Origin: a bacterium
Lineage (GTDB): Bacteria > Vulcanimicrobiota > Vulcanimicrobiia > Vulcanimicrobiales > SCRA01
Assembly: GCA_004297985.1 (NCBI GenBank)
Contig: SCRA01000004.1
Location: 1 to 64,000 of the forward strand
Length of the DNA stretch: 64,000 bases
Direction: 5' to 3'
Below, piece by piece: positions 1 through 64,000 of this stretch. The notes below the pieces were generated by a model, which saw only the letters and a program-made list of their open reading frames with translations, was not told the origin of the DNA and did no database searches. A program made the translations under genes and the position numbers. Positions within the stretch are counted from its first letter, which is position 1. The number at the start of each line of letters is the position of its first letter.

Positions 1-99
<99 letters not shown>

Positions 100-114
100 T
101 ATAGCACAGGGCGC

Positions 115-1239
115 CTAATCGCCCGGCGTTGCATGGGTGAGACGGAGCGCCGTGAGCAGCGGCTGCATCGTCGATCCGCCCACGACGATCGTGACGAAGA
201 CCACGCCGGCCGTCGCCGCCACCAGAAGGTCGCGGTACGGCAGTCCAAGCGGCAGACTGAGCGCCAGCGCCATTGCGATGGCGCCGCGCAGGCCGCCCCA
301 GATCAGCACCAGACGCCAACGGCGCGGAGGGCGCTCGGGGCGCGGAAGCAACGCCATCAGAGCGGCGACGGCCACGCCGCGCGCGAGATAGGTCGCCGCG
401 ATCGCCAAGAGTACGGGGAGCCACTGCTGCGCAACCAAGCGGAGATCGATCTGCAGGCCCACGATGATCCAGAGTAGGACGTTTGCCGCGAAGGCAAGGC
501 GGTCCCAGAACCAGACGACCGCGCGGCGCGATCCTGCGCGCCGCTCCCTTGCGTTGAGCAACAGTGCGGCGGCGAGCACGGCGAAGATACCGGAAGCGTG
601 CAGCGTTTCGGCGGCGATGTACGATCCGTATGCAACCGTAAGCGTGAGCAGTGCCTCGAGCCACGGCGCGCGCGCCGCGCGTAGAATGGCGCCGGCAAGC
701 GCACCGACCAACGCGCCGCAAGCGATGCCGACCGCGGTGACGGTGAGAAAGCTCCAGAGCCCGGAAGCCGGATCCAGCGCGGCCGTGCCGCCCGCCGCCG
801 CGACGACGAAGATACGGAAGAGAACGACGGCGATGCCGTCGTTCACCAGACTCTCCCCTTCTATGATAGCGGCGAGCGCCTGCGGCGCACCTAGACGCCG
901 GAAGACGGCGAGCACCGCGATGGGATCGGTGGCCGAGACGATCGCGCCGAAGAGCAGTGCGCTCGACCAGTCGACGCCCCAAAGCCCCCGCACGCCGGCA
1001 GCGGCGAGCGCGGCCGTAGCCAGCGTTCCCACGATCGCCAACAGCGCGATCGGCCGCCAGCGCGCCGTGAGCTCCCGCGTGTTGAACGTCCACGCCGCTT
1101 CGAACAGCAGCGGCGGGATGAAGATCAGCAACACGAGGTCGGGCCGGGGCAGCGGCGCATAGCGCGCCGGTATCAGCCCCAACAGTGCTCCGCCGGCCAC
1201 GAGCAGGATCTCGTAAGGGATGGCGACCCGCTGGCTCAC
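115..1239 (-). CDS. Na+/H+ antiporter, CPA1 family
   Basis: A 374-residue polytopic membrane protein with about a dozen hydrophobic segments and the CPA1 hallmarks SATDP (around residues 102-106) and EGESLVNDG (127-135); the Asp of the ND pair is the usual cation/proton site. It should exchange Na+ or K+ for protons across the inner membrane. I place the start at GTG 1239 because GGGAG lies about eight bases upstream and the GTG overlaps the TGA of the preceding EamA gene (GTGA), indicating translational coupling. An in-frame ATG at 1251 lacks a ribosome-binding site. The substrate ion cannot be read from sequence. Confidence 0.85.
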   Translation of the reverse strand: MSQRVAIPYEILLVAGGALLGLIPARYAPLPRPDLVLLIFIPPLLFEAAWTFNTRELTARWRPIALLAIVGTLATAALAAAGVRGLWGVDWSSALLFGAIVSATDPIAVLAVFRRLGAPQALAAIIEGESLVNDGIAVVLFRIFVVAAAGGTAALDPASGLWSFLTVTAVGIACGALVGALAGAILRAARAPWLEALLTLTVAYGSYIAAETLHASGIFAVLAAALLLNARERRAGSRRAVVWFWDRLAFAANVLLWIIVGLQIDLRLVAQQWLPVLLAIAATYLARGVAVAALMALLPRPERPPRRWRLVLIWGGLRGAIAMALALSLPLGLPYRDLLVAATAGVVFVTIVVGGSTMQPLLTALRLTHATPGD

Positions 1240-2102
1240 CCTCGCTCCCATGCGGCGAGCGCGACGCCCAGCAGCACCAGCGTGCCGCCTGCGAGAAAGT
1301 TGCGCGTAAGCCGCTCGCCAAGCCAGAGTGCGCCGAGCAGCGAGCCCACCACTGGTTGGACGAAGAAGAAGAGCGAGACGAGCCAAGCCGGAAGCCGCTC
1401 AACGCCCTTGTACCAGAGATACCATGCCAGAGACGTGGCGCCGAGACCGAGGTAGAGCACCACGCCTAGCGCGCGCAGATCGAACGTGGTGTGCCGGAAG
1501 AACGACTCGATGATCGCCGGCGGGATGAGAAAGAAACAGCCCCACGCCGCGGCCCACGCGCTGACGGGAAGAGCCCCTTCGCTGCGTACCGCGGGGGCGC
1601 CGGCGACGGTGAAGACCCCCCACGTAACGGCGGAGATCAGCAGCAGCAGAACTCCCCAGCGTCCGTGCGCATCGAGCGCGCCGCCGCCTCCCATCACCAC
1701 GATGAAACCGGCCGCGGCGATGGCGATGCCGACGAATTGCGGCGTGCTGGGCCGCTCGTCGAGGAGAAACGCCCCCAAGACGATGGTGGCCAAAGGCGCG
1801 GCGCTGCCGACGAGCGCCCCAATGTGCGCGTCTGCGAGATCGGTGCCGAGGAACTGCGCGACGATGGTGAGCGCCACCCAGAAGCCTAAGCGCGGACCCA
1901 CGCGACGTGCCTGCGGGTAGACGGCGCCTCCTCCGAAGAGCTGCAGCGCAGCCAGCAGGGCCGCGCCGCCGATCGCGCAGCGTGCGAGGCCCGCAGCCAG
2001 CGGCGGAACGGTACTGAAACCGAACTTGCTGACCACGTACATGACGCCCCAAAGCGCCGCCGAGATCAGCGGAAAGAGCATGTAGCGCCGATCGCTTACC
2101 AC
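1236..2102 (-). CDS. EamA/DMT-family metabolite exporter
   Basis: 288 residues with about ten transmembrane segments in two tandem EamA repeats (roughly residues 8-135 and 150-285), the standard architecture of drug/metabolite transporters. Family members export amino acids or other small metabolites; the substrate here is unknown. No ATG lies at the N-terminus: GTG at 2102 is preceded at good spacing by AAGGGG, and an upstream TTG at 2117 is less likely. The end overlaps the antiporter start. The gene is divergent from the S9 peptidase, with only 50 bases between the two start codons for both promoters. Confidence 0.8.
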   Translation of the reverse strand: MVSDRRYMLFPLISAALWGVMYVVSKFGFSTVPPLAAGLARCAIGGAALLAALQLFGGGAVYPQARRVGPRLGFWVALTIVAQFLGTDLADAHIGALVGSAAPLATIVLGAFLLDERPSTPQFVGIAIAAAGFIVVMGGGGALDAHGRWGVLLLLISAVTWGVFTVAGAPAVRSEGALPVSAWAAAWGCFFLIPPAIIESFFRHTTFDLRALGVVLYLGLGATSLAWYLWYKGVERLPAWLVSLFFFVQPVVGSLLGALWLGERLTRNFLAGGTLVLLGVALAAWERG

Positions 2103-2152
2103 ACTCAACCCCTTCAACGGGAAGAGGGCGATGCCTCGCGAACGGAAGACGC

Positions 2153-4183
2153 GTGACCAGAGCGTTGATGCCTATTGACCTTCTGCGCTTGCGTATTGCG
2201 CAGTCGCCCACCGTCTCCGCCGACGGACGGATCGCCTTCACCGTGCAAGAGAACGACGGCGAGCACGATGAGCGCCTCAGCTCGATCTGGCTGGCCGACG
2301 CCCAGGGCGCACGACGCTTCACGGCGGGCACCAAGGACGCGGCTCCGCGTTTCTCGCCCGACGGATCGATGCTGGCGTTCGTCCGTGCCGACGGTGAGCG
2401 CGGGCGCATCCATCTCGTGCCGCTCTCGGGCGGCGAAGCGCAAGGGCTTGGCGAGGCACGCGAGGGCATCTCGGCGTTGCGTTGGTCACCCGACGGCCGG
2501 CGTCTCGCCTTCGTCGCAAAGGCGGAGCGCGCAACCGAGGCGGGCGTCTATCGTGATGAGCGCAGCGGCGCGCGCCATATCCGCACGCTGCTCTATAAGT
2601 CTGATGAGGAAGGGTTGAGCGACGGGCGCCGCCGCCACCTCTTCACGATCGACCCCGTGAGCGGGGCCACGGAGCAGATCACACGCGGCGAGTTCGACGC
2701 CGGCGCGCCGTGCTGGTCGCCCGACGGGCGCGAGTTGACGTTCGCCGCGCAGATCGGCCTTCCGGAGACGAGTTTTCGCTCCGACGTTTGGGTGGTCGAC
2801 GTCGCGAGTCGCGCGCTGCGCAGGCTGACGCACTCGCTGGGCTGGACCGCATCGCCGGCCTTCTCGCACGACGGGCGGTTCGTAGCCTACGCCGGTCACG
2901 AGCATGATGAAGACGGGCCCGGCGGCTTCCGTAACCTTCATCTCTACGTCGTGCCACGCGAAGGAGGTCGGGCGCGCTGTCTCGATCCGGACGCCGTTCA
3001 CGGCATCGGCGACCACGTGATCACCGACACGCGTGGCCATGGCAACGATCTCGTGGCCTGGAGCGAAGACGACGCGGCCGTCTTCTCGATTGCTACGATA
3101 GAAGGCTCGGCGCACGTGGTTCGCGTCGAAGTTCGCGACGGGACCTGGGCCGGCGTGGTGGGAGACGGTGGGCGCACCGTGCTGGGCGCCGAGATCGGGC
3201 GCGACTGCATCGCCTTCATCTCGAGCGATCCTCGCACGCCGGCGGAGGTTTGCCGTTGCGACCTCGATGGTGGTAATGAACGGCGGCTGACCAACCTCAA
3301 TCCGTGGCTCGCAGAAGTGGAGCTGGCCGTACCGGAGCGCCTGCGCCCGGCGCACCGCGACGGCACCGTGCTCGACCTCTGGCTCATGCGCCCCACGCGG
3401 GAAATCGCTCCCTACCCGCTGGTGCTCGAGGTACACGGTGGGCCGCACGCCAGCTTCGGTCCGGGGTTCTTCTTCGAGTTCCAGATGCTCGCGGGCCAGG
3501 GCTATGCCGTGGCCTACGGCAACATCCGCGGATCGCAGTCGTACGGCGAGCCGTTCTCTCGAGCAATCGCGGGACGCTGGGGGACGGTCGATGCGGAGGA
3601 CGTGCTGACGCTGCTCGACGCGGCGCTGGAGCGCCTGCCCGCCGACTCCGCGCGCGTCGCCCTCGCCGGCGGCTCCTACGGCGGCTTCATGGCGTCGCTG
3701 CTGATGGGGATGGCGCCCGAGCGCTTTGCCTGCGGCATCTCGATGCGCGCCGTCAACGCGATGATCTCGATGATCGGCACCTCCGACCTCGGCTGGTTTC
3801 TGGAGCGAGAGCTCGAGGCCTCACTGCTCGACGGGGAGATCGAGCGGCTCTATGCCGCATCGCCGATCAGCCTTGCCCGTGAATATCGCTCGCCGCTCTT
3901 GATCCTCCACAGCGAGCGCGACTATCGCTGTCCGCTGGGACAGGGCGAGGAGCTCTTCCAACTGTTGCGGCGGCTGGGCAAACAGGTGGAGATGGTTCGT
4001 TTCGAGCGCGATCCACACGGCCTCTCGCGCGACGGCCACCCGCGCAACCGCATCTTGCGCCTGCGTGCCATCGCGCACTGGCTGGCGCGTTGGCTCGGCG
4101 GCGGCGGGGAGCACGCGGAGGAAGCGGGCTGGCTGTTCGCGCCCCTCGAGGGCGAAGGGACGGAACCCCAAAGGATTCCCTAA
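2153..4183 (+). CDS. S9 family prolyl oligopeptidase-type serine peptidase
   Basis: 676 residues. The first ~400 form a WD40-like beta-propeller, with repeated SPDG turns such as RFSPDG and RWSPDG. The C-terminal alpha/beta-hydrolase domain carries Ser508 in GGSYGGFM, Asp590 in SERDYRCP and His622 in DPHGLS, a complete catalytic triad. This matches acylaminoacyl-peptidase/DPP-like S9C enzymes, which trim short peptides. No signal peptide is evident, so it is probably cytosolic. The start is GTG 2153 with GGAAG upstream; ATG 2168 is the alternative. The TAA stop interleaves with the stop of the convergent ABC permease gene (overlap 4180-4183). Confidence 0.88.
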   Translation: MTRALMPIDLLRLRIAQSPTVSADGRIAFTVQENDGEHDERLSSIWLADAQGARRFTAGTKDAAPRFSPDGSMLAFVRADGERGRIHLVPLSGGEAQGLGEAREGISALRWSPDGRRLAFVAKAERATEAGVYRDERSGARHIRTLLYKSDEEGLSDGRRRHLFTIDPVSGATEQITRGEFDAGAPCWSPDGRELTFAAQIGLPETSFRSDVWVVDVASRALRRLTHSLGWTASPAFSHDGRFVAYAGHEHDEDGPGGFRNLHLYVVPREGGRARCLDPDAVHGIGDHVITDTRGHGNDLVAWSEDDAAVFSIATIEGSAHVVRVEVRDGTWAGVVGDGGRTVLGAEIGRDCIAFISSDPRTPAEVCRCDLDGGNERRLTNLNPWLAEVELAVPERLRPAHRDGTVLDLWLMRPTREIAPYPLVLEVHGGPHASFGPGFFFEFQMLAGQGYAVAYGNIRGSQSYGEPFSRAIAGRWGTVDAEDVLTLLDAALERLPADSARVALAGGSYGGFMASLLMGMAPERFACGISMRAVNAMISMIGTSDLGWFLERELEASLLDGEIERLYAASPISLAREYRSPLLILHSERDYRCPLGQGEELFQLLRRLGKQVEMVRFERDPHGLSRDGHPRNRILRLRAIAHWLARWLGGGGEHAEEAGWLFAPLEGEGTEPQRIP

Positions 4184-4992
4184 CTGCCCGTGCCTTGGTA
4201 GCGGTTCAGCCCCACGCGCCAGAACGCATAGGCGGCGGTGAACCAGAGGCCGCCCACCAGCGGCGCGAGCAGTCCCAGCCAAGGAACGACCGTCAGCCCC
4301 TGGTCGCTCTTGTGGAGAAAGTAGACGGCCGGGAAGTAGTTCATGAACGCGTAGGGGAGCACGTAGGCCATCAGGATGCGTACCCCCCGGGTATAGATGG
4401 AGACCGGATAGCGCGTGAACTCTTGCTCCAGCGACATCACTACCCAGCGCAGCGTGTCGACGCGCACGAACCAGAACGAGATCGTGGCGACCATCAGCGA
4501 GACGGCGAGATCGATCAACACCCCTCCCAGCACGATGAGCGGAACGGCCAAGAGAAAGACCCAGTCGACGGCCACGTGGGCGTACCAGGTAGCGAAGCCG
4601 AACCAGACGATGGCGAGCGCGAGCTCGTCGGGCCACTGCTGGTTGGGCACGGTGACGATTTGGAAGAGCACGTCGCGCGGGCGCACCAGGAAACGGTCGA
4701 AGGTTCCTTCCTGCACGTAGACCGGCACGTCGCCGATGCTGAAGAAGAAGAGGTTGTGCGTGCTGTGTCCCAGCATCCACAGCGCGTAGAGAAACGCGAT
4801 CTCGCGAAAGTCCCAGCCCGCGAGGCTGGGGAAGTTGTAGAGCGTGGCGCCGAGCGCCGCCACCGCAACTCCATGGTAGGCGATCGTGAAGGCGAACCAC
4901 ATGAAGAAGTTCGCTTTGTACTCCAGCATCGTCAGCAGGCGGATGCGCCAAGCTTGCGCCACCACGCCTAGCCAGCTCCGCGTGCTACCCAC
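4180..4992 (-). CDS. ABC-2 type exporter permease (COG4587-like)
   Basis: 270 residues with six hydrophobic segments (about 29-52, 64-85, 123-140, 145-170, 203-222, 236-259) and the motif GTFDRFLVRPRDVL near residues 96-110, typical of the ABC2_membrane_6 permeases that form a heterodimer with a sister permease. With the ATPase at 6572-7579 it makes a complete exporter of the uncharacterised COG4586/COG4587/COG3694 type. I choose GTG 4992, which overlaps the preceding permease stop. ATG 4929 would remove the conserved cytoplasmic N-terminal helix. The ribosome-binding site is poor, consistent with coupled translation. Substrate unknown. Confidence 0.8.
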   Translation of the reverse strand: MGSTRSWLGVVAQAWRIRLLTMLEYKANFFMWFAFTIAYHGVAVAALGATLYNFPSLAGWDFREIAFLYALWMLGHSTHNLFFFSIGDVPVYVQEGTFDRFLVRPRDVLFQIVTVPNQQWPDELALAIVWFGFATWYAHVAVDWVFLLAVPLIVLGGVLIDLAVSLMVATISFWFVRVDTLRWVVMSLEQEFTRYPVSIYTRGVRILMAYVLPYAFMNYFPAVYFLHKSDQGLTVVPWLGLLAPLVGGLWFTAAYAFWRVGLNRYQGTGS

Positions 4993-5782
4993 CTTGGACG
5001 ACCACGCGATCGCGCCCGCGGTTCCACGCCAGCGCGGCAACGGCGGCGAAGGCCAGCAGCCACGCCGCCTGTTCGAGCAGGGCGTGACCGATCTGCTGGC
5101 CGCGCAGGAGGCCGAGATAGATCAGCAGCGGCGTCGAGTAGACGGCGGCAAAAGGCAGGTGGAGGAGCACGCTCTGGAAGGCGCCGGGAAAGAAGGCGAG
5201 CGGGATGATCGCCCCCGAGAGCAGGTCGGAGAGCCAGCGCACGACCAGTTGGAGTGCGAAGGTCTCCAGCGTCCAGAAGGCCACGCAGTTCATGCAGAAG
5301 TTCAGCAGAAAGTTCACCGCGTAGCCTAGGGCGAAGGCGGCGAGGAAGGCCGCCGCCGCGCCGGCGGTGGCGGGGCGGTCGACGTGTACCAGCAGCAGCG
5401 CGATGAGCAAGCTGGGGATCACCGTCATGGCATGCAGGAGCGTCATCCCCAAACCGTCGCTGAAGAGGAAGCCGGGAATGCTGATCGGTTTGAGCAGATC
5501 GGTGGCGATCGTGCCCAACCGGAGCTTCTCGCGCAGTTGGCGCGTGCCGTCTACCTCGAAGATCAGCGAGAGCAGCAGGGCCACCGTCGAATAGGTGATG
5601 ATCGCGTGCAACGGCAGGTTCGGCGGCGCCGGATTGTGCGCGTAGAGCGCCGTCCAGAGCGCGCGGATCAGATACACCCGCAGCACGAGCGAGCCGATCT
5701 CGCTGAGCACCTCGACCCGGTACGTCGCCTCGCGCTGAAAGGCTTTCGACGCGAACTGCAGATAGGGCGCTAGGCGGCTAAT
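4985..5782 (-). CDS. ABC-2 type exporter permease (COG3694-like), probable ATT start
   Basis: Sister permease, about 265 residues, hydrophobic throughout, with LRLGTIATDLLKPISIP, the family signature after the first membrane pair. The first ordinary start codon in frame is GTG 5710, but coding similarity clearly extends upstream: the codons before it read LQFASKAFQREATYRVEV, the amphipathic N-terminus these permeases share. No in-frame ATG, GTG or TTG exists upstream. An ATT at 5780-5782 has GGAG nine bases before it and gives the family's usual length of about 265, so I infer an AUU start; CTG at 5815 is the alternative. It lies between the hexapeptide-repeat gene and the first permease, same strand. 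Confidence 0.75.
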   Translation of the reverse strand: MSRLAPYLQFASKAFQREATYRVEVLSEIGSLVLRVYLIRALWTALYAHNPAPPNLPLHAIITYSTVALLLSLIFEVDGTRQLREKLRLGTIATDLLKPISIPGFLFSDGLGMTLLHAMTVIPSLLIALLLVHVDRPATAGAAAAFLAAFALGYAVNFLLNFCMNCVAFWTLETFALQLVVRWLSDLLSGAIIPLAFFPGAFQSVLLHLPFAAVYSTPLLIYLGLLRGQQIGHALLEQAAWLLAFAAVAALAWNRGRDRVVVQGG

Positions 5783-5816
5783 GGTGCTGCGCTCCGTTGG
5801 CGGGGGCCCCGGCAGC

Positions 5817-6575
5817 TCACCGTTTTTTCTTACCAGTCTCGCGGCGTCGCTGCATTTCCTCTAATTCGTAGAACGTCACGTCGTAGACTTTGCCGACGTC
5901 CGCCTTGACGGCCGGCTCCGCGGGGGCGGGATTCTTGGCGGGAACCGGCTTCGCGGCGGTGGGCTGGAGCGTCCCCGTGACGTGGTCCTCGGCATGGGAC
6001 GAGCGCAGAAATGCGCTGTAGAGGGCGGCGATCTCCGCGCCGGCATCCGGCCCGGGAGCAACGTTGAAAACGTACTCGCTGAAGTTCATGGCTTCGAGCG
6101 CCCGACCGATGCGTGCCCCATCGGCCGGCGTGAAGTGCTCCGTGCCAATCACCACACCGCCGATCGGAACGCGCTCCCCCTCGCCAACTTCGCTCTTGAT
6201 GTGCACGAGCGCGTTGACGGCGAGTGAGCTCCCCGCCCCCACGCGCGCGCCGTTGAACACCTTCGCACCAGAGGCGATGAAGCAGCCTGGACCGATCTGG
6301 CAGCCCACGAGATAGGCGCCCGGTCCCACCAGCGAAGCCTCGCCGAGCGTCAGCGGAAACTGCGAGACGGCGCCACCCGACGCACGCAGGACGGCCTGCT
6401 CCATCACCACGCAGTTGGGGCCGATGCGCAGCGGGGCCCCTTCGGCTACCAGCACGGCGCCGTGCATGATCGCGCAGCCTTCATCTATCTCGACGTCGCC
6501 AACGATAGTGGCGGTCGAGGCGACGACGGCGGACTGATGGATGCGCGGGTTCTTTCCCTTGCTCTCGACGATCAC
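5817..6575 (-). CDS. gamma-carbonic anhydrase-like hexapeptide-repeat protein, zinc ligands apparently lost
   Basis: 252 residues. Residues 10-150 are hexapeptide repeats of a left-handed beta-helix (VGDVEIDEGCAIMHG, VGPGAYLVGCQIGPG), as in gamma-carbonic anhydrases. The segment that normally reads VGHGAxxHGC is VGPGAYLVGC here, so two of the three usual zinc histidines are missing and carbonic anhydrase activity is unlikely. The last ~60 residues are a Pro/Ala/Lys linker plus a short charged helix ending in KKKR. Start GTG 6575 follows GGAGGT. It overlaps the ATPase stop by 4 bp (GTGA) and sits inside the exporter operon, so it may be an accessory or scaffold protein; that role is inference. 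Confidence 0.75.
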   Translation of the reverse strand: MIVESKGKNPRIHQSAVVASTATIVGDVEIDEGCAIMHGAVLVAEGAPLRIGPNCVVMEQAVLRASGGAVSQFPLTLGEASLVGPGAYLVGCQIGPGCFIASGAKVFNGARVGAGSSLAVNALVHIKSEVGEGERVPIGGVVIGTEHFTPADGARIGRALEAMNFSEYVFNVAPGPDAGAEIAALYSAFLRSSHAEDHVTGTLQPTAAKPVPAKNPAPAEPAVKADVGKVYDVTFYELEEMQRRRETGKKKR

Positions 6576-7579
6576 GAGCGTAGCACCTCCGGTGGCGAGA
6601 TTCCCTCGAGATAGATGCGCCGGATGATGCCTTCGAGGTCCGGCTCCTCGATCGAGACGTCTTGGACCGGGTAGCGTGCCGCTACGGCGGCGATCAGCCG
6701 GTCAGCGGAGATGGTAGCGCGCTCGAAGGCGAAGCGCGCCACGTTACGCTCGACATGCTCGAGCGTGGCCCCTTCGATGGCCGGCTCTCGCTGCGGTTCG
6801 GCGAACACGACAGTCAGGCGGCGTGTCTGTCCGTAGGCGTCCTTCAGCTCCTCGACGGTACCGTCGTAGAGCAGGCTGCCGCGGTCGATGATGACGATTC
6901 GGCGGCAGAGACGCTCCACGTCGGCGAGGTCGTGAGTGGTCAACAGAACCGTCGTGGCGCGCTGCTGGTTGATACGCAAGATGAACTCCCGGATTGCCTC
7001 CTTGGCCACAACATCGAGGCCGATCGTCGGTTCGTCGAGGTAGACGATGCGCGGGTCATGCAGCAAGGCGGCCGCGAAGTCGCCGCGCATGCGCTGGCCC
7101 AGCGAGAGTTGGCGTACGGGGGTGTCCAGGAAGTCGTCCATCTCGAGAATCTCGATGAACTCGTGGAGATTCTCGAGATAGCGCCGCCGCGGGATATCGT
7201 AGATGGCGCGCAGCAAGTCGAACGACTCCCGAAGGGGGAGGTCCCAGTAGAGCTGGCTTCGCTGGCCGAAGACCACGCCGATGTTGCGTGCGTTCTCGCT
7301 GCGTCGCCGCCACGGCACGAAGCCCGCCACCTCGACGACGCCGGAGGACGGCACCAGGATCCCCGTGAGCATCTTGATCGTGGTCGACTTCCCTGCCCCG
7401 TTGGGGCCGATGTAGCCGACCAGCTCGCCGGCGGTCACGTCCATCGACACGTTGGAGACGGCTACGGTCTCGGCGTAGACCGGCGAAAGCAGGGCGCGCA
7501 GCGCGCCGGCGATGCCGGGGCGGCGCTGTGGGCGGCGGAAGACTTTGCGCAAGTCGCGTGTATGAACGATCGGCTTCAT
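6572..7579 (-). CDS. ABC exporter ATPase (COG4586-like)
   Basis: 335 residues. Walker A GPNGAGKST at 58-66, ABC signature LSLGQ at 158-162, Walker B IVYLDEP at 178-184, followed by a TTHD switch. An insertion before the P-loop (residues ~15-40, rich in Arg) and the phrase VVFGQRSQLYWDLP are typical of the COG4586 ATPases that drive COG4587/COG3694 permeases. It is the first gene of the operon running leftward (ATPase, hexapeptide protein, two permeases). ATG 7579 is preferred; an upstream in-frame ATG at 7636 would overlap the divergent kinase start. Substrate of the exporter is unknown. Confidence 0.85.
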   Translation of the reverse strand: MKPIVHTRDLRKVFRRPQRRPGIAGALRALLSPVYAETVAVSNVSMDVTAGELVGYIGPNGAGKSTTIKMLTGILVPSSGVVEVAGFVPWRRRSENARNIGVVFGQRSQLYWDLPLRESFDLLRAIYDIPRRRYLENLHEFIEILEMDDFLDTPVRQLSLGQRMRGDFAAALLHDPRIVYLDEPTIGLDVVAKEAIREFILRINQQRATTVLLTTHDLADVERLCRRIVIIDRGSLLYDGTVEELKDAYGQTRRLTVVFAEPQREPAIEGATLEHVERNVARFAFERATISADRLIAAVAARYPVQDVSIEEPDLEGIIRRIYLEGISPPEVLRS

Positions 7580-7634
7580 CGTAGGCGCCGGTCTTTGGCA
7601 GGCGACGAGGGAGCCACCTGCGGAACCTGACGCC

Positions 7635-8243
7635 ATGGTCGTCGCGTTCGCTCGCCAGTTTGGCAGCGGTTCGAACAGGGTCGCGGTCGCCGTCGCTCGG
7701 GAGCTCGGGTACGAGCTGATCGACGATCAGTTGCCCGAGGCGGTGGCGGTGCGCCTGGAGACCAGCCCCGAGGACGTGCGCGGACGCGAGGACCGGGCGC
7801 AGTCCTTTGGCGAGCGGCTGTTGCGCTCGCTCCAAGCAGGCACGCCCGAGGTCAATGCCGCGCTTCGCAGCGCCGACGATGAGGTGATTCGCGAGATCGA
7901 GCGCTTGGTGCGCGAGTACGCAGACCACGGCAACTGCGTGATCATCGGCCACGGGAGCACGCAGATCTTACGCGGTCGCTCCGACGTTCTCACCGTGCTG
8001 GCGCACGCCCCCCTCGAATGGCGGGCGCGGCGGGTCGCCGACTGGTGGAACGTAAGCTACGATGTGGCGCGGGCGGAAGTAGAGCGCGTCGACCGCGCCC
8101 GCGCCGCCCACATGCTCGAGCACTACGGCCAGGAGCTCACCGACATGGGCACCTGTACCATCGTCGTGGACACGCAGGCGCTTGGCTTCGATGCGGCGGC
8201 AGCGGCCATCGTGGCCGCGGTACGAGCGAAGACGGCGGCGTGA
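7635..8243 (+). CDS. cytidylate kinase-like family protein
   Basis: 202 residues with an N-terminal phosphate-binding loop RQFGSGSNRVA (residues 7-17), close to the REFGSGGREIA loop of the cytidylate-kinase-like family (PF13189), then a helical lid region and a late Arg-rich segment (EWRARRVADWW). Members resemble nucleoside monophosphate kinases, but their substrates are mostly untested. The second Gly and the Arg of the usual loop are altered to Ser-Asn, so activity should not be assumed. Its stop overlaps the start of the MFS gene (GTGA), indicating coupled translation. Confidence 0.7.
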   Translation: MVVAFARQFGSGSNRVAVAVARELGYELIDDQLPEAVAVRLETSPEDVRGREDRAQSFGERLLRSLQAGTPEVNAALRSADDEVIREIERLVREYADHGNCVIIGHGSTQILRGRSDVLTVLAHAPLEWRARRVADWWNVSYDVARAEVERVDRARAAHMLEHYGQELTDMGTCTIVVDTQALGFDAAAAAIVAAVRAKTAA

Positions 8244-9508
8244 CGGAGCCCGCCCGTATCCCGATCGAAGTGGAAGAGCCCTCTCCGCCGCGACGGATCA
8301 GCGCCTTCGAGTCGCTGCGCTTCCGCGACTTTCGCCTGCTTTGGAGCGGGCTCTTGCTCAGCAACCTCGGCGGCTGGATGCAGATCACGGCCATGGGATA
8401 CCTGGTGGTCACGCTCGCGCCTCAGGCGAAGCTTGCGCCGCTCTACCTTGGGCTGGTTGGCCTCTCGCGCGCCGTGCCAGTGATCCTCTTCTCGCCGCTT
8501 GCGGGCTTAGCCGCAGATCGCCTCCCCCGCCGGCGCGTGCTGATGGTCACGAATGTGATGATGCTCGTGCTCTCGGCGCTCCTGGCTGCCGTTACGTACG
8601 CGCACCGCGTCAATCTGGGCGTGGTACTCGCTATCTCGGCCGGATTGGCCGGAGCGCTGTCGTTCGACTCGCCGGCGCGCCAGAGCTGGGTGCCGATCCT
8701 CGTTCCGCGGCCGCTCGTGGCCAGCGCGATCGGCCTCAACAGCGTGGCTTTCAATCTCCCATCGGTGATCGGTCCGGCGCTAGCCGGTCCGCTGATCGCG
8801 ACGGTCGGTGTGGCGGGATGCTTCGCGGCCAACGCCGTCTCGTTTCTCGCGGTCGTCGTGGCCGTCGCCTTGATGACCGACGCGCCGCCGTCGTCTTCCC
8901 GTGAGGAGAGCGCGATCGAGTCGATACGCGCGGGTCTGCGCTTCCTGCGGGGGCATCGCGTGCTGCGCTGGATCATCGTCTATCTGATCGCTTCAGCCCT
9001 CTTGGCGCGTCCGTTCTTTCAACTGCTGCCGGACTACGCGCTCCACCAGCTAGGTACGGGAGTCATCGGCTACACGTGGGTGGTGACGGCCAACGGCGTC
9101 GGCGGCTTCCTCGGCGCGCTCCTCGCGGCGTTCCTCGGCGGCATCCGCCGGCGTGGCGCGCTCTGGGCGTGGACGGGCGTGGGCGTTGGACTCGGCGTAG
9201 CCGTTCTCGGTCTCACCCATAGCTTCGCCCTGGCGTTGGCCGAGTTGGTGGCGATCGGCGCCCTGACGCTGGTCTTCATCAATTCCAGTAACGTCTTGAT
9301 CCAGACGCTCTCCCCCGACGAGATGCGCGGACGGGCGATCTCGGTCTACTCGATGGTCTTGCTGGGGCTCGTCCCCGCCGGTGCGCTCTGGCTGGGCGCG
9401 TTAGGTTCGCTGGTCGGCGTGGGGTGGACGTTCTTCGCTGCCGGCATCGCGATGGCGCTGTTCGGCGCGTGGACGTGGTTCAGCAAGCCGCAAGTACGGA
9501 GAATCTAA
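8240..9508 (+). CDS. MFS exporter (EntS/MFS_3-like)
   Basis: 422 residues with about 12 transmembrane segments. The N-terminal SLRFRDFRLLWSG and the loop GLAADRLPRRR between helices 2 and 3 are hallmarks of the MFS_3 (enterobactin-exporter-like) family. Likely a proton-coupled exporter of a siderophore-like or other small molecule; substrate unknown. The GTG start at 8240 overlaps the kinase stop. The TAA stop at 9506-9508 is embedded in an A-run that is also the U-tract of the opposing histone-like gene's terminator. Confidence 0.85.
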   Translation: MTEPARIPIEVEEPSPPRRISAFESLRFRDFRLLWSGLLLSNLGGWMQITAMGYLVVTLAPQAKLAPLYLGLVGLSRAVPVILFSPLAGLAADRLPRRRVLMVTNVMMLVLSALLAAVTYAHRVNLGVVLAISAGLAGALSFDSPARQSWVPILVPRPLVASAIGLNSVAFNLPSVIGPALAGPLIATVGVAGCFAANAVSFLAVVVAVALMTDAPPSSSREESAIESIRAGLRFLRGHRVLRWIIVYLIASALLARPFFQLLPDYALHQLGTGVIGYTWVVTANGVGGFLGALLAAFLGGIRRRGALWAWTGVGVGLGVAVLGLTHSFALALAELVAIGALTLVFINSSNVLIQTLSPDEMRGRAISVYSMVLLGLVPAGALWLGALGSLVGVGWTFFAAGIAMALFGAWTWFSKPQVRRI

Positions 9509-9536
9509 AAAAAAAAGCGAGGCGACCGCGCCTCGC
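9507..9536 (-). terminator. Rho-independent terminator of the histone-H1-like gene
   Basis: Perfect 8-bp stem (gcgaggcg at 9517-9524 with cgcctcgc at 9529-9536), loop accg, followed on the minus strand by ten consecutive T residues (9516 down to 9507). It lies 35 bases past the stop of the minus-strand histone-like gene. No T-tract follows on the plus strand, so it should not stop the convergent MFS transcript efficiently. Confidence 0.92.
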
Positions 9537-9570
9537 AAATGGGTGGACGGACCGGGATATCCCGGCCCTG

Positions 9571-9957
9571 CTACATCGCGGGGGCCGCGGCCTTCTTGGC
9601 GACGGTCTTGCGGGCAGCGGGCTTGCGCGCGGCCGGCTTGCGCGCGGCCGGCTTGCGAGCCACCCGCTTGCGGGCCGCGGGTTTCTTCGCCGCGGTCTTC
9701 TTGCGGGTCGTGCTCTTCTTGGCGGTGGTCTTCTTGCGAGTCGTGGCCTTACGAGCCGTGCTCTTGCGAGCCGTGGCCTTCTTGCGCGTTGTGCTCTTGC
9801 GAGCCGCGGTCTTACGAGCCGTGGTCTTGCGAGCGGTGCTCTTGCGAGCCGTGGTCTTCTTGCGGGCCGGCTTACGTGCCGCAGCCTTCTTCGGGGCCGC
9901 AGACTTCTTTGCCGCGGCCTTCTTCGGCGCGGCCTTCTTCCGTTTGGCGACTGCCAT
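9571..9957 (-). CDS. histone H1-like Lys/Arg/Ala-repeat DNA-binding protein
   Basis: 128 residues, almost entirely Lys, Arg, Ala, Thr, Ser and Pro in short tandem units such as ARKSTARKTTARKT, TTRKK and KPAARKPAARKPAARK; the DNA shows the matching 15-base repeats. No folded domain is present. It resembles the C-terminal tails of eukaryotic H1 and bacterial H1-like proteins (HctB, AlgP type), which bind and condense DNA non-specifically. Start ATG 9957 lies behind AAAGGA; an upstream ATG at 9993 would add 12 residues. On the minus strand a TTGACA sits at 10024-10019 within an inverted repeat (10013-10024), but the matching -10 is weak. A strong terminator follows. Confidence 0.85.
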   Translation of the reverse strand: MAVAKRKKAAPKKAAAKKSAAPKKAAARKPARKKTTARKSTARKTTARKTAARKSTTRKKATARKSTARKATTRKKTTAKKSTTRKKTAAKKPAARKRVARKPAARKPAARKPAARKTVAKKAAAPAM

Positions 9958-10074
9958 ATACGTCAGAGGTCCTTTCTCGGCGGATGACTCCACCGGGCAT
10001 TGGGACCAAGATTTGACTTGTCAACGGCTAGTGCCTTCTGTTTTTGCAGGAAATTCAAAAAAAAGTAGGTGGCG

Positions 10075-10254
10075 TTAGGGCGCGGGTGGACCGCTATGCA
10101 TCCGTCCGCGCAACTCTCGCACGACGAACGCGACGCCGATGATGGCGGCTGCGACGATCGCGGCGACCGCGACGATCTTGAGCACGACCAACAGTACCAG
10201 CAGCGCGACGATGGTTGCGGCGATGATCAACGTAAGCCTGACGAAGCGCTCCAT
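10075..10254 (-). CDS. small hydrophobic membrane protein, 59 aa
   Basis: An ATG at 10254 preceded by GGAGG at about nine bases opens 59 codons ending in TAA at 10075. Residues 7-45 are a nearly unbroken hydrophobic stretch (repeating Ile, Val, Ala, Leu) with one Lys at 26, suggesting two short membrane helices or one long one, then a basic, proline-rich tail (RELRGRMHSGPPAP). I do not recognise a family. It lies upstream of the histone-like gene on the same strand and divergent from the Lhr helicase. The good ribosome-binding site and membrane-protein composition argue that it is real. Confidence 0.65.
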   Translation of the reverse strand: MERFVRLTLIIAATIVALLVLLVVLKIVAVAAIVAAAIIGVAFVVRELRGRMHSGPPAP

Positions 10255-10331
10255 GTGGGTTCATCCTCCGTACGTACCTACTGCCCGCGAGGCGTAGGTG
10301 TTTCGCGCCCGATGCGCCGAGAAGGAGCGGT

Positions 10332-12983
10332 ATGGAGCGGCGTGAAGGCCACGGCGCCGTGACCTCCACCTTCTCCGCGCTCCATCCGATGGTCGCCTCG
10401 TGGGCACAGCAGCGGCTGGGATGCCCCACGCAGCCGCAGCTCGCCGCGATCCCAGCGATCTTGTCGGGGCATACCGTGCTGCTGGCCAGCCCGACGGGAA
10501 CTGGCAAGACGCTGGCGGCATTCCTCCCGCAATTCTCGCGGCTAGCCGAGCGGATCGATCGCGATGAGCTCTACCCGCGCCCCACCGTGCTCTACGTCTC
10601 CCCCTTGCGGGCGCTCGGATACGATGTCGAGCACAACGCGCGGCGCCCACTGCGCGAGATGGGGCTGCTCGAGCGTCCGGGCGGCGAGCGTGCCGAGCGG
10701 CGCCGAGGCCGGTTGCGCGAGCGCGCGATTCGTACGGGAGTGCGCACCGGAGATACGCCGCAGGTCGAGCGGCGCCTGATGATGGCGCGCCCGCCGCATA
10801 TCCTCATCACCACGCCGGAGTCTCTGGCGCTCATGCTGGCGCTGCGCACCTATCGCCGGCAGCTACGCCACGTGGAGTGCGTCATCGTCGACGAGATCCA
10901 TGCCCTGGCCCCCAACAAGCGCGGGGCCCAGCTTGCGCTCCACCTGGAGAGCCTCGAGGAGAACTGCGGCGGCCGCCTCCAGCGCATCGGCCTCTCGGCC
11001 ACCGTCGCCCCGCTCGAGCGGGTGGGGGCTTTTCTCGCCGGGGTAGGGCGGCCGTGCGAGATCATCGATGCGCGCGAGCTCCGGCGCACCACGCTGCGGA
11101 TCGCCGTTCCCTTCAGCGGTGCGATGGCGCCCATGGCCATGGTCTCGCGCAGCGTGGGGCGAGAGATCGAAGGCGTGCGCGGTGCGCTGGTCTTCTGCAA
11201 CGTGCGCTCGCAGGCCGAGCGCGTCGCCCACGATCTCAGCGGTGAAGGCATTCTCGGTCCCGCTTCCCTCGATCCCGATCCGCGCGGTGGGGAAGACGTG
11301 CAACGAGCGCCGGCCGCGGGCCTCCCCGAGCGCCGCGTGGGCGTCCATCACAGCGCGATCGAAAGAAGCCTGCGCCATCGCGTCGAGGCCGGGCTGCGCT
11401 CTGGGGAGCTTCACGCAGTTGTCTGCTCCAGCTCGCTGGAGCTGGGCATCGACGTCGGCTTCGTGGAGCGCGTCTGCATCGTCGGCGGAGCCCGCGGCGT
11501 CGCCGCGACGCTTCAGCGCGTGGGACGCGCAGGCCATGTGCCGGGCGGCATCGCCGAGGGTGTGGTCGTCGCGCAAGATCGTGATGACATCATCGAGGCG
11601 GCGGCCACGCGCCGGTTGATCGCCGACGGCGTTGTCGAGGAGATCGCGATCCCCGATCGCCCGCTCGATGTCCTCGCGCAATGGGTGGTCGGCTGCGTCG
11701 TCCCGGATCGCGAGCTTTCGATCCAAGACGCGCTGCGCATCGCGCGGCGGGCGCTGCCGTATGCGGCGCTGGACGAGGCCGACCTGCGAGACGTCGTCGC
11801 CTATCTTGCCGGAGGCGGCGCTGGCGGCGAGCGCGCTCACGTCAGCCGTGTTGCCTTCGACGGCACCGTCGTACGCGGTCTGGGGCGCGAGGCGGCCTCC
11901 GCCTACTACGATAACGCAGGGACCATTCCGGACACCGTCATGGTTACCGTGGTGGGCAAGGACGGCGAAGCGATCGGCCGCATCGAGGAAGACTTCGCCC
12001 ACCGCCTCCAAGCGGGCGATGCGTTCCTCCTCTCCGGGCGTTCGCTGCGCGTGGTGGAGGCGCGCGGCGCGATCGTTCGGGTCGCACCCCATCACGGGAA
12101 GCCCACGGTGCCGAGGTGGTCGAGCCACATGCGTGGCGCTACGGAGCCGCTGGCGCACGAGATCGGGCGCCTGCGCCGCGAGTGCGTCGAGGTGCTGCGT
12201 GCCGGGGGCGTGCGTGCCGCGGCCTGTTACTTGCGCGAGCGTTACGGTCTCGAAGGCGAAGAGCGCAGCCATGTAGTGCGCTACATCGCGCAGCAGTTGG
12301 CTGTCTCAGACGTGGCCGATGATCGCCACGCCGTGGTAGAGATCTACCGTGTCGACGGCGCGCAGAGCGCGATCTACCACACGTGCATCGGCCGGCGCGT
12401 GAACGAGACGTTGGCGCGTGCGGCCGCCGCGCGCATCCATGCGGCGATCGGCGCCAACTGCGGGATCGCCAGCGACGACAACGGCTTCATGGTCAGCCTT
12501 CCGCCCCGTGCGAAGCTGGCCGACGCGCAGTGGGCGGGCCTGCTCCATGCGCGCCGCCTGCGTGAAGACGTCATGGAGGGCCTGCTCAACTCGTATCTCT
12601 TGCGCGGCCAGTTCCGCCACGTCGCCAATACGGGGCTCTTGGTCTTGCGGCGCACGGGCGGGATGCGTGTAACGCGCCAGTCGTGGCAGGCGGAGCGGAT
12701 CTTCGAGCGCCTCTGGCGCGCCGACCGCCGCTTCCCGCTGATTCGTGAGACGGTGCGCCACGTGCTCCACGATCTGCTGGACTTCCCCGCGGCGCTGCGC
12801 TATGTCGCGGAACTGCCGCAGGAGCTGCGCGTGATCCATCCCCCCGCCGCCTCGCCGTTCTCTTTCGGCATCGTCACTTCGTCGTTCGCCGATACGGTGG
12901 TGGTCGACGACCGCGCGACGCTGGTGGAGGCGCTCCATGAACGCATCCTCGCGCTGACCGGAGATCCCGAGGCGGTCTCGTGA
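10332..12983 (+). CDS. lhr: Lhr-Core-type ATP-dependent DNA helicase
   Basis: 883 residues. Helicase motifs: Walker A SPTGTGKT (53-60), DEIH (187-190), SAT (222-224), and motif VI QRVGRAGH (395-402). After the two RecA domains come the winged-helix and Lhr-specific C-terminal domains. The length matches Lhr-Core rather than the ~1500-residue Lhr-long proteins. The family are 3'-5' ssDNA-dependent ATPases/helicases active on RNA:DNA hybrids. ATG 10332 has GGAG five bases upstream. Its TGA overlaps the GTG of the phosphoesterase gene, and this gene pair is a known bacterial arrangement, supporting a nucleic-acid repair role. Confidence 0.9.
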   Translation: MERREGHGAVTSTFSALHPMVASWAQQRLGCPTQPQLAAIPAILSGHTVLLASPTGTGKTLAAFLPQFSRLAERIDRDELYPRPTVLYVSPLRALGYDVEHNARRPLREMGLLERPGGERAERRRGRLRERAIRTGVRTGDTPQVERRLMMARPPHILITTPESLALMLALRTYRRQLRHVECVIVDEIHALAPNKRGAQLALHLESLEENCGGRLQRIGLSATVAPLERVGAFLAGVGRPCEIIDARELRRTTLRIAVPFSGAMAPMAMVSRSVGREIEGVRGALVFCNVRSQAERVAHDLSGEGILGPASLDPDPRGGEDVQRAPAAGLPERRVGVHHSAIERSLRHRVEAGLRSGELHAVVCSSSLELGIDVGFVERVCIVGGARGVAATLQRVGRAGHVPGGIAEGVVVAQDRDDIIEAAATRRLIADGVVEEIAIPDRPLDVLAQWVVGCVVPDRELSIQDALRIARRALPYAALDEADLRDVVAYLAGGGAGGERAHVSRVAFDGTVVRGLGREAASAYYDNAGTIPDTVMVTVVGKDGEAIGRIEEDFAHRLQAGDAFLLSGRSLRVVEARGAIVRVAPHHGKPTVPRWSSHMRGATEPLAHEIGRLRRECVEVLRAGGVRAAACYLRERYGLEGEERSHVVRYIAQQLAVSDVADDRHAVVEIYRVDGAQSAIYHTCIGRRVNETLARAAAARIHAAIGANCGIASDDNGFMVSLPPRAKLADAQWAGLLHARRLREDVMEGLLNSYLLRGQFRHVANTGLLVLRRTGGMRVTRQSWQAERIFERLWRADRRFPLIRETVRHVLHDLLDFPAALRYVAELPQELRVIHPPAASPFSFGIVTSSFADTVVVDDRATLVEALHERILALTGDPEAVS

Positions 12984-13687
12984 GCGAGGAGCGGCATGCG
13001 CTGCTCGACGGCGTCGCGGGCCTCACGCCGGGTGTGCTCTTCCTCGAGCGCACGAGGACGCTCGTTGCCGCGGACCTCCACTTGGGCTACGAAGAAGTGG
13101 TGGGCGGCGCGCTCCCGCTGTGGAGCACGACGGAGCAGTTGGGCGTGCTGGCACGGGTGGCGCACTCTCTGCGGGCGAACGAAGTGATCTTATTGGGCGA
13201 CGTGCTGCATGGCGCGCGGATGAGCGCGCAGGCAGCTCGCTGCATCCGCAACGGATTAGCGGAACTCGCGGAAACGGGGTGCGCGGTCGTCGCGGTCGCG
13301 GGGAATCATGAAGGACGGACGCGCGGCGCCGAAGTGTTGGGCGAGACGGTGGAGTCGGTGGTTCGCGATGGCTGGCATCTGCTCCACGGCGACCGTCCTT
13401 TGGCGCGTAAGGGGCGCGCCATCATCGGCCATCTCCACCCGAGCCTGCGTCTGGGCGGCTCGCGCAGCGCCCCCGTCTTCCTCTATAGCGAGCAGCTCAT
13501 CGTGCTGCCCGCCATGACCCCTTACTCGCCGGGGCTCTCCGTGCTGGGCGCTCCGTGCTCGCGCGCACTGAGCGCATGGGTCGAACGTCCCGGGACGTTG
13601 CGTGTAGCGGCGATCAGCGGTGACAGAATCATAGCGTTTCGCACGCTGGCCGCGTTACGCGCGGCGATTGGTCCCCGCCGCAAGTAA
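12980..13687 (+). CDS. Lhr-associated metallophosphoesterase (calcineurin-like)
   Basis: 235 residues with the binuclear-metal motifs in order: DLHLG (Asp32, His34), GDVLHG (Asp74), GNHEG (Asn109, His110), HGD (His136) and GHLHP (His151, His153). This is the small phosphoesterase regularly encoded beside Lhr-Core helicases, where the studied homologue is a manganese-dependent DNA nuclease. The GTG start overlaps the helicase stop, so the two are translated together. All metal ligands are present, so catalysis is expected. Confidence 0.87.
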   Translation: MSEERHALLDGVAGLTPGVLFLERTRTLVAADLHLGYEEVVGGALPLWSTTEQLGVLARVAHSLRANEVILLGDVLHGARMSAQAARCIRNGLAELAETGCAVVAVAGNHEGRTRGAEVLGETVESVVRDGWHLLHGDRPLARKGRAIIGHLHPSLRLGGSRSAPVFLYSEQLIVLPAMTPYSPGLSVLGAPCSRALSAWVERPGTLRVAAISGDRIIAFRTLAALRAAIGPRRK

Positions 13688-13725
13688 CCACGAGTCTCCT
13701 TGTAGGGTGTCTGCACGCGATCGGC

Positions 13726-13731
13726 TATACT
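13726..13731 (+). promoter_or_regulatory. -10 element TATACT upstream of the cupin gene
   Basis: TATACT lies 54 bases before the cupin start codon in the gap after the phosphoesterase gene. No good -35 is found at 16-18 bases; TTGTAG at 13700-13705 is 20 bases away. The assignment is therefore weak. Confidence 0.35.
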
Positions 13732-13785
13732 ACATGCGCCCTCGGCGCAGACATGCGCTGGCGGCTGCCACAAGGGGAGGTTTGC

Positions 13786-14160
13786 ATGGCTGGATCGACT
13801 GGAACCAAGAGCATCGAGCGGCGAGCCGCGACCAAGCCCGACGAGACGCGCACGTTCACGAAAGGGAAGATCGAGGTCACCAACCTCGGCGGCACTTCAA
13901 TCGGCTTGGCGACGTTCGAGCCGGGATGGAAGTGGTCGGAGTGTGTCAAGCCGCTTGTCGGCACCCGCAGTTGCCAAGTACGGCATCTCGGATACGTGCT
14001 CTCAGGCCGGATGGAGATCGTCATGGATGACGGAGTCAAACAAGAGTTCACGACCGGCGATCTGATGTACGTTTCGCCCGGCCACGACGCGGTCGTGGTG
14101 GGTAACGAGACGTGCCGGATCATCGACTGGCTCGGCGCGGCGGACTACGCGAAGAAGTAG
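13786..14160 (+). CDS. small single-domain cupin protein
   Basis: 124 residues folding as one cupin domain. Residues 36-60 cover the first strand set (ATFEPGWKWSE), and GYVLSGRMEIVMDDG plus FTTGDLMYVSPGHDA form the two cupin motifs. The usual metal-binding His-His pair in the first motif is not evident, so it is likely a ligand-binding or sensory cupin rather than a dioxygenase. ATG 13786 follows GGGAGG at ideal spacing. The in-frame extension to 13753 is not needed. It appears monocistronic between phosphoesterase and Nudix genes. Function unknown. Confidence 0.7.
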   Translation: MAGSTGTKSIERRAATKPDETRTFTKGKIEVTNLGGTSIGLATFEPGWKWSECVKPLVGTRSCQVRHLGYVLSGRMEIVMDDGVKQEFTTGDLMYVSPGHDAVVVGNETCRIIDWLGAADYAKK

Positions 14161-14166
14161 CGCGCG

Positions 14167-14745
14167 CTAACGCATGCGCGGCGGGCGAGCGTGCTCGCCG
14201 TGCAGCGCGTTGAGCACGGTGTGGATCGCGGCCACGTGGTGGCTGACCCTGATCGAGCCGTCTTCGAGCAGCGCGGCCAGCGCGTCGAGCGGCACGAGCT
14301 CGACGTCGATCTCCTCGGTGGGATCGAGATCCTGCTCCCCTGACGGCACGGCATCGCGCGCCAGGAAGAGGTGCATGCGCGCATCGCTGTGCGTGGGATC
14401 GGTGAGAAAGGTCGCCACATGCTCGAGGGCCGGGGCGACATAGCCCGTCTCCTCGCGCAGCTCGCGAACTGCGGCTGCCTGCGGGCTCTCCCCGGCATCG
14501 ATCATCCCTGCGGGGAGCTCCAGCACCACCTCGCCCACCCCGTGCTTGTATTGGCGTACCAGCGGGACCTCACCGGAGGGCGTGAGGGCGAAGATCACGG
14601 CGAAGCCGCGGCTTTCGCGGACGTAGTACCCCTCGATCGTCCGTCCGCTCGGCAGGTCGACGCGGTCGCGGCGCAGGCGCAGCCACGGGGTATCGATGAC
14701 CACCTCGGAATCCGTGATGCGCCAGTGGCGTTCGCCTTCATTCAT
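14167..14745 (-). CDS. Nudix hydrolase, ADP-ribose pyrophosphatase-like
   Basis: 192 residues with a perfect Nudix box starting GMIDAGE and ending REETG (pattern G-x5-E-x7-REL-x-EE-x-G). The N-terminal region with ESRGFAVIFALT and the phrase VRQYKHGVGE before the box are typical of ADP-ribose/nucleoside diphosphate sugar pyrophosphatases, which clear ADP-ribose and related compounds. ATG 14745 gives the normal family length; the open frame further upstream is antisense to prfC and is not part of it. It is divergent from prfC, with only 51 bases between start codons. Confidence 0.88.
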   Translation of the reverse strand: MNEGERHWRITDSEVVIDTPWLRLRRDRVDLPSGRTIEGYYVRESRGFAVIFALTPSGEVPLVRQYKHGVGEVVLELPAGMIDAGESPQAAAVRELREETGYVAPALEHVATFLTDPTHSDARMHLFLARDAVPSGEQDLDPTEEIDVELVPLDALAALLEDGSIRVSHHVAAIHTVLNALHGEHARPPRMR

Positions 14746-14796
14746 CGCCTGCGGCTTCTTGACGGCAGGCCTCCCCTCCCGTAGAGTGGGAGCGTT

Positions 14797-16419
14797 GTGA
14801 ACCTGAGAGAAGCGGTCGCGGCGCGCCGCACCTTCGCCATCATCTCCCACCCGGACGCGGGCAAGACCACGCTGACCGAGAAGCTGTTGCTCTACGGTGG
14901 GGCTATTCACATCGCCGGGAGCGTCGCCGCGCGCAAGCGCCAGCGCCAGGCCACCTCGGATTGGATGGAGCTGGAGAAACAGCGCGGCATCTCGATCACG
15001 TCGACCGTCCTGCAGTTCCCCTATCAAGGGTATACGATCAATTTGCTGGATACGCCGGGCCACCAGGACTTCGGTGAGGATACCTATCGCACGTTGATCG
15101 CCGCCGACGCCGCCGTCATGCTGATCGACGCCGGTAAGGGCGTGGAGCCGCAGACCAAGAAGCTCTTCGCGATCTGCCGCGAGCGCGGCATCCCGATCTT
15201 CACCTTCATGAACAAGCTGGATCGCCCGAGCCGCGATCCGCTGGAGCTGCTCGACGAATTGGAGTCGGTGCTGGGCATCGGCGCCTATCCTATGAACTGG
15301 CCGCTAGGCAACGGGCCTTCGTTCCGTGGCGTCTACGACCGCCGCGCGCGCGGCCTCCATCTCTTCGAGCGCACGGCGCACGGCGCCACGATGGCCCCCG
15401 TGAAGGTGGCCGATCCCCGCGACGAGCGCGTGCGTGCCCTGCTCGATGTCCAAAGCTACGACGAGTTCCTCGCGCAGTTGGATCTGCTCGACGGCGCCGG
15501 CGCCGACTTCTCGATGGACGAGGTGTTGGCGGGCAGAGTCTCGCCGGTGTTCTTCGGCTCGGCCGTGACCAACTTCGGCGTCCAGCTCTTCTTGGATCGT
15601 TTCGTGGCGATGGCGCCCCCGCCAACGGCGCGCATGGCCGGCGAACAGGTGGTGGATCCCGCCGACGAGCGCTTCAGTGCCTTCGTCTTCAAGATTCAGG
15701 CGAACATGGATCCGCGCCACCACGATAGCGTGGCCTTCGTGCGCATCTGCTCGGGGGCGCTCGACCGCGACCTGGTGGTCCGCAACGCGCGAACGGGAAA
15801 GGCGACGAAGCTGACGCGTGCGATGAAGCTCTTCGGCAACGAGCGTGAGACGCTGGAGGCCGCCTATGCCGGTGACGTGGTGGGTTTGGCCAATAGCGAC
15901 TTCGCCATCGGCGACACGCTGGCCGACGGCGAGAGCGTTGCTTTCGATCCTATCCCGGCCTTCCAACCGGAGTGCTTCGCCGCGCTGCGCGTCACGGACA
16001 CGGCTGCCTATAAGCGTTTCCAGAAGGGGATCGCGCAGCTAGCCGACGAGGGCGCGATCCAGTTGATGTTCCCGCGCGGCGGGGTACACAGCGAACCGAT
16101 CCTCGCCGCCGTGGGACGCCTGCAGTTCGACGTGGTGCGCTTCCGCCTGGAGAGCGAGTACAACGCGCAGACGATCATGGAGACGCTGCCGTACGAAGAA
16201 GCTCGCTGGATTGCCGGCGCCCCCGAGGGTCTGAGCGAAGTGCGCCTGCCGACGGGCGCGCGCCTGGTGGAGGATCGCTTGGGGCGCCCGCTGGCACTCT
16301 TCTCGGCGACCTGGGCCATCGACATCGCGCGCGAGCGCAATCCCGGCCTGCGCTTCCTCACGCTCGACGAGCTGGCCGGCGCCGGCCAGGACTTGGAGCC
16401 GCTCCCGGCGGCAGGCTGA
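14797..16419 (+). CDS. prfC: peptide chain release factor 3 (RF3)
   Basis: 540 residues. G1 SHPDAGKTT (17-25), the switch region QRGISITSTV, G3 DTPGHQDF and G4 NKLDRP are all present and specific to RF3, which uses GTP to remove RF1/RF2 from the ribosome after termination. Domains 2 and 3 follow at the usual length. The start is GTG 14797 with GGGAG four bases upstream. Bacteria without RF3 are common, so its presence is informative for lineage. Stop TGA at 16417. Confidence 0.93.
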   Translation: MNLREAVAARRTFAIISHPDAGKTTLTEKLLLYGGAIHIAGSVAARKRQRQATSDWMELEKQRGISITSTVLQFPYQGYTINLLDTPGHQDFGEDTYRTLIAADAAVMLIDAGKGVEPQTKKLFAICRERGIPIFTFMNKLDRPSRDPLELLDELESVLGIGAYPMNWPLGNGPSFRGVYDRRARGLHLFERTAHGATMAPVKVADPRDERVRALLDVQSYDEFLAQLDLLDGAGADFSMDEVLAGRVSPVFFGSAVTNFGVQLFLDRFVAMAPPPTARMAGEQVVDPADERFSAFVFKIQANMDPRHHDSVAFVRICSGALDRDLVVRNARTGKATKLTRAMKLFGNERETLEAAYAGDVVGLANSDFAIGDTLADGESVAFDPIPAFQPECFAALRVTDTAAYKRFQKGIAQLADEGAIQLMFPRGGVHSEPILAAVGRLQFDVVRFRLESEYNAQTIMETLPYEEARWIAGAPEGLSEVRLPTGARLVEDRLGRPLALFSATWAIDIARERNPGLRFLTLDELAGAGQDLEPLPAAG

Positions 16420-16524
16420 GGCCGGCGAAGCAGACGGTGGTCTAGGCTCCCATGCCGGTGGGCACTCTCTACCGGGGTCTTCGCGTGCTCGATCCTCGGG
16501 CGAGAGCGGACCCGGAGGGTGGCG

Positions 16525-17364
16525 ATGGGTGACGGATTGGCTCACACGGCTTGCGCGTGGCTTCGCTCGGTGTGCCTCGCGATTGCCCCGTTGACCGTCG
16601 CGGCGTGCGGTGGCGGCGGAGGAGGAACCGGGGCGCCGGTGATGCCGGGCGGTTCTGCACCCTCGTCGTCCGGCGCGCTCTCGGGCGTGGTGACCGACGA
16701 CGCGTCGCCGGTGCCCTCGCCGCTGGCCGGGGCCACCGTCTCGCTGTTCACGGCGAACACGCCGCTTGCGGGGCTGGCACCGCTGGCATCCGCCACCACG
16801 GCCCCGAACGGCGCGTGGAGCATCGCGTCGGGTCCGGCGCCTGGGACCTACCTGCTGCAGATCGCGCCGGCGGATGCGAGCCACGCCGCGCAGCACCGGA
16901 GCGTGACGCTCGCCGCGGGAGCGAATGCTCTCGGCGGCACGCAGTTGACGATGCTCTCCGCGACGGAGCAGCAGTGCATCGCGCTCTTCAATCAGAAGCG
17001 TGTGTCTCTTGGTGTGCCCGTGCTGCCGGTCGACAATGCCGCAATGATCGCCGCCCGCGCGGAAGCGCAGGCGGTCAGTGCTTGGGGCGGGATCGGTCAG
17101 TTCGTGGATCCTACGCCGGTGGTTTACGCTAATGCGAACGGCGTTGGCAGCATTGCGTCGCCGGACGCAGACTCCGGCGGCGCCGACTGCGCGATGGCGG
17201 CCGGTAACTTTTTGAATCCCACCTGGAACAACGTGCTCAATAGCCTCTATGTCGTCAACGCTAATGCGCGCGCGGTTTGGATGGGATTCGCGCTAGCTAT
17301 TCAACCTCTGCCTGGCTTTCCAAGCAACATGGATTATGCCGCAGCAGTCGTGATCTACCCATAG
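16525..17364 (+). CDS. secreted lipoprotein with carboxypeptidase-regulatory-like and SCP/CAP-like domains
   Basis: 279 residues. A signal peptide ends in a lipobox (VAAC) followed by six glycines, so it should be lipidated and exported. Residues ~50-130 resemble a carboxypeptidase regulatory-like beta-sandwich (LSGVVTDD, LAGATVSLFT). The remainder (TEQQCIALFNQKRVSLGVP, then ARAEAQAVSAW, and WNNVLNSLYVVNANARAVWM) fits a divergent SCP/CAP domain: a loose match to the alternating Asn/Arg and Ala-rich helices of that fold, lacking the usual His/Glu cavity residues. ATG 16525 lies six bases after GGAGG. Role unknown; possibly cell-surface. Confidence 0.6.
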   Translation: MGDGLAHTACAWLRSVCLAIAPLTVAACGGGGGGTGAPVMPGGSAPSSSGALSGVVTDDASPVPSPLAGATVSLFTANTPLAGLAPLASATTAPNGAWSIASGPAPGTYLLQIAPADASHAAQHRSVTLAAGANALGGTQLTMLSATEQQCIALFNQKRVSLGVPVLPVDNAAMIAARAEAQAVSAWGGIGQFVDPTPVVYANANGVGSIASPDADSGGADCAMAAGNFLNPTWNNVLNSLYVVNANARAVWMGFALAIQPLPGFPSNMDYAAAVVIYP

Positions 17365-17546
17365 GTACTCGATACAGTAGTAGTGTCAGACCAAACGAAT
17401 GCGCTCGCGGGGTGCAGCCCGCTTTCGGGAGTCACGAAGAGTCGATCTTTCGCCGAAGCCTCGCCTCTACTCGCGTGGAACTGTGTCGGAAACGGTCCCT
17501 GGGTTGTTAGCGGCCAGCGAATGGCGCAAGACGCCCCTTCCGCCTA

Positions 17547-18848
17547 TTAGGCTCCGCCGCCGCACGCGGGATAAAGGGTCGCCGTCACTGTGATATAGAC
17601 TTGCGTGCTACCGGGAAGACTCCTCGCTTGATCAACCAATGTATTCCACGAATTGGTATCGGTAACTACGCCAGGCGGGGTGAGATTGCCCGGGCTGAAG
17701 GCACTCTGAAACGGCGGTCCGAGCACGATGATGGGCGAAAAGCTGAAACCTGCATCAGAGGACGCGCTACCTTCGGAGGGTATTTGCGAAGCGAGTATGG
17801 GTCTGGTTTGGTGCGTTGCGATCATAGTAACGCATGAACCGCCCGTGTTGGTATTAGCTACGGCCGTGAGAGAGAGATTCGCAGGGGAAGGCGTCGTGCT
17901 CGGCAACGGGGGGTCGACTTTCACCCATTCCGTCCCTGCCTGTCCGCCGTCCCCCTTAATAGCGAACGAGCAAGTTACGGCGCTTGTATTTTTCATGCTC
18001 GCGTTCGGCGTCACCGTAACGATCAGCGAGCCGTTCGGTCCGGGGGTTGTCGCCGTCACCGTTGCCGCCACCGTGCCCGCGGCCACACCCTGACCCGTTC
18101 CCACGATGCACTGGGGCGAGACCGTGAAGCTCCCGCGGTACCACTGCTGCGAGATCGTGAACGTCTGCGCGGGCGCCGTGGGGGAGGCGAACGTGAGCGG
18201 CGGACCCGCAATCAGCGGACTTGGCGGCGGCGTGAAGGTTCCCACGACCACCGTGAAGCCGCTGGGGGAGACGCCGGGAAGCAGGTCGCTGGTAACATCG
18301 TCGTCGCCGGTGACCAGATGCAGCTCGGTCACGCGGTTCCCGCCGTCGACGCCGGGATATCCGAGGTTCTCGGTCACCGGTACGTTCGCATGCGCTTGGA
18401 AGATCGGCTCGCTGAAAGCGTTGACCGCCATCGGCGCGGCGGTGAACGACGAGACGTTTGGAAGGGGATCGCCGGAGCGGGCCGCCGTCGCGCCCGGCGC
18501 CGCGTAGGTGTAACGCTGCAGCGTATGCGCGGCGGCGTCGTAGCGGTAGGTCCAGAAGAAGGGCGTTCCGTGGCCGTCGCGGGTGAAGAAGTCGACTTCA
18601 TGGCCGTCGCCGTTCGCGGCGCCCAGCACGTCGCTCGGGGGCACGAAGACCGCCAGCGCCGAGGCAGCCTCGGCGTCCCAGCGCTCGTCGAGGTCCTCGG
18701 CCATCGCGTACGCGTGCCGGTGGAGCGCGAACGATGCGGCTGCGGCGAGCGTGTGGTACAGCAGGAGCACCAGCCCCGCAGCGACGGCCGCCATGATGCC
18801 GGCCGCGATCAGCACCTCGAGCAGCGTGAAGCCAGCCGTCCGCCTCAT
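17547..18848 (-). CDS. type IV pilin-like (class III signal peptide) surface protein
   Basis: 433 residues. The short basic leader MRRTAG is followed by FTLLEVLIA, a textbook prepilin processing site (Gly -1, Phe +1, Glu +5), and a ~22-residue hydrophobic helix, so it should be cleaved by PilD-type peptidase. The remaining 400 residues are far longer than a normal pilin, with Pro/Ser/Thr-rich linkers and a likely beta-rich domain with scattered cysteines (near positions 250-300 and at the C-terminus, PACGGGA). No assembly genes are nearby. Base composition falls toward the 3' end. It may be a pseudopilin or surface adhesin. Confidence 0.7.
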   Translation of the reverse strand: MRRTAGFTLLEVLIAAGIMAAVAAGLVLLLYHTLAAAASFALHRHAYAMAEDLDERWDAEAASALAVFVPPSDVLGAANGDGHEVDFFTRDGHGTPFFWTYRYDAAAHTLQRYTYAAPGATAARSGDPLPNVSSFTAAPMAVNAFSEPIFQAHANVPVTENLGYPGVDGGNRVTELHLVTGDDDVTSDLLPGVSPSGFTVVVGTFTPPPSPLIAGPPLTFASPTAPAQTFTISQQWYRGSFTVSPQCIVGTGQGVAAGTVAATVTATTPGPNGSLIVTVTPNASMKNTSAVTCSFAIKGDGGQAGTEWVKVDPPLPSTTPSPANLSLTAVANTNTGGSCVTMIATHQTRPILASQIPSEGSASSDAGFSFSPIIVLGPPFQSAFSPGNLTPPGVVTDTNSWNTLVDQARSLPGSTQVYITVTATLYPACGGGA

Positions 18849-18916
18849 AGCCAGCCAATGCCCCGCGCCCGCGCTACGGCGACACGCTCGCTGGTGGTTT
18901 CGCCCAGTGAACGGTG

Positions 18917-18945
18917 TTGACGCCACCTAGGGGCGGCGATACTAT
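18917..18945 (+). promoter_or_regulatory. sigma70-type promoter of the aromatic degradation operon
   Basis: TTGACG (18917-18922) and TACTAT (18940-18945) are separated by exactly 17 bases, a near-consensus promoter. Transcription should begin near 18952. The promoter overlaps ATG 18944, which argues against that ATG as the start of the first gene. Confidence 0.6.
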
Positions 18946-18975
18946 GACGTTGTTCCCACGGCCCGAGGCAAATCC

Positions 18976-18990
18976 GTCGGACGATCCGAC
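18976..18990. promoter_or_regulatory. inverted repeat, candidate operator
   Basis: GTCGG-acgat-CCGAC, perfect 5-bp arms, lies about 24-38 bases after the predicted transcription start. That is a typical site for repression. The PaaX-family protein encoded at 27754-28614 is the obvious candidate binder, but the motif is short and occurs once here. Confidence 0.4.
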
Positions 18991-18997
18991 CGGTGCC

Positions 18998-19861
18998 GTG
19001 GTTCTTGCACAGAGTAAGGGGGCGTCTACGAATACCATCGTCGTGATCGGCGCCGGCACGATGGGTGCGGGCATTGCCGCGTCCGCATCGGCGGTCGGCT
19101 GCGAAGTCTACCTCGTCGAGCCGGCGGCCGCCGCGCGTGAGCGCGCCGCGGCGGGCCTCACCAAAACGCTCGGGCGTCTTCTTCCCGATGCGGCGACGGC
19201 CGAAGCCGCGTTCGGGCGCATCCATCTCGTCGAGTCCGTCGCAAAGGCAAGCCCCGCAGACCTCTACCTCGAGGCCGTCCCGGAGGTTCTCGACCTCAAG
19301 CGCACGGTCTTCGCGGAGCTAGACCGCGTGGCACCCGCCGACGCGCTGCTCGCAACCAATACCTCGTCGCTAGCGGTAGGCGAGATCGCGCGTCCGACCG
19401 GGCGCGCGCAGAATGTGGTGGGCATTCATTTCTTCAATCCGCCCGCCGTGATGAAGCTGGTGGAGGTGGTGCGCGCCGAGCAGAGCTCCGACGAGAGCGT
19501 GCGCCGTGCCGTCGAGTTCGTCGAACGGCTGGGCAAGACGCCGGTGGTCGTGCGCGACACGCCGGGCTTCGTCGTCAACCGCGTCGCGCGACCCTATTAC
19601 TTAGAGGCGCTGCGCGCCATCGACGCCGGTGCCGCCGACGCCGAGGGCGTGGACGCCGTGCTGGAAGGATTGGGCTTCAAGATGGGCCCCTGCCGTTTGA
19701 TGGATCTCATCGGCCTCGACGTCAATCTCGCTACGACGCGCAGCGTCTACGAGGCGACGCACGTGGAGCGCCTCCGCCCTTCGCCGCTGCAGGAGCGTAT
19801 GGTCGCGGAGGGCCGCCTCGGACGCAAGTCGTCCCGCGGGTTCTACGACTATGGCGCCTAA
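18998..19861 (+). CDS. 3-hydroxyacyl-CoA dehydrogenase, NAD-binding subunit (PaaH N-terminal-like)
   Basis: 287 residues with the Rossmann motif IGAGTMGAGIA (17-27), TNTSSL, and GIHFFNPP followed by the 3HCDH C-terminal helical domain (DTPGFVVNRVARPYY). This enzyme oxidises 3-hydroxyacyl-CoA to 3-oxoacyl-CoA with NAD+. An ATG at 18944 would add 18 residues unlike the family and would lie inside the predicted -10 element, so I place the start at GTG 18998, giving the usual ~285 residues. In PaaH proteins this half is fused to a second 3HCDH domain; here the second half is the next gene, overlapping by 11 bases. Confidence 0.8.
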   Translation: MVLAQSKGASTNTIVVIGAGTMGAGIAASASAVGCEVYLVEPAAAARERAAAGLTKTLGRLLPDAATAEAAFGRIHLVESVAKASPADLYLEAVPEVLDLKRTVFAELDRVAPADALLATNTSSLAVGEIARPTGRAQNVVGIHFFNPPAVMKLVEVVRAEQSSDESVRRAVEFVERLGKTPVVVRDTPGFVVNRVARPYYLEALRAIDAGAADAEGVDAVLEGLGFKMGPCRLMDLIGLDVNLATTRSVYEATHVERLRPSPLQERMVAEGRLGRKSSRGFYDYGA

Positions 19862-20564
19862 GGGACGCGTGGTCGTCTTCGGCCGCGGGCCGGTCGCGGA
19901 CGACATCCTCCACGCCGCGCAGGGCGCGGGTTACCGCGCCATCGTGCTCAAGGACCTCCGCGCCATCGAGCGCGAGGTTCCCGAGGCAACGATCGCCGTG
20001 GAGGCCTGCGTCGCCGATCACTTCCGTAAGCAGGAGGCACTCGAAGCCATCGGCAACGCGCTCCAGCCGCATGCGCTGCTCTTGGCGGACGCCCTTCCCG
20101 CGACCGTCGCCGAGTGCGCCACGTGGACGGGGCAACCGCGCCTGTGCGTGGGCTACGGCGTGGTGGGCCATTTGGCGGATCAGCGCGTGGTGGAGCTGAC
20201 ACGCGGCCCCGCGACCAACGACGAGGCGATGGAGAAGGCACGCGCCTTCTTCGCCGACCTGGGGCGCGAGACGCGCGAAGTTGGCGATCGCCCGGGCCTG
20301 ATCTCCGGACGCACGATCGCGGCGCTGGCGAACGAAGCAGCGTGGGCGGTGACCCACGGCGTGGCCTCCGCCGACGACGTCGATCGCGCCATGCAGCTCG
20401 GCACGAACTATCCGCGCGGGCCGCTGGCGTGGGCCCGAGAGATCGGCGTCGAGCGCATCGTCGCCATCCTCGAGAACATGCGCCGCCACGAGGGCGAGGC
20501 CTACGAGCCTGCGCCCCTACTCTTGGAGATGGCGGGCAAGCGCAAGGAGGCGGTGCCCCGGTGA
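19851..20564 (+). CDS. 3-hydroxyacyl-CoA dehydrogenase-like partner subunit (PaaH C-terminal-like)
   Basis: 237 residues. The C-terminal ~100 residues (DRPGLISGRTIAALANEA, then GTNYPRGPLAWA) are a 3HCDH C-terminal domain. The N-terminal ~130 residues look like a worn Rossmann fold in which the dinucleotide loop reads FGRGPVADD instead of GxGxxG, so independent NAD binding is doubtful. Together with the upstream gene it reproduces the domain order of PaaH-type dehydrogenases (~500 residues) split in two. ATG 19851 overlaps the upstream gene and the TGA overlaps the thiolase GTG, consistent with stoichiometric expression. Probably a structural partner in the dehydrogenase. Confidence 0.72.
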   Translation: MAPKGRVVVFGRGPVADDILHAAQGAGYRAIVLKDLRAIEREVPEATIAVEACVADHFRKQEALEAIGNALQPHALLLADALPATVAECATWTGQPRLCVGYGVVGHLADQRVVELTRGPATNDEAMEKARAFFADLGRETREVGDRPGLISGRTIAALANEAAWAVTHGVASADDVDRAMQLGTNYPRGPLAWAREIGVERIVAILENMRRHEGEAYEPAPLLLEMAGKRKEAVPR

Positions 20565-21763
20565 GCATTATCAAGGACGCGGTCATCGTCGACGGGCTGC
20601 GTACGCCGATCGGCCGCTACGGCGGAGCGCTCGCCGCCGTGCGCCCCGACGACCTCGCCGCCCGCGCCATTGCCGCGCTGGTGGAGCGCACGCACCTCGA
20701 CGCCGCCACCGTCGACGACGTCTACTTCGGGGCCGCCAACCAAGCCGGAGAGGATAACCGCAACGTCGCGCGCATGGCCCTGCTGCTCGCCGGTCTGCCC
20801 ATCGAGGTCCCCGGCGCCACCATCAACCGCCTCTGCGGCAGCGGGATGCAGGCACTGAACTCCGCCGCGATGGCCATTCAGACGGGCGTCGCCGCCACCA
20901 TCATCGCCGGCGGCGTCGAGTCGATGTCGCGCGCTCCCTACGTGATGCTCAAGCCGGAGGCGGCCTACGGCCGCGCCCCCGATCTCTACGACACGACGCT
21001 GGGCTGGCGCATGGTTAACCCCGAGATGCCCGAGCGTTGGACGATCTCGCTGGGTCAGACCGCGGAAGTCGTTGCCGAGAAGTACGCCATCTCGCGCGAG
21101 GATCAGGATCACTTCGCCTACGAGAGCCAGCGCAAGGCGAAGGCGGCCCAAGACGCCGGGCGCTTCGATGCGGAGATCGTTCCCGTCACGGTGCGCGTGC
21201 GCAAGGGGGAGAGCGTCGTCGAGCGTGACGAGCACCCGCGTCCGGAGACCACGCTCGAGTCACTGGCCAAGCTCAAGCCGGTCTTCAAGGCGGGCGGTAC
21301 GGTAACCGCCGGCAACTCGTCGGGCATCAACGACGGCGCCTGCGCCCTCTTGCTGATGGAAGGGGAGCGCGCGCGCGCCGCCGGACTTCGTCCGCTTGGC
21401 CGCTACGTGGCCGGTGCGGCCGCCGGCGTCGATCCCTCCGAGATGGGCATGGGCGTGGTGCCCGCGACGCGCAAAGCGCTCGCGCTGGCGGGGCTCACCG
21501 TCGACGACGTCGATCTCTTCGAGATCAACGAGGCCTTTGCGTCGCAGTCGGTGGCCAGCGTGCGCCAACTGGGTATCGATCCAGGGAAGGTCAACGTCAA
21601 CGGCGGCGCGATCGCGCTCGGCCATCCGTTGGGCTGCAGCGGGGCGCGCCTGGCGGCGACGTTGCTGCACGAGATGACACGGCGCAAGGTGCGCTACGGC
21701 TTGGCCGCGATGTGTATCGGCGTCGGCCAAGGCATCGCTACCGTCTTCGAGAGAGAATCCTGA
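20561..21763 (+). CDS. acetyl-CoA acyltransferase, beta-ketoadipyl-CoA thiolase-like (PaaJ/PcaF type)
   Basis: 400 residues with catalytic Cys92 (NRLCGSGM), His355 (ALGHPLG) and Cys385 (CIGVGQG), all intact. The stretch [18 protein letters not shown] is typical of beta-ketoadipyl-CoA thiolases, which release acetyl-CoA and succinyl-CoA at the end of phenylacetate and protocatechuate pathways. The GTG start overlaps the preceding stop, with AAGGAGG ten bases upstream. In this operon it would carry out the last step. A general acetyl-CoA acetyltransferase role is the alternative. Confidence 0.87.
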
Positions 21764-21764
21764 T

Positions 21765-23252
21765 ATGACGAGCATGACCACGCTGCGCACGACGCAGCTG
21801 CTGATCGGTGGAGCCTGGGTGGATGCGCAGGACGGCGCCACGTATGCCGACCGCAATCCCGCCACGGGAGCTCCGCTGGCCAACGTTGCGGCCGCCTCGC
21901 GCTCCGACGTGGAGCGGGCGATCGCGGCGGCGCGCCACGCCTTCGACACGGGAGTCTGGACGAAGATCCCGCCGGCCAAGCGGGCGCGCATCCTCACCAA
22001 GATCGCGCAGTTGCTCGCCGAGCGCGCGAGCGAGATCGCCGAGCTCGAAGTCGCGGACAACGGCAAGCCGATCTGGGTGGCTAAGGGCGAAGTCAACGCG
22101 CTCATCGAGACCTTCGAGTTCTATGCCGGCGCGGTCACGAAGCTTTACGGCCGCACGATCCCCGGCCCCACCTCCGCTTACCTCACCTACACGCTCAAGG
22201 AGCCGGTAGGCGTGGTGGGCGCGATCGTGCCGTGGAACTTCCCGCTGCTGCTGGCAAGCTGGAAAGTCGCGCCGGCGCTGGCCGCGGGCTGCACGATGGT
22301 GCTCAAGCCCGCGCCTTCTACTCCGCTCACCGCGATCGAGCTGGGGAAGATCGCCCTGGAGGCCGGGCTCCCCGAGGGCGTGCTGAACATCGTCACGGGG
22401 CCCAATCCGGAGACGGGGAAGGCGATCGTCCAGAGCCCGCTGGTCGACAAGATCTCGTTCACGGGATCGACGGCTACCGGCGCGTGGATCGCCGCCGAGG
22501 CGGCCAAGAGCATCAAGCGCGTGACGCTGGAGCTGGGCGGGAAGTCGCCTTCGGTGGTCTTCGACGATGCCGACGTGGACGCCGCCGTGGCCGCGGCCCT
22601 CTACGGCATCTTCTATAATGCCGGGCAGACCTGCGAGGCACGCTCGCGCGTGCTCGTTCAGGAGCGCGTCTACGATGCCTTCCTGGAGAAGTTCGCCGCC
22701 AAGGCGGCCAAGCTCGTCGTGGGCAATCCCATGGAGAAGACGACGCACGTCGGTGCGATCACCCTCCCCGAGCAGTTCGCAAAGATCGAGCGCTACGTGG
22801 CGCAGGGCAAGGCGGAGGCGAGGCTGGTCATGGGCGGCGAGCGCGCCTCCGTCGCCGGCTGCGACGGCGGCGACTTCTTCGCGCCAACGGTCTTCGAGGC
22901 TGACCCGCGGGCCACGATCGCGCGGGAGGAGATCTTCGGCCCCGTAGCCGTGGTGACGCGTTTCTCGAGCGACGACGAGGCGGTGGCGCTGGCCAACGAC
23001 TCCGACTACGGTCTGGCCGCCAGCGTCTGGACCAAGGATATCGGGCGTGCGGGGCGCATCGCGGGGCGTATCCGCAGCGGTACCGTGGCGATCAACACGC
23101 CCTTCAGCGTCTTTCCCGGCGTGCCGTTCGGCGGCTACAAACAGTCGGGCTATGGACGCGAGCTGGGCATCGAGGCGCTGGACCTCTACACCGAGACCAA
23201 GGCAATCGTGACGTACGTGGGCGAGAAGGCGGTGGACGTCTTCCGCGTGTAA
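21765..23252 (+). CDS. NAD(P)-dependent aldehyde dehydrogenase
   Basis: 495 residues, full-length ALDH superfamily. Asn159 in PWNFP, general base Glu256 in ELGGK and nucleophile Cys290 in GQTC are present, as are the GSTATG cofactor loop and the C-terminal [13 protein letters not shown]. The sequence is most like the betaine/phenylacetaldehyde dehydrogenase group. In context it could oxidise the open-chain semialdehyde formed after ring cleavage of an epoxidised aromatic CoA ester (the job of BoxD or the PaaZ ALDH domain), or make phenylacetate from phenylacetaldehyde. It begins one base after the thiolase stop. Confidence 0.87.
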
Positions 23253-23292
23253 CCACCAGATTTACCGGAGTAGCACCGCAGCGAGGACGACG

Positions 23293-24420
23293 ATGGCGAG
23301 AATTGCGACGTTCGACGACTGGATGGATCTGCTCGGCGAGTGGCAGCACGACATCGGTTTGGACACGACCCTCGTCGACCGCTACCTGCCGAACTACACG
23401 CTGCAAGAGAAGTTCGCCGACCTCCCTAGCGAGGAGATCACCTTCGGCGACTTCGCCGGCGAGCGTAAGTGGGAGCGGCTGACGCAGATCCCCGACCAGC
23501 GCATCCGCGACGCGCTGATGAACATGATCGTCTATCAGGGTGATACCGAGTTCGCCTCCAACGAGCAGCAGCGTTTTCTGGTTCACAATGCTCCTTCGGA
23601 ATACGATCTCGCGGCGCTGGTACGCATCATGATGGAGGAGACGCGCCACGGCTTCCAGATGTGCTACCTGCTGATCAAGCACTTCGGCGAAGACGGCAAG
23701 ATCGAGGCACAGAAGCTGCTGGAGCGGCGCGCCTTCGGCCAGCGCAACCGCTTGCTCAACGCCTTCAACAACGACGTCACCCATTGGCTGGACTTCTTCA
23801 CCTACACCAACTTCATGGACCGCGACGGGAAGTATCAGCTCACCATGCTCTCGCACTCCGCCTTCGCCCCGCTGGCGCGCTCGACGCGCGCCATGCTGCA
23901 AGAGGAGTCGTTCCACATGGGCACCGGCATCACGGGGCTCAAGCGCATCGCGGCGGCGGGCGTCATTCCTATCGCGCTTCAGCAGAAGTACTACAACAAA
24001 TGGATCTCGGGATCGCTCGATCTCTTCGGGACCGACCACAGCTCCAGCGCCAGTTGGGCTTACGCCTACGGCATCAAAGGGCGGCCCGACGAGGACAAGA
24101 CCGATGAGCCGGTGGACCGCGAGCATCTCAACGAACGGGCGCGCGATCAATACTACGACGAAGTGACGCGCACCGTTGAGATGGTCAACCAGGCGTGCAA
24201 GGGCGAAGAGCGGCTCTACGTCCCGGACATCCGCTTCAACCGCGCCATTGGAGATTTCAAAGGGCAGCGCTGGTCGGTGGACGGCCGTCTGCTCTCCGAG
24301 AGCGAGTACGCGGCGCATCTGCGCGAGGTGCTGCCCGGCGAGGAAGACGAACGGCTCTTGACCGCGTACTTCAAGCATCCCGAGTGGATACTCCCCAAGG
24401 GGCGAATCGTTCCCAACTGA
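23293..24420 (+). CDS. BoxB-like diiron aromatic-CoA epoxidase subunit (short form)
   Basis: 375 residues. The segments QGDTEFASNEQQ, EETRHG and EESFHMG line up with the diiron ligand motifs of benzoyl-CoA 2,3-epoxidase BoxB: Glu86, Glu116, His119, Asp176, Glu205 and His208 correspond to BoxB Glu120, Glu150, His153, Asp211, Glu240 and His243. Further shared strings are FTDRDGK-like MDRDGK and SLDLFG. It is about 100 residues shorter than proteobacterial BoxB (~473), lacking the N-terminal part and an internal insert. BoxB needs the BoxA reductase, which is not in the window. The CoA substrate (benzoyl, phenylacetyl or other) is uncertain. Confidence 0.8.
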   Translation: MARIATFDDWMDLLGEWQHDIGLDTTLVDRYLPNYTLQEKFADLPSEEITFGDFAGERKWERLTQIPDQRIRDALMNMIVYQGDTEFASNEQQRFLVHNAPSEYDLAALVRIMMEETRHGFQMCYLLIKHFGEDGKIEAQKLLERRAFGQRNRLLNAFNNDVTHWLDFFTYTNFMDRDGKYQLTMLSHSAFAPLARSTRAMLQEESFHMGTGITGLKRIAAAGVIPIALQQKYYNKWISGSLDLFGTDHSSSASWAYAYGIKGRPDEDKTDEPVDREHLNERARDQYYDEVTRTVEMVNQACKGEERLYVPDIRFNRAIGDFKGQRWSVDGRLLSESEYAAHLREVLPGEEDERLLTAYFKHPEWILPKGRIVPN

Positions 24421-24452
24421 CTGCCGGCGCACGGCGCAAGGAAAGCAAAGCG

Positions 24453-25304
24453 ATGGCTACCGAGATGCAGGCTCAACAAACACCGTTCGGCCGCGAGAGC
24501 CGCCCGTTCGACGGGAAGCGGGTCATCAACTACGGCACGTTCGGCCATGTGGCCGTCATCGAAATGTGCGACCCGCCGGCCAATACCTATACGCACGAGA
24601 TGATGCGCCAGCTCGACGAAGCCGTGCTCGACGCGCGCTTCGACAACGAGGTGGAGGTCATCGTCATTACCGGGGCTGGTGAGAAGTTCTTCTCGGCCGG
24701 TGCCAACATCGGCATGCTGAACTCGGTGACGCCGGAGTTCAAATACTATTTCTGCCTCCACGCCAACGAGACGCTGAGCCGCCTGGAGCAGACGCCGAAG
24801 CTGGTGGTCGCGGCGCTCAACGGTCATTGCGTCGGCGGCGGGCTCGAGATCGCCATGGCCTGCGACCTGCGCATCGCGCGGAAAGATGCCGGCAAGATCG
24901 GCCTCCCCGAGGTGGCGCTGGGCGTACTCCCCGGCACCGGCGGTACGCAGCGTCTGGCTCGATTGGTGGGTAAGGCGCGTGCCCTCGAGCTGCTCGTCAG
25001 CGGGCGGACGTTCAGCTTCGAGCAGGCGCAGGACTACGGCATCGTCAACGAGATCTACGAAGGAGACGCAGCCTCGTTCCGCGAGCAGATCCTCGATTAC
25101 GCCAAGCAGTTTACTTCGCCCAATAAGGCGCCGATGGCCGTCGGCCACATCAAGCGCGCCGTGCAGAGCGGCGCGGAGCTCACGCTCGAGGCGGGTCTTA
25201 CGCTGGAACGCGAGCTGCAGTCCCTGCTCTTCAAGAGCCAGGACGCCAAGGAAGGCATCGCCGCCTATAACGAGAAACGGCGGGCCAAGTTCACCGGGAA
25301 GTAA
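24453..25304 (+). CDS. enoyl-CoA hydratase/isomerase (crotonase family)
   Basis: 283 residues. Oxyanion-hole residues in SAGANI (around 81-86) and GGG (128-130) and both catalytic glutamates, Glu132 ([11 protein letters not shown]) and Glu153 ([11 protein letters not shown]), are present, so hydratase chemistry is expected. The ~20-residue N-terminal extension and the [21 protein letters not shown] segment distinguish it from housekeeping crotonases. It likely hydrates an unsaturated ring-cleavage product for the upstream dehydrogenase. ATG 24453 has AAGGA ten bases before it. A 32-base gap on each side keeps it in the operon. Confidence 0.85.
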
Positions 25305-25336
25305 CCGCTCCCTGGGAACGTCTTCGGGAGGACGGC

Positions 25337-25855
25337 ATGGACTTCAACCAGACGGTCCTCGTTGTGTTTCTCGTTGGCTCCGTCTTGATCGTCGCGGCGA
25401 TGATCGGCGTCGCGGCCACCACTCGCGGCGCGCCGCAGCCGCAATCGCAGGTCCAACCGCGCGGCTATGCGCTGAGGGCGCGCTGGTTCTGGGCGCTGGG
25501 GGCTGCCACCGCTCTAGCCTTGCTGATCTCCCTCCCGTTCGTCCCCTACCCCTCGAGCGCCCAGTTGGCGGGAGCGCAGCACGTGAAAGTCACGGCCCAA
25601 CAATACGGCTTCGTGCTGCCGGCGACCATCCCAGCACGGACGCCGATCATCTTCGACGTCACGGCGCTCGACGTCAATCATGGTTTCGGTATCTACGGGC
25701 CCGACAATCGTCTGATCGGTCAAGTGCAGGCGATGCCGGATTACGTCAATCACCTGCCGTTTACGTTCAGCAAACCGGGCCGCTACACGGTGCGATGTCT
25801 GGAGTACTGCGGCGTTGGTCACGCCTACATGCAAGGCGCTTTCGAGGTAAAGTGA
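25337..25855 (+). CDS. heme-copper oxidoreductase subunit II with CuA centre
   Basis: 172 residues. Two membrane helices (about 7-27 and 48-68) anchor a periplasmic cupredoxin domain. All CuA ligands are visible: His115 (DVNHGF), Cys154, Glu156, Cys158, His162 and Met165 in CLEYCGVGHAYM. It should take electrons from cytochrome c or a cupredoxin and pass them to subunit I. At 172 residues it is shorter than classic subunit II and lacks a cytochrome c fusion. ATG 25337 follows GGGAGG. It overlaps subunit I by ATGA. Confidence 0.9.
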   Translation: MDFNQTVLVVFLVGSVLIVAAMIGVAATTRGAPQPQSQVQPRGYALRARWFWALGAATALALLISLPFVPYPSSAQLAGAQHVKVTAQQYGFVLPATIPARTPIIFDVTALDVNHGFGIYGPDNRLIGQVQAMPDYVNHLPFTFSKPGRYTVRCLEYCGVGHAYMQGAFEVK

Positions 25856-27321
25856 TGAGCGAACCGGCGCTGCGGGAAGATGCGGCGGCGAGCCGCGTGA
25901 TGTGGATCTATATGCTCACCGGCATCGCCATCTTCGCGTTGATGGCGCTGTTGGGGCTGACGATGCGGATGGGGCAGGCGAAATGGATCGCGCTCGATCC
26001 TACGATGTTCTATGCGATCATGACGCTTCATGGCGCGGGCATGATCACCGCGATGGCGCTCTGCGGCATGGGCGGCCTGTGGTATCTCATGAACCGGGAG
26101 CGCGCGCTCAGTACGCTCGTCGCCTACTGGGCGTATGCGCTCATGGTGGCCGGCGTCGTTGCCGTTCTCTTGAGCGTCTTTCCCGGGAAGTTCGGCGCCG
26201 GTTGGACGTTTCTCTACCCCTTACCGTTCGTCGGGGCGGCGTGGCCCTCGTGGGCAACGGGGCTCTTCCTGCTCGGCATCGCGCTGGTCAATATCGGCTG
26301 GATCGTCTGGTGCACGCAGATGTTCGGCTGCGTCGTCGCAAAATACGGCGGCATCCGCGGCGCGCTGGCGTGGGATCTCGTCTTCCATCCCAAGCAATTC
26401 GCGGCATCGGGGCGCCATGAGCCTCCGCCGCAGGCGTTCGCGGCGCTCGTCGCGGCCGTCGACGGTCTACTGGCCGGTGCGGCGGGCATGCTCGTCGGCA
26501 TCGCGCTGATCGTGCATTGGCTCTCGCCCTCGATCCCGCTCGACCCGCTCTGGGCGAAGAACCTGACGTACTTCTTCGGCCATACGTTTGCCAATCTGAC
26601 CATCTACATGGCGATCGCGCTGGTCTACGTGGGTCTTCCGCGGTACGCGAACCGCGAGTGGCACACCTCGCAGGTTCTGGCGGTAGCATGGTGGGGGACG
26701 CTGCTCTTCGTGGCGTTCGCGTACTTCCACCACCTGTACATGGACTTCGTGCAGCCGCGGCCGGTACAGTACATCGGCGAAGTCGTCTCCTACTTGGCGG
26801 CCTTTCCGCCGGCGGTCGTTACCGTCTTCGGCGGCGCGCTCTTGATCTTCCGCTCGCAGTTGCGTTGGACGATGGGCTCGATGTTCATGTTCGCCGGCAT
26901 GGCGGGTTGGATCGTGGGCGGCTTCGGCGCCGTCATCGACGCGACGATCGACATCAACTCGACGCTGCACAACACGCTCTGGGTACCGGCGCACTTCCAC
27001 ACGTACCTGCTGGAAGGCGTCGTGCTCTTCGTGCTGGGCTGGATCTTCCACCAGCTCGAGGAGCGCAGCTCCGCGCAGTCTTCTCCGCTCATGCGCTGGC
27101 TGGTGGCGCTGGGCGTCTTCGGCGGCGGTGCGATCTTCTTGCTCGCGTTCTACGTGGCGGGAGCCGACGGCGTTCCGCGGCGCTACGCCACGCAGCCGCC
27201 GCCGGGGCCGGAGATCTCCGCGTGGGCCTCGATAGGCATCATCATCCTGTTGATCGGCTTCCTCATCTGCCTGGTCGAGGCGGTGCGGTTGGCGCGCCTG
27301 CGGCGGGCGGTCGCTCCGTGA
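25855..27321 (+). CDS. heme-copper oxidoreductase subunit I lacking the active-site tyrosine
   Basis: 488 residues, about 12 membrane helices. Candidate low-spin heme ligands are His59 (MTLHG) and His382, the high-spin heme ligand is His380 (VPAHFHT), and the CuB/FeB histidines are His243 (FGHTF) and His292-His293 (FHHLYMD). In A- and B-type oxygen reductases His243 would be followed four residues later by the cross-linked Tyr (GHPEVY); here that position is Asn247. This rules out a standard aa3/ba3 active site and raises the possibility of a CuA-type nitric oxide reductase. It sits inside the aromatic operon with coupled starts on both sides. Confidence 0.85.
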   Translation: MSEPALREDAAASRVMWIYMLTGIAIFALMALLGLTMRMGQAKWIALDPTMFYAIMTLHGAGMITAMALCGMGGLWYLMNRERALSTLVAYWAYALMVAGVVAVLLSVFPGKFGAGWTFLYPLPFVGAAWPSWATGLFLLGIALVNIGWIVWCTQMFGCVVAKYGGIRGALAWDLVFHPKQFAASGRHEPPPQAFAALVAAVDGLLAGAAGMLVGIALIVHWLSPSIPLDPLWAKNLTYFFGHTFANLTIYMAIALVYVGLPRYANREWHTSQVLAVAWWGTLLFVAFAYFHHLYMDFVQPRPVQYIGEVVSYLAAFPPAVVTVFGGALLIFRSQLRWTMGSMFMFAGMAGWIVGGFGAVIDATIDINSTLHNTLWVPAHFHTYLLEGVVLFVLGWIFHQLEERSSAQSSPLMRWLVALGVFGGGAIFLLAFYVAGADGVPRRYATQPPPGPEISAWASIGIIILLIGFLICLVEAVRLARLRRAVAP

Positions 27322-27770
27322 TGACCGCGTCGCGGCGCACGCTCGTGATCGCGCTGCTGGCGGCAGCATGCGTTGTCGCCTCCGTTGTTCCGCCAATCGA
27401 GTCCTCGTCGATACGCCTGGACGTGCAGACGCATCACCTAGCGCACGCCGTGATCATCGCGCTCGGCCTCGCGCTGGGCCTGGTGATCGCCTCGGGGCGT
27501 CCGGTACGCGAGGAGCAGCCGGCGTGGCTGCTGGCCGCCCTCGCCTCGCCGCTGCTGGCGATGCTCTTGATGATTCCCGCCACCTACGATTTCACCGAGA
27601 CGCATCCCGTGCTCCACGCGCTCGACCACCTGGTCTTCGCCGCGCTGAGCCTCCTGACGGCCTACGGGGGGGAGCACTACCTGCGTGGCGTGGGCTGGGC
27701 CGCGGCGATCGCACTGGAACTGATGGCGGTGGGCGCCGCCTTCGGCTACGGCATCATCCTGACGCGCTGA
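27321..27770 (+). CDS. small polytopic membrane protein, possible oxidoreductase accessory subunit
   Basis: 149 residues with four or five hydrophobic helices (about 7-25, 40-57, 68-86, 98-113, 125-146) and little soluble sequence. His and Asp/Glu pairs near helix ends (THHLAH, HALDH) could bind metal or heme, but this is speculation. The ATG overlaps the subunit I stop (TGATG), so it is probably a third subunit or assembly factor of the heme-copper enzyme. No family recognised. Its 3' end overlaps the convergent paaX gene by 17 bases. Confidence 0.7.
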   Translation: MTASRRTLVIALLAAACVVASVVPPIESSSIRLDVQTHHLAHAVIIALGLALGLVIASGRPVREEQPAWLLAALASPLLAMLLMIPATYDFTETHPVLHALDHLVFAALSLLTAYGGEHYLRGVGWAAAIALELMAVGAAFGYGIILTR

Positions 27771-28614
27771 CGTCGCCGAGCGTAGGCGGCGCGGCGCGAT
27801 AGATGCGTTCGAAGAAGCGTGTGGCTCGCGGCAGCAGGAGGCGGTAGTAGTCGGTGAAGGTCGCGACGGCTTCGGCGCGCGGCCACCCGGCGGGAACGAC
27901 ATGGTCTGGAAGCCCCGGATCGAGGTAGAGGAACTTGCGGTAGTCGTGAACCAGCCACTCACGCTCCACGAAGCAAGCGTTCTCCGCCAGCGGCGGGCTC
28001 GCCGCACGCGCGCGCTCCAGACAGGGGCGATACTCCGCAACGAACGCGCGGTAGGCTTGTTCGATTCCGGGAAGGTCCCAACAGCGTGCTGCCAAGGCGC
28101 GGTCGTCGTGCGGCCCCACATTCTCGGCCACGAAGGCATCGACGTGCTCCGAGACGCCGAGCGCCGCGGCGACGTCGCGGAACGGCTGGCAGACGTCGTG
28201 CGGGGCGAGCCACGTCGAGGGTGAGAGCATCGCGCAGCCCAGGAAGATCAGCTCTTTGCGGAGGCGGTCGCGCAGGCTGCGCCGGCGCTCGGGGATGCGG
28301 TAGGTGACGATCCGCCAGCGCCCGTCCCACGCCGCGCTGCGGTCGTGATAGATGCGCGGACTGGCTTGATCGATGATGCGACGGCCGTGCTCGGTAAGCG
28401 AGTAGTACGCCTTATTGCCCACCCGGCGTGCTTTGAGCCAGCCCTGGCGCGCCATGCGCGAGACGGCGGCGCGCACGGCCTGCTCCGAGAGGCCGAACTC
28501 TCCCATGAGCCGGTTCAGGCTGCCGATCCAAATTTCTCCGCCGTAGTTGCGGATGACGTCGCCGAAGAGGGTGAAGATGAAGGACCGGGGGCGTGTGATC
28601 TGCCGGAGTTTCAT
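27754..28614 (-). CDS. paaX: PaaX-family transcriptional repressor
   Basis: 286 residues. The N-terminal winged helix contains IWIGSLNRLMGEFGLSEQ and AVRAAVSRMARQGWL (about 25-65), followed by the PaaX central and C-terminal domains (WRIVTYRIPERRR, then the late helix WLVHDYRKFLYLDP). PaaX proteins repress phenylacetate degradation genes and are released by phenylacetyl-CoA. Its convergent placement at the end of the aromatic operon makes that operon, and the inverted repeat at 18976-18990, the natural target. Start ATG 28614 has no clear ribosome-binding site. Confidence 0.87.
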   Translation of the reverse strand: MKLRQITRPRSFIFTLFGDVIRNYGGEIWIGSLNRLMGEFGLSEQAVRAAVSRMARQGWLKARRVGNKAYYSLTEHGRRIIDQASPRIYHDRSAAWDGRWRIVTYRIPERRRSLRDRLRKELIFLGCAMLSPSTWLAPHDVCQPFRDVAAALGVSEHVDAFVAENVGPHDDRALAARCWDLPGIEQAYRAFVAEYRPCLERARAASPPLAENACFVEREWLVHDYRKFLYLDPGLPDHVVPAGWPRAEAVATFTDYYRLLLPRATRFFERIYRAAPPTLGDVSASG

Positions 28615-28640
28615 CGCTAGCGGCTAACTGTTCCGCGAAG

Positions 28641-28895
28641 ATGGGCATGCTCCCGCCGCACTCGCCGCGCCGCTCACGGTTCCCCTCTCCCAAGGAACGA
28701 CGTGTCTCCGCGCTCGGGCGTCCGTTGCCGCGTGCGGTCACCTGGCTGCTTTTAGCCGCCGGAATGGCCGTGGCGGCTGCGCTGGTGCTGCCGGAACCGT
28801 GGCGTACGTGGGTGATCGGTGCGGCCGTAGCCGTCTTCGGGCTGGTAACCGTCTGGCGATTGAGCGGGGCCTTTCCCGGGAGTCGCGGGCGGTGA
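28641..28895 (+). CDS. small two-helix membrane protein upstream of dacB
   Basis: 84 residues: a basic, Ser/Pro-rich N-terminus of about 30 residues, then two hydrophobic helices (about 33-51 and 56-75) and a short basic tail. The TGA overlaps the GTG start of the carboxypeptidase gene, which suggests translational coupling. Only 26 bases separate ATG 28641 from the divergent paaX start, so this start (or the ATG at 28647) is uncertain. No family recognised. Confidence 0.5.
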   Translation: MGMLPPHSPRRSRFPSPKERRVSALGRPLPRAVTWLLLAAGMAVAAALVLPEPWRTWVIGAAVAVFGLVTVWRLSGAFPGSRGR

Positions 28896-30265
28896 CGCTG
28901 ATTGCGGCGGCTGCGCTGACCGCCGTGCTGCTGGCGCGGGCACCCTCCGTGGATGCCGCGGTGCAGCGCACGCTCAGCGAACCGGCGCTGGCGGGCGCGC
29001 ATGTCGGAGTGGCCGTCGTCGACCCGCACGACGGGGCCCTGCTCTACGGACACGATGTGGACGGCGAATACCTTCCCGCATCGACGTTGAAGCTGTTGAC
29101 CAGCGCGACGGCGCTTGCCGTACTGGGTCCCGACGCGCGCCCGCGTACCCAGCTCGTGTACGACGGCGAGACGCTCGCGCTGATCGGCGGGGGGGACCCG
29201 TTGTTGGCGGAGCGCGATCTCGATGCCGCGGCCTCCGCCGTGGCGGCGGCGGGCGTCACGGAGGTGCATCGGCTGGCGGTCGATCAATCGTACTACGCGG
29301 GTCCCGTCTATCCCGCGGGCTGGTCGTGGGACGACTTGGCTGCGTACTTCGCGCCGCCCGTCACGGCGCTCTCGCTCGAGGAGAACGCGCTCGACGTCGA
29401 CATCGCGCCAGGTTCGGCCGTCGGCGATCCGGCAGACGTGCGCGTGGAGGAGGCGTACGCCGGTACGCTCTATGCGAACGCCGCGGCCACCGGCGTCGCC
29501 GGATCGCCGGCGACAGCGGATTGCATGCTGGTGCAGTCGGCAAGCGCCGTGCGCATTGCCGGGAGCGTACCGCTCGGAAGCGCGGTGATCCAGCAAGGGT
29601 GCGCCGTCCTCGATCCCTCAACGTTCGCGGCGGCCGTCCTTACGGGATCGCTGAAGGCGCGCGGCGTGCAGGTTGACGCGATCGCGGATGCCGCGGCCGC
29701 TCCCGCCGGAGCACGCACGCTCTGGGCGCATGACGGTGCGAGCGTCGCGGAGCTGATCGCGAAGATGCTGGCGCCCTCGGACAACTTCATCGCCGACGAG
29801 CTCTGCCGTTGGATCGCGAAGCGTCGTGACCCCACCGGCTCGTTCGTGGCGTGTGCCCGCGCGCAGAGTGCCTACGCCGCATCGCTGGGCATCGATCCGC
29901 ACACGCTCTCGCTGCACGACGGCAGCGGTCTCTCGCGTTACGATCTGCTCACGCCGCGCGATCTCGGGCTGCTGCTGGCGGCGATCGCGCGCGGCCCCGA
30001 TGCCGCCGTCGTGCGCGGGGCCCTGCCGCGTCCAGGGCGCGAGGGCACGCTCGCTCATCGATTCGAACACTCGCCTGCCGCGGCACGGATAGCAGCCAAG
30101 ACCGGCAGCATGGACCACGTCGACGACCTCGCCGGCTATGTTCAGACGGCAGATCGCGGCGAGCTGGCCTTTGTTGTCTTGGTCCAGGGTTTCGCGAACG
30201 AGCGGGATCGCATGGCGGTCCGCCTAGCCGCCGAGCGCATCGTCGAGGCGATCGCCGCTCTGTAG
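28892..30265 (+). CDS. dacB: D-alanyl-D-alanine carboxypeptidase/endopeptidase, PBP4 class (S13)
   Basis: 457 residues. Signal sequence at the N-terminus, then the penicillin-binding motifs in order: STLK (Ser64-Lys67), SDN in APSDNFIAD, and KTG in AAKTGSMDHV. The long insertion between the first two motifs is the PBP4 domain II/III feature, so this is a class C enzyme that trims peptidoglycan peptides in the periplasm. The GTG start at 28892 removes a frame-shared N-terminal stretch that would not be a signal peptide and overlaps the stop of the upstream small gene. Confidence 0.88.
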   Translation: MTLIAAAALTAVLLARAPSVDAAVQRTLSEPALAGAHVGVAVVDPHDGALLYGHDVDGEYLPASTLKLLTSATALAVLGPDARPRTQLVYDGETLALIGGGDPLLAERDLDAAASAVAAAGVTEVHRLAVDQSYYAGPVYPAGWSWDDLAAYFAPPVTALSLEENALDVDIAPGSAVGDPADVRVEEAYAGTLYANAAATGVAGSPATADCMLVQSASAVRIAGSVPLGSAVIQQGCAVLDPSTFAAAVLTGSLKARGVQVDAIADAAAAPAGARTLWAHDGASVAELIAKMLAPSDNFIADELCRWIAKRRDPTGSFVACARAQSAYAASLGIDPHTLSLHDGSGLSRYDLLTPRDLGLLLAAIARGPDAAVVRGALPRPGREGTLAHRFEHSPAAARIAAKTGSMDHVDDLAGYVQTADRGELAFVVLVQGFANERDRMAVRLAAERIVEAIAAL

Positions 30266-30285
30266 GGGGAGCGGCGGCTCGATAG

Positions 30286-30315
30286 TTGACGATTTTCCGG
30301 TGAATACGATATATT
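30286..30315 (+). promoter_or_regulatory. promoter of the GntR gene, predicted leaderless transcript
   Basis: TTGACG (30286-30291), 18-base spacer, TATATT (30310-30315). Transcription would start at about 30322, the A of the ATG. No ribosome-binding site is present upstream of that ATG, in keeping with leaderless translation. The near-palindrome TGCATATATGGCA spans the start and may be an autoregulatory site. Confidence 0.6.
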
Positions 30316-30321
30316 GCATAT

Positions 30322-31014
30322 ATGGCAGAAACGAAAGGCGCCATCGCTCCACTGTCTCGCGCATCGCTGCGGGACCGCGTCTACGGCATGCTGCAGGAGG
30401 CGATCGTCGCCGGTGAGCTGGTGCCCGGCGCCCGGCTGCTCGATCAAGAATTGGCGGCCCGGTTCGGCGTGAGCCGGACGCCCGTTCGCGAGGCCTTGCA
30501 GCGGCTTGAGGACAAGGGACTCGTCGAGAGCGCCCCCGGCGCATACACGCGGGTGGCTCCGCTCGATGCTCGGGAGGCGCGCGACGCCTTCCCCGTGGTT
30601 GCCGCGCTCCACGGCCTCGCAGCAAGATTGGCGCATGGGCGCGTGACCGAGAGCCATCGCATGCGCATGCGCGAGGCGAACCGGGCGTTCTCCCTTGCGC
30701 TGCGCAAGCGCGACGCGAGCGCCGCCATCCGCGCCGACGACGCCTTCCACGACGTGCTGATCGAAGCGTCGGAGAACGCCGAGATCAAGCGCACGCTCGA
30801 GCGGCTCATGCCGAGAGTGCGCCGCCTGGAGTACGCGCAGTTCGGGCTCCTGGGACGCCGCGAGTCCGTCGAAGAGCACGACCACATCCTTGCGGCATGC
30901 CGCCAGGGCACCGCACAAGCGCTGCAGGGGCTCGTCGAGCAGAACTGGCTCAGCCTCGGAAAGCTCTTGATCCGTTCGTTCAAGGAGACCGATGATGCCA
31001 ACCTTAGCGCATGA
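30322..31014 (+). CDS. GntR-family transcriptional regulator (FadR/FCD type)
   Basis: 230 residues. The N-terminal winged helix (about 12-80) contains LDQELAARFGVSRTPVREAL, the classic GntR recognition helix. The C-terminal helical FCD domain has Asp/His residues (DDAFHDVL, HDHILAACR) that bind metal and acid ligands in this subfamily. It probably controls itself and the overlapping SHMT-like gene in response to a small carboxylate or amino acid. The gene overlaps the next start by about 20 bases. Confidence 0.87.
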   Translation: MAETKGAIAPLSRASLRDRVYGMLQEAIVAGELVPGARLLDQELAARFGVSRTPVREALQRLEDKGLVESAPGAYTRVAPLDAREARDAFPVVAALHGLAARLAHGRVTESHRMRMREANRAFSLALRKRDASAAIRADDAFHDVLIEASENAEIKRTLERLMPRVRRLEYAQFGLLGRRESVEEHDHILAACRQGTAQALQGLVEQNWLSLGKLLIRSFKETDDANLSA

Positions 31015-32335
31015 GCGCGTCGATGAGGTACACGATCCCGCGACCCTCGAGTGGGCCCGCACGACGATCGAGCGCGCGCTTTCGCCGCGCATGATCCAGC
31101 ACGAGGTTATCGCCGCCGTCGAGCGCAATGCCATCTGGCGCGGTGAGGAGTGCGTGAACCTCCTAGCGCCCGAGGCGCCGATGAGTCCCACGGTGCGCGC
31201 CCTCCTCTCCTCGGAAGTGGGACAGCGCGCCGCTGAAGGGCACATCGGGCCCAACAACCGCTGGTTTGCCGGCACGCGCTACATCGACGAGATCGAAGCG
31301 CTCTGTATGGAGCTGCTCAAGAAAGTCTTCCGCGCGCGGTACGCGGACCATCGTCTGGTCGCAAGCATGATCGGCAATATGGCCGTCTACGCCACGCTGA
31401 CGCGGCCCGGCGAGACGATCATGAGCCTCAGCCAGCCGTTCGGCGGTCACTCCAGCAATCGTCACGACGGACCGGCGGGCATCCGAGGACTGCGTATCGA
31501 GGACGTCCCCTTCGATCCCGTGGAGCTGGAGGTCGACGTCGAAGCGTTCGCGCGTAAGGCGCGCGCCGTGCGCCCGACGCTCGTGGCACTGGGCGCTTCG
31601 ATGACGCTCTTCCCGCTGCCGGTGAGGCAGATGGCCGAGATCGTCGCGGAGTGGGGCGGGCGCCTCTACTTCGACGGCGCCCATCAGATGGGGTTGATCG
31701 GCGGCGACCAGTTCCAAGATCCATTGCGCGAAGGCGCCTGTGTGATGACGGGATCGGCCGGCAAGACGTTCAGCGGCCCGCAGAGCGGTATGATCGTGTG
31801 GAACGATCCCAAGCTCACCAAGCCTCTCACCGATGCCATCTTCCCTGCTCTTGCCGCGACGCATCAGGTCAATCGCGTGGCGGCGCTGGCCGCGGCGGCG
31901 GCCGAGTTCCTCGCGTTCGGGCACGACTATATGGCGCAGATCGTCGCCAACGCGCAGGTGCTCGCGAAGGCGTTGAATGAGCGCGGCATCTCCATGCTCG
32001 GCGCGCGCAAAGGCTTCACGCGCACCCATCAGGCGATCGCGGACGTTCGATCCTTTGGCGGCGGTCTTGCGGCAGCGCAGCGCCTCGCCGAAGCCAACAT
32101 CATCACGAACAAGAACCTGATTCCCGGCGACGAGGCCGCGGACTGGAATACACCCGGCGGCCTGCGTATCGGCACCACGGAGGTCACACGCTGGGGGATG
32201 AAGGAGCGGGAGATGGAGGCGATCGCCGACCTGATCCACGGGGTCTTGGTCGCCAAGCGCGATCCCGCCGACGTACGCCGCGAGGCTATCGCGCTGCGCA
32301 GGTCGTTCCCGAGGCTGCAGTACTGTTTCGACTAA
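30995..32335 (+). CDS. SHMT-family PLP enzyme with altered lysine motif
   Basis: 446 residues, fold type I PLP enzyme aligned with serine hydroxymethyltransferase over its whole length: AEGHIGPNNRWFAGT matches the SHMT glycine-loop region, FDGAHQMGL provides Asp227 and His230, and the Schiff-base lysine is Lys257 in SAGKTFSGPQSG. Standard SHMT has His before this Lys (THKT); here it is Gly256, and LAPEA replaces the usual ASEN. The TFSGPQ string resembles transaldolase-like SHMT relatives. It may be an aldolase or hydroxymethyltransferase for another amino acid. Two ATGs (30992, 30995); the second has better AAGGAG spacing. Overlaps the GntR gene. Confidence 0.75.
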   Translation: MPTLAHERVDEVHDPATLEWARTTIERALSPRMIQHEVIAAVERNAIWRGEECVNLLAPEAPMSPTVRALLSSEVGQRAAEGHIGPNNRWFAGTRYIDEIEALCMELLKKVFRARYADHRLVASMIGNMAVYATLTRPGETIMSLSQPFGGHSSNRHDGPAGIRGLRIEDVPFDPVELEVDVEAFARKARAVRPTLVALGASMTLFPLPVRQMAEIVAEWGGRLYFDGAHQMGLIGGDQFQDPLREGACVMTGSAGKTFSGPQSGMIVWNDPKLTKPLTDAIFPALAATHQVNRVAALAAAAAEFLAFGHDYMAQIVANAQVLAKALNERGISMLGARKGFTRTHQAIADVRSFGGGLAAAQRLAEANIITNKNLIPGDEAADWNTPGGLRIGTTEVTRWGMKEREMEAIADLIHGVLVAKRDPADVRREAIALRRSFPRLQYCFD

Positions 32336-32425
32336 AGGCGGCCGCCTTCCAGCCCGGCCCCTTGGCCGTATCGCATGGACGCTCCACGGAGGCTAGGGGG
32401 CGGCGAGCGCGGTAAAAGTGTCGCT

Positions 32426-33403
32426 ATGACCAGACCGACGATCTTCATCGACGGTGAGTCCGGCACCACCGGCCTCCAGATCCACGCGCGATTGAGCGGC
32501 CGCGACGACGTGGAGATCGTCAGCATCGCGACGCAGCGCCGAAAAGACGAGGCCGAGCGCCGCCGCCTGCTCAACGCCGTCGACCTCGCCGTGCTCTGCC
32601 TGCCGGACGGCGCCGCACGTGAAGCCGTCGCGATGGTCCAGAACCCCGAGGTCCGCGTGCTCGACGCCAGCACCGCGCACCGCGTCGATCCCGCGTGGGT
32701 CTACGGCTTCCCCGAGATGCTCCCCGGCCAAGAAGAGCGCATCCGCCAGGCGCCGCGCGTCTCCAATCCCGGCTGCTACTCCACCGGGGCGATCGCGCTG
32801 GTGCGTCCGCTGATCGACGCGGGGATTCTCCCCCGCGAGTACCCCCTGGCGATCCACGCGATCTCCGGGTACAGCGGGGGCGGGCGCCGGCTCATCGAGG
32901 CCTTCGAGGGCTCGGGCGGCGAGCCGATCTCCGATCCCTACTATCTCTACGCGTTGGAGCTGGCGCACAAGCACGTTCCCGAGATGCGCCTTTACGGCGG
33001 TCTCGCTCACCCCCCGCTCTTCACGCCATCAGTCGGCGTCTTTCGCCAAGGCATGCTCGTCCAAGTACCGCTGCAGCTCTGGTCACTATCGCAACGCGTG
33101 ACGGGGCGCGACGTCCACGCGGCGCTGGCCGCGCGCTACCAGGGGCAGCGCTTCGTGCACGTCGCCCCGCTCGAGGCTCCGCCCGCGCGGCTGACCCCGC
33201 AGAGCGTGAACGATACCAACCGCCTCGAGCTCTTCGTCTTCGAGAACGCCGCGGAGCGGCAGGTGCTGCTGGTGGCGCGCCTCGACAACCTCGGCAAGGG
33301 AGCCTCGGGGGCCGCCGCGCAGAACATCGACCTGATGCTCGGCCTCGGCGACGACGCGCGCACGTACGCGATCCGCCAAGAGGCGGAAGGCAGCCCGGTC
33401 TGA
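32426..33403 (+). CDS. argC: N-acetyl-gamma-glutamyl-phosphate reductase (type 2)
   Basis: 325 residues. N-terminal NADP fold with [12 protein letters not shown], catalytic Cys117 in [10 protein letters not shown], and the substrate loop [11 protein letters not shown]. The short type 2 form (about 310-325 residues) is distinct from the 340-residue type 1. It reduces N-acetyl-glutamyl phosphate to the semialdehyde in arginine synthesis. No other arg genes are in the window. ATG 32426 begins directly with the Rossmann strand. Confidence 0.9.
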
Positions 33404-33478
33404 CGGTCGAGTTCTGTGTGATCTACGCATGCGCTCCGTCGCGTTCGCATCCACGAGCGCGATCAGCTACCTGCTTGG

Positions 33479-33491
33479 CTAGGTAACCTAG
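33479..33491. repeat. 13-base palindrome upstream of the lipoprotein gene
   Basis: CTAGGT-a-ACCTAG, perfect 6-bp arms, 66 bases before the lipoprotein start codon in the 153-base gap after argC. It could be an operator. Nothing else is evident in the gap. Confidence 0.35.
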
Positions 33492-33556
33492 GCACCTCTT
33501 GCTACTTGCAAACCCATGCGCTGTGGAGTCTGATACTCGCAGGAGGGTGTGCCTAT

Positions 33557-34468
33557 ATGAACGCTATTGACAATTCTCGTTCTAGATTCTTAACAGCGAG
33601 CGGATCTTTGCTGTTGCTTGCTGGGTGCGGCGGTGGGGCGAGATTACTCGTCCCGTCTTCGTCAGGTAGGGCACTTGCGAATAGCGATCTTGCAAAAGCA
33701 GTCGGTGATCCCGACATCTTGCAGCAAATCCTCGCACTGTCACCAGGCAAGGCTCTCACGCTTCAGGGGAAAGGTCCTTGGAGTAAGACGACTAGAATCC
33801 AGCCCCAATGCGGTAATTACCTTAGTGGCAAGCGATTGCCGCAAGCCTGCTACGGCGGAGGTGGCACGTTGTGGCAGAACCAGAACGGTTTCGCCACGGG
33901 TACCACGAACAACGGAAACACATCCTTTAGCGGCGCGAGTTACAATAGCAGCAGCGGTGCGCTTGTCGCCACGCACGGCGCTTCTGGAAGTAACAATCGA
34001 TTGACGAGCGTCTCGTACACGTCGAGCGGCCAGACCGTTACGCAGAATCTCCCGGCGCAGACAATCGTTCCAGGGACGAACACGGTCAACGGGTACCAGG
34101 TCAACGTTAGTGGCTCTGCGCCGTATAACGCCACGGCGTCAGTGAATTCCGGTGCTGGACCGATTAGCGCCGCAACGCAGACGAATGGCAGTGACGCGGT
34201 CTCGACGCTTTCCGGCGGAGGTGTCACGCTAAATACGACAGTCCTCGCGGCAGGCGAATCGAGTTCAGATGCGATGTCCTACAGTAGTGCTTGGGCCCAG
34301 ACCGCGTGCAACAACGTAATACTCGACTCCATAGTGGTGATGCTTGTGTTTACAGGCTGCGCAAGTGGATTCATACTGTGCGCTGGATCCGTGCTCACGG
34401 TTTTGGACGAGATGAGTCTTGTCCTAACCTTTGTCGGCGGGGCTTGCGACTCGATCTTTCAACAGTGA
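33557..34468 (+). CDS. unrecognised lipoprotein with hydrophobic Cys-containing C-terminus
   Basis: 303 residues. Signal peptide and lipobox LLLLAGC (Cys24) followed by GGG. Residues ~60-120 contain paired cysteines (QCGNYLSGKR, ACYGGGG). Residues ~120-250 are Ser/Thr/Asn/Gly-rich with short TATG- and SGA-type repeats, probably beta structure. The last ~55 residues are strongly hydrophobic with Cys at several positions (TACNN, TGCASGFILC, GGACDS). Base composition is clearly lower in GC than its neighbours. I do not recognise a family. ATG 33557 follows AGGAGG. It is paired with the small membrane protein 15 bases downstream. Confidence 0.6.
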   Translation: MNAIDNSRSRFLTASGSLLLLAGCGGGARLLVPSSSGRALANSDLAKAVGDPDILQQILALSPGKALTLQGKGPWSKTTRIQPQCGNYLSGKRLPQACYGGGGTLWQNQNGFATGTTNNGNTSFSGASYNSSSGALVATHGASGSNNRLTSVSYTSSGQTVTQNLPAQTIVPGTNTVNGYQVNVSGSAPYNATASVNSGAGPISAATQTNGSDAVSTLSGGGVTLNTTVLAAGESSSDAMSYSSAWAQTACNNVILDSIVVMLVFTGCASGFILCAGSVLTVLDEMSLVLTFVGGACDSIFQQ

Positions 34469-34483
34469 GAGGATAGGACCGAC

Positions 34484-34756
34484 ATGCTGTCGCTGATCCT
34501 GAATATCACCATACCGGCGCTGATCCTCGCGCTTTTCGCCTATCTCATCTATCGTGAGAGAGAAAGGCACGCCGAGCCGGCGGGGCCGATGCAGTGGACT
34601 GCTAGCGCTATTGCGGTTGCCGTTCTTTTCATGATGCTGACGATGCTGGCAGTTCGCCACCATGGTTTGAGTAGTCCGCTTGTCTACTCCGCGTGGGTCG
34701 TCGCCGGTGTTGCGCTGGCGACGCTCCTCTATCGTCTCAGCAGAGAACGAGGGTAA
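34484..34756 (+). CDS. small three-helix membrane protein
   Basis: 90 residues with three hydrophobic segments (about 4-22, 36-58, 66-83) joined by a basic loop (YRERERH) and ending in RLSRERG. ATG 34484 has AGGA six bases upstream. It follows the lipoprotein gene by 15 bases, shares its lower GC, and ends two bases before the stop of the convergent exonuclease gene. No family recognised; partner of the lipoprotein by position only. Confidence 0.6.
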   Translation: MLSLILNITIPALILALFAYLIYRERERHAEPAGPMQWTASAIAVAVLFMMLTMLAVRHHGLSSPLVYSAWVVAGVALATLLYRLSRERG

Positions 34757-34758
34757 CA

Positions 34759-35745
34759 CTAGAACAGCGAGAGCTGAACGTTGGGCTCGAGGAACTTCGC
34801 ATCGACGCCGCAGCGGCGCAGCTCGTTGACGAAGCTCTTGAAGCCGTGCTGCAGCAGGACTTTACGGGGCTGCGCCAGCTCGACGTAACGGAGCAGCGAA
34901 GGGAAGTCGGCGTGGTCGGAGAGCGGGAAGGCGGCGTCGACGCCGCCGCGGTAGCGCGCGCCGGAGTCGACGGCCCAGCCGGTGAGCATGGCGGTGCGCG
35001 GCGCCGTCATCTCCGCGAGCATGCGCGCGTTGCCCGCGCTGGGCGGGAGGATCACCACGCGCCCATCGGTGGCGCCGGCTTCGTACGGCAGATACGGCGG
35101 GAGCGCGACGCCATGCTCGATGTAGACGCGCGCCAGGCGATCGATGGCGTTATGCACCATGAGCTCGTAACCCGCACCGCCCAAAATCGCCATTGCCTCC
35201 TGCGCCTTGCCGAGCGAGTAGGCGTAGACGACGGGCGTCGCGCCGTCGTCGAGCGCCGCGTTCACCCAAGCGATCAAAGCCGCGCAGACCTCCTCGCGCG
35301 GAGGGAAGACGTAGCGCGGGCGGCCGAAGGTGCACTCCATCAGCAGCACGTCGCAACGCTCCACGGTGGCCTGCGCGCACGTCAGCGACTCGCCTAGCTT
35401 GAAGTCTCCGGTGTAGACGAAGCGGCCTTGCTCGCACTCGATCAGCAACTGGCTGGAGCCCAGGACGTGGCCCGCGGAGAAGAGCGTGAGGCGCGCGCTC
35501 GCGACGTCGAACGGCTCGCCGTAGGGATGCGTCTCCAGCGCCACGTCGTCGCCGAGGCGGCTGCGGCAGATCGCCCCGCTTTCCGGCGTCGCGATGATCA
35601 GTGCGTGGCGTCGCGCGTGGTCGCTGTGACCGTGCGAGACGTAGCAGCGCTCGCGCCCCGCGGAGGCATCGATCCAGAGGTCCAATTCGCTCGCGTAGAG
35701 CGAGCCTTTGACCAGCGAGAACACGCGAACAGACGTTCGTTTCAA
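34759..35745 (-). CDS. metallo-beta-lactamase-fold DNA exonuclease (ligase-associated Exo type)
   Basis: 328 residues. The zinc motif HGHSDHA (around 38-44), AGHVLGSSQ, TGDFKL and a late LSDHADF make a complete beta-CASP-like metallo-exonuclease site. Overall layout (SPYA-like start, YSLGKAQ, PPSAGN, GWAVDSGARYRGGVD) matches the exonuclease encoded with ATP-dependent DNA ligases and Lhr-Core in bacterial repair clusters. Here no ligase is adjacent; Lhr and its phosphoesterase lie 21 kb away. Start is TTG 35745 with GGGAAG eight bases upstream; GTG 35724 is the alternative. Confidence 0.82.
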   Translation of the reverse strand: MKRTSVRVFSLVKGSLYASELDLWIDASAGRERCYVSHGHSDHARRHALIIATPESGAICRSRLGDDVALETHPYGEPFDVASARLTLFSAGHVLGSSQLLIECEQGRFVYTGDFKLGESLTCAQATVERCDVLLMECTFGRPRYVFPPREEVCAALIAWVNAALDDGATPVVYAYSLGKAQEAMAILGGAGYELMVHNAIDRLARVYIEHGVALPPYLPYEAGATDGRVVILPPSAGNARMLAEMTAPRTAMLTGWAVDSGARYRGGVDAAFPLSDHADFPSLLRYVELAQPRKVLLQHGFKSFVNELRRCGVDAKFLEPNVQLSLF

Positions 35746-35784
35746 AGTTGACGCTTCCCGCTAGCGAAAACAAGATAAACTTGG

Positions 35785-35801
35785 TATAGTAACTACACTA
35801 T
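35785..35801. promoter_or_regulatory. -10 TATAGT and ATAGT/ACTAT inverted repeat before cysK
   Basis: TATAGT at 35785-35790 ends ten bases before the cysK ATG, so the transcript leader would be only a few bases. ATAGT-aactac-ACTAT (35786-35801) overlaps the start and could be a repressor site. A TTGACG at 35748-35753 is too far (31 bases) to serve as -35 for it. No ribosome-binding site precedes the ATG. Confidence 0.4.
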
Positions 35802-36768
35802 GGCGAGAATCTACGACAACCTGGCCGACACCTTCGGCAATACCCCGCTCGTCAAGGTCCCGCGTCTGAATGCGGGCCTCCCCGGTACCGTGCTGGTGAA
35901 GATGGAGTCCTTCAATCCCGGCGGGAGCGTCAAGGATCGCATCGGCATCTCGATGATCGAGGCCGCGGAGCGCGCCGGTCTGCTCAAGCCCGGGACCATC
36001 ATCGTCGAGCCCACCAGCGGCAATACCGGCATCGCGCTGGCCTTCGTGGCGGCCGCCAAAGGCTATCCGACGGTCTTGGTCATGCCGGATACAGCGACGC
36101 TGGAACGGCGTAATCTGCTACGCGCCTACGGCGCGCAAGTGGTTCTGACGCCCGGTGCGGAGGGGATGCCCGGCGCCATCAAGCGTACCCAAGAGATCGT
36201 GGCGCGCGACCCCGCGCGCTGCTTCGTCCCCTCGCAGTTCGACAACCTCGCCAACCCCGAGGTCCACTACCGCACCACGGGCGAGGAGATTTGGCGCGAC
36301 ACCGACGGACGGGTCGACGTGTTGGTCTCCATCGTCGGCACGGGCGGCACGATCTCGGGCGCCGGTCAGCTCTTGAAGGAGCGTAAGTCCTCCGTGAAGG
36401 TGATCGCCGGCGAGCCGGCTACCTCGCCGGTGCTCTCCGGCGGAAAACCCGGCCCACACAAGATTCAGGGCGCCGGCGCCGGCTTCGTCCCCAAGGTGCT
36501 CGACACCAGCGTCTACGACGAGGTCATCACCGTCTCCAACGAGGATGCGATCGAGACGGCGCGCCGCGCCGCGCGCGAAGAGGGCATGCTCGTCGGCATC
36601 AGCACCGGCGGTAACATCTGGATCGCGCTGCAAGTCGCCGCGCGCAAGGAGATGACCGGCAAGACGATCGTGACGTTCGCCTGCGACACCGGTGAGCGTT
36701 ACCTCTCGAACCCGGTCTTCGCGGAGCAGGAGGAGCGCCTGATCCTCCCCGAGTTCGCCGGCGTATAG
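35800..36768 (+). CDS. cysK: cysteine synthase A
   Basis: 322 residues, PLP fold type II. Lys45 in GGSVKDRIG forms the Schiff base; TSGNTG and GTGGTISG are the substrate and phosphate loops, and [13 protein letters not shown] is the CysK-specific segment. It makes cysteine from O-acetylserine and sulfide. The usual TMSLERR region reads TATLERR. Monocistronic, divergent from the exonuclease gene. Confidence 0.92.
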
Positions 36769-36773
36769 CACGT

Positions 36774-37643
36774 TCAGGCGTCGAAGAGCGAGAGGCTCTC
36801 GGGCATCTCGCTCTCGCCGCTCTCGAGCCCCAGCAGGCGCGCGAGGTCGCGCGCGTTGTGCGCCGACTTCCCGGCATAGCAGTTGTTGAAGAAGACGAAG
36901 ACGCGCTGCGCTTGCGCGGTGAGGTCGGCCACGCGCGCCGCCCACGGCGCGAGCTCTTCCACGTTATAGAGATAGTTGAACTTCTGCGCGGGGTCGGGGC
37001 CCCACCACGCGGCGCGGTTGCGCCCGTGGAAGCGCACGTAGCCGATCGCTCCGACCACCTCCGCGCTCGGCGCCATCAAGCTCTCGAAGTCGGGCTCGTC
37101 GACGTTGCACCAGCCGATGCCCAGGCGCGCCAGGAGATCGAAGGTCGCGGGCGCTTGCCACGCACGGTGACGAAACTCGGCCACCAGCGGGATTCCGTCG
37201 TAGACCTCGGCGAGCGCCTCGAGGCGGCGTTCCGCCGCGGGGCCGGGGCGAAAGGCGTGGGGGAACTGCAGCAGCACGCAGCCCAAGCGCCCACGGACGA
37301 TCAGCGGCATGAGCGCCTCGCGCAGCCGCAATACCTCCTCGGAGAGCGGTTCACGCGCATCCGCAGGCACATGCGTGGCCGCCGCGGGGGCCTTGGCGGT
37401 GAAGAGGAAGCGCTCCGGCGTGCGCTGCGCCATGCGTTCGATCACTTCGGGTGGCGGAACGCGATAGTAGGTGACGTCGAGCTCGACGGCGTCGAAGCGC
37501 CGCGCGTAGTACGTCAACATCTCAGTGGGGCGCGTCTTCGGCGGATAGAAAGGCCCCACCCAATCACGGAATGAGTAACCGCAGGTCCCGATGGAGACGC
37601 CGCCAAAAGCGTTGGGTGATGGCTGATCTACACGGTGTCCCAC
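36774..37643 (-). CDS. DUF72 family protein
   Basis: 289 residues. SIGTCGYSFRDW near the N-terminus, FDAVELDVTYYRVP, LLQFPHAFRP and FFNNCYAGKSAHNARDL near the C-terminus are hallmarks of DUF72, a TIM-barrel family (YecE) of unknown activity. The only ordinary start in frame before the conserved GTCGY segment is GTG 37643, giving 16 extra residues and a 25-base overlap with the divergent asparaginase gene's 5' end; a start nearer residue 17 would be non-canonical. Start therefore uncertain. Confidence 0.82.
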   Translation of the reverse strand: MGHRVDQPSPNAFGGVSIGTCGYSFRDWVGPFYPPKTRPTEMLTYYARRFDAVELDVTYYRVPPPEVIERMAQRTPERFLFTAKAPAAATHVPADAREPLSEEVLRLREALMPLIVRGRLGCVLLQFPHAFRPGPAAERRLEALAEVYDGIPLVAEFRHRAWQAPATFDLLARLGIGWCNVDEPDFESLMAPSAEVVGAIGYVRFHGRNRAAWWGPDPAQKFNYLYNVEELAPWAARVADLTAQAQRVFVFFNNCYAGKSAHNARDLARLLGLESGESEMPESLSLFDA

Positions 37644-38665
37644 TGATCGAAGTCTCTCGCGGCCCCCTGGTGGAATCCGTCCACCAGATCGCGGCGGCCG
37701 TCTGCAGTCCGGAAGGCGAACTCTTGTTTTCGCTCGGCACGGTCGACGTCCCCGTCTACCTGCGCAGTTCTGCCAAGCCGTTCATTTCCTCGACGGTCGT
37801 GTGCTCCGGCGCCGCCGAGCGATTCGCCTTCACCGACCAGGAAGTCGCCGTCATAACCGCTTCGCACAACGGCGAGCCGTTCCACGTCGAGGCGGTGAGC
37901 GGCATCCTGCGCAAGATCGGCCTCGATGCTTCGGCGCTGCAGTGCGGTGCCCACGAGCCGTACCACGAGCCGACGGCGCTCGCGATGCGAGAGCGTGGCG
38001 AGCGGCCGAGCGCGCTTCACAGCAACTGCTCGGGGAAGCACGCGGGCATCTTGGCGCTTGCCGTCCACCTGGGTGCCGATCCTGCGGCCTATCTCGATCC
38101 CGATCACCCCGCCCAGCGCGCGATTCTCGATGTCTGCGCAACCTTCGTCGGTCTGCGCCGTGAAGAGTTGCCGCTCGGCGTCGATGGTTGCGGGATCCCC
38201 GTCTTTGCGACGCCGTTGCGCAGCGCTGCGATGGCCTTCGCGCGCTTGGCCACGGGGCGTGGCCTCCCTGCCGACTTGGCACGGAGCGCGGCGCGCGTCT
38301 ATGGCGCGATGACGGCGTACCCCGAGTACGTCGCCGGCACTGCGCGCTTCGATACCGACTTCATGCGCGCCGCGGGTGGCCGTGCCGCGAGTAAGGCCGG
38401 CGCCGAAGGCGTGATGTGCGTCGCCCATCGGACGCGCGGTCTGGGCTTGGTGCTCAAGGTGGTCGACGGCGCCAAGCGCGCAGTTGATCCCGCCGCCGTA
38501 GCACTCCTGGAGCACTTCGGCTTTCTCGAAGGGGTCGAGCGTGGGCCATTACTCTCCCATCGCCGCCTCGATATGACCAACGTAGCGGGGCGGGTCATCG
38601 GGGCGATCTCCGCGAATGAGAGCCTCCTCGACCGGGAGTCGCCGCTCTCGACGCCGCTCTCTTAG
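37619..38665 (+). CDS. L-asparaginase, class 3 (Rhizobium etli type, zinc-binding)
   Basis: 348 residues. RSSAKPF (Ser50, Lys53) and SHNGE (Ser82) match the catalytic Ser/Lys pairs of the R. etli enzyme ReAV (Ser48, Lys51, Ser80), and SNCSGKHAG (Cys137, Lys140) with DGCGIP (Cys191) match its zinc site (Cys135, Lys138, Cys189), all with a constant +2 offset. This family is unrelated to the common AnsA/AnsB asparaginases. It hydrolyses asparagine to aspartate and ammonia; no signal peptide, so cytosolic. ATG 37619 chosen. Confidence 0.88.
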   Translation: MADLHGVPLIEVSRGPLVESVHQIAAAVCSPEGELLFSLGTVDVPVYLRSSAKPFISSTVVCSGAAERFAFTDQEVAVITASHNGEPFHVEAVSGILRKIGLDASALQCGAHEPYHEPTALAMRERGERPSALHSNCSGKHAGILALAVHLGADPAAYLDPDHPAQRAILDVCATFVGLRREELPLGVDGCGIPVFATPLRSAAMAFARLATGRGLPADLARSAARVYGAMTAYPEYVAGTARFDTDFMRAAGGRAASKAGAEGVMCVAHRTRGLGLVLKVVDGAKRAVDPAAVALLEHFGFLEGVERGPLLSHRRLDMTNVAGRVIGAISANESLLDRESPLSTPLS

Positions 38666-38760
38666 AAACCCGGGCCGAGTGGCCCGGAAGGTTCAGAGGA
38701 ACGGGGCCCCACGAGCATCGCGATGCGAGTGGGAAACGGCCCTTGCCGTGGGGGGAAAAC
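38666..38760 (+). ncRNA. structured 5' leader of metH, candidate cis-regulatory RNA
   Basis: The 95-base gap folds strongly. Hairpin 1: ccgggcc (38670-38676) with ggcccgg (38681-38687), loop gagt. Hairpin 2: CCCAC (38708-38712), GA, GCAT, loop CGCG, ATGC, GA, GTGGG (38729-38733); the two GA pairs form a tandem sheared-GA internal loop. ACGG-GGCC (38701-38708) can also pair with GGCC (38738-38741) and CCGT (38746-38749), close to the ribosome-binding site GGGGGGA. MetH genes are often under SAH, SAM or cobalamin riboswitch control, but I cannot match this to a known consensus. Hairpin 1 could instead be asparaginase read-through control. Confidence 0.45.
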
Positions 38761-41700
38761 GTGATTCGGGACTATCTGGGCGCGTTGCGAGAACGCGTCG
38801 TGATCTTCGATGGCGCCATGGGTACGCAGCTCATGGACCTCAATCTCAGCGCGCAGGATTTCGGCGGCGAGCGCTATCACGGTTGTAACGAGGCGCTCGT
38901 GTTGACGCGCCCCGACGTGGTCGAGCAGATCCATCGCTCGTATCTCGAGGCCGGGGCCGACGCGGTGGAGACGGATTCGTTCACCGCCAGCAGGCTGAAG
39001 CTGGACGAGTACGCGCTCGGTGAGCGCACGGTCGAGATCAACCAGGCGGCGGCGCAGATCGCGCGGCGCGCCTGCGACGAGTTCGAGGCCCGCGACGGGC
39101 GCCCGCGCTTCGTGGCCGGCTCGCTCGGGCCCACGGGCTTTCTCGTCTCCTCGAGCGATCCCACGCTCTCGAAGATCACGTACGACCAGTTGCGCGATAT
39201 TTACGGCGAGCAGGCTCGCGCCCTGGTGGAAGGCGGTGCCGATCTGCTGCTGATCGAGACCTCGCAGGACGTGCTCGAGGTCAAGGCGGCGATTGCCGGC
39301 ATCGTGCGCGAATTTCGCAACGGCTTGCGTCGCGTGCCGATTCAGGCGCAGGTGACGCTCGACGTCACGGGCCGCATGCTGTTGGGCACCGACATTCGTG
39401 CCGTGCGCGCGACGCTGGAGGCGCTGCCGATCGACGTCATCGGGCTCAACTGCTCCACCGGGCCGACGCACATGCGCGACCCCGTCCGCTACCTCTCCGA
39501 GAGCGCCCGCTGCTTCATCGCGGTCATCCCCAACGCCGGACTGCCGCAGATGGGGGCGCAGGGGCAGACGATCTACCCGGAGGCACCCGACGAGATGGCC
39601 GCCGAGCTGCGTGCCTTCGTGCGCGACTTCGGCGTCAATGCCGTCGGCGGCTGTTGCGGAACCACGCCGGCGCACATTCGCGCTATCCGCGCCGCCTGTG
39701 CCGATCTCCCCGCCGCCAAACGCGAGCCGCTGACCGAGGAGTACGTCTCCAGCGCGATCACGGCGATCTCGCTGGAGCAGAACCCCCGTCCGTTGCTGGT
39801 GGGTGAGCGCCTCAACGCGCAGGGCTCGCGCAAAGTCAAGCGCCTCTTGCTTGCCGACGACTTCGACGAGATGGTCAACGTGGCGCGCGCGCAGGTAGAG
39901 GGCGGCGCCCATGTCCTCGATCTCTGTTGCGCCCTCACCGAGCGTGTCGACGAAGACGTGCAGATGGCCACCCTAGTGAAGCGGCTCCAGCAGTCCATCG
40001 AGGCCCCGCTGGTGATCGACTCCACGGAGGCCAAGGTCGTGGAAGCGGCGCTGAAGGCGAATCCCGGGCGCGCCATCATCAACTCCATCAACATGGAGCG
40101 CGGGCGAGAGCGCATCGATGCCGTCTGTCCCATGGCCGTGGAGCACGGGGCGGCGCTGGTGGCCCTGACCATCGACGAAGCCGGCATGGCCAAGACCGGT
40201 GAGCGCAAGCTGGAAGTGGCGCAGCATATCTATGAGATCTGTACGCAGGAGTACGGCATAACCCCCGGCGCGCTGATCTTCGACGCGCTGACCTTTACGT
40301 TGGCCACCGGCGAGGAAGAGTACCGCCGCAGCGCCATCGAGACGATGGAGGGCATCCGGCTCATCAAGGAGCACCTGCCGGGTGCGCTCACGATTCTCGG
40401 CGTCTCCAACGTCTCGTTCGGCCTCTCGCCGCACGCGCGCGCCGCGCTCAACTCCGTCTTTCTCTACCACGCGGTGCAGGCCGGCCTGGATCTGGCGATC
40501 GTCAACCCCGCCGACCTCACGCCCTATCCGGATGTCCCTGCCGCCGAGCGCGAGCTCTGCGAGGACGTGGTCTTCGACAAGCGCGAGGACGCGCTTCAAC
40601 GGCTGATCGCGCACTTCGAGTCGGCGGGGCCGCGTGCCTCGATGCAGGACGACGAGGGGCCAAAGCCGTGGGATGACCCCGCCTTGTCCATCGAGCAGCG
40701 CATCCACAACTCGATCCTCTATCGGCGCAAGGAGAACATCCAGCAGAAGCTCGATGAGGCGCTAGCTCAGCGCGACCCAGTCGATGTTCTCAACAACGTC
40801 CTGCTGCCGGCGATGAAGGACGTGGGCGACCGCTTCGGCGCCGGAGAGCTGATCCTGCCTTTCGTCCTCCAGTCGGCCGAGGTGATGAAGGCTGCCGTCT
40901 CCCACCTCGAGCAGTTCCTCGAGAAGAAGGATGGCTACAGCAAAGGTAAAGTAGTGATCGCCACCGTCTTCGGCGACGTGCACGACATCGGCAAGAACTT
41001 GGTCGGGACGATCCTCTCGAACAACGGCTATACCGTCGTCGACCTCGGTAAGCAGGTGCCGATCACCAAGATCCTCGAGAAGGCGCGCGAGATCGGAGCC
41101 AACGCCATCGGCCTCTCGGCGCTCCTGGTCTCCACGTCGAAGCAGATGCCGGCATGCGTCAAGGAGCTCGACGCGCTAGGCCTCGAGTTTCCCGTGGTCG
41201 TCGGCGGAGCCGCCATCAACCGGGACTTCGGGCGGCGCATCATCTACGTCGACGACGATCGCGAGTACATCGCCGGCGTCTTCTACGCGAAGGATGCCTT
41301 CGAAGGGCTGGAGATCGTCGATCAGCTCGTCGATGCGGAGGCGCGTCGCGCGCTGCGCGAGCGCATCTCCCATGAGGCGGCAACGGCGCGCGAGCGGCGC
41401 GCCAACGCTCCGGTGGTCGTGCCGTCGGGCAAGACGGCGCGCGAGCATCTGCTCGTGCCGCCGGTCCCCGCTCCGCCATTTTGGGGTGTGCGTACGCTCG
41501 AGGACATCCCCGCCGACGAAGTCTTCGCCTGCTACGATCTGCGCTCGCTCTACCGCCTCTCGTGGGGCGCCGGCAATCTCAAGGGCGAGGCCTGGGAGCG
41601 CGTCGTGCGCGAGGAGTTCGAGCCGCGGCTGGCGGCCTTCCAGGAAGAGGCACGGCGAACCGGCTTCGTGCGCCCACGGGCCGTCTACGGTTTCTTCCCC

Positions 41701-42246
41701 GCTTCGGGCGAGGGGGATGCCGTCGTGGTCTACGATCCCGCCGATCCGGCACGCGAGTTGACGCGATTGACGTTCCCGCGGCAGCCGGGAGGCGAGCATC
41801 TCTGCCTGGCGGACTACGTACAGCCCGCGGAGGGCGGCCGCGCCGTCGACCTGATCGCGTTCCAAGTCGTGACGGTCGGAGATCGCGCAAGCGAGGTCTC
41901 GGCGCGTCTCCAAGCAGAAGATCGCTACAGCGAGGCGCTCTTTCTCCATGGCTTCTCCGTGCAGGGGGCCGAGGCCACTGCGGAGTGGCTCCATCGCCGC
42001 ATCCGCCGCGAGCTCGGCTTGGGCGAGAACGCGGGACAGCGCTACTCGTGGGGCTACCCCGCCTGCCCCGAGCATGCCCAGCATGGACCCGTCTTCCAAA
42101 TCCTACAGGCCCAGCAGCGCCTCGGCGTCGGTCTGACGGAGGGCTTTCAGATCATGCCCGAGCAGTCGACGGCGGCGCTCGTGCTCCATCACCCGCAGGC
42201 AAAGTACTTCGACGCGCGTGCCACGCGCGAGGTGGAACGCGTTTAG
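38761..42246 (+). CDS. metH: cobalamin-dependent methionine synthase
   Basis: 1161 residues with all four modules in order: homocysteine domain (zinc ligands Cys231 in GLNCS and Cys298-Cys299 in GGCCGT), pterin/methyltetrahydrofolate barrel (residues ~350-640), cobalamin cap and domain (His741 in GDVHDIGKN as the cobalt ligand), and the AdoMet activation domain ending in [12 protein letters not shown]. It transfers a methyl from methyl-THF to homocysteine. GTG 38761 lies behind GGGGGGA; the upstream TTG 38743 is rejected. Preceded by a structured leader. B12 uptake and assembly genes are at the right end of the window. Confidence 0.96.
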
Positions 42247-42556
42247 CTGCGGGAGAAGAGCCACGCAGATCGGCGCCGAACCGCGCTCACGGGTCGACCC
42301 CACTGCGATCCATTCGTTGCCATCGTGGGATCGGGTTTTACGAAGCGGTAGGTATGACTGCAGGGGAAGCCGGCCGGGCCGCGTAGTCTCCGGCTCGGGA
42401 ACGGGACCAATACCGTGTTACGTTGATCATACCGCATAGAGAGGTACGACTTTCGTCGCACGGGAAATTGTCACGTAGCCCGGGGGGTTATTCTTAGGAC
42501 GTAAGCGACTCTCGAAGCGAAGTTTTCATCATCTTTTGGAGGGAGTACACGACAGT
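42247..42556. other. 310-base intergenic region between metH and livK
   Basis: No gene of convincing quality on either strand. An AGCCGG/CCGGCT stem encloses 42369-42396, which could be a weak metH terminator without a T-tract. A possible promoter for livK is TTGTCA near 42466 with TATTCT or TTCTTA downstream, neither at ideal spacing. GGAGGGAG at 42538-42545 is the livK ribosome-binding site. Confidence 0.5.
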
Positions 42557-43780
42557 ATGTCCAGACGTTCACTGGCGCGGTTCGTTGCGTTAGCAGCGAT
42601 CCTGTCCATGTTCGGGACCAGCGCGGCATTCACGCCGGCGCAGGCTGCCGACCAAGTCATCAAGATCGGCGTCGATTTGCCGGTCTCGGGCGCCGACGCG
42701 TCCGATGGTATCCCCACGCAGAACGGTGTCACCCTCGCCGTCGAAGAGGCGAACACGCACGCGCCGAAGGGCTTCAAGTTCGAAGTCGACGCGCTCGATG
42801 ACGCCGTCGGAGGCGTGCACAACCCGCAGCAGGGCGCGACCAACATTCGCAGCCTCGCAGCCGACCCGGCCGTGATGGGCGTCGTCGGCCCGTTCAACTC
42901 GAACGTGGCCGCCGCCGAGATCCCCGTCTCCAACGAGTCGGGCCTGCCGCTGATCTCACCCTCGAATACCAACCCCACGCTGACGAAGACGGCGAAGTAC
43001 CGTACCGCTCACCCCGATGTGATCACGTACTTCCGCGTCTGCGCCACCGATGACGTTCAGGGCAAAGCCGGTGCCGAGTTCGCCAAGACGCTCGGCCTGA
43101 AGAAGGTTTACGTCATCGACGACAACGAGACGTACGGCCTGGGTCTGGCCAACGTCTTCGAGAAGGACTTCAAGGAGATGGGCGGGTCCGTTCTCGGTCA
43201 CGACCACATCACCGCTAACCAGCAAGACTTCAAGGCCCTGCTCACCAAGGTAGCCTCGACGCATCCCGACGCGGTCTACTACGGCGGCACCACCTCGACC
43301 GGTGGCGGCCTGGTCCGTCAGCAGATGGCTTCGGCCGGCATGGATCCCACCAAGGTGAAGTACGTGGGCGGTGACGGTATCTCCGACGAGGAGTTCATCA
43401 AGGTTGCCAGCGACGCGGCCAACAACTCGTACTACACGGTCGCGGCTCCCAACGCTGCCAAGTCCGCCTCGGCGCAGTCCTTCATCAAGGCGTACAAAGC
43501 CAAGTTCCACAGCGATATCGGTGCCTACTCGGCCAACGGCTACGTGGCCGCTCAGGTGATCATCGCCGCAGCGGAAAAAACCATCAAGCAAAACGGCGGC
43601 AAGGCGCCGGCCCGCGCTCAGGTGCTGAAGAACATTCAGAACACCAGCGGCTTCAAGTCGATCATCGGCACGTTCGGGTTCGACAAGAACGGCGACACGA
43701 CGAGCCCGGTGATCGCACTGTGGACGATCAAGGACGGCAAGCAGGACTTCGTTCACCAGATCAACGTCTCCGCAAAGTAG
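42557..43780 (+). CDS. livK: branched-chain amino acid ABC transporter substrate-binding protein
   Basis: 407 residues. Sec signal peptide (basic start, hydrophobic core, cleavage after AQA at about 31), then a two-lobed periplasmic-binding fold beginning IKIGVDLPVSG, with SNESGLPLISPSNTNPTLT in the ligand cleft. The family binds Leu/Ile/Val, and relatives take up aromatic acids or amides. ATG 42557 follows GGAGGG; upstream TTG 42536 rejected. First gene of livKHMGF, followed by a strong stem-loop that should raise its share of the mRNA. Confidence 0.9.
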   Translation: MSRRSLARFVALAAILSMFGTSAAFTPAQAADQVIKIGVDLPVSGADASDGIPTQNGVTLAVEEANTHAPKGFKFEVDALDDAVGGVHNPQQGATNIRSLAADPAVMGVVGPFNSNVAAAEIPVSNESGLPLISPSNTNPTLTKTAKYRTAHPDVITYFRVCATDDVQGKAGAEFAKTLGLKKVYVIDDNETYGLGLANVFEKDFKEMGGSVLGHDHITANQQDFKALLTKVASTHPDAVYYGGTTSTGGGLVRQQMASAGMDPTKVKYVGGDGISDEEFIKVASDAANNSYYTVAAPNAAKSASAQSFIKAYKAKFHSDIGAYSANGYVAAQVIIAAAEKTIKQNGGKAPARAQVLKNIQNTSGFKSIIGTFGFDKNGDTTSPVIALWTIKDGKQDFVHQINVSAK

Positions 43781-43809
43781 AGAGACGCACTCTTGTCCTT
43801 GGGTTAGAG

Positions 43810-43844
43810 GGATGGGGGCGAGCGTTAACGCTCGCCCCCCATCC
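43810..43844 (+). repeat. intercistronic stem-loop between livK and livH
   Basis: ggatgggggcgagcg (43810-43824), loop ttaa, cgctcgccccccatcc (43829-43844): 14-15 pairs with one unpaired C. No T-tract follows, so it is more likely an mRNA-stabilising or partial attenuation element than a full terminator. Such structures commonly keep the binding-protein message more abundant than the membrane genes. Confidence 0.85.
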
Positions 43845-43864
43845 ATGTCGCGGAAGGACCAACC

Positions 43865-44776
43865 TTGGAACTCTTCATCCAACAGGTGATCAACGGGCTC
43901 TCGCTGGGCGGCATCTACGCCCTCATTGCGCTCGGGTACACGATGGTCTACGGCATCATCGAGCTGATCAACTTCGCACACGGCGACGTTTATACGCTGG
44001 GCTCGTTCTTCTCGATCGCGATCATCGGGCTGCTCGATGCAAGCGGCCGGCTCCATGGCGTGCCGCTCTTGCTGGTCCTGGCCGTGGCGCTCGCCGGATC
44101 GATGATCCTGTGCGGCATCGTAGGGGTGCTCTTGGAGCGCTTGGCCTACCGCAGGCTGCGCAACGCGCCGCGTCTGGCCCCGCTCATCACCGCCATCGGC
44201 GCCTCGTTCATCCTCGAGAATATCATGCAGCTCTGGCGGGGTCCCTCGCCGATTCCCTTCCCCTCCGTGGTGCCCAACGTGACGTGGCATTTCGGCGGCG
44301 TCAACCTCTCGTCCAACGAAGTGCTGGTCGTCGTCATGGCGCTTTTCCTCATGGCCGTGCTGCAGATCTTCATCTACAACACCAGGCTTGGTAAGGCGAT
44401 GCGTGCCACGGCGCAAGATCGCGACGCGGCGCAGTTGATGGGTATCAATATCAACATGACGATCGCCCTGACGTTCTTCATCGGGAGCGCGCTTGCCGGC
44501 GTCGGCGGCTTCGTCAGCGGCATCTACTACGGCTCCACCTGGTTCTACAATGGCTTTGAGGCCGGCCTGAAGGCGTTCACGGCAGCGGTGCTCGGCGGCA
44601 TCGGCAACGTGGCCGGCGCCATGCTCGGCGGCTTCGTGATCGGCATGGTCGAATCGCTGACCGCTGGATTCATCTCCGATCAATGGGCCACCGTGGCCGT
44701 CTTCTTGCTCTTGGTGCTGGTACTGATCTTCCGGCCATCCGGTCTGCTCGGGGAAGTCCTCCCCGATAAGGTGTAG
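43865..44776 (+). CDS. livH: branched-chain amino acid ABC transporter permease
   Basis: 303 residues, about eight membrane helices, starting LFIQQVINGLSLGGIYAL, the LivH signature. GGIYYGSTWFYNGFEAGLKA carries the cytoplasmic coupling region. Forms the translocation channel with LivM. TTG start at 43865 with AAGGA six bases upstream. Ends three bases before livM. Confidence 0.92.
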   Translation: MELFIQQVINGLSLGGIYALIALGYTMVYGIIELINFAHGDVYTLGSFFSIAIIGLLDASGRLHGVPLLLVLAVALAGSMILCGIVGVLLERLAYRRLRNAPRLAPLITAIGASFILENIMQLWRGPSPIPFPSVVPNVTWHFGGVNLSSNEVLVVVMALFLMAVLQIFIYNTRLGKAMRATAQDRDAAQLMGININMTIALTFFIGSALAGVGGFVSGIYYGSTWFYNGFEAGLKAFTAAVLGGIGNVAGAMLGGFVIGMVESLTAGFISDQWATVAVFLLLVLVLIFRPSGLLGEVLPDKV

Positions 44777-44778
44777 CC

Positions 44779-45840
44779 ATGTTGCATTGGAAGAAGTACC
44801 GACCGATCGACTGGGCGCTGGTTGCCATCGCCGTCTTCATGCCGTTCCTGCCGCTGGTCGACCACAACGGCGGGCACATCAACGTCTTGGTCAATGCCGG
44901 CATCTACATGATGTTGGCAATCGGCTTGAATATCGTCGTCGGCTTCGCCGGGCTCCTCGACCTCGGCTACGCTGCCTTTTTCGCCATCGGCTCGTACACG
45001 TACGCGATGGTCGCAAGCCCGCAGTTCGGGCTCCACTTCTCGTTCTGGCCGATGGTGCTGATCAGCGCCTTCGTAGCCGCGATCTTCGGTGTCATCCTCG
45101 GCGCCCCGACTCTGCGCCTGCGCGGTGACTACCTGGCGATCGTGACGTTGGGCTTCGGTGAGATCGTTCCGCAGACGTTCCTCAACTTGGCGAAGTACAC
45201 GGGCGGCCCCAACGGCATCAGCGCCATCGATCAGCCCAAGCTCTTCGGCTACCACTTCGGCTTGAACCCGCTGCCCTATTACTACCTGGTGCTGGTGCTG
45301 ATCGCGTTCAGCCTCATCGTGGCGAATAACCTGCGCACGAGCCGCCTCGGCCGCGCTTGGATGGCCATCCGCGAAGACGAGATCGCGGCGGCGCACATGG
45401 GCATCAACACTACCACCGCCAAACTTGCCGCGTTCTCTTTGGGCGCCTCGTTCTCGGGGCTCTCGGGGGTGGTCAACGCCTCGCTCTTGACGCTGGTCTC
45501 GCCCGATCAGTTCAAATTCAACGTCAGCATCACCGTCCTCTCGATGTTGGTGCTGGGCGGCATGGGATCGCTGCCCGGTGTGGTCGTCGGATCGGCCTTG
45601 CTCTCGATCCTCAACTTCTTCATACTGCCGCAGGCAAGCAATCTGGCTGCCACGGTCGGTCTCCACATCGACTTCACCTCGTACCGCTTTATGCTCTACG
45701 GCATCATCCTGGTTGCCGTCATGCTCTTCAAGCCGGAGGGCCTATGGGGGAGCGAGCAGCGCAGGGCGGAGCTCAAGGAGAGCGACATCACAAAGGCGGA
45801 GAACGCGGAGTACGAAGAGATGCCGAGGGAGACGGTGTAA
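44779..45840 (+). CDS. livM: branched-chain amino acid ABC transporter permease
   Basis: 353 residues, about ten membrane helices. NIVVGFAGLLDLGYAAFFAIG, TLRLRGDYLAIVTLGFGEI and the coupling loop SRLGRAWMAIREDEIAA are the LivM hallmarks. An acidic C-terminal tail of about 30 residues (after GLWGSEQRR) extends beyond most homologues. ATG 44779; its TAA shares one base with the livG ATG. Confidence 0.92.
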   Translation: MLHWKKYRPIDWALVAIAVFMPFLPLVDHNGGHINVLVNAGIYMMLAIGLNIVVGFAGLLDLGYAAFFAIGSYTYAMVASPQFGLHFSFWPMVLISAFVAAIFGVILGAPTLRLRGDYLAIVTLGFGEIVPQTFLNLAKYTGGPNGISAIDQPKLFGYHFGLNPLPYYYLVLVLIAFSLIVANNLRTSRLGRAWMAIREDEIAAAHMGINTTTAKLAAFSLGASFSGLSGVVNASLLTLVSPDQFKFNVSITVLSMLVLGGMGSLPGVVVGSALLSILNFFILPQASNLAATVGLHIDFTSYRFMLYGIILVAVMLFKPEGLWGSEQRRAELKESDITKAENAEYEEMPRETV

Positions 45841-46600
45841 TGGCCTTTTTTGCGCTCAAGAACGTCACCAAGAGCTTCGGCGGGCTGGTTGCCGTCAAAA
45901 CTGTCTCCTACGAGGTCCAACCGGGACAAATCGCCGCGATGATCGGCCCCAACGGAGCCGGTAAGTCGACGGCCTTCAACCTGGTGACGGGTCTCTATGT
46001 CCCGACGTCCGGCGAGATCGAGTTCAACGGTCAATCGATCGGCGGCAAGAAGCCGGACTTCGTCTGCAAGCTGGGCATCGCACGCACGTTTCAGAACATC
46101 CGCCTCTTCGCGTTCATGACCGCTGTCGAGAACGTGATGGCGGGGCGTCACGTACGCATGGGAGCGATGCTCTGGGACAGCCTCTTGCACACGCCCAAGC
46201 AGCGCGCCGAGGAGCGGCACGTACGCGAGAAGGCGATGGAGCTCTTGCGCTTCGTCAAATTGGAGCGCCATGCCGACGACTACGCTCACAATCTGCCCTA
46301 TGGCTTTCAGCGGCGCTTGGAGATCGCCCGCGCTCTGGCAAGCGATCCTACGCTGCTCCTGCTGGACGAGCCCGCGGCTGGTATGAACCCGCGCGAGAAG
46401 GAAGACCTCATGGAACTGATCCGGGCCATCCGGGATCGCGGAACCACCGTCTTCCTGATCGAGCACGACATGGGATTGGTCATGAACATCAGCGAGAGAA
46501 TCGCGGTTTTGGATCACGGTGAGAAGATCGCGGAGGGAACGCCGGCGGAGATTCGTGCCGACTCCCGCGTGATCGAAGCCTATCTGGGGAAGAGCGCGTA

Positions 46601-46601
<1 letters not shown>
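45840..46601 (+). CDS. livG: branched-chain amino acid ABC transporter ATPase
   Basis: 253 residues. Walker A GPNGAGKST, the LivG-type Q-loop GIARTFQNIRLF, a signature region LPYGFQRRLEIARAL (degenerate compared with LSGGQ, as is normal for LivG), Walker B LLLLDEP and AAGMNP. It pairs with LivF to energise uptake. ATG 45840 overlaps the livM stop by one base. Confidence 0.92.
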
Positions 46602-47325
<724 letters not shown>

Positions 47326-47329
<4 letters not shown>

Positions 47330-48483
47330 GACGCGGCACGGGCGTGGAGATACTCCGCGCCATAGACGGGTTCCCCGGCCACGAACGTCGCCACGACCTG
47401 GTGTTCGTCGTCCCAGACGGCGAGATCTGCTCGCCGGCCGGGAGCAAGCGTCCCCATCTCGCGCTCCAGGCCGAGTAGACGCGCCGGTGCCGACGTCGCG
47501 GCGATGACCGCGCGCTCGAAGGGGATGCGTGCGAAGGCCATCAGGTTGCGGACGCCCTGATCGATGCGCAGCGCCGATCCTGCGATGGTGCCGTCGCCCG
47601 AACGCATCACGCCGCCCTCGACGTGGTAGTCGGGGCCGGCCGGCGGCATGTTGTCGGTAGCGACGACCAGGCGCTCACCGCAGGCGCGATAGAGCACGTT
47701 GACGGTCGGCGGGGTCACGTGGACACCGTCGCAGATCAGTTGGATGGTGGTGCGCTCGTCCTCGATGAATGCGGGCAGGAGCGAAGGGTCGCGATGGTCC
47801 AGGGGTCCCATCCCGTTGAATGCGTGGGTGAGCGTGCGAAAGCCCACGCCGATCGCCAGTACCCCTTCGGCGTATTTCGCGCTCGTGTGGGCAGCGGCGC
47901 AGACGATGCCCTGGGCGTGGAGCCAGCGTGCCGCGTCGGCGACGCCGTCCACCTCGGGGGCCATGGCCATCATCACGAGCGCGCCGCGACAGGCTTCGAC
48001 GGCAGTGCGAACGCGGTCCATCGTCGCGGGCAGCAGCCACTCGGCGCGGTGGACGCGGCGAAACTTGGGGTTGAGAAAGGGTCCCTCGAACTGGACGCCC
48101 AGGCAACGGGCCCCTATGGGTCCCGTCTCCTCCAATTCGTGCGCGCCCTCGGCCACGGCGCTCCCCGCGTGGAGCATCGACTCCCACGGAGCCGTCATGA
48201 TCGAGGCGACGTACCCCGTTGCGCCGCAGCGCGCGTAGAAGGCGGAGGCAACGCGCACGGCGGCGGCTTGGTCGCGATTGAAGAGGTGGTCTTCGGCGCC
48301 GTTGGTGTGGACGTCGATCAACCCCGGGGAGATCGTAGCGCCGGCGGGGATGGGAAGGTCGCAGGGCCCGGGGCCTTCGAGGATATCAGCCACTCTCCCC
48401 GCGCGCACGGCTAGGCGGCCGCTCCTGATCGTTCCATCGCCGAGCGCCAGCCTTGCGGGACCGATGATCATCGTTGCGGGCAT
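47326..48483 (-). CDS. nagA: N-acetylglucosamine-6-phosphate deacetylase
   Basis: 385 residues, amidohydrolase fold. DVHTNGAEDH, the metal Glu in QFEGPFLNP, His residues in CAAAHTSAK and THAFNG, and the catalytic Asp in ATDNMPPAG are in place. It converts GlcNAc-6-P to GlcN-6-P in cell-wall recycling or chitin use. No nagB, kinase or PTS gene is adjacent. ATG 48483 follows AAGGAGA; the upstream in-frame start at 48507 is less well placed. Confidence 0.88.
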
Positions 48484-48539
48484 GCCGTCTCCTTCGCTAC
48501 CGCTCACCCATCATCTCCTCGCCGCTCCCGGCCGCAAAG

Positions 48540-49907
48540 CTAGGAACGGATCAACGCGAGGACTTCGTCGCGCCGGCGCTCCATCGTAGCGCGGTCGTCG
48601 GCCTCGAGGTTTAGGCGCAGGAGCGGCTCCGTGTTCGAGGGCCGCACATTGAACCACCAGGTATCGTATTGTACCGTGACACCGTCCAAGTGGTCGATCT
48701 TTCCGTCAGCGTAGGCGTGCTCGATCTGCGCGATCTTCGCGGGAATGTCGGCTACCGTGCTGTTGAGCTCGCCGGAGCGTGAGCGGTTCTGGAGCGGTGC
48801 CGCGACGTGGCTGACGGGCGCGTTCGCCTTGGAGAAGACCTCCAGGCATTCGAGGAGTGCGATCATGCCGCTGTCCGCGTACCAGTTGTCGCGGAAGTAG
48901 AAGTGCCCCGAGTGCTCGCCGCCGAAGACGGCGTCTTCCTTGCGCATCGTCGCCTTGATCAGCGAGTGTCCGACCTGCGAGCGAAGCGGCCGTCCTCCGT
49001 GGCGCTCGATCCACTCCGGCACGCTGCGGCTGCAGATCAGGTTGTAGAGGATCTTCGCCCCTGGGTGCTTACGCAGCTCGTTCTCGGCGACGAGCGCCGT
49101 GACGGTGCCGCCGCCAACCAGCTCGCCTCGCTCGTCGACCAGGAACATGCGGTCGGCATCGCCGTCGAATGCCACCCCCAGGTCGCAGTGGTGCTCGCGC
49201 ACGGCGCGCTGCACGTCGACCATGTTCTCCGGCTCGATAGGGCTGGGCTGGTGGTGCGGGAACGTACCGTCGAGCTCGAAGTAGAGCGGGATCACGGTAC
49301 ATGGCAGATGCTTGAAGACGTAGGGAACCGTCTTGCCGCCCATGCCGTTGCCGCAGTCGATGGCGATCTTGAACGGCTTGATCTTCGCGACGTCGACGAA
49401 CGAGAGGCAGTGGCGCGCGAAGTCGTCGAGGATGTCGCGTTGGGTGACGGTTCCGCGGCGTGCGGACGCTGAGAACGTACCGCGTTCGATCATCGCGCGG
49501 ATCTCGTCGAGGCCTTCTTTGGACGAGAGCGCCATCGCTTCGCCGCGGCAGAGCTTGAAGCCGTTGTAGTCCTTGGGATTATGGGAGGCGGTGATCATCG
49601 CTCCGCCGTCGAGCTCGTATTTGCCGACGGCGAAGTAGATGGCGTCCGTGGAGACTTGGCCTACGTCGACCACGTCGACGCCCTGCTCCACCAAGCCGCG
49701 CGAGAAGGCTTCGGCGAGCACGGGCCCGCTGGTCCGCATGTCGCGGCCAAGGCCGACCGTCAGCGTCGCCTTCGCCGGAGACTTCCCTTGGAGAAAGGCG
49801 GCGAAGCCGCGCCCCAACTGGTAGGCGAAGTCCGCACTGAGTTGCGTAGGGTAGATCCCGCGGACATCATAGCTCTTGAAAATACTCGGATCGAATTGCG
49901 TCTGCAC
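48540..49907 (-). CDS. manB: phosphomannomutase/phosphoglucomutase
   Basis: 455 residues, alpha-D-phosphohexomutase. Phosphoserine loop TASHNPKDYNG (Ser108), metal loop DGDADR, sugar loop GGEHSGH and the C-terminal phosphate loop RPSNTEP are intact. The GGEHSGH and SYDVRGIYP strings fit bifunctional PMM/PGM (AlgC/ManB) more than GlmM. It interconverts mannose- or glucose-6-P and -1-P for envelope sugars. GTG 49907 has GAGGAG five bases upstream. Confidence 0.9.
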   Translation of the reverse strand: MQTQFDPSIFKSYDVRGIYPTQLSADFAYQLGRGFAAFLQGKSPAKATLTVGLGRDMRTSGPVLAEAFSRGLVEQGVDVVDVGQVSTDAIYFAVGKYELDGGAMITASHNPKDYNGFKLCRGEAMALSSKEGLDEIRAMIERGTFSASARRGTVTQRDILDDFARHCLSFVDVAKIKPFKIAIDCGNGMGGKTVPYVFKHLPCTVIPLYFELDGTFPHHQPSPIEPENMVDVQRAVREHHCDLGVAFDGDADRMFLVDERGELVGGGTVTALVAENELRKHPGAKILYNLICSRSVPEWIERHGGRPLRSQVGHSLIKATMRKEDAVFGGEHSGHFYFRDNWYADSGMIALLECLEVFSKANAPVSHVAAPLQNRSRSGELNSTVADIPAKIAQIEHAYADGKIDHLDGVTVQYDTWWFNVRPSNTEPLLRLNLEADDRATMERRRDEVLALIRS

Positions 49908-49909
49908 GA

Positions 49910-50059
49910 CTACTCCTCTACCCACGCGGCCCTGACCACTACCGGCTGGGGCGCCCCGTCGTGCTGCTCGAGCGTGTGGCTGTAGCGCAGCAGGATGAAG
50001 ATCGCGACGATGACGAGCGCAAGCAGCCCGAGGAGCTGCCAGAACTTCAACGGGACCAT
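49910..50059 (-). CDS. small single-helix membrane protein upstream of manB
   Basis: 49 residues: one hydrophobic helix (about 8-27, LLGLLALVIVAIFILL) and a short polar tail (RYSHTLEQHDG). It ends two bases before the manB start codon, and its last codons contain the manB ribosome-binding site, suggesting coupled translation. Its own ribosome-binding site is poor. No family recognised. Confidence 0.5.
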   Translation of the reverse strand: MVPLKFWQLLGLLALVIVAIFILLRYSHTLEQHDGAPQPVVVRAAWVEE

Positions 50060-50186
50060 GGAGCAACCGTGTTCGCTTGCTCGTCCGAGGTGCCCTCCGG
50101 CGGGGCGCACGTGCGGGCGGCGCAGGAGGCAGCCTGCGAACGCGAAGAAGGGCGTGTTCGATTCTTTTCCGAGGAGGTCCATCGCC

Positions 50187-51170
50187 ATGCCGCGACCCAA
50201 GGCATTCGTCACGCGCGTCATCCCGGAGGCCGGTATCGAGCGTCTCGCCGCCGTCTACGACGCCGAGGTCAACCGCGAAGACCGTCAGCTCTCGCCACAG
50301 GAGATCGCCGGCCACGCCAAGGGCTGCCAGGCGCTCATCACGCTGCTGACGGATCGCGTCGATGGGGCATTGCTCGATCTCTGCCCCGACGTGCGGATCG
50401 TTGCCAACGTCGCGGTAGGCTACGACAATGTCGATGTCCCGGCGGCGACCGAGCGCGGCGTTTGGGTCGCCAACACGCCGGGCGTCCTCACCGAGACCAC
50501 GGCTGACCTCGCATGGGCTCTCTTGATGGCTACGGCGCGCCGTTTAGGCGAGGCGGAGCGCTTCGTGCGCGCAGGCAGATATCACGGCTGGGGCATCCTC
50601 ATGTTGCTGGGCGGCGACGTTCACGGCAAGACGCTGGGGATCGTCGGCTTCGGCCGCATCGGCCAAGCCGTTGCCAAGCGCGCGCGCGGCTTCGAGATGC
50701 GCGTGCTCTACACCGACGCGCAACGTGTCTCGGGGGCGGTCGAGCACGACTGCCGCGCAACGTTCGTCGACAAGGCAACGCTGTTGGCAGAAAGCGATTT
50801 CGTCTCCCTCCACGTGCCGCTGATGCCGCAGACGCACCACTGGCTGGGCGAGACCGAGTTCATGGCGATGAGGTCTACCGCATACGTGGTCAACACCTCG
50901 CGCGGACCGGTGATCGACGAGGCGGCGCTCGCCAAGGCGCTCCGGTCGGGTTGGATCGCCGGTGCCGGCCTCGACGTCTTCGAGCGTGAGCCCCAGGTCC
51001 ATCCTGATCTGCTTGCCTGCGAGAATGCCCTGCTCTTGCCCCACATCGGCTCCGCTTCTATCGAGACGCGCGACCGCATGGCGACGATTGCCGCCGACAA
51101 CTGCATCGCCTTCGCGCGGGGCGAACGCCCGCCGACGGCCGTCAACGAGCCGGTGCAGGCGAAGGCGTAG
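50187..51170 (+). CDS. D-2-hydroxyacid dehydrogenase, glyoxylate/hydroxypyruvate reductase type
   Basis: 327 residues. NAD(P) loop GFGRIGQAVAKRARGF, catalytic Arg in NTSRGPVIDE, Glu in FEREPQVHP and His in LPHIGSAS are all present. Most like GyaR-type glyoxylate reductases, which reduce glyoxylate or hydroxypyruvate. ATG 50187 has GAGGAGG eight bases upstream. Its 3' end overlaps the convergent MFS gene by 29 bases. Confidence 0.87.
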   Translation: MPRPKAFVTRVIPEAGIERLAAVYDAEVNREDRQLSPQEIAGHAKGCQALITLLTDRVDGALLDLCPDVRIVANVAVGYDNVDVPAATERGVWVANTPGVLTETTADLAWALLMATARRLGEAERFVRAGRYHGWGILMLLGGDVHGKTLGIVGFGRIGQAVAKRARGFEMRVLYTDAQRVSGAVEHDCRATFVDKATLLAESDFVSLHVPLMPQTHHWLGETEFMAMRSTAYVVNTSRGPVIDEAALAKALRSGWIAGAGLDVFEREPQVHPDLLACENALLLPHIGSASIETRDRMATIAADNCIAFARGERPPTAVNEPVQAKA

Positions 51171-52341
51171 CCAGACGCTGCGCCGCTCGCGGCGATGGCA
51201 GCGAGATCGTCAAGAGTCCAGCCAGGACGACGAGGCCCACGATCGCGATCATAACCGTAGGGAGGCCGCGTGCGTCGGCGATGATGCCGAGCACGGGCAC
51301 TCCCAGCCCGCCCAGGCTGATCGAGAGTCCGAGCGTCATCCCGGAGGCCGCGCCGATACGGTTGGGGAGGTACTCCTGGCCGAGCACGACGGCGGCGGTC
51401 ATGGATCCGAAGAGCGAGGCACCGATCAGCACGGCGAGCACGGAGGCCTGGACCATGTCGGTAGCGACGATGAACATGGGCAGCAGCACGACGACGATGC
51501 CCATGGCCGTCGTCAGCACGGCGCGCCGCCCAAAGCGATCGGCCAGCCACCCGCTGGCTAACGTGCCCGCTGCGGAGCCGGCGAGCAGAACGCTCAGCAT
51601 TGCGCCCGCGGGCCCCGGTGCCAAGCCGTGGACCTTCATCTCGTAGAGCGGGACGAACGTCATCAAGCCGAAGGTAGCGAAGGCGCGTACCGTGAGGAAG
51701 AATGAGAGGCGCACGAACGGCCACCAGGCGTCGTGTTGCGATGAACCGCTGGCGGCGGCGCGCTTGGTGTAGACGACGCGGAAGTGCGCCATCTTCGGCA
51801 CTTCGACCGCGAGCAGGACGGCGGCGAAGAGCCCGGTGGCGATCGTAGGCAGCGTGCCGGCCATGCCGAAGCGCGAGAGCAGGACGGTGGCGAGCACGGG
51901 CCCCAGCGCGAAGCCGAGATTGCCGCCGACGGTGAAGAGGCTCATCCCGCTGGCGCGCCTGCCGCCCGAGACGTAGTTCGCATAGCGCGAGCCTTCGGGG
52001 TGGAAGGCGGCGACGCCGATGCCGCTCAACAACAGGAGCGCGAAGATCGTCGGATAGTTCGGGGCGATGCCGGTGAACGCGACGCCCACGCCCGCCGTAA
52101 AGACGCCCGCCGGTAAGAGCCAGGCCATCGGCTTACGGTCGGAGAGATGCCCGAAGAGCGGCTGCACGATCGCCGAGCTCAGGTTGAAGGCGAAGACCAA
52201 GCCCGCCACCGCCTCGTAGGAGAGGCCCTTGTGAACCACCAGGAAGGGGAGCAACGCCGGGACGACGCCTTGGTAGATATCATTGCAGAAGTGCCCGAGC
52301 GAGAGAACGGAGATCGAGCGCGCATGGATGCCGTGGGACAT
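51142..52341 (-). CDS. MFS exporter, fosmidomycin-resistance-like
   Basis: 399 residues, 12 membrane helices. GHFCNDIYQGVVPALLPF at the N-terminus and FHPEGSRYA after helix 4 are typical of the Fsr family, which export fosmidomycin and other small molecules. Divergent from the LysR regulator, which probably controls it. ATG 52341. Confidence 0.85.
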   Translation of the reverse strand: MSHGIHARSISVLSLGHFCNDIYQGVVPALLPFLVVHKGLSYEAVAGLVFAFNLSSAIVQPLFGHLSDRKPMAWLLPAGVFTAGVGVAFTGIAPNYPTIFALLLLSGIGVAAFHPEGSRYANYVSGGRRASGMSLFTVGGNLGFALGPVLATVLLSRFGMAGTLPTIATGLFAAVLLAVEVPKMAHFRVVYTKRAAASGSSQHDAWWPFVRLSFFLTVRAFATFGLMTFVPLYEMKVHGLAPGPAGAMLSVLLAGSAAGTLASGWLADRFGRRAVLTTAMGIVVVLLPMFIVATDMVQASVLAVLIGASLFGSMTAAVVLGQEYLPNRIGAASGMTLGLSISLGGLGVPVLGIIADARGLPTVMIAIVGLVVLAGLLTISLPSPRAAQRLATPSPAPAR

Positions 52342-52414
52342 ACGGCCATTCTCGCACGGTCATTTCGATATGTCCAATATATTATGGCGACTCTTATGAT
52401 ATGATTATCTTCTG
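52342..52414. promoter_or_regulatory. divergent promoter region between MFS and LysR genes
   Basis: 73 AT-rich bases. On the plus strand TATGAT (52395-52400) or GATTAT (52403-52408) could serve as -10 for the LysR gene, giving a very short leader. ATAT-gtcca-ATAT around 52368-52380 is a possible LysR-type half-site pair. No strong -35. Confidence 0.4.
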
Positions 52415-53305
52415 ATGGAGCTTCGCCAGCTACGCTACTTTCTGGCCGTTGCCCAGCAGCGCCACTTCACGCACGCTGCCGAGCACGTCGGCATCGCACA
52501 GCCTGCGCTCTCGCAGCAGGTCCGCAGGCTGGAGGGCGAGTTGGGCGTGCGCCTCTTCGATCGCGATAATCGGCGCGTCGCGCTGACCGCGGCTGGGCAG
52601 GCCTTCCTCGACCACGCGGAGCGGGTCGTCGAGGCCGCCGATCAGGCCGTGGCGGAGATGGAGGGATTCTCCGGTGCGCTGCGCGGGCGCGTGGTGATCG
52701 GCACGCTTCAATCGCTGAGCGAGCTCAAACTGCCGGCTATCCTCGCACGCTTCCATGGCCGCCATCCCCAGGTGGAGATCTCGCTGCGCGAGGAGCCCAG
52801 CGACCGCATGCCCGCGATGCTGCTGGACGGAACGCTCGATATGGCGTTGCTGGACACCACGCGGCGCGCGATGCCCGCGGGCTTAGCCGTCGAGAACGTC
52901 TACCACGACGAGTTGATGGTCGTGGTGGCGCCGGGGCACCCGCTGGCCAGGCGCAAGCGGGTTCCGCTGGAAGCACTGCGCGACGAAGCGTTCGTACTCT
53001 ATAAAGCCGGCTCCGGGCTGCGCACCGTCGTCGAGCGTGCCTGCAACGAGGTGGGCTTCAGCCCGCGCGGGGCCTTCGAGAGCGGCGACTGGTCGACGAT
53101 CGGCGCGCTGGTGGCGGAGGGGCTCGGCGTCACCGTCCTCCCGCGGCATCTCGCGGAGCTCGCGGCCCCGCGCGTGGTACGGATCGCCGTCGACCCGCAG
53201 GGGCTGCTGCGCACGGTTGGGATCGCTTGGCGGCAGGGACGGCACCTCTCCGGCGCCGCCACGGCGCTGCTGACGCTGCTGCGTGAGGAGCTGCGCGTCG
53301 GCTAG
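52415..53305 (+). CDS. LysR-family transcriptional regulator
   Basis: 296 residues. N-terminal winged helix (MELRQLRYFLAVAQQRHFTHAAEHVGIAQPALSQ region, residues 1-60, with the linker helix to 90) and a two-lobed inducer-binding domain (VVIGTLQSL to the end). Similar to the CbbR/CysB-size class. The divergent MFS gene is the likely target. Its TAG overlaps the stop of the convergent phosphoesterase gene in a CTAG (53302-53305). Confidence 0.9.
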   Translation: MELRQLRYFLAVAQQRHFTHAAEHVGIAQPALSQQVRRLEGELGVRLFDRDNRRVALTAAGQAFLDHAERVVEAADQAVAEMEGFSGALRGRVVIGTLQSLSELKLPAILARFHGRHPQVEISLREEPSDRMPAMLLDGTLDMALLDTTRRAMPAGLAVENVYHDELMVVVAPGHPLARRKRVPLEALRDEAFVLYKAGSGLRTVVERACNEVGFSPRGAFESGDWSTIGALVAEGLGVTVLPRHLAELAAPRVVRIAVDPQGLLRTVGIAWRQGRHLSGAATALLTLLREELRVG

Positions 53306-54411
53306 CGTGCGAATAGCCGCGTCATCGGGCGCACGCCTTCACTCCAGTCGCCGGCGTGCGCCAGATAGGCGCGGATGCCGAAGGCGTCCTCGACGGTGCG
53401 CAGGAGCGAGTAGTGGTTGTATGGCGTGGAATCGGCCAGAGCGCGCCGCCCGTGGTTGGTGGCCACGATCGTGGGGATCAAGCCGCCGCCTTGATTGGCC
53501 GCGCGCGTGGGAGCGGAGCCACAGCAGCCTTGCGTGCCTTCGGCGCGCGCGTCGTCGTCGTTCTCGTCGAAGGTAAGCACCACGGCCACGTTGGCAGAGG
53601 ACTTCCAGGCGGGGGAGGCCTCGATGGCGTGCATCAGGCGCGCCACCATGGCGTCACCGCGGGCGATGCGCTGCTGGCGATTGGTGCTGGCGCAGTCGGC
53701 CGGCACGTTGGGCCCGGGATGTAGGCCGTGCATGTCGTCGCACTGATCGGGCACCACGAAGGCGAAATTCGGCAGCGACGAAGATGCGAGATCTCGCTGG
53801 AGCCGGTCGAGCGGCGAGATATGGCTCCAGAACGACGGCTCGCTGCGCAACGCGCGGAAGTTCAGAAACGGGTTGTGCTTCGCGGCATAGAGCGCCGCGG
53901 GACGGTTCGCACCGGCTGCGCTGAAGATCGCGTCGGGTGTCGCGGGGTCGAATCCGCCGAAGTAGCCGCGCCAGGTCAGTTTCGCCTGCTCCAATTGGGA
54001 GGGCAGGCTCTGCGCGTCGACGGTGTGATCGGCGTAGCCGGGTTGGTACGCGTTGCCGCAGTGCTCGTCCATGCGGCGCGCCGTGCAGTAGAACGCGTCG
54101 TCGTCCTGGATCCCGAAGGTGTCCCCGCCGATCATTGCCACGTAGTTGGGCTCGCTGGGGTGGGTCTCGGCGTAGAAGCGAGTGGCACTCCGGTACTCGC
54201 GCGCGAGCGCCGTGATCGCGGGGGCGTTGCTATTGCCGATGATGGCGCCGGAGCCCTCGTTCTCCTCGACGATCACGATGATGTGATCGTAGCGAGGCAC
54301 GGCGAGATCGGCCGGCTGCGGGTCGTAGGAGGACGCCGCCGCGGCTGGCAGCGTCATCCACGCCGCCAGCACGAGAAGGAACGTGAGCACGAGGCGTGCG
54401 GCGAACGTCAT
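53302..54411 (-). CDS. secreted phosphoesterase/phospholipase C-like (PF04185 type)
   Basis: 369 residues with a signal peptide (1-25). The N-terminal IIVIVEENEGSG and later THPSEPNYVAMIGG, with DQCDDMHG and LTFDENDDD near the C-terminus, are the metal-ligand motifs of the acid phosphatase/phospholipase C (alkaline phosphatase-like) superfamily. Two Cys pairs (CTARRMDEHC, CCG) suggest disulfides. Probably a periplasmic or released phosphatase. ATG 54411. Confidence 0.83.
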   Translation of the reverse strand: MTFAARLVLTFLLVLAAWMTLPAAAASSYDPQPADLAVPRYDHIIVIVEENEGSGAIIGNSNAPAITALAREYRSATRFYAETHPSEPNYVAMIGGDTFGIQDDDAFYCTARRMDEHCGNAYQPGYADHTVDAQSLPSQLEQAKLTWRGYFGGFDPATPDAIFSAAGANRPAALYAAKHNPFLNFRALRSEPSFWSHISPLDRLQRDLASSSLPNFAFVVPDQCDDMHGLHPGPNVPADCASTNRQQRIARGDAMVARLMHAIEASPAWKSSANVAVVLTFDENDDDARAEGTQGCCGSAPTRAANQGGGLIPTIVATNHGRRALADSTPYNHYSLLRTVEDAFGIRAYLAHAGDWSEGVRPMTRLFAR

Positions 54412-54469
54412 GCCTTCGATGATGACTTGTCCACCTTAAGGCGAGATGAAAAATTGGGCTCAAGGCCTT

Positions 54470-55951
54470 CTAGATATCGTAGTACAGGAAAAATTCGTAG
54501 GGATGCGGGCGGATCTCCACGGGGCGCAGCTCGCGCTCGACTTTGTAGTCGATCCAGAGCTGGATGAAGTCCTCGCTGAAGACCCCGCCCTCGGTGAGGA
54601 AGGCGTGATCCTTTTCGAGTGCAGCCAGAGACTCGCGCAGCGATCCGGGGACGCTGCGGATCTTCGCGGCCTCCTCCGACGGGAGCTCGTAGATGTTCGT
54701 GTCCATGGGGCCGAAGCCGGCCTTCACGGGGTCGATCTTCCGCTTGATGCCGTCGAGGCCGGCCATCAGGCAGGCGGCGAAGGCCAGGTAGGGATTGGCG
54801 GTTGGGTCGGGCGGGCGGAACTCGAGGCGCTTGGCCTTTGGATTCCCCTGGAAGAACATGGGGATGCGAATGGCCGCAGAGCGGTTGCGTGCCGAGAACG
54901 CCACGTTCACGGGTGCCTCGTAGTGCGGCACGAGCCGCTTGTACGAGTTGGTGGTGGGCGCGCAGAAGGCCAGCAGCGCGTCGATGTGCGTCAGCAGCCC
55001 GCCGATGTAGTAGAGCATGGTCTGGGAGCACTCGGCGTAGCCCTTGGCGTCGTAGAAGAGCGGTTTGCCGCCCTTCCAGAGCGACTGGTGGACGTGCATC
55101 CCCGAGCCGTTGTCGCCGAAGAGCGGCTTGGGCATGAAGGTCGCCGTCTTGCCGTTGCGCGCCGCGACGTTCTTGACGACGTACTTGAACGTCATCAGGT
55201 TGTCGGCCGTCTTCAACAGCGTGTTGAAGCGGAAGTCGATCTCCGCCTGGCCGCCGGTGGCCACTTCGTGGTGGTGCATCTCGACGTCGATGCCCCACTC
55301 CTTGAGCACGAGCGCCATCTCGGCGCGTAGATCCGCACCTTTGTCGCTGGGTGAGACCGGGTAGTAGCCCTCTTTGGGGCGGATCGTGTAGCCCTTGTTC
55401 TGATCGCCGTCCAGGCCGCTGTTCCAGTGCGCCTCCTCCGAGTCGACGGAGTAGCCCACGGTGTGCTGCTGGTTCTCGTACGACACCTTATCGAAGATGT
55501 AGAACTCCGCCTCCGGCCCGAAGTAGGCCGTGTCGGCGACGCCGATCTTCTTGACGTGCTCCTCCGCGCGGCGCGCGATGAAGCGCGGGTCGCGCTCGTA
55601 CCAGGAGCCTTTCATGGGATCCCAGACGTCGCAGATCAGCGAGAGCGTGGGGACTTGGCGGAAGGTGTCCAGTTGCGCGGTCGTGGCGTCCGGCTTGAGG
55701 ATCATGTCGGACTCGTGGATCGACTGGAAGCCGCGAATGCTGGACCCGTCGAAGCCGATACCGCTGCTGAGGGTCCCCTCGTCTACCTGATCGGCAGGGA
55801 GGGTGGTGTGCTGCCACATTCCCGGCACGTCGACGAACTTGAAGTCAACCATCCTGATGCCGTGGCGTTTGATGAACTCCACGACATCCTTTGCGGCAGA
55901 GATCGGCTTACCGTTGCTCGGTTTGGCCGCACTGCGCTCTCCAACGATCAT
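54470..55951 (-). CDS. glnA: glutamine synthetase, type I (GSI-beta-like)
   Basis: 493 residues. DGSSIRGF, EAEFYIF, the ammonia/glutamate loop NGSGMHVHQS and RIPMFFQGNPKAKRLEFR are all present. The ~490 length, and the tyrosine at 421 in NIYELPSEE (equivalent to the adenylylated Tyr397 of enteric enzymes), point to the GSI-beta subclass. Adenylylation control is possible but the modifying enzyme is not here. ATG 55951 has AGGAGGT four bases upstream. A weak stem with a T-run (54430-54460) may terminate it. Confidence 0.94.
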   Translation of the reverse strand: MIVGERSAAKPSNGKPISAAKDVVEFIKRHGIRMVDFKFVDVPGMWQHTTLPADQVDEGTLSSGIGFDGSSIRGFQSIHESDMILKPDATTAQLDTFRQVPTLSLICDVWDPMKGSWYERDPRFIARRAEEHVKKIGVADTAYFGPEAEFYIFDKVSYENQQHTVGYSVDSEEAHWNSGLDGDQNKGYTIRPKEGYYPVSPSDKGADLRAEMALVLKEWGIDVEMHHHEVATGGQAEIDFRFNTLLKTADNLMTFKYVVKNVAARNGKTATFMPKPLFGDNGSGMHVHQSLWKGGKPLFYDAKGYAECSQTMLYYIGGLLTHIDALLAFCAPTTNSYKRLVPHYEAPVNVAFSARNRSAAIRIPMFFQGNPKAKRLEFRPPDPTANPYLAFAACLMAGLDGIKRKIDPVKAGFGPMDTNIYELPSEEAAKIRSVPGSLRESLAALEKDHAFLTEGGVFSEDFIQLWIDYKVERELRPVEIRPHPYEFFLYYDI

Positions 55952-56075
55952 GATACCTCCTGGTGAAGGGCTTACGCATAAGAGTATGGCGCGCCCGTGC
56001 CGGAGGCATTTGGACATTCCGATAAGCGGGGGCGAGGGGCGTTCGACGTTTGGCACCCCCCGCGGCTCACGTCCG

Positions 56076-58028
56076 CTAGCGGCGGCGGAGTCCCTGCAGG
56101 AGCGTCGTGTGGACCACTCCGCGGCCGAACAGGCGCGAGAGCGCCTGGTGGCCGACGGCCGCCGGACGATCCGCGCGTAGGAAGCCGTCACCCACGGTGC
56201 GCGGGCCCGTCGCTTGCGGCAGGCGCGCGATGGAGGCTGGGCCGGTGATCGAGGCGGGCGGCGTACCGCCGGCCTGTGCGGCGAGCGTGATGGCATATTG
56301 CGCCAGCGTTGCTGCGCCCGGACCGGAGCCGGCCGGCGGGTTCCCCATGCCCGCCACGAAGAGCACGTTCGTGGGCATCGGGTTGCCGGTGACCGTGCAG
56401 CCGATCTTATTGCTCACGGGCGCGCATTCGCTCACCGGGACCATGGCGGTTTGCGCCGCGTAGCCGCCGACGATGCCCGCGCTCCCCGACGTATCGAACG
56501 CGCTGAAGCTATCCTGTCCAGTTGTCGTCCCGCTGATGGGAATGAAGTTGGCCGATCCCGCGTAGAGCGAAAGCGTCTGCGAGCCGGTCGTGGCGGAGAG
56601 GCTGCCGCCGCTCAGCGACGATGGCGGCTGAGGGCCGGGGAACGAGAAGGTCGCGGTATGGTTGACGAGGTTGCACGAGACGTTCGGCTCGGGGCTGATC
56701 TGCTGGCAGGGCGAGGGAATCGTGTATTGCCCGTAACTGTTGTCGAAGGCGTCCTGATTGCTCTGTGCCGTGTATGCATAGACGCTGCCGCCCAGCGGCC
56801 CGTACTTCTGTGATGCGGCGACGGCCATCTCGAAGTCGTCGAACAACTGGGTGAACGACGAGTAGCCCGTGGCCGCGAGCACCTCGTTGACGCCGCTGTT
56901 GTTGGGGCCCGCATCAGAATTGGCGATGACCTGCCGGAGGGCGCCGGCGCCCTTCTGGTCCATCACCCAGCGCCAGAAGAGGTAGGCGGCGCCGTAGTTC
57001 CCCGCCGTGTAGTTGTAGATCGACATCGGACAGTTGGCCGAGGTCGCCGTCGGTGCGCAGTCGAGTCCCTCGAACGACGTCAACGAGTAGTTCGAGGGCG
57101 CGTTGACGTAGGCGAAGGCGTAGCGGATGGGATCGCCGCTGGGGCCTGGGCTCGAGGGATAGGCTAGGTCCTCGGCCAGCATGGAGAAGCCTTCGTCGAT
57201 CCACGAGGGGTCCCGTACCTGGACTCCTGTGCTGGCGAAGACCGCATAGGTCTTGTTGATGGCGTGGAGCATGTGCTGGAACTCGTGGGCCTCGGTGCGC
57301 AGCACGTCACCGTTGAGATAGAACGATTGCGGCATCGACCCCGGCGGCTCTGCGAAGAAGACCTGTGCTTCGTTGGAGTAGGACGCGGTGCAGCGCGCAG
57401 ATGCATTCGAGACGAGGTCGAGCGCGTTGAAGTACCCGCCTTCGCCGGTGCCCAGCTTGTCGGTGACCACCATGTCGATCTGCGCGCCGTTGCCGTTGTT
57501 GCCGTTGCCGCTCGAGAAGTTGGGTTGGTTCACGTACTGGCTGGCCGGGAGCGTGCTTCCGTTGTTGTCGCACTCGCTGAAGGTATACTGGCTCTGTTGA
57601 GAACCGAGCCAGGGAAACGTGGTGTTGCCGAAATACGTCGTGTCGGCGGTATAGATCGCATCGAAGTCCGTCGCGATCTGCTGCCACTGGGTCTGCGTGA
57701 GTTGGCCTTGGTCGGCATTGTCGATCCAGACGTTGAGGTGCGTACCTTGCGCGAGCAGGGTCGTGGCAACGCTTTCGTAGGTGACGTTGGAGGTGCCGAT
57801 GGTGGCAACCGAGAGACACCACGTGCGCGCCGCGCCGAGCGCGTACGCGGTGCCCGTGCCGGGCGCCGGGGGCGGCTGGCACGAACCCGACACCGATGGG
57901 GTGCTCGAGGGCAAGGGACCGGGGTTCGGTGTGGTTCCCCCTCCGCCTCCGCCGCCGCAGGACGCTAGCCCGAGCGTACCTCCGACGAGCAGCGCGAGCG
58001 ACAGATAACGGATGGACGACGACACCAC
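56076..58028 (-). CDS. secreted M30-like (hyicolysin) zinc metallopeptidase, lipoprotein
   Basis: 650 residues. Signal peptide with lipobox LASC and a Gly run. The peptidase site HEFQH is at residues 248-252, with the third zinc ligand probably the Glu in WIDEGFSM downstream, as in M30 hyicolysin-type enzymes. The C-terminal ~200 residues are Ser/Thr/Gly-rich and end in a basic segment. GTG 58028 has GGAGGA six bases before it; ATG 58061 has none. Likely an extracellular or cell-surface protease. Confidence 0.8.
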   Translation of the reverse strand: MVSSSIRYLSLALLVGGTLGLASCGGGGGGGTTPNPGPLPSSTPSVSGSCQPPPAPGTGTAYALGAARTWCLSVATIGTSNVTYESVATTLLAQGTHLNVWIDNADQGQLTQTQWQQIATDFDAIYTADTTYFGNTTFPWLGSQQSQYTFSECDNNGSTLPASQYVNQPNFSSGNGNNGNGAQIDMVVTDKLGTGEGGYFNALDLVSNASARCTASYSNEAQVFFAEPPGSMPQSFYLNGDVLRTEAHEFQHMLHAINKTYAVFASTGVQVRDPSWIDEGFSMLAEDLAYPSSPGPSGDPIRYAFAYVNAPSNYSLTSFEGLDCAPTATSANCPMSIYNYTAGNYGAAYLFWRWVMDQKGAGALRQVIANSDAGPNNSGVNEVLAATGYSSFTQLFDDFEMAVAASQKYGPLGGSVYAYTAQSNQDAFDNSYGQYTIPSPCQQISPEPNVSCNLVNHTATFSFPGPQPPSSLSGGSLSATTGSQTLSLYAGSANFIPISGTTTGQDSFSAFDTSGSAGIVGGYAAQTAMVPVSECAPVSNKIGCTVTGNPMPTNVLFVAGMGNPPAGSGPGAATLAQYAITLAAQAGGTPPASITGPASIARLPQATGPRTVGDGFLRADRPAAVGHQALSRLFGRGVVHTTLLQGLRRR

Positions 58029-58101
58029 GAAGAGTCCTCCAGACGGGCGAACCAGCGGCATAACGTTCTGAGAGCAGCAGAGGTGCCCCCTGTCGAACCC
58101 C

Positions 58102-59115
58102 ATGAGAATGGTATCGGCCGTCCACTCGTCGTCACGGCGCGCGGCGACGCTCTGTGCGCTCGCTCTCGTCTTCGCCGCAGCGCTCGCCGTTGGGGCCGGG
58201 GTCGGCGCGGTACGCTACCCGCCCGAGGCCATCGTGCGCGCGGCTCTCCACCCATTCGGCGCCGGCGGAGCAGACCAAGTGCTCTGGATGCTGCGTTTTC
58301 CGCGCGTGCTGATGGCCGCCCTCGTAGGGGCGGCGCTCTCGCTTGCCGGAGCGCTCCTCCAAGGCATGTTGCGCAATCCGCTGGTCGACCCCTACCTCAC
58401 CGGGGCGAGCGCCGGCGCCGCCTGCGCGGTCGCGGTGGCATTGGTCTTCGGTTTCGCGCTTCCGGCGCTTCCCTTGGTGGCCTTCGTGGCGGCACTGGCG
58501 ACGGCGGCTTTCGTGGCGGCCTTGGCGCGCACGGGGAGCGGCATCTCCGCCGAGCGGCTGATCCTCGCCGGCGTCTCGCTCTCGGCGCTCTTCGCGGGGG
58601 TCGTGACGCTGGTGCTCGTCATGGCACCGCCTTCCAGCACCTCGCTGGGTATCTTGGCATGGCTGGGCGGGAGCCTCTCCGGGCGCAGTTGGCCCGAGCT
58701 CTCGTGGGCGGCGCTCTACGCCTTGGTCGGTGCCGCTGCGGCGCTATCGCTGGCCCCTGCGCTCAACGCATTGCGCCTGGGCGAGGAACGCGCGCGAGCG
58801 CTGGGCGTCAACGTCGACCGCGCGCATTGGGGTATCCTGGGTTCTGCCGCACTGCTCACCGCTGCCGCGGTCAGCGTCTCGGGGATGGTGGGCTTCGTCG
58901 GCTTGATCGTTCCGCACGTGGCGCGGCGCATGGTGGGGAGCGACGCGCGCTGGATGCTCCCGGCCTGTGCGCTGGTGGGGGCGATCCTCGTTGTCGCGGC
59001 CGACGCGCTCTCGCGGGCGCTGGTGCCGCCGATCGAGCTGCCCTTGGGCGTGCTGCTCTCACTGCTGGGTGTGCCGGCGTTTCTCTACTTGGCCTTCCAT
59101 CGGAGAGCGGCGTGA
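58102..59115 (+). CDS. btuC: FecCD-family ABC permease, BtuC-like
   Basis: 337 residues, about ten membrane helices. RNPLVDPYLTGASAGA, GVSLSALFAG and LIVPHVARRMVGSDARW are the FecCD/BtuC permease signatures. Imports cobalamin or iron siderophores. The adjacent cob genes in the window and a B12-dependent MetH favour cobalamin, but siderophore uptake cannot be excluded. No binding-protein gene is visible. ATG 58102; ATG 58108 is an alternative. Confidence 0.87.
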   Translation: MRMVSAVHSSSRRAATLCALALVFAAALAVGAGVGAVRYPPEAIVRAALHPFGAGGADQVLWMLRFPRVLMAALVGAALSLAGALLQGMLRNPLVDPYLTGASAGAACAVAVALVFGFALPALPLVAFVAALATAAFVAALARTGSGISAERLILAGVSLSALFAGVVTLVLVMAPPSSTSLGILAWLGGSLSGRSWPELSWAALYALVGAAAALSLAPALNALRLGEERARALGVNVDRAHWGILGSAALLTAAAVSVSGMVGFVGLIVPHVARRMVGSDARWMLPACALVGAILVVAADALSRALVPPIELPLGVLLSLLGVPAFLYLAFHRRAA

Positions 59116-59885
59116 TCGAGGTTCGCAACGTCGCGCTGGCATACGGCACGTGCGTCTTCTTGCGCGACGTCTCGTTCGCGCTCGCGCCGGGCGAGGTGTT
59201 GGCGCTGGTCGGACCCAACGGCGTGGGGAAGACCACGCTGCTGCGCGCGATGGCCGGTCTCCACGCCCCGGCAGAGGGCGAGATCGCGCTCGATGGCCAC
59301 GTGCTCCAGGCGATCGCACCGCGTGCGCGTGCGCGTGAGGTCGCGCTCGTCTCAGCCGACGGGCCGATCGTCGAGGGCGTGACGGTGCGCGAGCTGGTCA
59401 GCGCGGGACGCCTGCCGTATCGCCCGTGGTGGCGCTGGTCCCCCGCTCCCGAGGATGCCGGAGCCGTCGACGAGGCGCTGGCGCGCACGGAGCTGTCGCG
59501 GCACGCGGAGCGCCCGTTCCTGGCGCTCTCCAGCGGTGAGCGCCAGCGGGTCTGGATCGCACTGGCCCTGGCACAGCGAGCACGTACGCTGCTGCTCGAC
59601 GAGCCCACCAGCCATCTCGACGTTCGCCATGCCTTCGAGGCGCTGCGGCTGGTGCGCGCCTTCGCCGCGCAGGGACACGCGGCGACCGTGGTACTTCACG
59701 ATCTCAATCTCGCCGCCGCCTTCGCCGACCGCATCGCGCTGTTTGGTGCGGGGCGGCTGCTGCGTTGCGGAACGCCGGAAGAGGCGCTGGACGAGGCGCT
59801 GTTGCGCACGGCCTATGGCGTGCGCATCGATGTTCAACGGCGGACAGATGGGCGCGTCGTGGCTTTCGCGAACCCCAACGCATGA
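59112..59885 (+). CDS. btuD: FecE/BtuD-like ABC ATPase
   Basis: 257 residues. Walker A GPNGVGKTT, signature LSSGERQ, Walker B LLLDEPTSHLD and HDLNLAAAFADR match the BtuD/FhuC class. The GTG start overlaps the permease stop (GTGA), with GGAGA upstream. It also overlaps the thioesterase start (ATGA). Confidence 0.9.
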   Translation: MIEVRNVALAYGTCVFLRDVSFALAPGEVLALVGPNGVGKTTLLRAMAGLHAPAEGEIALDGHVLQAIAPRARAREVALVSADGPIVEGVTVRELVSAGRLPYRPWWRWSPAPEDAGAVDEALARTELSRHAERPFLALSSGERQRVWIALALAQRARTLLLDEPTSHLDVRHAFEALRLVRAFAAQGHAATVVLHDLNLAAAFADRIALFGAGRLLRCGTPEEALDEALLRTAYGVRIDVQRRTDGRVVAFANPNA

Positions 59886-60322
59886 TGGAAGAGGGAGCTG
59901 CGCTCGGAATCACGCGCGATTGCGCGCAAGAGATGTTGGGTGAGCTGGCGCTGGCGCGCCTCTTCGCTTTCTCCGTGCGCGAGCTGGCCGCGGGACTCTG
60001 CGTGATGGAGGCGCCTTTCGACGAGCTCTTCCTGCGGCCTGGGGATCTGGTCAGCGGCCCGATCTACATGGCGCTCGCCGATGCCGCCGTCTGGATCGCG
60101 CTGATGACGATCATCGGCCCCGTGCGCATGGCTGTGACTAGCGAGATGACCACGAACTTCCTGCGCGGCGCCGTGCGTCGCGATGTCATCTGTACCGCGC
60201 ACATCGTCGCCCTGCACGACGGTCTGGCCGAGGCGACGGCCTCTTGCGTCGACGATGAAGGCACGCTGCTCACGCACCACACGGCTACGTACAGCCTGCC
60301 TAGCCCTCTACGCGAACGCTGA
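59882..60322 (+). CDS. PaaI-type hotdog thioesterase
   Basis: 146 residues. RPGDLVSGPIYMALADAAVWIALMTIIG is the hotdog helix with its active-site Asp; FLRGAVRRDV is the following strand. PaaI family enzymes hydrolyse aryl- or acyl-CoA esters. ATG 59882 overlaps the ATPase stop, so it is coupled to the importer rather than to the aromatic genes. Its 3' end overlaps the convergent glucoamylase gene by 23 bases. Confidence 0.75.
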   Translation: MMEEGAALGITRDCAQEMLGELALARLFAFSVRELAAGLCVMEAPFDELFLRPGDLVSGPIYMALADAAVWIALMTIIGPVRMAVTSEMTTNFLRGAVRRDVICTAHIVALHDGLAEATASCVDDEGTLLTHHTATYSLPSPLRER

Positions 60323-62672
60323 AGTTCTCGCCCTCCCACGTTCCGCTTTCGCGCCAATGGAAGGTGAACGTGATCGTGCGCCCCAGCGCGAGCGGCTCGG
60401 TTGGGATATCGACGACATGGACGCCCAGCTCCGTATCGCGCGTCTCGACGTCGCGCTGCGTCTGCCAATCGTCTGTGGTGTAACGCACCGTAGCGGGATC
60501 GCACAGGGTGATCCGCAGCACCTTGCCGTGCTCGATCGTCGTGCGCCGATGGTTGAAGCGCCACGAGCGCCAATCGGTGCTTGTGGCGACGCCGCCGTAG
60601 CGTTGCCACACGACCTCGGGACGGTCGAAGGCACGGCCCAGAGCGCTGCTCGCCGCCAGTTTGATGAACTCGCCGTGCGCCCAGACCAGCGGCATCGCGC
60701 CGCCGGTGGGCTGGCCGGGATAGAGGTGGTGCTCGGGGATCGCGGGGCGGTCCCAGACCTGCTCGGGGAGCATCCCGCCGCGGCTGGCCGTAGCCGCCAT
60801 CTCTCGCAGGTAGGGGACAGGATCCTCACCGGCCGCCAGCGCGTAGTGGCCGCGCTCGCCGGTGAGCAGCGGCCAGGCGCGCCCGATGCCGGTGCCGTCG
60901 AAAGCGAAGCCGTCCTCGTGCTCGCCGTAGCCGTCGCCGGGATAACGGTGCCAGGAGGGCCCGGTGGGCAGATCGACGCGCAGCAGCGCGTCGGCAACCT
61001 TCACGCTGGCGGTGATCTTCGGATCGTCCGCCTTGCGTAATCCTAGGCGCACCAGCTCGAGAAACTCCAGGCCCACGACCTCGTCGGCGGTGGCGTTTCC
61101 CTCGGAGGGCGGGCGGTTCTTGATCGGCACCGTGGAGCAGAGCGCGGCGCGCGCGTCGCGTGCCTCCGGCGGCGCCGTGCGTACGTAGTAGCCGGGGACA
61201 CCCAGCCGCGCGGCAAGCGGCGTCTCCTCGACGTAGGTCCAATCTTCGATGCGCGCGTTCCAATGGTCGGCTAGCTCCAGCGCATACGAGCGCGCGGGCT
61301 CGTCGAGGAACTCGGCCGCGCAGACCAGCGCGGCTACGCAGACGGCGAGCGTAAAGGGATTGAGCCCGGCATCTTCCTCCCAGCGGTCCTGCCCCGTGAC
61401 CGGCCCCTCGCGCGCGATGAAAGAGGCGGCGCGCCGCACCATCTCGCCGACGAACATCCCGCGCAGTGCGCCGCGCTCCTTGAGCGCAGAGGCGAGGAGG
61501 ATCGGGAAGCCGACTTCGTCGAGCTGGATGCCCTGCCAGTATGGCGTTCCGTCGAGCCATTGGTTTTGGTACCAATGGCCGTCGGGTTGCTGCGTGGAGA
61601 TCAAGTAGCGCAGGACGTCGCGTGCGTCTCGGTAGGCGCCGATGGCTAGCAGTGCGCCGGCCGCCTCGACTTGGTCGCGCGCCCAGACGAGATGGTAGCC
61701 GCCTCCGTTCGTGCGGCTCTGTCCCCAGGGAATAGAGAGGCTGGCGACGGTGGCCCCCGCGTAGACTTTGTCTTGATGCGTCTTGAGCACCATCGCCGAG
61801 ACTGCGACTTCGCGCTGGAGCTCCGCATGTTGGTCGAGCACGGAAGACGAGTGTCCCAATGCCCATTGGTGCCAGCGCTGCCACTCCTCGACGTGCTGGA
61901 GCCAGTTCTCATCGCAGCCGCCGGAGAGGCTGCTCGTGCCCAGCACGATCGCCTCGTCGGGACCGTGGGCGAAGCTCAAAGAAAGGTGTACGTGACGAGC
62001 CAGGATCTCGCCGGTGAGCGCGACGTTGCCGGGCCCCGCCGTGGGATAGCTCCACGTCATCGCACCGTTGCGCGCGAAGTCTTGCCAGCCGTCGCTGACG
62101 CCGACGTAACCACAACTGATGCGCCCCCAGACGTCGCACCCCTCGTCGTCCATCGCCAGCAGCGCGAGGGTGGTCCCGTCGCGCGCGGCGGAGAGCGCGC
62201 GCCAGCGCGCGTGCGTGGCGATGCGAGCACGGTTGTCCTCGCCCCGCCCGTCCGCATGCGGCGCGAGCAGCGCGTAGAGGCGCAGATCATCGTCGCCGGA
62301 GAGGCTCGCCTCGATGAGCAGCGCGTCGCGTTTGACGTCCGGGCAGATGCGCAGCTCCAGCGTGAAGCGCGCGTGCTTGTGGGTGATCGTGTAGGCCGGG
62401 ATGCCGGGACCGGGGGTCTCGATCGTGTAGGAGTCGAGGCGCTTCAACTCCACCCAAAAGCCCTTGCCGTCCGCGACGATAAACCCCAAGTCACGGATCT
62501 GCGGGCGGTCGACGTGCGGGTAGAAGACTTCATTGACGATCCCGAAGCCCAGCGTGAACCAGACCCGCGAGCCGCCCAGCGCGGTGCCGACGGCATCTTT
62601 CGCGCTGCTGCTCCAAGTCGGTGGGATTCCCGGACACCCGGGCGCATCGCTTTCCGTGATCGGCGGCGGCAT
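60300..62672 (-). CDS. glucan 1,4-alpha-glucosidase (GH15 glucoamylase), cytosolic
   Basis: 790 residues. N-terminal beta-sandwich (residues ~1-270), then the (alpha/alpha)6 barrel. Catalytic Glu432 or Glu433 in WEEDAGLNPF is the general acid, and Glu637 in LPEQVWD the general base. No signal peptide, so it should act on intracellular glycogen or malto-oligosaccharides. ATG 62672 follows GAGGA. Confidence 0.9.
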   Translation of the reverse strand: MPPPITESDAPGCPGIPPTWSSSAKDAVGTALGGSRVWFTLGFGIVNEVFYPHVDRPQIRDLGFIVADGKGFWVELKRLDSYTIETPGPGIPAYTITHKHARFTLELRICPDVKRDALLIEASLSGDDDLRLYALLAPHADGRGEDNRARIATHARWRALSAARDGTTLALLAMDDEGCDVWGRISCGYVGVSDGWQDFARNGAMTWSYPTAGPGNVALTGEILARHVHLSLSFAHGPDEAIVLGTSSLSGGCDENWLQHVEEWQRWHQWALGHSSSVLDQHAELQREVAVSAMVLKTHQDKVYAGATVASLSIPWGQSRTNGGGYHLVWARDQVEAAGALLAIGAYRDARDVLRYLISTQQPDGHWYQNQWLDGTPYWQGIQLDEVGFPILLASALKERGALRGMFVGEMVRRAASFIAREGPVTGQDRWEEDAGLNPFTLAVCVAALVCAAEFLDEPARSYALELADHWNARIEDWTYVEETPLAARLGVPGYYVRTAPPEARDARAALCSTVPIKNRPPSEGNATADEVVGLEFLELVRLGLRKADDPKITASVKVADALLRVDLPTGPSWHRYPGDGYGEHEDGFAFDGTGIGRAWPLLTGERGHYALAAGEDPVPYLREMAATASRGGMLPEQVWDRPAIPEHHLYPGQPTGGAMPLVWAHGEFIKLAASSALGRAFDRPEVVWQRYGGVATSTDWRSWRFNHRRTTIEHGKVLRITLCDPATVRYTTDDWQTQRDVETRDTELGVHVVDIPTEPLALGRTITFTFHWRESGTWEGENFSVRVEG

Positions 62673-62771
62673 CGATGGTTCCTCACTCAGCAGAAGAGGC
62701 TGTCGGCGCTCTCCACGATGGGTTCGGAGCCTGCGCGCTCGATGACCTTGTGGCTCGTCGCTTCGGATACG

Positions 62772-63524
62772 TTAGCGCACGACGAACGCCAGCAGAGCCG
62801 CCAGCTCTGCAAACTGCTCGCAGAAGCCGTAGGCGTCACCGGTAAGCGTGCCCCCCAAACGGCGTGCCACCAGCTCCGCGAGCGCTGCGCCCGCGGCGAG
62901 CGCCGCTAGAAGTGCCGCGATGCCGCGCCACGATCCCAGCGCCGCCGCCGCCAACGCGAGCACGAGCCCCATCGCTACCGCCGGCCACGCGGCGCGCCCG
63001 TGAAGGTCTCGCCCTGCGCCGTGCTCCCGTCCGTACGGATATCGGACGACGGCGAGTACGGCCGCGGCCCGCCCCGCCGCGCCGGCGACGATCAGTGCCA
63101 AGGCCAGTCGAAGCGGCGTCAGCGAGAGCGCGCAGGCGTAGAACGCCAGGAGGACCAGCACGCCGGTTACCACGGCGAAGGAGCCCACGCGGCTGTCCCG
63201 CATGATCTCTCGGCGGCGCTCCGGCGTGCGCGGGGCGAAGGCGCCGTCGCTGGCATCGAGCAGGCCGTCGAAGTGGAGGGCGCCGGTAAGCGCCAGCGGC
63301 GCACCGACGGCGACGACCGCGACCAGCGGCGGCGGTGCGAAGCGGGAGGCCAAGAGCACGGCGCCGCCCGCCAGCGCACCCACGACGGCGCCGACCAGCG
63401 GAAAGAAGGCAAGTGCGGCCGATGGTTCCTCGTCACCCGGAGGGCGCGGGCACGCCGGCGGGAGGATCGTCAGGAACGACCATGCGGCCCAGAGGGCCGC
63501 TCCCGCTCGGCGCAGCGCCCTCAT
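62772..63524 (-). CDS. cobS: adenosylcobinamide-GDP ribazoletransferase
   Basis: 250 residues, polytopic. [20 protein letters not shown] is the CobS active-site helix, and [15 protein letters not shown] near the end is also typical. It joins the nucleotide loop to cobinamide, the last assembly step of cobalamin. ATG 63524 overlaps the cobT stop (ATGA). Confidence 0.92.
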
Positions 63525-64000
63525 ACCGCTTCGCTGACGCCGGCCTCCGCGAATGTCGCCATCTCGCGCAACGTGCGTGCCGCTGCATCGACGAGCGGCA
63601 TCGCGAGCGCAGCGCCCGTGCCCTCGCCCAGCCGCAGATCGAGCTCCAGCAGCGGACGCAGTCCGAGGTGCGCGAGCGCGTGGGCATGCCCCGGCTCCGC
63701 CCCGCGGTGGCCGGCGATCATCCACTCGATGATCTGGGGTGCCAAACGCTGTGCTACCAGCGCCGCGGCGGTGGCGATGAAGCCATCGAGAACGACGGGA
63801 ATGCCCGCACCGGCCGCGGCGAGCATCGCGCCGGCCATTCCGCCGATCTCGAAGCCTCCCAGTTCGGCAAGGAGGGTGACTCCGTCGGCGTCGGGAGCCA
63901 CACGCGCCACCGCTTGCGCGACGATCTCGCGCTTGCGAGCGAGTCGCGCGTCGTCGATCCCGGTTCCGCGCCCGCAGATCTCTTGCGCGCTGCGTCCGGT
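63521..64000 (-). CDS. cobT: nicotinate-nucleotide-dimethylbenzimidazole phosphoribosyltransferase, partial
   Basis: 160 codons read in from the right edge, ending in TGA at 63521. [31 protein letters not shown] and GFIATAAAL are CobT motifs. It makes alpha-ribazole phosphate for the lower ligand. The N-terminus lies beyond the window. Directly upstream of cobS and coupled to it. Confidence 0.93.

Follow-up and report, generated by a model that had tools for sequence, protein, structure and literature searches.

Organization of the locus

The window, that is, the whole stretch of 64,000 nucleotides that was analysed, carries three genes on the same strand, coding for a CuA-containing subunit II, a catalytic subunit I and a small membrane protein, and both junctions between them consist of a 1-bp overlap (TGATG; Table 1). 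The genome to which they belong (G000) has a size of 3.19 Mb and is 96% complete, and its nearest named relatives are metagenome bins of Candidatus Eremiobacterota (WPS-2). The family search returned generic cytochrome c oxidase subunits I and II as the best models for subunits I and II. The Rfam search gave zero matches, and a scan of the window for FNR-type boxes yielded 18 loose matches, none of them in the intergenic stretch 5' of the cassette; the single perfect box lies at position 44435, within a branched-chain amino acid permease-type gene. Elsewhere in the window (30992–32335), a serine hydroxymethyltransferase-like protein, scoring 333 bits for a subfamily cut-off of 335, is encoded behind a GntR-type regulator and may not be the housekeeping GlyA.

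Table 1. Features of the locus and related genes of the same genome; positions refer to the window unless preceded by a genome handle.
Feature	Position	Strand	Basis or remark
Host operon upstream of the cassette	18944..25304	+	Context, not part of the enzyme
Subunit II (NorS/CbaB2-like), 172 aa, 519 bp	25337..25855	+	PF00116; best solved match Thermus ba3 CuA domain; hydropathy, motif
Subunit I (NorY/CbaA2-like, catalytic), 488 aa, 1467 bp	25855..27321	+	PF00115, 164 bits; AlphaFold; Foldseek; trees
Helix VI motif H243-T-F-A-N247 (CuB ligand His and Asn at the cross-linked Tyr site)	26581..26595	+	
Helix VII Y290-F-H292-H293 (CuB ligand pair after invariant Tyr)	26722..26733	+	
Helix X H380-F-H382, heme ligands	26992..27000	+	
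Third protein, 149 aa, five transmembrane helices, HHxxH, H99/H103 invariant	27321..27770	+	
PaaX-family repressor, convergent	27754..28614	-	TIGR02277, 254 bits vs. cut-off 264.6; context, not part of the enzyme
NosZ, two cNOR-like NorBs and three sNORs	G000:C24:14663-16462 and C30, C54		

The CuA subunit and the active site of subunit I

Subunit II begins with two N-terminal transmembrane helices (segments 1–34 and 48–75 by hydropathy), followed by a CuA cupredoxin domain. A sequence-only reading of this DNA had attributed to it the complete set of CuA ligands, which is borne out by His115, Cys154, Glu156, Cys158, His162 and Met165. The heme and CuB histidines of subunit I are His59, His243, His292, His293, His380 and His382, and residue 247 is an asparagine (codon AAT at 26593–26595); the coordinates, Asn247 and the five histidines other than His59 had been given by the same reading and all proved correct when the sequence was read again. 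The AlphaFold model of subunit I (mean pLDDT 86) contains 12 long helices and retrieves heme-copper oxidases in Foldseek.

Relatives of subunit I were collected by scanning one genome per species; the best 80 of 149 were kept and aligned with the window's enzyme, its paralogues and two plasmid homologues, the alignment being filtered to 81 Asn-type sequences. Every sequence of this set (best 80 of 149 relatives, paralogues and plasmid homologues) that covers site 247 has an asparagine there, amounting to 81/81 in the filtered alignment, whereas the same column of the co-aligned references contains a tyrosine in 13/13 A-type and 2/2 B-type sequences and a glutamine in 3/3 eNOR-type sequences. 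Thus, Asn247 is neither due to chance nor a local oddity, and the Asn-type enzymes stand apart from the tyrosine-bearing A and B types, and likewise from eNOR. Invariant residues across the Asn-type family include Asn247, Tyr251, Tyr258 and Tyr290, and all of these except Tyr258 are absent at the matching columns of A-type, B-type and eNOR sequences. Tyr290, located two residues before the His-His pair and conserved in 81/81 sequences, corresponds to Trp in the A-type, Gly in the B-type and Ser in eNOR. Comparison of the proton channels indicates that Tyr258 and Thr323 agree with columns conserved in the B-type and that Tyr237 (ba3 numbering) and the next channel tyrosine (Tyr244 of ba3) are lost, the latter being replaced by Ile or Val in the Asn-type clade.

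A tyrosine provided by another helix, as in cbb3 oxidases, had been named as an observation that would speak against an NO reductase. None occupies the cbb3 position, six residues before His-His, where Val286 is found here and V, I or T in 81/81 sequences (the CcoN protein of the same genome, L002, has Tyr at this spacing); the invariant Tyr290, at −2 from His-His, nevertheless remains a candidate. Several known classes were rejected on the basis of these residues, namely A- or B-type oxygen reductases (the cross-linked Tyr of helix VI is absent), C-type oxidases (Val286 instead of Tyr), eNOR (Asn247 and not Gln, the eNOR references branching elsewhere) and cNOR/qNOR, whose H-X-Arom-X-E motif is absent, helix VI reading HTFAN, and the CuA subunit is present. 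A copy from Candidatus Parvibacillus calidus (L071) has an arginine in place of the helix-VI CuB histidine, which reflects either a sequencing error or a dead enzyme.

Family placement

In two trees the Asn-type enzymes form one side of a fully supported branch (100/100 in one of them), with the A-type, B-type and eNOR sequences outside. The Asn-type clade contains the megaplasmid operon (L088) of Ruegeria pomeroyi (formerly Silicibacter), as well as Thermomicrobium roseum; the trees were built without Bacillus bNOR, Bacillus CbaA2 and Nitrosomonas NorY, and a Bacillus sequence sought in the plasmid records was absent from the matches listed. The subclade of the window (25/25 rows, support 100/98) spans Eremiobacterota, Methylomirabilota, Planctomycetota and Verrucomicrobiota together with one Acidobacteriales bin. 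For sNOR, the published active-site residue is N and Silicibacter is among the genera listed (PMC8756737 Table A4). Asn combined with CuA has been published as the signature of sNOR (PMC8756737 Table A4; PMC6967387) and also as that of the Bacillus 'type II qCuANOR' (PMC3475470).

Since the asparagine is the signature of that family, we are dealing with a known family and not with a new enzyme. Judging from sequence, we put at about 70% the probability that the three-gene cassette is an sNOR (type II CuA-NO reductase) in Candidatus Eremiobacterota (WPS-2); an already proposed family is thereby extended into a little-studied bacterial phylum. That the window's enzyme is a new member of this proposed family, belonging to a separate subclade that possesses a third subunit of its own, is well supported. 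The NO reductases of the sNOR family are proposed to have evolved from oxygen-respiring enzymes. The sequence-only reading had hesitated between an NO reductase, possibly a new one, and an unusual oxidase: both the family and the neighbourhoods of the relatives favour an NO reductase derived from an O2 reductase, but the presumed novelty has to be given up, as Asn with CuA is published and the enzyme falls inside the sNOR clade.

The third protein

The third protein has no match in Pfam, NCBIfam or the PDB folds. Its model contains five helices (pLDDT 90), and its relatives share the HHxxH motif and a second pair of histidines. In 17/33 relatives (L010, L020, L024, L026–L029, L034, L039–L045, L049 and L051) a C-terminal cytochrome c (CxxCH) is fused to it; Pfam confirms the cytochrome c domain in the L039 fusion, the one that was scanned. 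This suggests that the third protein acts beside a c-type electron donor and, given the fusion in many relatives, its probable role is that of an accessory or docking subunit. Occurring in half of the relatives, the fusion is a pointer to both the electron donor and the role of this protein. Aligned by hhalign with orf1 of the other sNOR subclade, the third-protein profile gives a plausible register but a weak match (13% probability).

Genomic neighbourhood and probable insertion of the cassette

Among the flanking genes of the relatives, DUF2249 is found in 18/50 subclade-I loci (raw count), and others code for ScdA/RIC (ScdA_N/hemerythrin), other hemerythrins, Crp/Fnr-type regulators and DUF1858, as would be expected around genes for NO metabolism or repair; in the window no NO-linked gene adjoins the cassette. 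Polytopic membrane proteins without a Pfam match are encoded near sNOR units in three other loci (L011:12148-13401, L021:7704-8897 and L039:8278-9468) and look like NnrS or heme-copper-like fragments.

The host operon codes for two PaaH-like 3-hydroxyacyl-CoA dehydrogenases, a 3-oxoadipyl-CoA-type thiolase, an aldehyde dehydrogenase, a BoxB-like diiron epoxidase and an enoyl-CoA hydratase, whose stop (25304) is separated by 32 bp from the start of subunit II (25337) on the same strand. The epoxidase (375 aa, window 23293–24420, 245 bits for a cut-off of 499) sits in a Paa/Box hybrid operon with PaaX, has a second relative at G000:C28 and is possibly a distinct epoxidase subfamily.

The site was compared within one genus, with positions 25260–27860 of the window as reference. 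Congener G007 has the same gene order, its subunit I being 95% identical. In G009 (L146:1254-2940) the site is empty, the hydratase abutting PaaX, and in G008 (L145:8403-9379) the hydratase is followed by DacB, again without the cassette; elsewhere in G008, on a different contig, there is a 69% homologue of the enzyme. As the operon occurs without the cassette in these two congeners, the simplest reading is that a self-contained three-gene cassette was inserted at the end of the BoxB-like operon, loss in two lineages being less economical. For the same reason, an ancestral subunit of the aromatic operon was rejected as an identity for the enzyme. An NO dismutase feeding O2 to BoxB was discarded as well, no supporting evidence having been found.

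NO, N2O and O2 metabolism of the genome

The genome contains three paralogues of sNOR subunit I, the copy of the window and those on C30 and C52, the last one ended by the contig end. It also codes for an aa3 oxidase (L001), a cbb3-type CcoN (L002), two cNOR-like NorBs (L003, L004) with the H-X-Arom-X-E and HH-X-Arom-Arom-X17-E motifs, and NosZ (774 bits, cut-off 625). In the genome search, NirS was not found and NirK gave no match above its curated cut-off, so that NO would have to come from outside or from a divergent Nir. Turnover of NO and N2O is made plausible by NosZ and the two NorBs, and with aa3 and cbb3 already present there is no obvious need for a further oxidase. As far as gene content can tell, the genotype resembles that of an NO and N2O consumer.

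Proposed function and alternative explanations

In the proposed mechanism, a c-type cytochrome would deliver electrons to CuA of subunit II, from where they would reach the low-spin heme (His59/His382) of subunit I and then the centre formed by heme (His380) and CuB (His243, His292, His293). There, the presumed reaction would be 2 NO + 2 e + 2 H+ -> N2O + H2O, and the N2O formed could be reduced by the genome's own NosZ. With Asn247 replacing Tyr, the fourth redox equivalent for O2 cleavage would be lacking, a circumstance in favour of two-electron reduction of NO; the latter is the likeliest function, and we consider it probable. For sNOR as a family, however, the support for NO reduction is only indirect (Nitrococcus, as cited in PMC6967387).

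In the N. europaea transcriptome, sNOR is induced strongly, 2.7- to 10.8-fold, at O2 limitation, and the authors favour a high-affinity oxidase (PMC6967387). The sNOR clade could accordingly consist of high-affinity B-type-like O2 reductases which either dispense with the helix-VI Tyr or use Tyr290, the window's enzyme serving respiration at low O2. The invariance of Tyr290 at a position of Trp, Gly or Ser in the reference groups and the location of the cassette after an operon with an O2-dependent BoxB-like enzyme agree with this explanation, yet we regard it as unlikely: the helix-VI Tyr is gone in every member and none is present at the cbb3 position, the neighbourhoods of many relatives are linked to nitrosative stress, the characterised CuANOR of B. 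azotoformans likewise has Asn (PMC3475470), and the genome is already equipped with aa3 and cbb3. The asparagine is not anomalous within its family, and the chance of an unusual oxidase chemistry is small. Apart from Tyr290, no residue was found on which the oxidase explanation could still rest. In its broadest form, which takes all members of the Asn-type clade, the paralogues of Eremiobacterota, NC10 and Planctomycetota among them, to be a lineage of O2 reductases in which Tyr290 would do the job of the cross-linked Tyr, this explanation seems quite improbable; if true, Tyr290 would be a third location of the redox Tyr, besides helix VI (A and B types) and position −6 in helix VII (C-type).

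A link with the BoxB-like operon is a claim on physiology which is compatible with the sNOR assignment: the cassette might shield the diiron site of the epoxidase from poisoning by NO, or couple the breakdown of aromatic compounds to NO respiration under the control of PaaX. The short gap on the same strand, the convergent PaaX gene and the preservation of the arrangement in G007 are in line with such a link, which is doubtful all the same, as two other congeners have the operon without the cassette (the hydratase lying next to PaaX in L146 and to DacB in L145) and the arrangement was seen in none of the other relatives. Least probable is that the enzyme is a bNOR (type I Bacillus CuANOR), which likewise combines a CuA subunit with Asn at the corresponding site (PMC3475470, PMC8756737), since bNOR is described with a 13-helix subunit I, a one-helix subunit II and a 46-aa peptide, as against 12 helices, two helices and 149 aa here, and is reported only from Bacillota (PMC11388526).

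New in the present analysis are the three paralogues, the cytochrome c fusion in 17/33 relatives, the invariant Tyr290 and the empty site in a congener. With its invariant Asn247, Tyr251, Tyr258 and Tyr290, the clade offers a sharp test of NO versus O2 reduction by sNOR. As standard annotation labels sNOR as cytochrome c oxidase, it is easy to overlook that Eremiobacterota, NC10, Planctomycetota and Verrucomicrobiota may turn over NO and N2O.

Comparison with known systems

The sNOR enzymes (NorSY) of Nitrosomonas, Silicibacter/Ruegeria, Deinococcus and Geobacillus resemble the window's enzyme in the Asn, the CuA subunit II and the heme-copper ligands. The megaplasmid operon of Ruegeria pomeroyi belongs to the same clade (38% identity) and comprises, in this order, subunit II, subunit I, SCO, a membrane protein and a formate/nitrite transporter. 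Unlike this norS-norY-senC-orf arrangement, the subclade of the window has no adjacent senC/SCO gene, and its third gene codes for the five-helix HHxxH protein, which is only weakly similar to sNOR orf1. A senC/SCO gene beside the cassette is usual in sNOR and not defining, none being annotated beside the Thermomicrobium homologue either.

The putative type II qCuANOR of Bacillus azotoformans, with homologues in Geobacillus, is encoded as CbaB2-CbaA2-SenC2-CbaC2 (Heylen and Keltjens, 2012; PMC3475470). It is described with a two-helix CuA subunit of 519 bp, a 12-helix subunit I of 1482 bp containing Asn, SenC and a polypeptide of 4–5 helices (PMC3475470). Compared by description, the genes for subunits II and I have 519 and 1467 bp in the window versus 519 and 1482 bp, and the helix counts agree; SenC is present in Bacillus and absent here. 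The three-gene set with a small membrane protein, which the sequence-only reading had put forward as possibly new, is therefore a layout already known apart from the absent SenC. Type I CuANOR (bNOR) of the same Bacillus is a purified and biochemically characterised NO reductase with Asn, CuA and the histidine sextet, whose subunit I (1707 bp, ~568 aa) has 13 helices and is accompanied by a one-helix CuA subunit and a third peptide of 46 aa (PMC3475470). Compared in the same manner, by description, the window differs from it in having 12 helices in 488 aa, a two-helix subunit II and a third protein of 149 aa.

Thermus ba3 (B-type) provides the closest solved sequences for both subunits and has the same set of ligands; its Tyr237 is replaced by Asn in the window, where subunit II has one helix more. 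The homologue of Candidatus Methylomirabilis oxygeniifera (L019) is 64% identical, belongs to the subclade of the window and is encoded in the same set of three genes. The published annotation of the M. oxyfera and M. lanthanidiphila genomes lists one sNOR (Damo_0801-0802; PMC6094997), and as no other Asn-type heme-copper enzyme was found in the M. oxygeniifera genome, L019 probably corresponds to Damo_0802.
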